The position numbers and the translations under genes are program-made. From Nitrosarchaeum sp. (GTDB lineage: Archaea > Thermoproteota > Nitrososphaeria > Nitrososphaerales > Nitrosopumilaceae), in assembly GCA_013140415.1 (NCBI GenBank), contig JABFSW010000087.1:1-21619 (forward strand): a DNA stretch of 21,619 bases, read 5' to 3'. Shown one piece after another: positions 1 to 21,619 of this stretch; positions within the stretch are counted from its first letter, which is position 1; the number at the start of each line of letters is the position of its first letter. Under the pieces are notes generated by a model. The model was not told the DNA's origin. It saw only the letters and a list, made by a program, of their open reading frames with translations, and did not search any database.

Positions 1-47
1 AACAAGAAATTTTATCTGAACTACGACCTGAGGTAAAGAAAAGTTAA
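1..47 (+). CDS. Partial C-terminus, probable ABC transporter ATPase
   Basis: An open frame enters from the left edge (frame starting at base 3) and ends at TAA 45-47, giving the tail QEILSELRPEVKKS. The 10-bp gap to the following permease start and the charged helical tail ending in 'LRPEVKK' fit the C-terminus of an SsuB/TauB-type ATPase, the usual partner of this permease family. Only about 14 residues are visible and no Walker or signature motif can be checked, so the identity rests on context. Confidence 0.45.
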   Translation, partial: QEILSELRPEVKKS

Positions 48-57
48 GTGATATTTT

Positions 58-816
58 ATGAAAAAAATTACTCTGACAAAACAAATTATTTTCTATATAG
101 CACTCATATCTATTTGGCAGCTTGTCTCGATGACAAATATCTGGCCCAACAATCTTTTTCCTTCTCCTTATGAGGTAGCTGAAGATTTAGTGTATACTGC
201 ATCTGATGGAAGTCTGTTCTTTGGAATAGGAACTAGTATTTTGAGATTGATAATTGGATTGGCAATTGCAATAGTTGGTGGGATGTTGCTTGGTATTTTT
301 ATGGCAAGAGTGGAGATTGTAAATCAAACCATAGGTTCATTGGTTTTAGGATTGCAATCAATTCCCTCTGTTGCTTGGGTGCCGCTTGCAATACTCTGGT
401 TTGGATTAACAGATGGTGGAATCATCTTTGTTACTGCAATTGGTTCTATGTTTGCAGTAACAATTGCTACCTATACTGGAGTCAAAAATATTAATCCGCA
501 TTATATCGAGGCTGCAAGAAATATGGGCGCAAAAGGAACTCAACTGGCTATATACGTCTTAATTCCTGCAGCATTTCCATATTTGATTTCTGGCTTCAAA
601 CAAGGATGGGCTTTTGCATGGAGAGGAGTAATTGGGGCTGAATTACTATTTTCATTTCTAGGATTGGGATTTTTGCTCAATGTAGGACGGCAGCTAAATG
701 ATATCTCTCAGGTGTTTGCAATAATGTTAGTAATAATGATGGTGGGTATTGCAATTGATGGAATAATTTTCAAGAGACTTGAAAATAAAGTCATGTCTAG
801 ATGGGGATTGCGTTAA
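58..816 (+). CDS. ABC transporter permease, SsuC/TauC (NitT/TauT) type
   Basis: This 252-residue inner-membrane permease of the BPD_transp_1 superfamily is close to the usual length for SsuC/TauC/ThiX-like proteins. About six hydrophobic segments are visible, starting with residues 9-24. The cytoplasmic EAA loop is clear (YIEAARNMGAKGTQL, about residues 150-164), followed by a C-terminal half with GAELLFS and GLGFLLN typical of the nitrate/sulfonate/taurine group. It would form the channel of an importer with the ATPase whose tail lies just upstream; no binding protein is visible here. The ATG at 58 lies 10 bp after the preceding stop, implying an operon. Substrate cannot be read from sequence: alkanesulfonates, nitrate/bicarbonate-like anions or a thiamin precursor are all known for this family. 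It ends 5 bp from the convergent MFS gene. Confidence 0.85.
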   Translation: MKKITLTKQIIFYIALISIWQLVSMTNIWPNNLFPSPYEVAEDLVYTASDGSLFFGIGTSILRLIIGLAIAIVGGMLLGIFMARVEIVNQTIGSLVLGLQSIPSVAWVPLAILWFGLTDGGIIFVTAIGSMFAVTIATYTGVKNINPHYIEAARNMGAKGTQLAIYVLIPAAFPYLISGFKQGWAFAWRGVIGAELLFSFLGLGFLLNVGRQLNDISQVFAIMLVIMMVGIAIDGIIFKRLENKVMSRWGLR

Positions 817-821
817 ATCTT

Positions 822-1922
822 CTATGATTTTATTTTCAGTGACACTCCAAATGCAACAATGATTATTGCAATTGCAAAATACATTACAGATACATAATTA
901 AACGCAAAAGCAATTACACCTGCAATTATAGGTCCTACAACAGCTCCAATTGAAATAGTTGAACTAAAAATTCCTGTTGATGTTGAACGTGGATTATTTT
1001 CCATCAAGTGAAAACTTCCTCCAATATACAAAAGAGCCCAAGTAACACCTACAAGTGCCATAAATGGCATTGCCATCCACCAGTCATTTATCAAAGCTAG
1101 TCCAACAAAGACAAATGTGGTACTGCCAGTTCCAATCTTGAATTTTGCTACATTTGAAATTTTAATTTTACTTGCCATCAAATTCATTAAAACAAATGCA
1201 GCTAACGTATTTGCTACATATACAATTGAAATTTGATAAAGTTCCGCACCTAATTTTTCCATTAGCATTATTGGAAAAATTGTCCATACTGATGATGCAC
1301 CAATATGTCGTAAGAGAAGTGATATGAATAGGAATTTATTTTTTATAATTATATTTTTTGTAGTTCCGGGAGTTAGTTCTTTTTCTTGTAATGTATTTGG
1401 CATCTTAATTGTAAATAACAATCCTATCAAAAAGAAAACTCCACTAATCAAAAAAGTTAGTTTGATGTCATTTACAATTCCTGCAGCAGCAGTTCCTGCT
1501 AACCACCCTAATGCATGAAATGAAATTACAGTTAATGCTCGTTTTTTTTCATGATTTGCTTCATACGTATAAGCAATCATAGAAGGAACCATTATCCCAC
1601 TTGCAACTCCAGCGCCAATTCTGGCTAAAAGTAATAATCCCACATCATCTGCAAAATAATGTAGTCCAAAAGCTATGGCACATCCAATGAAGCCTATTCT
1701 GATGAATTTCAGCCTAGTTCCTTTCTTATCTGAATGTCGTCCAAAGTAAATTTGAGATAAAATCTCGGCAAAACTAAATGATGCAATTATTAGCCCAATT
1801 TCGAAAACAGAATCTGTTACTTCCATTGCCATGATGGGCAAGAACACAAATACAATGGAAATTCCAGCATGCTGAAAAAAAGTAGCGCTACGAACTAGGT
1901 TGTTTAATTGTATTTTTTGCAT
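822..1922 (-). CDS. MFS transporter
   Basis: This 366-residue polytopic membrane protein is Major Facilitator-like. The N-terminal half has the cytoplasmic loop 2-3 signature (GRHSDKKGTR, about residues 61-70), the motif-A position of MFS proteins. Hydrophobic segments recur throughout, with a basic/polar central loop around residues 174-196 (PNTLQEKELTPGTTKN) separating two halves. It is somewhat shorter than the typical 400 residues. It is transcribed divergently from the methionine synthase gene and converges on the ABC permease with only a 5-bp gap. Direction of transport and substrate are unknown; drug/metabolite efflux is a common role for such proteins but is not shown here. The start is the ATG complementary to 1920-1922. 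Confidence 0.8.
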   Translation of the reverse strand: MQKIQLNNLVRSATFFQHAGISIVFVFLPIMAMEVTDSVFEIGLIIASFSFAEILSQIYFGRHSDKKGTRLKFIRIGFIGCAIAFGLHYFADDVGLLLLARIGAGVASGIMVPSMIAYTYEANHEKKRALTVISFHALGWLAGTAAAGIVNDIKLTFLISGVFFLIGLLFTIKMPNTLQEKELTPGTTKNIIIKNKFLFISLLLRHIGASSVWTIFPIMLMEKLGAELYQISIVYVANTLAAFVLMNLMASKIKISNVAKFKIGTGSTTFVFVGLALINDWWMAMPFMALVGVTWALLYIGGSFHLMENNPRSTSTGIFSSTISIGAVVGPIIAGVIAFAFNYVSVMYFAIAIIIVAFGVSLKIKS

Positions 1923-2035
1923 AAATATACAAAATTTCTTTCTTTACCTAATTTCAACATAAGTGCCAATTCCCCTGATTGTGTGGATTATTTTTCTCAA
2001 AAGAGTTAAACTGCTGGAAACATTCTAAAAATAAA

Positions 2036-2998
2036 TTGGTACAAAAAGAGTCTTTTCTTACTGCATTGCAAAACAGAATCTTGCTTTTTGATGGGGCAAT
2101 GGGAACTGAGATTCAAAAACATAATCCCAAACCTGAAGATTTTCCAAATAATCAAGACGGTTTTAATGATGGTTTAGTCTTAACACATCCAGAATGGATT
2201 GAACAAATTCACAAAAATTATCTGGATGCAGGTTCTGACTGTATTGAAACTAACTCCTTTGGTTCAAACAAAATAAAACTAGATGAATATGGATTTGGTA
2301 ATCAAACAGTAGACTTCAACAAAAAAATAGCTAAACTAGCAGTTGAAGTTTGCTCAGCATATACTGACAAATCTAGATACGTGGTTGGTTCAATGGGACC
2401 TACAGGTTATCTTCCAAGCTCAAATGATCCTGACTTGGGACAAAAACCACTCGATGAAATTAAAGATGCATTTGAATTACAAGCTGAAGGTCTAATTCTT
2501 GGCGGGGTGGACGCTCTTTTAATTGAAACAAGTCAAGATATCTTGGAAGTAAAACTTGCTATTGAAGCATGTCATGGTGCAATGAAAAAAACTGGAAAAA
2601 AAGTTCCAATTATTGCAAATACAACCTTGGATCAATATGGAAAAATGTTACTTGGAACAAACATTCAAGCTGCATACACAACTGTATCTGATATGGGGAT
2701 TGATGTTTTTGGTTTGAATTGCTCTACAGGTCCAATTGAAATGACTCCAAGTGTTAGATGGCTTGATGAGCAAAATGAGCATGATCTGTTGGTAGTTCCT
2801 AATGCAGGTATGCCTGAAAATCAGGGTGGACAAGCAGTATACAAGATGACTCCTGAAAAAATGGGCGAAGTACTTGGTGATTTTCTTAAACAATACAAAA
2901 AAGTTCGAATAATTGGAGGTTGTTGTGGAACAAATCCTGAACATATTGCTGTACTAAGAAAAGTAATTGACGAAAAAGCCTATTCTATCAAGGGTTAA
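2036..2998 (+). CDS. metH: Methionine synthase homocysteine-binding subunit (MetH N-terminal module)
   Basis: This is a homocysteine S-methyltransferase-domain protein of 320 residues from the chosen TTG at 2036. It corresponds to the first module of cobalamin-dependent MetH, which activates homocysteine on zinc to accept a methyl group from methylcobalamin. The motif ILLFDGAMGTEIQ opens the barrel. The three zinc-binding cysteines are present as C229 (GLNCSTGP) and C296-C297 (GGCCGTNPEHI). The frame stays open upstream to a TTG at 1979, but those 19 residues (rich in Cys, Phe and Lys) do not look like the family. The 2036 start leaves only a short lead-in to the conserved barrel and has a TATA-like GAGTTAAA about 29 bp upstream. 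It is followed 32 bp later by the remaining MetH modules, so the enzyme is split over two adjacent genes. Confidence 0.88.
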   Translation: MVQKESFLTALQNRILLFDGAMGTEIQKHNPKPEDFPNNQDGFNDGLVLTHPEWIEQIHKNYLDAGSDCIETNSFGSNKIKLDEYGFGNQTVDFNKKIAKLAVEVCSAYTDKSRYVVGSMGPTGYLPSSNDPDLGQKPLDEIKDAFELQAEGLILGGVDALLIETSQDILEVKLAIEACHGAMKKTGKKVPIIANTTLDQYGKMLLGTNIQAAYTTVSDMGIDVFGLNCSTGPIEMTPSVRWLDEQNEHDLLVVPNAGMPENQGGQAVYKMTPEKMGEVLGDFLKQYKKVRIIGGCCGTNPEHIAVLRKVIDEKAYSIKG

Positions 2999-3030
2999 GT
3001 ATTTAGAAAAACTGAGGAGAATTTATCACA

Positions 3031-5532
3031 TTGACTGTCCCTAGAGTTAGCTCTGCACTAAAAGCCGTTGATTTGAAGCAATTACCGCCGCCTCTGATCA
3101 TTGGAGAGAGAATCAACACACAAGGTTCCAGAAAAGCAAAACAGCTTGTACTCAATGATGATTATGATGGATTAGTTGATTTAGCAAGAATCCAGGCAGA
3201 AGACGGTGCACACTGTCTTGATGTTTGTGTTGCCACTACTGAGCGAGCTGATGAACGTCAATTCATGCTGAATCTTGTTAAAAAATTAAGCTTGGAAATT
3301 GATGCTCCGCTTGTAATTGACTCTACAGATCCGGATGTGATAGAAGCAGCTGTAGAACAAATTCCTGGAAGACCGATAATTAATTCTATTAATCTGGAAG
3401 GAGATGGAAGTAGATTTGAAAGACTTGCACCAATAATGGCAAAGTACGGTTTACCTGCAATTGCATTATGTATTGGGCCAAAAGGTATGGCAAAAACTCC
3501 TCAAGAGAAAGTTGAAACTGCAGAATTACTTTATGAAACAGGAAAAAAATATGGATTAAAAATTGAACAATTTATTTTTGATGTTCTTACATTCACACTT
3601 GCTACTGGAGAAGATGAATTTTTAGATGCGGGAAAAAACACTCTGGAAGGTATCAGACTTGTAAAAGAAAAATTTCCAAACTCATTTACAACTTTGGGAT
3701 TGAGCAATATTAGTTTTGGATTAGCTCCATATGCACGAAAAGTCCTCAACTCTGCATTTTTGTATCATGCAGTAAAATCTGGTCTGGATACAGCTATTGT
3801 AAATGCAAAAGAAATAATTCCTTATGGGGAAATCGATGCAAAAGAAAAAAAACTAGCTGAAGATCTAATATTTAATACTCATCTAAATGCATTATCTGAA
3901 TTAATTATCTATTTTGAAAAGACAGGTGCGCAAGATACTAGCACTTCCAAAAAAATTGATGTAGATCCAACTTGGCCTCCTGGAAAACGTGCAAACTTTA
4001 GAATTGTAAATAGATTAAAAGATGGAATTCAAAACGATGTTGTTTCTGCTATTGCAGAAAAGATAGGTAAAAATGAAATTATTGAAGAACATAACAGCAT
4101 TCTTTCTCTAAATATCTCTCCTGCAATTACTCATGAAGGGGCAATTAGAACACTAAATGAGGATTTACTTCCTGCAATGAAAGAAGTTGGTGATAAATTT
4201 GGCTCAGGCGAACTGATCCTACCATTTGTTCTCAAATCTGCTGAATGCATGAAGGCAGCAGTAGGAGAATTAGAAAAATATCTGATTAAAGAAGAAGGCA
4301 CATCTAAAGGAAAGCTTGTACTTGGAACCGTCTACGGCGACGTTCATGACATTGGAAAGAATTTGGTAAAGACTATCTTTCAAAATAACGGTTACACTGT
4401 TTATGATCTGGGCAAGCAAGTGCCTCTACAAAAATTCTTAGAAAAAATAGACGAAGTAAAACCAGATGCTATTGGATTATCTGCACTTTTGGTATCAACA
4501 TCAAAGCAGATGCAGTATTTCATTGAGCATGCAAGAAAAAACAACATGAATATTCCGATTCTATGTGGTGGTGCTGCCATCAATAGTAACTATATTAACA
4601 GAATTGCAAAAGAAGGTGGCATCTACGAATCTGGAGTATTTTATTGTAACACAATGTTTGAAGGTCTGAAAACAATGGATACACTAGTTTCAAATGAAAA
4701 ACCTAAATTTTTGGTACAATGGAAAGAGAAGCTTGAAAGTTGGAAAGAAAGATCTACTGCTGTCATTGATACTTCAAATCTTCCAAAAAGCGACATCCAA
4801 CCTGTAATTCCGCCTACTCCTCCAATAATTGGAGAACCAATCAGATTGAAATCTGCTCAAATCAATATGGGTGAAGTTTGGGAATTGATTGACAAAAAAT
4901 CTCTATTCAAGTTATCTTGGGGTCTACGTGGAAAAGCAGGTGCTGATTCTGAAGCAGATCATGAAACATTACTAAATGAATGGAAGATTCGAATAATTCG
5001 AGAAAAATTGTTTGAACCCGAAATAGTTTATGGCTATTTCAAATGTCACAATAAAGATAGAAAACTACAAGTTGATAATCCAAACGGTACAAGTGTAGAG
5101 TTTGATTTTCCACGCTCTTCCAAGTCTAGTCATCTTTGTCTTACTGATTATTTTGGGGAAGATGACATTGTTGCATTTCAAGCAGTTACGGTTGGAAACA
5201 AAGTTTCAGATGTTATAGAAAAATGGAATAAAGAAGACAAGTATGCTGATGCATATTATTTGCATGGTTTAGCAGTTGAAGTAGCTGAGGCATTAGCCGA
5301 ATGGATAAATCGTAAAATAAAATCTGAATTAAAACTTGAAAAAGGAGGCCTTCGATACAGTTGGGGTTTTCCAAGTTGCCCTGATATCTTACAACATAAT
5401 CTAGTTTGGAAGATATTACAACCTGAAAAATCTGGAATGGTGTTAGACCAAGAATCTGGACAAATTATTCCAGAACAATCAACGGCTGCAATTGTAGTGC
5501 ATCATCCTAAATCGCAATATTTCGTACTTTAG
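3031..5532 (+). CDS. metH: Methionine synthase pterin/cobalamin/activation subunit (MetH C-terminal modules)
   Basis: This 833-residue protein carries the other MetH modules in order. The pterin-binding domain spans about 18-290 (IIGERINTQGSRKAK, IDSTDPDVIEAAVEQIPGRP, NSINLEGDGSRF). The B12 cap region is about 320-425. The B12-binding domain is about 428-560, with D437-x-H439-D-I-G containing the lower axial histidine, and LLVST and CGGAAIN later. An AdoMet-activation domain spans about 615-833 (RYSWGFPSCPDI; terminal HHPKSQYFVL). It should move methyl from methyl-tetrahydropterin to cobalamin and on to homocysteine held by the upstream protein. The start is TTG 3031, preceded by GAGGAG at 3014-3019, a good Shine-Dalgarno. 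Its TAG stop overlaps the stop of the convergent metF by a few bases. The activation domain implies reductive SAM-dependent repair of cob(II)alamin and hence a flavodoxin- or ferredoxin-like donor, not seen in this window. Confidence 0.93.
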   Translation: MTVPRVSSALKAVDLKQLPPPLIIGERINTQGSRKAKQLVLNDDYDGLVDLARIQAEDGAHCLDVCVATTERADERQFMLNLVKKLSLEIDAPLVIDSTDPDVIEAAVEQIPGRPIINSINLEGDGSRFERLAPIMAKYGLPAIALCIGPKGMAKTPQEKVETAELLYETGKKYGLKIEQFIFDVLTFTLATGEDEFLDAGKNTLEGIRLVKEKFPNSFTTLGLSNISFGLAPYARKVLNSAFLYHAVKSGLDTAIVNAKEIIPYGEIDAKEKKLAEDLIFNTHLNALSELIIYFEKTGAQDTSTSKKIDVDPTWPPGKRANFRIVNRLKDGIQNDVVSAIAEKIGKNEIIEEHNSILSLNISPAITHEGAIRTLNEDLLPAMKEVGDKFGSGELILPFVLKSAECMKAAVGELEKYLIKEEGTSKGKLVLGTVYGDVHDIGKNLVKTIFQNNGYTVYDLGKQVPLQKFLEKIDEVKPDAIGLSALLVSTSKQMQYFIEHARKNNMNIPILCGGAAINSNYINRIAKEGGIYESGVFYCNTMFEGLKTMDTLVSNEKPKFLVQWKEKLESWKERSTAVIDTSNLPKSDIQPVIPPTPPIIGEPIRLKSAQINMGEVWELIDKKSLFKLSWGLRGKAGADSEADHETLLNEWKIRIIREKLFEPEIVYGYFKCHNKDRKLQVDNPNGTSVEFDFPRSSKSSHLCLTDYFGEDDIVAFQAVTVGNKVSDVIEKWNKEDKYADAYYLHGLAVEVAEALAEWINRKIKSELKLEKGGLRYSWGFPSCPDILQHNLVWKILQPEKSGMVLDQESGQIIPEQSTAAIVVHHPKSQYFVL

Positions 5533-6281
5533 ATCTTCTTTAGTGTCTCTTCTGCAAATGTAAAATCATTAGGCGATGTGATTAGTACATCTCCTGCAAT
5601 ACTGTGAATCTGTCTGATAAAATTAGCAGGATTTTCTTTGTAGCCTGACCAATCTAATTCCAAAAACTTTGCAGAATTCTCATTTTTTTCCGTAGGCAAC
5701 AAAACACATGGAATAATTCTAAATCCACCTGGTCTTAATTTGTTAGAAATTCTTTGCACCTGTTCTGTTGAATGAATCACTTGTGTCATAAAACCCTTAG
5801 GTGCAGCAGTAATTTTTTTTTGAATTTTTTCAAAGTTAGGATTACTAGGCAATGATAAAAAGAAGTTTATTTTCTTGCCATAACCTAATTCGTTTAGCTG
5901 CTTAACGACATGACTTGGAATCAAACCTGAATCTGTTGGATTCTCTTTTGATGGATCACCTTTCAGAACGAGAATTCCGTCTAATTTCAGATCTATTGAT
6001 TCTTGCACTATTTGTTTAATCGAATCCATGTCTTTGTCTCTTACACGCATACTTATTGTAATTTGCAAATTAGGATGGTTTGTCTTCAGTATTTTTCCTG
6101 TGGTTAATGCTGAAACTCGTCTAGTTCCCAAAACAGAATCTGTTACATGAATACCGTCACATAACATACTGATATCTGAAACTCTTTGTACAAGTTTTGA
6201 TAATAATGAATTTGTTTCCTCATTTGATGCTTTGATACCTTCTGGAATTTTTGGTGGGTTTATTTCGTAGATGACCGCCAT
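5529..6281 (-). CDS. metF: Methylenetetrahydrofolate reductase family protein
   Basis: This 250-residue protein of the FAD-dependent methylenetetrahydrofolate reductase fold would make the methyl-pterin used by the neighbouring methionine synthase. Visible family features are the N-terminal strand VIYEINPPKIPEG (where many MetF proteins have a FE-xPP motif), DGIHVTDSVLG, and LDGILVLKGDPSKE, the region that lines the flavin and substrate. It is shorter than bacterial MetF (about 290). The frame extends to a TTG at 6329, but ATG 6281 begins exactly at the conserved strand and has a TATA-like sequence (GGTTAAAA on the plus strand, 6303-6310) about 26 bp upstream, so the longer start is unlikely. 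It converges on the methionine synthase gene with overlapping stop codons. The electron donor (NADH, F420H2 or ferredoxin) cannot be read from sequence. Confidence 0.82.
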   Translation of the reverse strand: MAVIYEINPPKIPEGIKASNEETNSLLSKLVQRVSDISMLCDGIHVTDSVLGTRRVSALTTGKILKTNHPNLQITISMRVRDKDMDSIKQIVQESIDLKLDGILVLKGDPSKENPTDSGLIPSHVVKQLNELGYGKKINFFLSLPSNPNFEKIQKKITAAPKGFMTQVIHSTEQVQRISNKLRPGGFRIIPCVLLPTEKNENSAKFLELDWSGYKENPANFIRQIHSIAGDVLITSPNDFTFAEETLKKI

Positions 6282-6355
6282 AAATAATCTCAAATTTAAC
6301 TTGGTTAAAACCTTTAAACGCAAACTCAATAAAATAGATAATCACTATAATCATA

Positions 6356-6904
6356 GTGGACTTGGAATTACTACGTTCTTTACTTTCAAGTAAAATCGAT
6401 CCCGTCATAGAACATTATGGAACAAATAATCTTGCATCAATACTTGTTGTGATTTATGGTGAAGATCCAATTATTTTGATGACTGAAAAACCAAAGCATC
6501 TCAAATTACATGCTGGGGAAATTTCATTTCCAGGTGGAAAATTTGATCCAAGTGATTCTGATCTTTTAGAAACTGCATTGCGTGAAACTCGAGAAGAAAT
6601 AGGTTTAAGAATTTCAAAAAACCAAGTGACAGGACAACTAGAACCGGTTGTAACTCTTAATTCTGGGTTCACTATCTTACCATTTGTTTCAATAGTTGAT
6701 GAAATTACGTCACTTTCAGCCAATTCTGAAGTGGAAAAAATACTACACATACCTCTCAAATCTTTTTTGAAAACAATGGCAGATGATCTAAATCCAACTC
6801 ACCAAAGAATTCAAGAAATGTATACATTTGAATATCAAAATAAAATTATCTGGGGCGCATCTGCAAGAATCCTAAAACAAATAGCAAATCGATTAAATCT
6901 CTGA
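6356..6904 (+). CDS. NUDIX hydrolase, CoA-pyrophosphatase (NudL) type
   Basis: This 182-residue NUDIX protein has a recognisable catalytic half-box R76-E77-T-R-E80-E81-I-G83-L, giving the metal-binding glutamates. The first half of the canonical box is altered, with an aspartate-rich FDPSDSD stretch instead of G-x5-E. This, together with the upstream H-x-GEISFPGGK segment (about 52-62), is the layout of the CoA pyrophosphohydrolase subgroup that splits CoA into phosphopantetheine and 3',5'-ADP. CoA use is plausible for an organism that fixes carbon through CoA thioesters, but another (di)nucleotide substrate is possible. The GTG start at 6356 is divergent from metF and has an AT-rich TATA-like AATAAAAT (6328-6335) about 25 bp upstream. 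It is followed 36 bp later by the L39e gene. Confidence 0.8.
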   Translation: MDLELLRSLLSSKIDPVIEHYGTNNLASILVVIYGEDPIILMTEKPKHLKLHAGEISFPGGKFDPSDSDLLETALRETREEIGLRISKNQVTGQLEPVVTLNSGFTILPFVSIVDEITSLSANSEVEKILHIPLKSFLKTMADDLNPTHQRIQEMYTFEYQNKIIWGASARILKQIANRLNL

Positions 6905-6910
6905 GATTCA

Positions 6911-6918
6911 TTTAAAAA
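6911..6918 (+). promoter_or_regulatory. TATA box of the L39e-L31e operon
   Basis: TTTAAAAA lies centred about 26 bp before the L39e ATG (6941), immediately after the NUDIX stop. That spacing would place transcription start at or next to the A of the ATG, i.e. a leaderless messenger. Confidence 0.6.
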
Positions 6919-6940
6919 GAGCTCTTCGTGCCTGAAAATT

Positions 6941-7099
6941 ATGGCTGCACGCAAGTCATCTCCAAGAAAAATACGTCTGTTAAAAAAGACAAGACAGACT
7001 TCACCTGTGCCAGCTTGGATTATTCTAAGAACAAAGAGAACCGTTAGATCAAATCCAAAACGTAGAGCTTGGAGATCAACAGATGTGGAGGTTGGATAG
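6941..7099 (+). CDS. rpl39e: 50S ribosomal protein L39e
   Basis: This 52-residue, very basic protein matches the archaeal/eukaryotic L39e family in length and signature: an SPRKIRLLKKTRQ N-terminal part, PVPAWIILRT, and the C-terminal RSNPKRRAWRSTDV. L39e lies in the polypeptide exit tunnel of the large subunit. The ATG start fits the conserved N-terminus and the upstream TATA box. Its TAG stop (7097-7099) directly abuts the TTG start of L31e, so the two are almost certainly one transcript. The L39e-L31e pairing is a standard archaeal arrangement. Confidence 0.95.
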   Translation: MAARKSSPRKIRLLKKTRQTSPVPAWIILRTKRTVRSNPKRRAWRSTDVEVG

Positions 7100-7627
7100 T
7101 TGTCTCAAGAATTAGAAAGAGTCTATACTATCAATTTGGGTAAAGTTTTACTTTCCGTAGATACACATCGTGCCCCTAGAGCTATTAACATGATTAAAGA
7201 ATTTGCTCGTCATCATATGAAAACAGCAGATATCCGAATTGAGGAAGATCTTGCTCATCAAATTTGGTCAAAAGGAGTTAGAAGTCCTCCAAGAAAAATT
7301 AGAGTTAGAATGAGTAAAACTGATGAAGGATATGTTTTAGTTTCACCATATGCTGATGAAAAAGAATCTAAAGACACACCAGATAAAGAAGTAAAGAAAG
7401 GTAAATCATCTAAAGATTCAAAGAAAGAAACACCTGTCAAGGATGTAACAACAGATGCACCAATCAAAGAAGTAAAGAAAGAAACACTAGCTAAAGAAGT
7501 AAAGAAAGAAACACCAATCAAAGAAGTAAAGAAAGAAACACCAATCAAAGAAGTAAAGAAAGAAACACCATCTAAAGAAGTAAAGAAAGAAACACCATCT
7601 AAAGAAGTAAAGAAAAAATCTAAATAG
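7100..7627 (+). CDS. rpl31e: 50S ribosomal protein L31e with Lys/Glu-rich repeat tail
   Basis: Residues 1 to about 88 are a normal L31e core (ERVYTINLGKVLLSV, APRAINMIKEFARHH, KGVRSPPRKIRVRMSK), a large-subunit protein near the tunnel exit. The protein is 175 residues against the usual 85-95 for archaeal L31e. The extra half is low-complexity Lys/Glu/Thr/Pro, ending in five 9-residue repeats of the form KEVKKETPx plus a partial one. The TTG start follows the L39e stop with no gap; the coupling and the good N-terminus support it. Ribosomal core function is secure. The tail is likely disordered and solvent-exposed, and its role is unknown; binding rRNA, the membrane or nascent-chain factors at the exit site is speculation. 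Confidence 0.93.
   Translation: MSQELERVYTINLGKVLLSVDTHRAPRAINMIKEFARHHMKTADIRIEEDLAHQIWSKGVRSPPRKIRVRMSKTDEGYVLVSPYADEKESKDTPDKEVKKGKSSKDSKKETPVKDVTTDAPIKEVKKETLAKEVKKETPIKEVKKETPIKEVKKETPSKEVKKETPSKEVKKKSK
7466..7624 (+). repeat. 27-bp in-frame tandem repeat in L31e tail
   Basis: Five copies of a 27-bp unit start at 7466, 7493, 7520, 7547 and 7574, followed by a truncated copy from 7601. Each encodes KEVKKETPx (the first ends in LA instead of PI/PS). The copies are nearly identical at DNA level, which implies recent slippage expansion. Looser relatives (KEVKKGKSS, KDSKKETPV) lie just upstream, suggesting older decayed units. Confidence 0.95.
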
Positions 7628-7666
7628 AAAATTCTATTTTTATTAAAAAATTGTTATAAAATTATT
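7628..7666. terminator. AT-rich convergent terminator region
   Basis: This 39-bp spacer lies between the converging L31e and FtsZ-like genes. It contains T-runs on the plus strand (CTATTTTTATT, ATTATTTTATT) and A-runs that read as T-runs on the minus strand, suitable for oligo-T archaeal termination in both directions. No stable stem is evident. Confidence 0.5.
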
Positions 7667-8617
7667 TTATTCTAATTGATATAGATTCAGTTTATAGTCA
7701 ATACTACAGTCTGGGTGTGACCAGTCTAGTGTGTCCTCTTGTGGAATCATTCCAAGTGGGTCATATTTTTCAAATTTTGTCATTCCTTGGATTGAAGATA
7801 ACATTACTATTTTAGATTCTTTAGAAGATGATGTCAAATCTACTTGAGCACTGCTTTCACTTAGTATTCCACTGGTTAGATTTGTAATTGAATTGAGAAT
7901 TCCAACTGGAATGTTGTTTCCTCCAACGACATAAAGCATTGAGCGTTTTACTGCGTTTGGTGGTGCATTTTCATAGAGCATTTTGAGTGAATCTCTTAAT
8001 GATTCTTCTAGATTTTGTCCATCTTTACTTGTAGTTAGAATATTTGTTTGATTTGATATTTCTGAAGATCTTAAGGAACCAATCACGTGCATTATGGCAT
8101 TATTTGCAATGTCATAACATGTCTTTGGGCTCAAGTCTGGATTACTTTCTAAAAGTGAATCATTATCTAACACAATAGTGCATTCTGAATTTGCTTTTAC
8201 TCTTTTTAGTGAAACACCAGAATTGAAAATTCTGTCTTTTTCATATTTGAATGGCATTATGGCAAATGAAACAAGTCCCTTGCCTGATTCTTTGCAAATT
8301 TCTGAAACTACTGGTGATATTGCTGACCCTGTTTTTCCTGCCAGATTTGTCATGAGTACAATTGTAGAATAATTTGAAATCTTTGATTTTATCTGATCTG
8401 CAACTTTGTATGCTGAGCCTCTGATTAATTGAACAGATGGATTAATGACTGAATCAGTTGAGACCTTGATTGAACTACAGCTTGATTGAAGGTCTTTTTG
8501 ATCATTACTAATTATTAGACAATCTGAGTTTAGAGCCTCTTTTGCTTGTATTGCTAATTTTGAGCCTGCTCCACCTAAACCGATAACTAAGATTGGTTCT
8601 TTTACTTGAAAACTCAT
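7667..8617 (-). CDS. Divergent FtsZ/tubulin-like GTPase
   Basis: This 316-residue protein has the overall plan of FtsZ. A first glycine loop GLGGAGSKLA (residues 13-22) resembles the FtsZ G-box. ND at 38-39 sits where FtsZ has NTD, and NDSLLE at 152-157 aligns with the FtsZ NDRLL region. A strand VVGGNNIPVG lies in the C-terminal domain. The diagnostic tubulin loop GGGTGTG is replaced by NLAGKTGS (91-98), so nucleotide binding or GTP hydrolysis and polymerisation may differ from true FtsZ. Thaumarchaea are known to divide with Cdv (ESCRT-like) proteins and to keep an FtsZ homologue of unclear function, which this matches. The ATG at 8617 has a TATA-like element about 27 bp upstream. It lies downstream of, and on the same strand as, the methylthiotransferase gene. 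Confidence 0.8.
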   Translation of the reverse strand: MSFQVKEPILVIGLGGAGSKLAIQAKEALNSDCLIISNDQKDLQSSCSSIKVSTDSVINPSVQLIRGSAYKVADQIKSKISNYSTIVLMTNLAGKTGSAISPVVSEICKESGKGLVSFAIMPFKYEKDRIFNSGVSLKRVKANSECTIVLDNDSLLESNPDLSPKTCYDIANNAIMHVIGSLRSSEISNQTNILTTSKDGQNLEESLRDSLKMLYENAPPNAVKRSMLYVVGGNNIPVGILNSITNLTSGILSESSAQVDLTSSSKESKIVMLSSIQGMTKFEKYDPLGMIPQEDTLDWSHPDCSIDYKLNLYQLE

Positions 8618-8640
8618 TTCAAATATTATTCTCTAATTTG

Positions 8641-8649
8641 GATAAAAAA
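8641..8649 (-). promoter_or_regulatory. TATA-like box of the FtsZ-like gene
   Basis: On the minus strand TTTTTTATC is centred about 27 bp before the ATG at 8617, in a 73-bp AT-rich spacer after the methylthiotransferase gene. It suggests the FtsZ-like gene has its own leaderless start rather than depending only on readthrough. Confidence 0.4.
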
Positions 8650-8690
8650 CCTTCTTACGTTATTTTAATCAAATTTCCGATCTAAAAAAT

Positions 8691-9959
8691 TTAGCTTGCG
8701 ATCTTTCCTAGAATGCTACGCGTAGTTGCATCCACTATTTCGACTATGCGTGTTTGCCCGATCTTGATTTCTTCTTTTACAACTACAGGTTTGTATGCAA
8801 AGTTTCTTCCTTTGATGCCTTCATTTGTTTCCTCATCAAACAAAACTTTGCCCTTCCACCCGATCCATTTCTGGTTGTTTTCTAATGATATTTTGTTTAT
8901 CAGATCAAAGATGACTTTACTTCTACTTTTTACTTCTGATGTCTCTATTTGATCCCACTCTGCAGCTTCTGTGCCTGGTCTTGCACTATATTTTGAAAGA
9001 TTAACCATGTCCGGACGTATTTCATTTATGAGTTCAACTGTTTTCTCAAAATCATTCTTGGTTTCTGATGGAAAGCCTACTATGACATCTGTTGATATTG
9101 TAAAGTTTGTAAATCGCTCTTTGGCTTTTTTTATAACTTCTCTAACTGTTTTTACTGTGTGTCCTCTTTTCATATCATTTAGGACTTTGTCACTGCCGCT
9201 TTGTACTGGTATGTGAAGAAATTTGTAGACTTTGTCACTGTCATAAGATTTTATCAATTCTTCTTTTATTCTTGGCATATACATTGGATTCATCATGCCA
9301 ACACGTATCATGAAATCTTGTGGAATTTCAGATACTGCTTTTACTAAAGTTGGTAAATCTGTATCGATATCAAACCCATAACATCCATTATCTGTAGATG
9401 TAAGCCAAATTTCTTTACATCCTTCACTAATTTCAGTTTCAACTTGTCTTACAATGTCTCCTATTCTGTAACTCGTAAGATCCCCTTTTGCTAATTTAGT
9501 CTGACAAAAAGTACATTCACTCATACATCCACTGGCTATCTCTACAATTCCTACAACTGGATTCAATCTTACTTTTGGCAATCCTACTTTTGATAAATCC
9601 GAATCTTCTAGTGCTACTTGTCTTATTCCTCTCAATGTAGAATCTATTATCTGTAATGTCTTTCCCAATGAGTTTGGTCCTAACAAACTGGCTTTCTCTG
9701 TAATTTTTTCTACCGTATTCTTCTCAGCTTTTGGAAGACAACCTGCAACAACAAGAGGTTTTGAGTTTAATGACCTGATTCTATGCATCATCTTGTTTGC
9801 TGTTGAATCTTTGACAGAGCATGTAACAACAATATTCAAATCAGATTCTGAAGAATCTTTGGCAAGAGTGTGACCTCCGTTTACAATTAGTCCTGAAATC
9901 ATCTCAGAGTCTGCAAAGCTAGCAGAACATCCGTATGTTTCTACAAAAATTTTTGCCAT
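8691..9959 (-). CDS. tRNA N6-threonylcarbamoyladenosine methylthiotransferase (e-MtaB type)
   Basis: This 422-residue radical-SAM methylthiotransferase has three parts. The UPF0004 N-terminal domain has the three auxiliary-cluster cysteines C11 (ETYGCSAS), C47 (VTCSVKD) and C74 (VAGCLPKAE). The radical SAM core has C145-x3-C149-x2-C152 (GCMSECTFCQTKLAKGD) and downstream STDVIVGFPSET. A C-terminal TRAM-like RNA-binding domain covers roughly 360-420 (GKVLFDEE through RIVEIVDAT). The archaeal/eukaryotic branch (CDKAL1-like) converts t6A37 to ms2t6A37 in ANN-decoding tRNAs; LGPNSLGKTL follows the e-MtaB pattern. Its ATG is 3 bp after the stop of the upstream lyase gene, so they are probably co-transcribed. 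Confidence 0.88.
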   Translation of the reverse strand: MAKIFVETYGCSASFADSEMISGLIVNGGHTLAKDSSESDLNIVVTCSVKDSTANKMMHRIRSLNSKPLVVAGCLPKAEKNTVEKITEKASLLGPNSLGKTLQIIDSTLRGIRQVALEDSDLSKVGLPKVRLNPVVGIVEIASGCMSECTFCQTKLAKGDLTSYRIGDIVRQVETEISEGCKEIWLTSTDNGCYGFDIDTDLPTLVKAVSEIPQDFMIRVGMMNPMYMPRIKEELIKSYDSDKVYKFLHIPVQSGSDKVLNDMKRGHTVKTVREVIKKAKERFTNFTISTDVIVGFPSETKNDFEKTVELINEIRPDMVNLSKYSARPGTEAAEWDQIETSEVKSRSKVIFDLINKISLENNQKWIGWKGKVLFDEETNEGIKGRNFAYKPVVVKEEIKIGQTRIVEIVDATTRSILGKIAS

Positions 9960-9962
9960 GAT

Positions 9963-11324
9963 TTATCCAAACAATGCATCAATTTCTTTATTGTTCATCA
10001 ATTTCTTTGATGTTACTAATTCTCTAATGGTTTTTCCAGTCTTTATAGATTCTTTGAATAATTCTGCAGATTTTAGATAGCCAATTTTTGGTGTAAGTAG
10101 TGTTACAATTACTGGACTATTTTCTATATTCTTTCGGAGTTTATCCTTGTTTGCAGTTAATCCATCTATTAGATTTGCAGAAAATATTGGCAAGAAATTT
10201 TTCAGCATATCTGTGGATTCTAGTATGCACTTTAGCATACCTGGTAACATTACATTTAGCTCAAACTGTCCACTTTGAGCTGCATAAGATACTGCAGTAT
10301 CATTTCCAATGATGTTAAAACAAATCATGTTCATACATTCTGCTAATGATGGATTTACTTTGCCTGGCATGATAGATGAGCCTGCATGAACAGCAGGTAT
10401 TTCCAATTCTGATAATCCTGCAATTGGACCTGATGCCATTAGTCTAATGTCATTTGCAAGTTTGCCAATCTCAAGTGCCAAGTTACGTAATGCACCTGAA
10501 AGATTTGCAACTGCAAATTTACTTTGCAATGAATACTGCATGTCTTTTTCTGGCATTAGTGATAGCTTTGAAATCTTTGCAAGTTCTGCTATTGCAATTT
10601 TTCTATATCCTTTTGGTGTGTTTGCACCAGTACCCACTGCGGTTCCACCCAATGCCACATTTTGTAACTCCTTTTGAGACAAAACAATTACATTTCGTGC
10701 TTTTGTAATGGCTGTAGCGTAGGCTGCAAATTCACTTCCAAGAGTTACAGGTAATGCATCCATCAAATGGGTTCTTCCAATTTTTTTAAACGAAGAAAAT
10801 TCTTTTGCCTTTTTTGTTAATGATTTTATTAGTATGTCAATTGCAGGAATTACATCTTTAAGATTTATCAAAATTGCAACATGCATTGCAGTTGGATATG
10901 TGTCGTTACTTGACTGTGACATGTTTACATGATCATTTGGATGTAAATACTGGTACTGACCCTTCTTTTTGTGTAATATCTCTAGTGCTACATTTGCAAT
11001 GACTTCGTTTGCATTCATGTTAAATGCGGTTCCTGCACCCGAATTGATCATATCTATTACAAATTGATCAACATGTTTTCCAGACAATATTTTATCACAT
11101 GCTGCAACTATTGTCTTTCCACGTTTTGCATCTATTGAATTTGTTTTCATATTTGCTACTGCGGCAGATCGTTTAATCATGACAAATGACTTGATCAAAT
11201 TAGCATGTGCTTTGTTACCTGTTACATGATATTGTTTAATTGCTCTTCCTGTAAATGCTCCATAATATGCATCAGATGGGATTTTGACTTTTCCCAAAGA
11301 ATCTTCATCTAGTCTAAATTTCAA
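9963..11324 (-). CDS. fumC: Class II fumarate hydratase / aspartase family lyase
   Basis: This 453-residue protein belongs to the fumarase/aspartase superfamily, with all three conserved regions: GAGTAFNMNANEV with HPNDHVNMSQSSND (about 94-150), GRTHLMDALP (about 188-197), and the flexible catalytic loop GSSIMPGKVNP with the active serine. QSSND and MPGKVNP favour fumarase, which interconverts fumarate and malate in the TCA cycle. Other local patterns (DAYYG near the start, GAGT, KGQYQYLHPNDHVN, GTGANTPKGY) look more like aspartate ammonia-lyase, so the substrate is not settled. The start is TTG at 11324, one codon before the conserved FRLDEDSLG. It is followed by the tRNA methylthiotransferase gene with a 3-bp gap and is divergent from nirK. 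Confidence 0.78.
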   Translation of the reverse strand: MKFRLDEDSLGKVKIPSDAYYGAFTGRAIKQYHVTGNKAHANLIKSFVMIKRSAAVANMKTNSIDAKRGKTIVAACDKILSGKHVDQFVIDMINSGAGTAFNMNANEVIANVALEILHKKKGQYQYLHPNDHVNMSQSSNDTYPTAMHVAILINLKDVIPAIDILIKSLTKKAKEFSSFKKIGRTHLMDALPVTLGSEFAAYATAITKARNVIVLSQKELQNVALGGTAVGTGANTPKGYRKIAIAELAKISKLSLMPEKDMQYSLQSKFAVANLSGALRNLALEIGKLANDIRLMASGPIAGLSELEIPAVHAGSSIMPGKVNPSLAECMNMICFNIIGNDTAVSYAAQSGQFELNVMLPGMLKCILESTDMLKNFLPIFSANLIDGLTANKDKLRKNIENSPVIVTLLTPKIGYLKSAELFKESIKTGKTIRELVTSKKLMNNKEIDALFG

Positions 11325-11415
11325 ATCAATCTTGCCTTTAATTTCCCACTATTCATTCTTTTTCTGGCGTTTTTTTCAATTCACGTTTACTATTTTTAAG
11401 AATCAATGCGAATTA

Positions 11416-11423
11416 TTATATAG
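11416..11423 (+). promoter_or_regulatory. TATA box of nirK
   Basis: TTATATAG is centred about 26 bp before the nirK ATG (11446). It is the most consensus-like TATA element in the window and predicts a leaderless, strongly expressed messenger. Confidence 0.7.
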
Positions 11424-11445
11424 GATCTGCTAGTCCCGTTTCTCA

Positions 11446-12858
11446 ATGAATAAGCGTATCAGTATGCTCTTTACAATTGCAGCAGTTGCTGTAATCGGAG
11501 CAACGCTATTCGGAAGCACATACACACAAACCCAACTTAGTGGACAATCACTTGACACCTCAAAAATGGATGCCAATGTAATTGAACAAATCCACCAAAT
11601 GGGTGGTTTACAGCTTGTAATGCCACAGGCATTCGCAGTAACTGATTGTGGTGCACTAGCAGAAACTGGACGAAATGTCGTCGAGTTTAATTTGACTGGT
11701 GAAAGTGTTACACTTCCAATTATGGGAGGAAAGACATACAATGCAATGACCTTTAGTGGACAAGTCCCAGGACCAACACTAAGAGTCACTCAAGGTGATG
11801 TCGTAAAAATGACACTAACAATTCCAGCAGATGAAGTTACTGGTCACGGTAACGACATGCATGCATCACAAATGTCAGCAGGAAACTTTGAATCCGTTAA
11901 CCCGGGTGAAACAAGTCAGTACTGCTACATTGCTGAATCAGCTGGTATTTTCAAATACCATTGTTCCGGTGTCCACCTAATTGGTATGGATCAACACGTT
12001 CTTTCCGGCATGTACGGAATTGCAATCGTTGACCCAGTCAATGGATACAAGAAACTAGCGGTAGAGAAAACCTCAGTTAATAACGGCAAAGTATCTTTAG
12101 ACAGACAGTTCTACGATGCAGATGCATTAGAGTTCACACTCCAATACAACCAATTGTACCTTACACCTGAAGGCAACTATGATGCAGGAGCAATGTTCCA
12201 ACATCATAACACTGCAACAGTTGTTAACGGAATGCAATTTGGTTATGTACCAAACATGGTTCACAACTTGCTCGTTAAAGGCGATGCAAACAAGAACATC
12301 TTTGTTGCACAACCATGGAATGGACTTGAACTAAAGCAGTACCAATCACAACCTTTGTTCGTTGAGAATGGTCAACATGTGAGACTCTTTGTTGAAAACC
12401 AAGGTAACGAACCAGTATTCTTCCACATTGTTGGAGAAATTTTGGACAGAGTTACACAAGGTAACAGAGTACAATCCGGAGCAACCGAAACATGGATGCT
12501 AGGTGGCTCACAAGGAATGATCGTTGATTTGGTATTTGATGAACCAGGTGCATATGCAGCAGTTAATCACGACTATGCAGCAATTTACACTGGCGCAGCT
12601 ACAGTATTTGTAGCAGGTGATCCATTTGGATTGAACCCAAGATTGGTCGATGCAGGAGTTATTCCAGCACCAGTACCATCATATGCTTATGCATTGGGCA
12701 ACCCAAGCAACGCTGTCCCACCAATGGGAATGAACAGTATTGCACACCCAGCACTCAATGTTCATGGTCTATACACTGATGAAGTTGCTTCTGAGAAAAT
12801 AGCAGATGGTGCATTACCCTTATGGGATATTGTACCAACACTACCACCAATACCATAG
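11446..12858 (+). CDS. nirK: Copper-containing nitrite reductase (multicopper oxidase, NirK type)
   Basis: This is a 470-residue secreted two-cupredoxin enzyme. Residues 4-22 are a hydrophobic N-terminal signal or anchor, and a further segment (LQLVMPQAFAV, 55-65) precedes the first cupredoxin. Ligands match bacterial NirK in number and spacing: type 1 copper H134, C173, H184, M189; type 2 copper H139, H172 and, from domain 2, H375 in the VNHDYA motif. The catalytic aspartate is D137 (H-x2-D-x-H, as in bacterial HNVDFH), and the second-shell histidine is H327 (FFHIVG). The family reduces nitrite to NO as a trimer; in ammonia-oxidising archaea it is abundant and NO is an intermediate of ammonia oxidation, but the exact role is debated. 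About 80 residues follow domain 2 and are rich in Pro/Ala. C-ending Asn and Tyr codons are much more frequent than in neighbouring genes, as expected for high expression. Confidence 0.93.
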   Translation: MNKRISMLFTIAAVAVIGATLFGSTYTQTQLSGQSLDTSKMDANVIEQIHQMGGLQLVMPQAFAVTDCGALAETGRNVVEFNLTGESVTLPIMGGKTYNAMTFSGQVPGPTLRVTQGDVVKMTLTIPADEVTGHGNDMHASQMSAGNFESVNPGETSQYCYIAESAGIFKYHCSGVHLIGMDQHVLSGMYGIAIVDPVNGYKKLAVEKTSVNNGKVSLDRQFYDADALEFTLQYNQLYLTPEGNYDAGAMFQHHNTATVVNGMQFGYVPNMVHNLLVKGDANKNIFVAQPWNGLELKQYQSQPLFVENGQHVRLFVENQGNEPVFFHIVGEILDRVTQGNRVQSGATETWMLGGSQGMIVDLVFDEPGAYAAVNHDYAAIYTGAATVFVAGDPFGLNPRLVDAGVIPAPVPSYAYALGNPSNAVPPMGMNSIAHPALNVHGLYTDEVASEKIADGALPLWDIVPTLPPIP

Positions 12859-12870
12859 GTAGTAACACCC

Positions 12871-12895
12871 TATCTTTTTCTATTTTTCAATTTTT
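12871..12895 (+). terminator. T-rich terminator after nirK
   Basis: Three T-runs (CTTTTTC, ATTTTTC, ATTTTTA) follow the nirK stop within 40 bp. This is the usual archaeal oligo-T termination signal and needs no stem. Confidence 0.55.
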
Positions 12896-12900
12896 AATGA

Positions 12901-12908
12901 ATTATATT
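12901..12908 (+). promoter_or_regulatory. TATA box of serA
   Basis: ATTATATT is centred about 26 bp upstream of the ATG at 12931 and lies immediately after the nirK terminator, indicating a separate leaderless transcript. Confidence 0.6.
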
Positions 12909-12930
12909 CTATGGATTTTTTCTTTATTTC

Positions 12931-13863
12931 ATGGGATTTGACGATTCTGTTTTGATATGTGACGAAGTAGATCCTGTTTTAAATAAAATATTACAAGATA
13001 ATGGCTTGAAAGTTTCATATGAACCAAAAATTACTCCTGATCAAATCAAAGAAAAAATTTCCAATTTCAACATTGTAATTGTTAGAAGCAGAACCACTCT
13101 TACAAAAGAGATGATTGAAAAAGCTGACAAGTGTAAAATTATTGCCCGTGTTGGAGTTGGACTAGACAATGTTGATCAAGTGGCAGCTAAAGAAAAAAAT
13201 ATTCGTGTAATTAATGCAGCAGAGGGGGCAATGAATGCCGTTGCTGAACTAGTTTTAGGATTAATGTTGTCATTGGCAAGACAAACTGCAAGAGGAGATA
13301 GGGCAATTCGAAATGGACAATGGCTAAAAAATGAATTAAAAGGAACAGAACTTAGAGGAAAATATCTTGGAATTGTTGGACTGGGAAATATTGGAAAAAG
13401 ATTAGGACGACTTGCAAGAGCACTTAACATGAATATTATTGGTTATGATGTAATTCCAATTGATGAAGAATTTGCCAAAGAAGTTGGATTGATGAAATCT
13501 GATTTAGATACTTTGTTGCAAAGTTCTGATTATGTTTCAATTCATGTTCCATTGTTGGATTCTACATATCATTTGCTTAATGCTCAAAAAATGTCTACTA
13601 TGAAAAAGACTGCAAAAATTATCAACACTTCAAGGGGAGGAGTAGTTGATGAGGATGCTTTGTATGAGGCACTAAAAAATGGTAATTTGGGTGGTGCGGC
13701 ATTGGATGTTTTTGAGAAAGAGCCTGCAACAGGAAACAAATTGGCAGAACTAGATAATGTGATTCTTACCCCACACATTGGTGCCCAAACAAAAGAGGCT
13801 CAATCTCTGGCAGCTAATATAATCGGAGAAAAAATTATCCAAATACTCCGGGGCGTAATCTGA
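12931..13863 (+). CDS. serA: D-3-phosphoglycerate dehydrogenase, short form
   Basis: This 310-residue D-2-hydroxyacid dehydrogenase would catalyse the first step of serine synthesis, oxidising 3-phosphoglycerate with NAD. The Rossmann loop is GLGNIG (150-155), and the catalytic triad is R235 (NTSRGGVVDE), E264 (FEKEP) and H282 (TPHIGAQT). ARVGVGLDNVD (72-82) is the substrate-domain motif typical of SerA. It lacks the C-terminal ACT domain of longer SerA proteins, so allosteric feedback by serine through ACT is not expected. Other 2-hydroxyacids (glyoxylate, hydroxypyruvate) are possible substrates, but the GVGLDN motif favours phosphoglycerate. It stands alone, with its own TATA box. Confidence 0.85.
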   Translation: MGFDDSVLICDEVDPVLNKILQDNGLKVSYEPKITPDQIKEKISNFNIVIVRSRTTLTKEMIEKADKCKIIARVGVGLDNVDQVAAKEKNIRVINAAEGAMNAVAELVLGLMLSLARQTARGDRAIRNGQWLKNELKGTELRGKYLGIVGLGNIGKRLGRLARALNMNIIGYDVIPIDEEFAKEVGLMKSDLDTLLQSSDYVSIHVPLLDSTYHLLNAQKMSTMKKTAKIINTSRGGVVDEDALYEALKNGNLGGAALDVFEKEPATGNKLAELDNVILTPHIGAQTKEAQSLAANIIGEKIIQILRGVI

Positions 13864-13943
13864 ATATTACACGAATAAAAATAACTAAAAAAGCTTGACT
13901 GATACGTGATTAAATCTCGTCTCATTCTTTTTAAGACGGATTT

Positions 13944-13949
13944 GGAGGT
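13944..13949 (+). promoter_or_regulatory. Shine-Dalgarno fixing a GTG start
   Basis: GGAGGT lies 8 bases before GTG 13958 and is the strongest ribosome-binding site in the window. It selects the GTG over the internal ATG codons a few residues later. A TATA-like GATTAAAT at 13908-13915 would give a short leader that contains this site, unlike most genes here. Confidence 0.7.
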
Positions 13950-13957
13950 TAATCTTT

Positions 13958-14863
13958 GTGCAGAAAAATCAAAATATGAATATGCAATTTCAAAGATTGG
14001 GGAAAAATATGCCTAGTATAGGTTCACTAGCCAAAATCTCAATTGGATTAATCATTGTTGCAATATTTTCTTCGGCGTTTGTTTATGCAGAGACTGCTTC
14101 AGTAGATGTAGGTGGTACATCTTATGATGTTGAATATACTGGTAATGGAGTAACTGTTTCTGGAATAGATGCCGATACTGATTTTGTCTCACTAGTTATC
14201 AGCGTGGATGTTTCTAGCTCACCTGGAACTTTGGAAATTACATTTGAACGAAGCTTCTTTGATTCTATTTATCAAGGAGATGATGATGACTTTATTGTTT
14301 TAGCAGACGGTGATGAACCCACATTTTCTGAAATTGAGACAACTCCTCAAAGTAGAACTCTAAGTATTGAATTACCTACTGGAACTGAAGAAGTTGAAAT
14401 TATTGGCTCTCAATTAGGTTCATCTGTGACTGAACCTGTTGAAGAACCAGCAGTTGAAGACACACCAGTTGCATGTACATTGGAATATGCTCCAGTTTGT
14501 GGTGTTGATAGTGTGACTTATGGCAACAAATGTCAATTAAATGCTGCAGAAGTTAATTTGGATTATCTAGGTGAATGTATAGTTGAAGAACAAATACCAG
14601 AAGAAACCCCAACAGATGAAGCACCAAAAACTGAATGTGGTGTCGGAACAGTTCTCAAAGACGGTGTTTGTGTTTTAGATGAAAGATGTGGACCTGGCAC
14701 TGTTCTAACAGATGGTGTTTGTGTAGCTGAGCCAACTTCTGAAGCTCCTGCTAGAGGACTTGGAACTCAATTAATCATTGGACTAGTTGGTTCATTTATT
14801 ATTGCAGGTACTATTGGACTTGTGCTGGCTATAATGTCCAAAGCAAGCAAGAGCAAGAAATAA
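13958..14863 (+). CDS. Membrane-anchored Kazal-domain extracytoplasmic protein
   Basis: This 301-residue lineage-specific protein has an N-terminal signal/anchor at about 25-44 and a beta-rich domain about 46-150. A four-cysteine Kazal-like module follows at C173, C181, C192 and C207 (x7/x10/x14 spacing; CGVDSVTYGNKC). Two short repeats of the CGxGTVLxDGVCV type come next (C227/C238, C244/C255). The C-terminal transmembrane helix is 268-292, with a basic cytoplasmic tail KASKSKK. Acidic Pro/Glu linkers separate the parts. Classical Kazal domains inhibit serine proteases with three disulfides; this short form has four cysteines, so inhibition is only a possibility and a stable adhesive or spacer module is equally likely. 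Topology suggests the bulk faces outside. No pathway is evident. Confidence 0.8.
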   Translation: MQKNQNMNMQFQRLGKNMPSIGSLAKISIGLIIVAIFSSAFVYAETASVDVGGTSYDVEYTGNGVTVSGIDADTDFVSLVISVDVSSSPGTLEITFERSFFDSIYQGDDDDFIVLADGDEPTFSEIETTPQSRTLSIELPTGTEEVEIIGSQLGSSVTEPVEEPAVEDTPVACTLEYAPVCGVDSVTYGNKCQLNAAEVNLDYLGECIVEEQIPEETPTDEAPKTECGVGTVLKDGVCVLDERCGPGTVLTDGVCVAEPTSEAPARGLGTQLIIGLVGSFIIAGTIGLVLAIMSKASKSKK

Positions 14864-14920
14864 TTTCATCTTAGTAAAAAATTTCTTATTAAAAACTATT
14901 CTAAATAGTGTGGTTTATTT

Positions 14921-15556
14921 TTAAATTACAATAATCTCTTTATTAATTAGGTATTGAATTACTTGAGAAAATTCATTATCTGAAATTTTATCTTCAAGCC
15001 ACCATCCTGCTATATTTTTTATCCATTTTGGAATGTGTATGCTATCAAGATTTTTTTCATTTATTTTATCTGGTATGTTGATAATATTTTTGTCTACAAA
15101 TTTGTTTATTGCATCTATGAAAAATCCATCTGACATTTTGTCATTAATCCAACTAAATGCAACTTGTTTCATCAATGCAGGAATGCAGACATTTTCTGAA
15201 TCAATTAAATCAAATTCTGCGCTGTCTTTTGTACCTGCATATTCTACATCTATGAAATATTTGCCTAGTGGAAAAATTTCTGCCTCAAAAGGAATCATTG
15301 AAGGAATTGGATTTGTTTGATTGTATATTGGAATCGATATTGCACTACTTTCTTTGTCTGCTTGGTCTCTGATGTGGATAATTGCAGGTTCTCCTGTAAC
15401 TTCTGAGACTTCTATGGTGTAAAATAATTTTTCACAGTATCTAAAAATAGTCTTCTCCATTAAAATTTCAACAGTTGGTGTAGCGTAAACACTTGGCAAT
15501 AATACGGCACTGAATATTATCAATACCATGATAAGCGAATACTGCCTTGTTTTCAT
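14921..15556 (-). CDS. Secreted protein with two WIKN-GWW repeats
   Basis: The product is 211 residues from the chosen ATG at 15556. A signal peptide (residues about 7-26, ending VYA) precedes a beta-rich domain about 27-120 and two C-terminal helical repeats of about 36 residues (125-160 and 175-211). The second repeat, IPKWIKNIAGWWLEDKISD then FSQVIQYLINKEIIVI, is the archetypal repeat found in many thaumarchaeal surface proteins. The first (IPALMKQVAFSWINDKMSD) is degenerate. Function is unknown; a surface or envelope role is inferred from the signal peptide. The frame reaches back to a TTG at 15592, but a TATA-like box about 25 bp before ATG 15556 supports the shorter form. It converges with the Kazal-domain gene. 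Confidence 0.75.
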   Translation of the reverse strand: MKTRQYSLIMVLIIFSAVLLPSVYATPTVEILMEKTIFRYCEKLFYTIEVSEVTGEPAIIHIRDQADKESSAISIPIYNQTNPIPSMIPFEAEIFPLGKYFIDVEYAGTKDSAEFDLIDSENVCIPALMKQVAFSWINDKMSDGFFIDAINKFVDKNIINIPDKINEKNLDSIHIPKWIKNIAGWWLEDKISDNEFSQVIQYLINKEIIVI

Positions 15557-15575
15557 CTTTGTCACTTTGTGATTA

Positions 15576-15586
15576 CTTAATAAAAA
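15576..15586 (-). promoter_or_regulatory. TATA box of the WIKN-GWW repeat protein gene
   Basis: The minus-strand sequence TTTTTATTAAG is centred about 25 bp before the ATG at 15556. It lies inside the longer possible reading frame and therefore argues for the ATG start. Confidence 0.5.
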
Positions 15587-15648
15587 TCTCAAAGCTATGC
15601 TCAGGAATACTTTTTAATGACTAAGCGTGATTTTATTTATCGAGTTTT

Positions 15649-15713
15649 CTGCGGAGATACTCTTTGAGTGTGTGCTTTGTGAGCGCCACTCAAGGAACAT
15701 TTTGATTCTCTAG
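15649..15713 (+). ncRNA. Candidate structured RNA upstream of L15e
   Basis: A strong imperfect hairpin is visible. Bases 15662-15670 pair with 15687-15695 (9 bp, one G-U), 15671 is bulged, 15672-15675 pair with 15683-15686 (4 bp, one G-U), and a 7-base loop TTTGTGA closes it. A weaker outer helix pairs 15653-15657 with 15707-15711, with C49-T50 possibly pairing to A12-G13. A TATA-like TTTATTTA (15632-15639) upstream would start a transcript near 15660, and TGTTTTA follows the structure. L15e has its own TATA box further downstream, so this is not obviously its leader. It does not match tRNA, 5S, box C/D or other RNA types I can recognise, and it has no coding frame of note. Confidence 0.35.
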
Positions 15714-15742
15714 TGTTTTAGCCACATTTGACGATTTACAGT

Positions 15743-15750
15743 TATTAAAG
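15743..15750 (+). promoter_or_regulatory. TATA box of L15e
   Basis: TATTAAAG is centred about 25 bp before the L15e ATG at 15771, the spacing expected for leaderless transcription, and lies about 30 bp downstream of the structured element. Confidence 0.55.
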
Positions 15751-15770
15751 GGGATTTTATTAAAATCGAT

Positions 15771-16229
15771 ATGCCTAGCATACAAGATAAGACTTGGATC
15801 AAACTATGGAAAGAAAACACTCCTGAAATCAGAGAGAGAATAGTACAATGGCGTAAAGAAAATGCCGTTATTAGAATAGATAGACCAAGTCGTTTGCAGA
15901 GAGCCCGAAGATTAGGCTACAAGGCAAAACAGGGAATTGTTGTTGTTAGAATGAGAGTTGGTACTGGTGGTATGCGAAAACAAAGACCAGTTGCTGGTAG
16001 AAGACCAAAACATCTTGGTGTTACCAGAATCAAGGCAGATGATGACATGAAAACAGTTGCAGTAAGAAGAGTACTACAAAGATATCCTAACATGAAACTT
16101 TTGGGTTCATACTTTGTCTATAAAGATGGCATGCATTACTGGTTTGAAGTTATCTTGGCTGATCCAATGCATCCAAGAATTGCGCAAGATAAAGAATTAC
16201 GACAAAGAATACCTCAGATAACTGCATAA
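15771..16229 (+). CDS. rpl15e: 50S ribosomal protein L15e
   Basis: This 152-residue basic protein matches archaeal L15e (RPSRLQRARRLGYKAKQG, VRVGTGGMRKQRP, AGRRPKHLGV, and LLGSYFVYKDGMHYWFEVIL near the end). L15e is a large-subunit rRNA-binding protein shared by archaea and eukaryotes. It is slightly shorter than eukaryotic L15 (about 200), as usual for archaea. The ATG is supported by the conserved start and the TATA spacing. The next gene starts one base after its stop, suggesting translation coupling with a secreted protein of unrelated type. Confidence 0.94.
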   Translation: MPSIQDKTWIKLWKENTPEIRERIVQWRKENAVIRIDRPSRLQRARRLGYKAKQGIVVVRMRVGTGGMRKQRPVAGRRPKHLGVTRIKADDDMKTVAVRRVLQRYPNMKLLGSYFVYKDGMHYWFEVILADPMHPRIAQDKELRQRIPQITA

Positions 16230-16230
16230 A

Positions 16231-17070
16231 TTGAAATCAAAATTATTTATTTCATTTCTTTTACTTTTAGTAATTACACCTGCATTTGGTCAATTACTTT
16301 CTGATAAAACTGGACTTGTAAATCGATTAGATGTAAAAACAGGTGGATATGCATTTGAAGTTGAAACTGTTGCAAACTTTGACATACAAGATTTTGAGTT
16401 TGATGAAGAACAAAAACGCTTAACTCTTTATGTTTCTAGCAGTCTTGAAAATAATTTAGGTGAGGTATATCTTCCGCAAACTCTTTTGAGTGGAAATTTT
16501 ACTTTTTATATTAATGGAGAGGAATATTTTCCAACAATAAAACTCAATGACAATATTTCATTTATCACACTAAATTTTACAGGTTCTGGTAATAATAAAA
16601 TAGAAATTATTGGAACTGGCTATCTGCAGGGAGTAAATCAAACATCGATTGAAGATCAACCTCCTACTGAAAATAAATCACAAGATAAAACAGGCGGATG
16701 TCTAATTGCAACTGCTACATTTGGTAGTGAACTAGCTCCACAAGTACAACTACTACGAGAGATAAGAGACAATTCTCTGCTACAAACAGCTTCAGGCACT
16801 TCATTTATGAATTCATTCAATGGTTTCTATTACTCATTTAGTCCAACTGTAGCAGATTGGGAAAGAGAAAACCCAGTATTCAAAGAAACAGTAAAGATTA
16901 TGATAACTCCCATGATTAGCTCGCTTTCAATTCTAAACTATGTGGATATGGATTCAGAAGCCAGTGTCTTAGGATATGGAATTAGTCTGATTCTATTGAA
17001 TATTGGAATGTATTTTGTAGCTCCTGTTATTGCGATTATGGGAATTAGAAAAAATTCTAAATTCTTCTAA
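16231..17070 (+). CDS. Secreted CFI-box type protein with C-terminal membrane segment
   Basis: This is a 279-residue exported protein. Residues 1-20 form a typical signal peptide (KSKLFISFLLLLVITPAFG). A beta-rich domain spans about 28-130. GGCLIATATFGSELAP (155-170) followed by QLLREIRDNSL is the CFI-box pattern, found near the C-termini of many secreted bacterial and archaeal proteins. Residues 246-270 form a transmembrane helix with a basic tail GIRKNSKFF. The CFI-box region is thought to be part of a sorting or membrane-anchoring arrangement, but its mechanism is unknown. The TTG start lies one base after the L15e stop, and the good signal peptide begins there. Co-transcription with L15e is inferred from spacing. 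Confidence 0.75.
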   Translation: MKSKLFISFLLLLVITPAFGQLLSDKTGLVNRLDVKTGGYAFEVETVANFDIQDFEFDEEQKRLTLYVSSSLENNLGEVYLPQTLLSGNFTFYINGEEYFPTIKLNDNISFITLNFTGSGNNKIEIIGTGYLQGVNQTSIEDQPPTENKSQDKTGGCLIATATFGSELAPQVQLLREIRDNSLLQTASGTSFMNSFNGFYYSFSPTVADWERENPVFKETVKIMITPMISSLSILNYVDMDSEASVLGYGISLILLNIGMYFVAPVIAIMGIRKNSKFF

Positions 17071-17104
17071 ATCCTTAAGTTTGTATCATTTCTTATACCC
17101 ACAC

Positions 17105-17200
17105 ATGAAAAATACCACCAAAGGTGTAATTGCTATTATTGTTGGTCTTGTGGCATTTTATGGAATAATGTTGGTATTGTTTAATATCTCATTTTGGTAA
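17105..17200 (+). CDS. Candidate 31-residue single-span membrane peptide
   Basis: ATG to TAA encodes a short basic start (MKNTTKG) followed by one hydrophobic helix of about 22 residues (about residues 8-29) and the end NISFW. A TATA-like CTTAAGT lies about 28 bp upstream of the ATG, as for the certain genes in this window. It lies in the otherwise gene-poor 17071-17512 stretch. Function unknown; small subunits of membrane complexes look like this. Confidence is limited because chance frames this short are common in AT-rich DNA. Confidence 0.45.
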   Translation: MKNTTKGVIAIIVGLVAFYGIMLVLFNISFW

Positions 17201-17252
17201 TATTGATTTTAATTCCTAAAAATTTAAGTTAAAATTCATTATATTTTTTCTT

Positions 17253-17348
17253 ATGGAGCATACTGTAGATTGTGCATCTAGAATTACCAAGAATCTAAAA
17301 CACGTCAACTGCTTTTGTACATGTCACAAAATTATAATAAACAAATAG
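17253..17348 (+). CDS. Candidate 31-residue Cys/His-rich peptide
   Basis: ATG to TAG encodes a 31-residue basic peptide with C7 and a cluster C20-F-C22-T-C24-H25, which could bind a metal. A TATA-like AAAATTTAAG (17218-17227) lies about 30 bp before the ATG. Not recognised from any family; four cysteines in 31 codons are unusual for this AT-rich genome, which is the main argument that it is real. Confidence 0.35.
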   Translation: MEHTVDCASRITKNLKHVNCFCTCHKIIINK

Positions 17349-17395
17349 ATCCTAAATTGAGATTTGTTTTTATTTTGTTTGTGTAAATAAAATTT

Positions 17396-17473
17396 GTGGA
17401 TAATGGAAAAATTGCATTAATTGGTGGATTTTGTATTGTTGCAGTATTATCTGCAATGCTTGTTTTTCTTTAG
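17396..17473 (+). CDS. Candidate 25-residue hydrophobic peptide
   Basis: GTG to TAG encodes MDNGKIALIGG followed by a hydrophobic run to the end (residues 6-25), i.e. a single membrane span with a short polar N-terminus. An in-frame TAA lies 9 bp upstream of the GTG, so it cannot extend. A T-rich TTTTTATTTT is about 24 bp upstream. Together with the two other micro-ORFs it fills most of the gap before the gene at 17513. Function unknown. Confidence 0.35.
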   Translation: MDNGKIALIGGFCIVAVLSAMLVFL

Positions 17474-17512
17474 ATATTTCCTAAAATACTAGTATTTTAA
17501 AATCATAGTCTG

Positions 17513-17755
17513 ATGGGAGAAAAAGAAGCATTAGCATTTCTTAAGAAAAGCAACAAATCTATTGTTCATGCTTGGGAATCTTACAAGTTAAAGATTGGTA
17601 ATTCTGAGAACAAACAGCTCAACGATGTATTCAAGCAGATGTTTAAAGCATGGTCACTATCAAATCAAAAAGCAATAGACCTTCTTGAAGACAAACATCC
17701 AAAAACTGTAAAGAAAACACCAATACTAAAAGAGAAAAAATCTGGAAAAAAATAA
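17513..17755 (+). CDS. Small helical basic-tailed protein, unknown function
   Basis: This 80-residue soluble protein is not recognised from a named family. Residues 4-60 are predicted helical by pattern (EALAFLKKSNKSIVHAWESY; LNDVFKQMFKAWSLSNQKAI). Residues 61-80 are a Lys/Pro tail (KHPKTVKKTP, KEKKSGKK) that could contact nucleic acid or an acidic partner. The ATG at 17513 has a TATA-like CTAAAATA about 28 bp upstream. It converges with the redoxin gene across a 16-bp gap. Probably lineage-specific. Confidence 0.7.
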   Translation: MGEKEALAFLKKSNKSIVHAWESYKLKIGNSENKQLNDVFKQMFKAWSLSNQKAIDLLEDKHPKTVKKTPILKEKKSGKK

Positions 17756-17771
17756 TAAATAAATTTCTAAA

Positions 17772-18434
17772 TTACTCTTTTAGTAATTTCTGAATCATTG
17801 CTTCGACATTGCCTGATTGTCCAAAAGAGACATCCCTTAGGATTCCTTTTCTGTCTACCAATATCATAGATGGTGTTCCTTGCAGTGCAAATTTTTCAAA
17901 TGTTTCTGCAGAGTATTCTTTTGTTTTCATATAGTCTCTAACTCTCTGAATGATTTGCTTTCTATATTCTTCTGGTTGGGAATCAAATTCTGGGATTTGC
18001 CCATAAATGAATTGTAATATCTTATCCTCGCTTATTTTACCATCTGTTTTAGTTAGATTATCCATTGCAAGAGGAAATGGAATTTTATATGGTAGTTTGT
18101 TGCCATTTTGCAATTGTCCATACATTGATAGTGCATTTTTTGTTTCACCTACTACCTCGCCTGTTTCAACTAGCATCTTTAGATTATCCAAAGTATTTTT
18201 ATCATAATCCTCAAATGCTGTGGCGATTCCTATTACTCTAACTCCATCATCTTTGTATTTGTTGTAAATGCTAATTGCTTCAGGAAGTGCATGCATAAAA
18301 CAACCAGGACAATTCACCTGAAATACCTCTACTAAAACAATATGATCTTTTTCCTGATCAAAGTTTGTTGGGGCTCCTTGAACCCAATTAGACACTTCAA
18401 AATTTGGTGCTTTTTGTCCTATTATTGCACTCAT
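17772..18434 (-). CDS. Redoxin-family thiol-disulfide oxidoreductase / peroxiredoxin-like protein
   Basis: This 220-residue thioredoxin-fold protein has a CxxC active site C42-P-G-C45 following the strand IVLVEVFQVN, and the cis-proline loop GTPSMILVD (P188). The arrangement and the long insertion between about 80 and 180 fit the AhpC-TSA/Redoxin (TlpA-like) group. CxxC and cis-Pro point to disulfide exchange more than to peroxidase chemistry. No signal peptide is visible, so it should be cytoplasmic. ATG 18434 has a good TATA box about 27 bp upstream on its strand. It is divergent from the HEAT-repeat gene and may share its intergenic control region. The electron donor and target are unknown. 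Confidence 0.8.
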   Translation of the reverse strand: MSAIIGQKAPNFEVSNWVQGAPTNFDQEKDHIVLVEVFQVNCPGCFMHALPEAISIYNKYKDDGVRVIGIATAFEDYDKNTLDNLKMLVETGEVVGETKNALSMYGQLQNGNKLPYKIPFPLAMDNLTKTDGKISEDKILQFIYGQIPEFDSQPEEYRKQIIQRVRDYMKTKEYSAETFEKFALQGTPSMILVDRKGILRDVSFGQSGNVEAMIQKLLKE

Positions 18435-18457
18435 TATGTACCGTTGATTTTTTTTCC

Positions 18458-18465
18458 ATTAAATA
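18458..18465 (-). promoter_or_regulatory. TATA box of the redoxin gene
   Basis: Minus-strand TATTTAAT is centred about 27 bp before ATG 18434, in the 100-bp divergent spacer between redoxin and HEAT genes. Confidence 0.55.
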
Positions 18466-18503
18466 GATAACGCTATGCAAAACTGTGAACATTTCGGGTA
18501 ACC

Positions 18504-18511
18504 TAATATAG
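18504..18511 (+). promoter_or_regulatory. TATA-like box of the HEAT-repeat gene
   Basis: TAATATAG is centred about 27 bp before ATG 18535. A second AT stretch, ATATAAAA (18513-18520), is closer and less well placed. It is divergent from the redoxin promoter about 40 bp away. Confidence 0.5.
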
Positions 18512-18534
18512 GATATAAAAAATCTGAAAACAAA

Positions 18535-19023
18535 ATGCAGGCAGTAACTCAAAGTAGATTAGATCTTTTTGCAGAAATGGAGGCAAAATATGAAAAACAA
18601 GACACTGCATATTTTGTAAATCTTTTAGCTCATCCGGATTATGTAGTGAGAACTCGTGCTACTTGCATTTTAGTTGATTTTGGAGGCGAAGACAAAGTTC
18701 CACATGTTGCTCAAGTTCTAAAAAATGATGTAAATGAACTTGTAAGACACGAAGCTGCGTTTTCACTAGGTCAGATGTGTCTTTCTATTTGTATACCTGC
18801 ACTTGCTGATGCAACGTTGCATGACCCTAGCATGTTTGTAAGACATGAGGCAGCTATTGCACTTGGTGTAATTGGCTCCAAAGAGGCAAAATCTATTTTA
18901 GAAAAAGCATTAAACGATCCTGATAGACCCGTAGTGGAATCAGCAGTGGTCGCATTATCTAATATTGAATTTATGGAAAAATTAAGCAAGAATGAAAAGT
19001 TTGCAAAACTAACAGGTGGATAA
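18535..19023 (+). CDS. HEAT-repeat protein with paired RHE motifs (half-DOHH-like)
   Basis: This 162-residue, all-helical protein is made of about four HEAT (PBS-lyase type) repeats. Repeats two and three each carry Arg-His-Glu at the same place: VRHEAAFSLGQ with H72-E73 and VRHEAAIALG with H104-E105, 32 residues apart. The fourth repeat follows as DPDRPVVESAVVALSNIE. The order HE-LGQ, HE-ALG, then DPxRxVxES resembles one half of deoxyhypusine hydroxylase, the eukaryotic diiron HEAT enzyme that finishes hypusine on eIF5A. Ordinary HEAT scaffolds do not need the paired HE. The full enzyme has four HE motifs in two halves; this protein has one pair and would have to dimerise. Function remains inference. 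The next gene starts just after its stop, with a Shine-Dalgarno-like AGGTGG inside its last codons. Confidence 0.75.
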   Translation: MQAVTQSRLDLFAEMEAKYEKQDTAYFVNLLAHPDYVVRTRATCILVDFGGEDKVPHVAQVLKNDVNELVRHEAAFSLGQMCLSICIPALADATLHDPSMFVRHEAAIALGVIGSKEAKSILEKALNDPDRPVVESAVVALSNIEFMEKLSKNEKFAKLTGG

Positions 19024-19024
19024 G

Positions 19025-20707
19025 ATGAATTTTACAGTTGGAATTATTGCTGCAGTTGGCGTTTTGGTTGCAATTAGTTTGGTTATGATTGCAATTGATC
19101 CTGGATATCTTTCAGGAATCCCAGTAAAACCAGTTGGTTGTACAAAAGAGTATGTTCCAATTTGTGGAGTTGATGGTGTGACTTATGGTAATATGTGTAC
19201 GCTAAATGCAGCCGGAACTGAACTTGATTATTCAGGTGAGTGTGTTAAAGCACTTGCAGATGGTTGGAGCCGAATGACATCTACACAACATCCTGGAATT
19301 GGACATGAATCTCATCAATCTGTAACTATTTTGCCATTATCTGATAAAGTTTATTCTGGCACATTACACTATTCTGCAACTGAGCCAATTCAACTAATTA
19401 CTTTGCATGGTCCACTAGCAGATGAAGAAGCAAAGGGGCAAGCAACTTGGACTCCAGATGGAATAACAAAATATGCATTAACATTTGTAAATCCGGATAA
19501 TGCACAGGGAGAATGGAAATTTGCTGGTAATGCTATATTAGTGCACACAAAGAAAACTGAACCATTCACTGTTGATTATATGGTGGATTATACTGAAAAA
19601 GAATTCTCTACACTTGTTCATACTGGTACACTACAATCAGAGCAAGACCCAGGAATTGGACATGAATCTCATCAACTAGTAATGATTCTTGCACCATCTG
19701 ATGATATCTATTCCGGAGTTATTTCTTATTCAGCAACAGAGCCAATTCAACTAATTACACTTACTGGTCCACTTGGTCCTACAGAGAGACCTGTAGCAGC
19801 TTGGACTCCAGATGGCCAAACACTTTATGCACTAAATTTGTTTGATCCTGCAAATGCAATGGGGTCATGGGAGTTTTCAGGAAATGCACTAGCAATTCAC
19901 ACCAGAAATACTACACAATTTACTGTTAGTTACTCTGTTAGTGCAACTGCTGAATCAAAAATGACTCCACCTGTATCTACAATGCCTATATCTCCAAGTA
20001 CTCATATGATTTCAATTCCACAAGGTGCAGGATCTCCTGGATGTGAAAATACAAACGAATGCTATCTTCCATCTTCTTTAGAGATTCAAGTTGGTGATAC
20101 TGTTTTGTGGAGTAATGATGATACTGCAGCCCATACTGTTTCTAGTGGAACTCCTGTAGATGGAATGGACGGTATTTTTGATTCTAGCTTGTTTATGTCA
20201 GGAACTACTTTTGAATTTACATTTGATGAATCAGGGGAATATCCATATTTTTGCATGGTTCATCCTTGGATGACTGGAGAAATTATTGTAAATGAAATTC
20301 ATGATATGAGTGTAAACCAAATTGCAGTTGGAGAGCCAAATCCATCTGGAATAGAACCTGAAGTTGTTGTTCCAGTTGAACCAGAAATTGAACCAACAGA
20401 AAAGCGCGCAGCACCAGTAGAGGTCACAATGGCACAAGGTGCATCTTCTCCAGGATGTGAAAATACCAATGAGTGTTATTTTCCTTATCAAACTGAAATT
20501 TATTCTGGAGAGCCAGTAGTTTGGATTAATACAGATTCTGCAGCTCACACAGTAACTAGTGGATTACCTGCACTTCATGATGGTCTTTTTGATTCAGGAA
20601 TGATAATGCCGGACCAGAAATGGGAGTATGTGTTTACTGATTCTGGAGAATATGATTATCATTGTATGCTGCATCCTTGGATGACTGGCAAAGTTATTGT
20701 AAATTAA
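19025..20707 (+). CDS. Secreted Kazal / tandem beta-repeat / double-cupredoxin protein
   Basis: The product is 560 residues from ATG 19025. An N-terminal membrane anchor (about 4-24) is followed by a four-cysteine Kazal-like module (C39, C47, C58, C73). Two 119-residue repeats beginning PGIGHESHQ (90 and 209) share YSATEPIQLITL. Two plastocyanin-like cupredoxins come last. Cupredoxin 1 has type 1 copper ligands H370, C410, H413, M416. Cupredoxin 2 has H508, C547, H550, M553 (both C-M-x-H-P-W-M). Each starts with a likely disulfide CENTNEC. An acidic Pro-rich linker joins them. Two intact blue-copper sites imply electron transfer outside the membrane; copper proteins take the place of cytochrome c in these archaea. 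Partner unknown. An in-frame GTG at 19016 overlaps the HEAT gene, but AGGTGG (19014-19019) lies 5 bp before ATG 19025, which is the better start. Confidence 0.88.
   Translation: MNFTVGIIAAVGVLVAISLVMIAIDPGYLSGIPVKPVGCTKEYVPICGVDGVTYGNMCTLNAAGTELDYSGECVKALADGWSRMTSTQHPGIGHESHQSVTILPLSDKVYSGTLHYSATEPIQLITLHGPLADEEAKGQATWTPDGITKYALTFVNPDNAQGEWKFAGNAILVHTKKTEPFTVDYMVDYTEKEFSTLVHTGTLQSEQDPGIGHESHQLVMILAPSDDIYSGVISYSATEPIQLITLTGPLGPTERPVAAWTPDGQTLYALNLFDPANAMGSWEFSGNALAIHTRNTTQFTVSYSVSATAESKMTPPVSTMPISPSTHMISIPQGAGSPGCENTNECYLPSSLEIQVGDTVLWSNDDTAAHTVSSGTPVDGMDGIFDSSLFMSGTTFEFTFDESGEYPYFCMVHPWMTGEIIVNEIHDMSVNQIAVGEPNPSGIEPEVVVPVEPEIEPTEKRAAPVEVTMAQGASSPGCENTNECYFPYQTEIYSGEPVVWINTDSAAHTVTSGLPALHDGLFDSGMIMPDQKWEYVFTDSGEYDYHCMLHPWMTGKVIVN
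19295..19949 (+). repeat. 357-bp intragenic tandem duplication
   Basis: The two beta-domain repeats of the cupredoxin protein are also visible in DNA. A 24-base identity starts at 19295 and again at 19652, and a further identity of about 20 bases (GAGCCAATTCAACTAATTAC) starts at 19382 and 19739. Both pairs are exactly 357 bp apart (119 codons). Sequence between the identities has diverged, so the duplication is not very recent. Confidence 0.85.
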
Positions 20708-20714
20708 AATCGTC

Positions 20715-21619
20715 TTAAAGTACAGTTATTTTGCTTCCTTGTTCCGTTGATTCAAATTTGTATATTCTTTCTACGTTAGAGTCTTCAAATATCTCTGAAT
20801 CATGTGTAATTATGATAAATTGCATTGGCTTTCCAACATTTGTAATGTCTGATAATTGAGATAATACATCAACAAGTGATTTTTTACGTTCTGCATCCAA
20901 ATGTGTTGTAGGCTCGTCAAGTATCATTAAATTAAGATTTGATGCCCCAAGTAGGCTTGCCATTCCCAATCTTAGTGCAAGTGCCACGCTAACTTGTTCT
21001 CCACCACTAAGTGATTCTAAATCTAATATTTCATTTTTAGAATAACATGTGATTGAGATATCACGTACTTTCTCTGAAAGTGATATTCTTTGAATTTTTG
21101 TATTAAGTAATGTGAGATATTCAGAAGATTTTGTTGAAATAGTATTGAGTGCCCATGATCTAAGACTAGTTGCAACTGGGCCATCTCTGCTAAATATATT
21201 CATTTGAATAGTATCTAATTCTCCCACATATTTTTTAACTACTTTAAGCTTAGAAACAACATTTTGCATTAATTCTATTTGTTCTTCATATTTTGTAATT
21301 TTTTCTGTTATTGCACCTAGATTCTGATCTATTTGTGAAAGATCAATTTGTTTCTCATTGATAGATTCTTTTAGATTTAAAAATTCTTTTTCATTAAATC
21401 CTTTTATTTCTTGTTCCAATTTTGTAATATTTTCAAAAATCGTTTTTGCATGTGAATCTATTTGAGATATTTCTAATAGATTTCTATTAATAGACAAAGT
21501 AATTTTTTGAATTCCTTTCTTTAATTTTATTTCTTCTTGAATTTTTCTTATATCTTCTTGATCTTTGATGTAATGTGCTTTTAATGTTGCTTCAGCATCT
21601 CTTGCATTTTGTAGTTTTT
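20715..21619 (-). CDS. rad50: Rad50-like (SMC/SbcC family) ATPase, C-terminal part
   Basis: The reading frame is open to the window edge, so only the last 300 or so residues are present and the N-terminus lies outside. From the edge inward it is a Lys/Glu-rich coiled coil (for example RKIQEEIKLKKGIQKI), then a globular ATPase tail. The tail holds the ABC signature LESLSGGEQVSVALALRLG, Walker B LMILDEPTTHLDAERK and the H-loop IITHDSEIF. This order and the short tail (YKFESTEQGSKITVL) fit Rad50, which works with Mre11 in double-strand break repair. Walker A and the zinc hook would lie beyond 21619. A TTG at 21497 is not a start because the coiled coil continues upstream of it. It converges with the cupredoxin gene across 7 bp. 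SMC or another SbcC-like ATPase is less likely. Confidence 0.8.
   Translation of the reverse strand, partial: KLQNARDAEATLKAHYIKDQEDIRKIQEEIKLKKGIQKITLSINRNLLEISQIDSHAKTIFENITKLEQEIKGFNEKEFLNLKESINEKQIDLSQIDQNLGAITEKITKYEEQIELMQNVVSKLKVVKKYVGELDTIQMNIFSRDGPVATSLRSWALNTISTKSSEYLTLLNTKIQRISLSEKVRDISITCYSKNEILDLESLSGGEQVSVALALRLGMASLLGASNLNLMILDEPTTHLDAERKKSLVDVLSQLSDITNVGKPMQFIIITHDSEIFEDSNVERIYKFESTEQGSKITVL

Follow-up and report, generated by a model that had tools for sequence, protein, structure and literature searches.

The HEAT gene and its neighbors

The window (the whole 21,619-nucleotide stretch of Nitrosarchaeum DNA that we analyzed) contains a gene for a HEAT-repeat protein that resembles half of a deoxyhypusine hydroxylase (DOHH). 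The gene is a 162-codon open reading frame with an ATG start (18535–19023, + strand), and by eye there is a putative TATA-like stretch a short distance before the ATG (18512–18522, +). We will call this protein and its orthologs the A family. The divergent neighbor (17772–18434, − strand) encodes a protein of 220 amino acids that a domain search identifies as AhpC/TSA-Redoxin-like. On the other side is a gene for a Kazal and cupredoxin protein (19016–20707, +), whose ATG lies one base after the stop codon of the HEAT gene; the Kazal domain and two cupredoxin stretches are within one protein. Among 33 loci from the window's own family (1.5-kb flanks, some of them cut), a redoxin-like gene is beside the A gene in 27 and a Kazal/cupredoxin gene in 29. 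Elsewhere in the window (7100–7627, +), a protein with a long tail of KKETPxKEV repeats has a start that we take to resemble ribosomal protein L31e.

Against Pfam, the HEAT protein scores 79.8 bits with HEAT_2, and HEAT, HEAT_PBS, and HEAT_EZ also exceed their curated cut-offs; no Pfam family other than these HEAT types does. By these cut-offs it counts as a generic PBS-lyase-type HEAT protein, and it shares the repeat unit and the fold with proteins such as CpcE and NblB and with the alphaRep designs. No NCBIfam model reaches its cut-off. In particular, we rejected identity with NblB (32.3 of the 300 bits required), CpcE (23 of 330), and CpcF (13.7 of 220). AlphaFold2 predicts an all-helical HEAT solenoid for the monomer, as in DOHH, with a mean pLDDT of 93.1. 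The confidence is low in the tail that precedes the C-terminal TGG. This tail might perhaps reach into a partner chain. Some deeper members of the family end in APRP instead of TGG. Close homologs are found in Nitrosarchaeum (P0023, 94% identical) and Nitrosopumilus (P0042, 87% identical).

The His-Glu pairs

A sequence-only reading of the window had pointed to two VRHEAA motifs in this protein, 32 residues apart, with LGQ/ALG contexts and DPDRPVVES, and had proposed that this half-length protein could homodimerize to hydroxylate deoxyhypusine on aIF5A as DOHH does, or be a diiron scaffold for another substrate. All of these are present in the translated ORF, which runs ...ELVRHEAAFSLGQM...FVRHEAAIALGVIG...NDPDRPVVESAVVALSNIEFME..., and positions 18748–18849 are exactly its codons 72–105. 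Aligned to human DOHH, the first pair, H72-E73 (18748–18753, +), corresponds to H56-E57 and H207-E208; G79-Q80 (18769–18774, +) corresponds to G63-Q64 and G214-Q215; and the second pair, H104-E105 (18844–18849, +), corresponds to H89-E90 and H240-E241. The same reading had put about 33 residues between the two HE pairs of one DOHH half. This is correct for human DOHH (56 to 89 and 207 to 240), but the spacing in the window protein is 32, and in the alignments a one-residue insertion before H72 offsets it against the human protein.

These pairs are more than chance. When we shuffled the window protein, just 49 of 20,000 shuffles had two HE pairs at a spacing of 31–34. We also compared 35 regions in 34 genomes of relatives, three of them belonging to the window's own family: all 35 orthologs have the pairs at this spacing, versus 2 of 1,246 other six-frame ORFs of at least 100 amino acids, a comparison that controls for chance and not for the repeat consensus, because the other ORFs are mostly not HEAT proteins. 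A count of loose HEAT motifs in these regions is uninformative as a control because nearly all of them (63 of 64 with HE) resemble the family itself. We set aside the repeat consensus as the origin of the pairs on other grounds: the only four HEAT proteins from outside the family in our alignment (L002, L060, L062, and L063) lack them. The printed alphaRep alignments have no His-Glu pairs either.

Failure of the pairs to be conserved in orthologs, which the earlier reading had named as evidence against itself, is excluded. In an alignment of 61 rows, both pairs are present in all 52 intact orthologs, with identities down to about 40%. (The other nine rows were set aside: L045 and L064 are masked, L058 is broken, L061 is partial, L059 is of the B type discussed below and also carries both pairs, and the remaining four are the other HEAT proteins.) Among 224 database homologs, 220 have the two pairs at a spacing of exactly 32, and all 220 have Gly-Gln at +7/+8 from the first histidine. 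The four misses are one full-length protein (P0318) and three fragments (P0336, P0338, and P0344).

Could the pairs be part of a conserved protein-binding surface on a non-catalytic adaptor? HEAT repeats are mostly binding scaffolds, and the closest folds to the predicted structure are designed binding proteins. Also, the T-G-G at the extreme C terminus (19012–19020, +) ends 213 of the 224 database homologs, so its conservation comes close to that of the HE pairs (220). However, an adaptor does not readily account for exactly spaced His-Glu pairs with a DOHH-type Gly-Gln after the first one in 220 of 224 proteins, or for the family's occurrence in lineages with haem-copper oxidase (see below). 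We consider an adaptor quite unlikely.

DOHH and its half-length relatives

The nearest non-designed protein in the PDB, by profile and sequence comparison, is human DOHH (4d4z; EC 1.14.99.29), as the half-DOHH reading would have it. According to passages of PMC9117371, each half of DOHH has a His, a Glu, a Gly (at +7), a second His, and a second Glu that form the iron and substrate sites. The window protein matches these five positions of each human half. Like a human half, it is a predicted HEAT solenoid with two His-Glu pairs, the first followed by Gly-Gln and the second by ALGxI, and it is 33% identical to the N-terminal half. Unlike human DOHH, it is a single half per chain, with two His-Glu motifs, and would reach the four of DOHH only as a dimer. 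It also has a longer N-terminal part, the TGG tail, and no VDPAPP.

Our scan for relatives of DOHH found proteins of about 160 amino acids (L115–L194; for instance, L126:3920–4417). Among the best 80 of 442 such relatives, 78 have euryarchaeal titles, many from Marine Group II; since these are the best 80 of 442, further lineages with half-length DOHH may be hidden. The same DOHH half is also carried by a deltaproteobacterial record (L175). The half-length proteins in this set are 42–50% identical to the human N-terminal half and are usually single-copy, and those of Marine Group II have the human spacing of 33 and VDPAP. DPAP is found in 117 of 120 Marine Group II-type homologs versus 1 of 224 proteins from the window's family (the view that VDPAP(P) is a feature of DOHH is our own reading of the human and Marine Group II sequences). 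Neither aIF5A nor deoxyhypusine synthase (DHS) was found beside the 80 Marine Group II-type loci, with flanks of up to 4 kb.

Like the Marine Group II protein, the window protein is a single-half chain of about 160 amino acids with two His-Glu pairs. The two are 35% identical over 111 aligned columns, and a profile comparison aligns the families at 99.5% probability with HE over HE, given two compensating one-residue gaps. Since half-length DOHH exists in Marine Group II, a homodimeric half-DOHH assembly is credible, and by analogy we find homodimeric assembly credible for the window protein.

To place the families, we built a tree of 44 rows: 20 A proteins, 9 from a second group that we call the B paralog, 11 of the 80 half-length DOHH, the two human halves, and two other HEAT proteins (L062 and L063 were too partial and were dropped). 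Both human halves and the 11 half-length DOHH form one clade (98/99), unlike the window's family, which lies outside it. This clade sits on a branch of 2.08 changes per column. How deep the split between DOHH and the window's family lies is unsure, given the long branches and the short alignment. No single branch sets the A proteins apart (3 changes), since long branches of the outgroup are placed between them. The B proteins group with the DOHH clade (83/84), which we flag as a meeting of long branches; a topology that keeps A and B together is not rejected (p-AU = 0.086). As for the relation between Marine Group II and eukaryotic DOHH, the gene may have been transferred from eukaryotes and then split. 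In sum, the window's family is DOHH-like, and we do not file it as DOHH because of its single half per chain, its spacing of 32, its lack of VDPAP, and its position outside the clade.

The B paralog is a separate group in the tree (starred). It comprises HEAT open frames of about 165–235 amino acids from the same order as the window genome (L059, L103–L110, and L112–L114). Like A, it has HE pairs at a spacing of 32 (12 of 13 examined; L111 lacks them). Unlike A, it has Gly after the first pair in just 3 of 9 aligned rows and Gln in none of the 9. An A–B heterodimer can be rejected as the sole functional form: four A-bearing genomes that are each 99% complete (G031, G037, G040, and G068) gave a single match, and the B paralog was not seen in them.

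Distribution, hypusine genes, and proposed role

In the class that includes the window genome, 228 of 300 genomes have an A match at E = 0.001 or better. We counted 219 of these as orthologs; the other nine matches, which are weak, partial, or broken, were left out of the count. The haem-copper oxidase subunit I (COX1) exceeds its cut-off in 234 of the 300. Both A and COX1 are present in 197 genomes, A only in 22, COX1 only in 37 (seven of which have the weak, partial, or broken A matches), and neither in 44, for an odds ratio of 10.6 (Fisher test, ignoring relatedness). The 22 genomes with A only are all in three families (f1, f3, and f4) where other genomes have COX1. Across 398 genomes of the phylum, there are strong A matches outside the class in nine genomes from three further families. 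Eight of the nine have COX1, and the ninth is listed as 81% complete. The A protein of one of the nine, G414, used as a query, matched archaeon HR01 at 100%, along with proteins of Caldarchaeum. Conversely, all 12 of the A-negative siblings that we tested, which were hand-picked from the weak matches, have COX1. So the A gene accompanies aerobic lineages, and the presence of the oxidase does not imply the A gene. This fits a step that requires oxygen and is dispensable, as DOHH is in yeast according to passages of PMC8153317. Two genomes of the same genus also suggest that the A gene may be dispensable: G108 (97% complete) has a broken copy (L058), and G110 (96% complete) has no strong match.

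The pathway that makes the substrate of DOHH is present in the window's own genome. Its aIF5A carries SKPGKHGAAKARI, with the hypusine-site lysine in an SKPGKHG context, and two adjacent genes of the deoxyhypusine synthase-like (DS) family (L032, contig C27) both have SWGK, which we take to be the active site of DHS. One of these two may be a homospermidine synthase. SpeY, as described in passages of PMC10407285, is the comparison case for homospermidine synthase in this family.

A hypusine gene is near the A gene in 4 of 35 regions (G029, G414, G314, and G342), and none was found in the other 31. Two of these, both in distant lineages, are direct links. In G414, the A gene starts just past a divergent DHS-like gene, which itself adjoins a DHS gene; in G029, the ends of the A gene and of aIF5A (with SKPGKHG) are separated by 286 bases. 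In G314 and G342, which are relatives of G414, a DHS gene is about 5 kb from A. By a rough estimate, we would expect about 1.4 regions with a hypusine gene within 10 kb on each side, and about 0.1 with direct neighbors. Given this expectation, that three of the four genomes are from one family, and that contig ends truncate 10 of the 35 regions, only the direct adjacency in G414 and G029 is suggestive, and it was noticed post hoc.

The neighbors also bear on two alternatives. First, the protein might be a half-size, homodimeric, diiron HEAT oxygenase that acts on something other than aIF5A, such as another protein side chain, a lipid, or a small molecule specific to aerobic archaea. This would be in keeping with the family's position outside the DOHH clade, its missing VDPAP, and its spacing of 32; with own-family neighbors that are redoxin-like and cupredoxin/Kazal genes instead of hypusine genes; and with an HE-pair paralog in some of the same genomes. 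However, the substrate-side positions of DOHH (the equivalents of E57 and G63) are kept, DHS or aIF5A is adjacent in two genomes, and we know of no HEAT diiron enzyme family other than DOHH. We think that another substrate is rather unlikely. Second, the pairs might form a mononuclear or structural metal site, for handling iron, zinc, or copper, in a protein that is not an oxygenase. His and Glu pairs of a metal-binding type and the redoxin and cupredoxin neighbors in the window would suit this role. But the pairs sit on the ligand positions of DOHH, and half-length DOHH relatives exist, so we consider such a role very improbable.

Instead, we propose that the HEAT gene encodes a half-size, DOHH-like subunit. 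Two copies would come together face to face, with their four His-Glu pairs around a diiron site. By analogy with DOHH, H72, H104, and E105 of each half would be the iron ligands, E73 and G79 would point towards the substrate, and the diiron site would activate O2 for the hydroxylation of a single aliphatic C-H bond. We are less sure of the substrate, which would be the deoxyhypusine that DHS makes on the SKPGKHG lysine of aIF5A. Overall, we give a probability of about 50% to a half-size, homodimeric, O2-dependent diiron hydroxylase that probably acts on aIF5A. That the protein is a metal-binding homodimer of some kind seems fairly probable, and most of that probability falls on aIF5A as the target. 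The half-DOHH reading has thus held in part: the conserved HE pairs, DOHH as the nearest protein, the precedent of the half-length DOHH, and the presence of the pathway speak for it, and the spacing of 32, the lack of VDPAP, the position outside the clade, and the few context links speak against it.

That archaeal hypusine hydroxylation is poorly explained, as the sequence-only reading had it, agrees with passages of five papers (PMC3306375, 2012; PMC5178350, 2016; PMC6105217, 2018; PMC7773846, 2020; and PMC8153317, 2021), which state that no archaeal DOHH was known; several of them report that hypusine is present in some archaea. In the open-licence literature, we found no title or abstract start that announces an archaeal DOHH, nothing on hypusine in Thaumarchaeota or ammonia-oxidizing archaea, and no paper on the window's family. 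A search there for Marine Group II with deoxyhypusine gave text that did not treat DOHH, and one for deoxyhypusine monooxygenase with archaea gave just a Snodgrassella item, as far as titles and abstract starts go. A DOHH-type assignment does already exist as a label: JGI's automatic name is deoxyhypusine monooxygenase for 19 of the 120 listed homologs of the window's family, for 4 of the 104 matches listed with the G414 protein as the query, and for 3 of the 120 listed homologs of half-length DOHH.

If our proposal is correct, the A family would be the missing second step of hypusine formation in ammonia-oxidizing and some other aerobic archaea. More broadly, and tentatively, aerobic archaea may complete hypusine with half-size, homodimeric diiron hydroxylases: a half of DOHH proper in Marine Group II, and the divergent family of the window in ammonia-oxidizing archaea and their aerobic relatives. 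In that case, the eukaryotic enzyme would be a duplicated and fused form of such a homodimer. In passages of PMC9040561, DOHH is cited as an oxidase that was born from a non-enzymatic HEAT protein. The A family offers a concrete route, in which a symmetric two-half oxygenase arises from a homodimer, or else is split later. And with a conserved half-size candidate and the precedent from Marine Group II, the missing archaeal step becomes directly testable.
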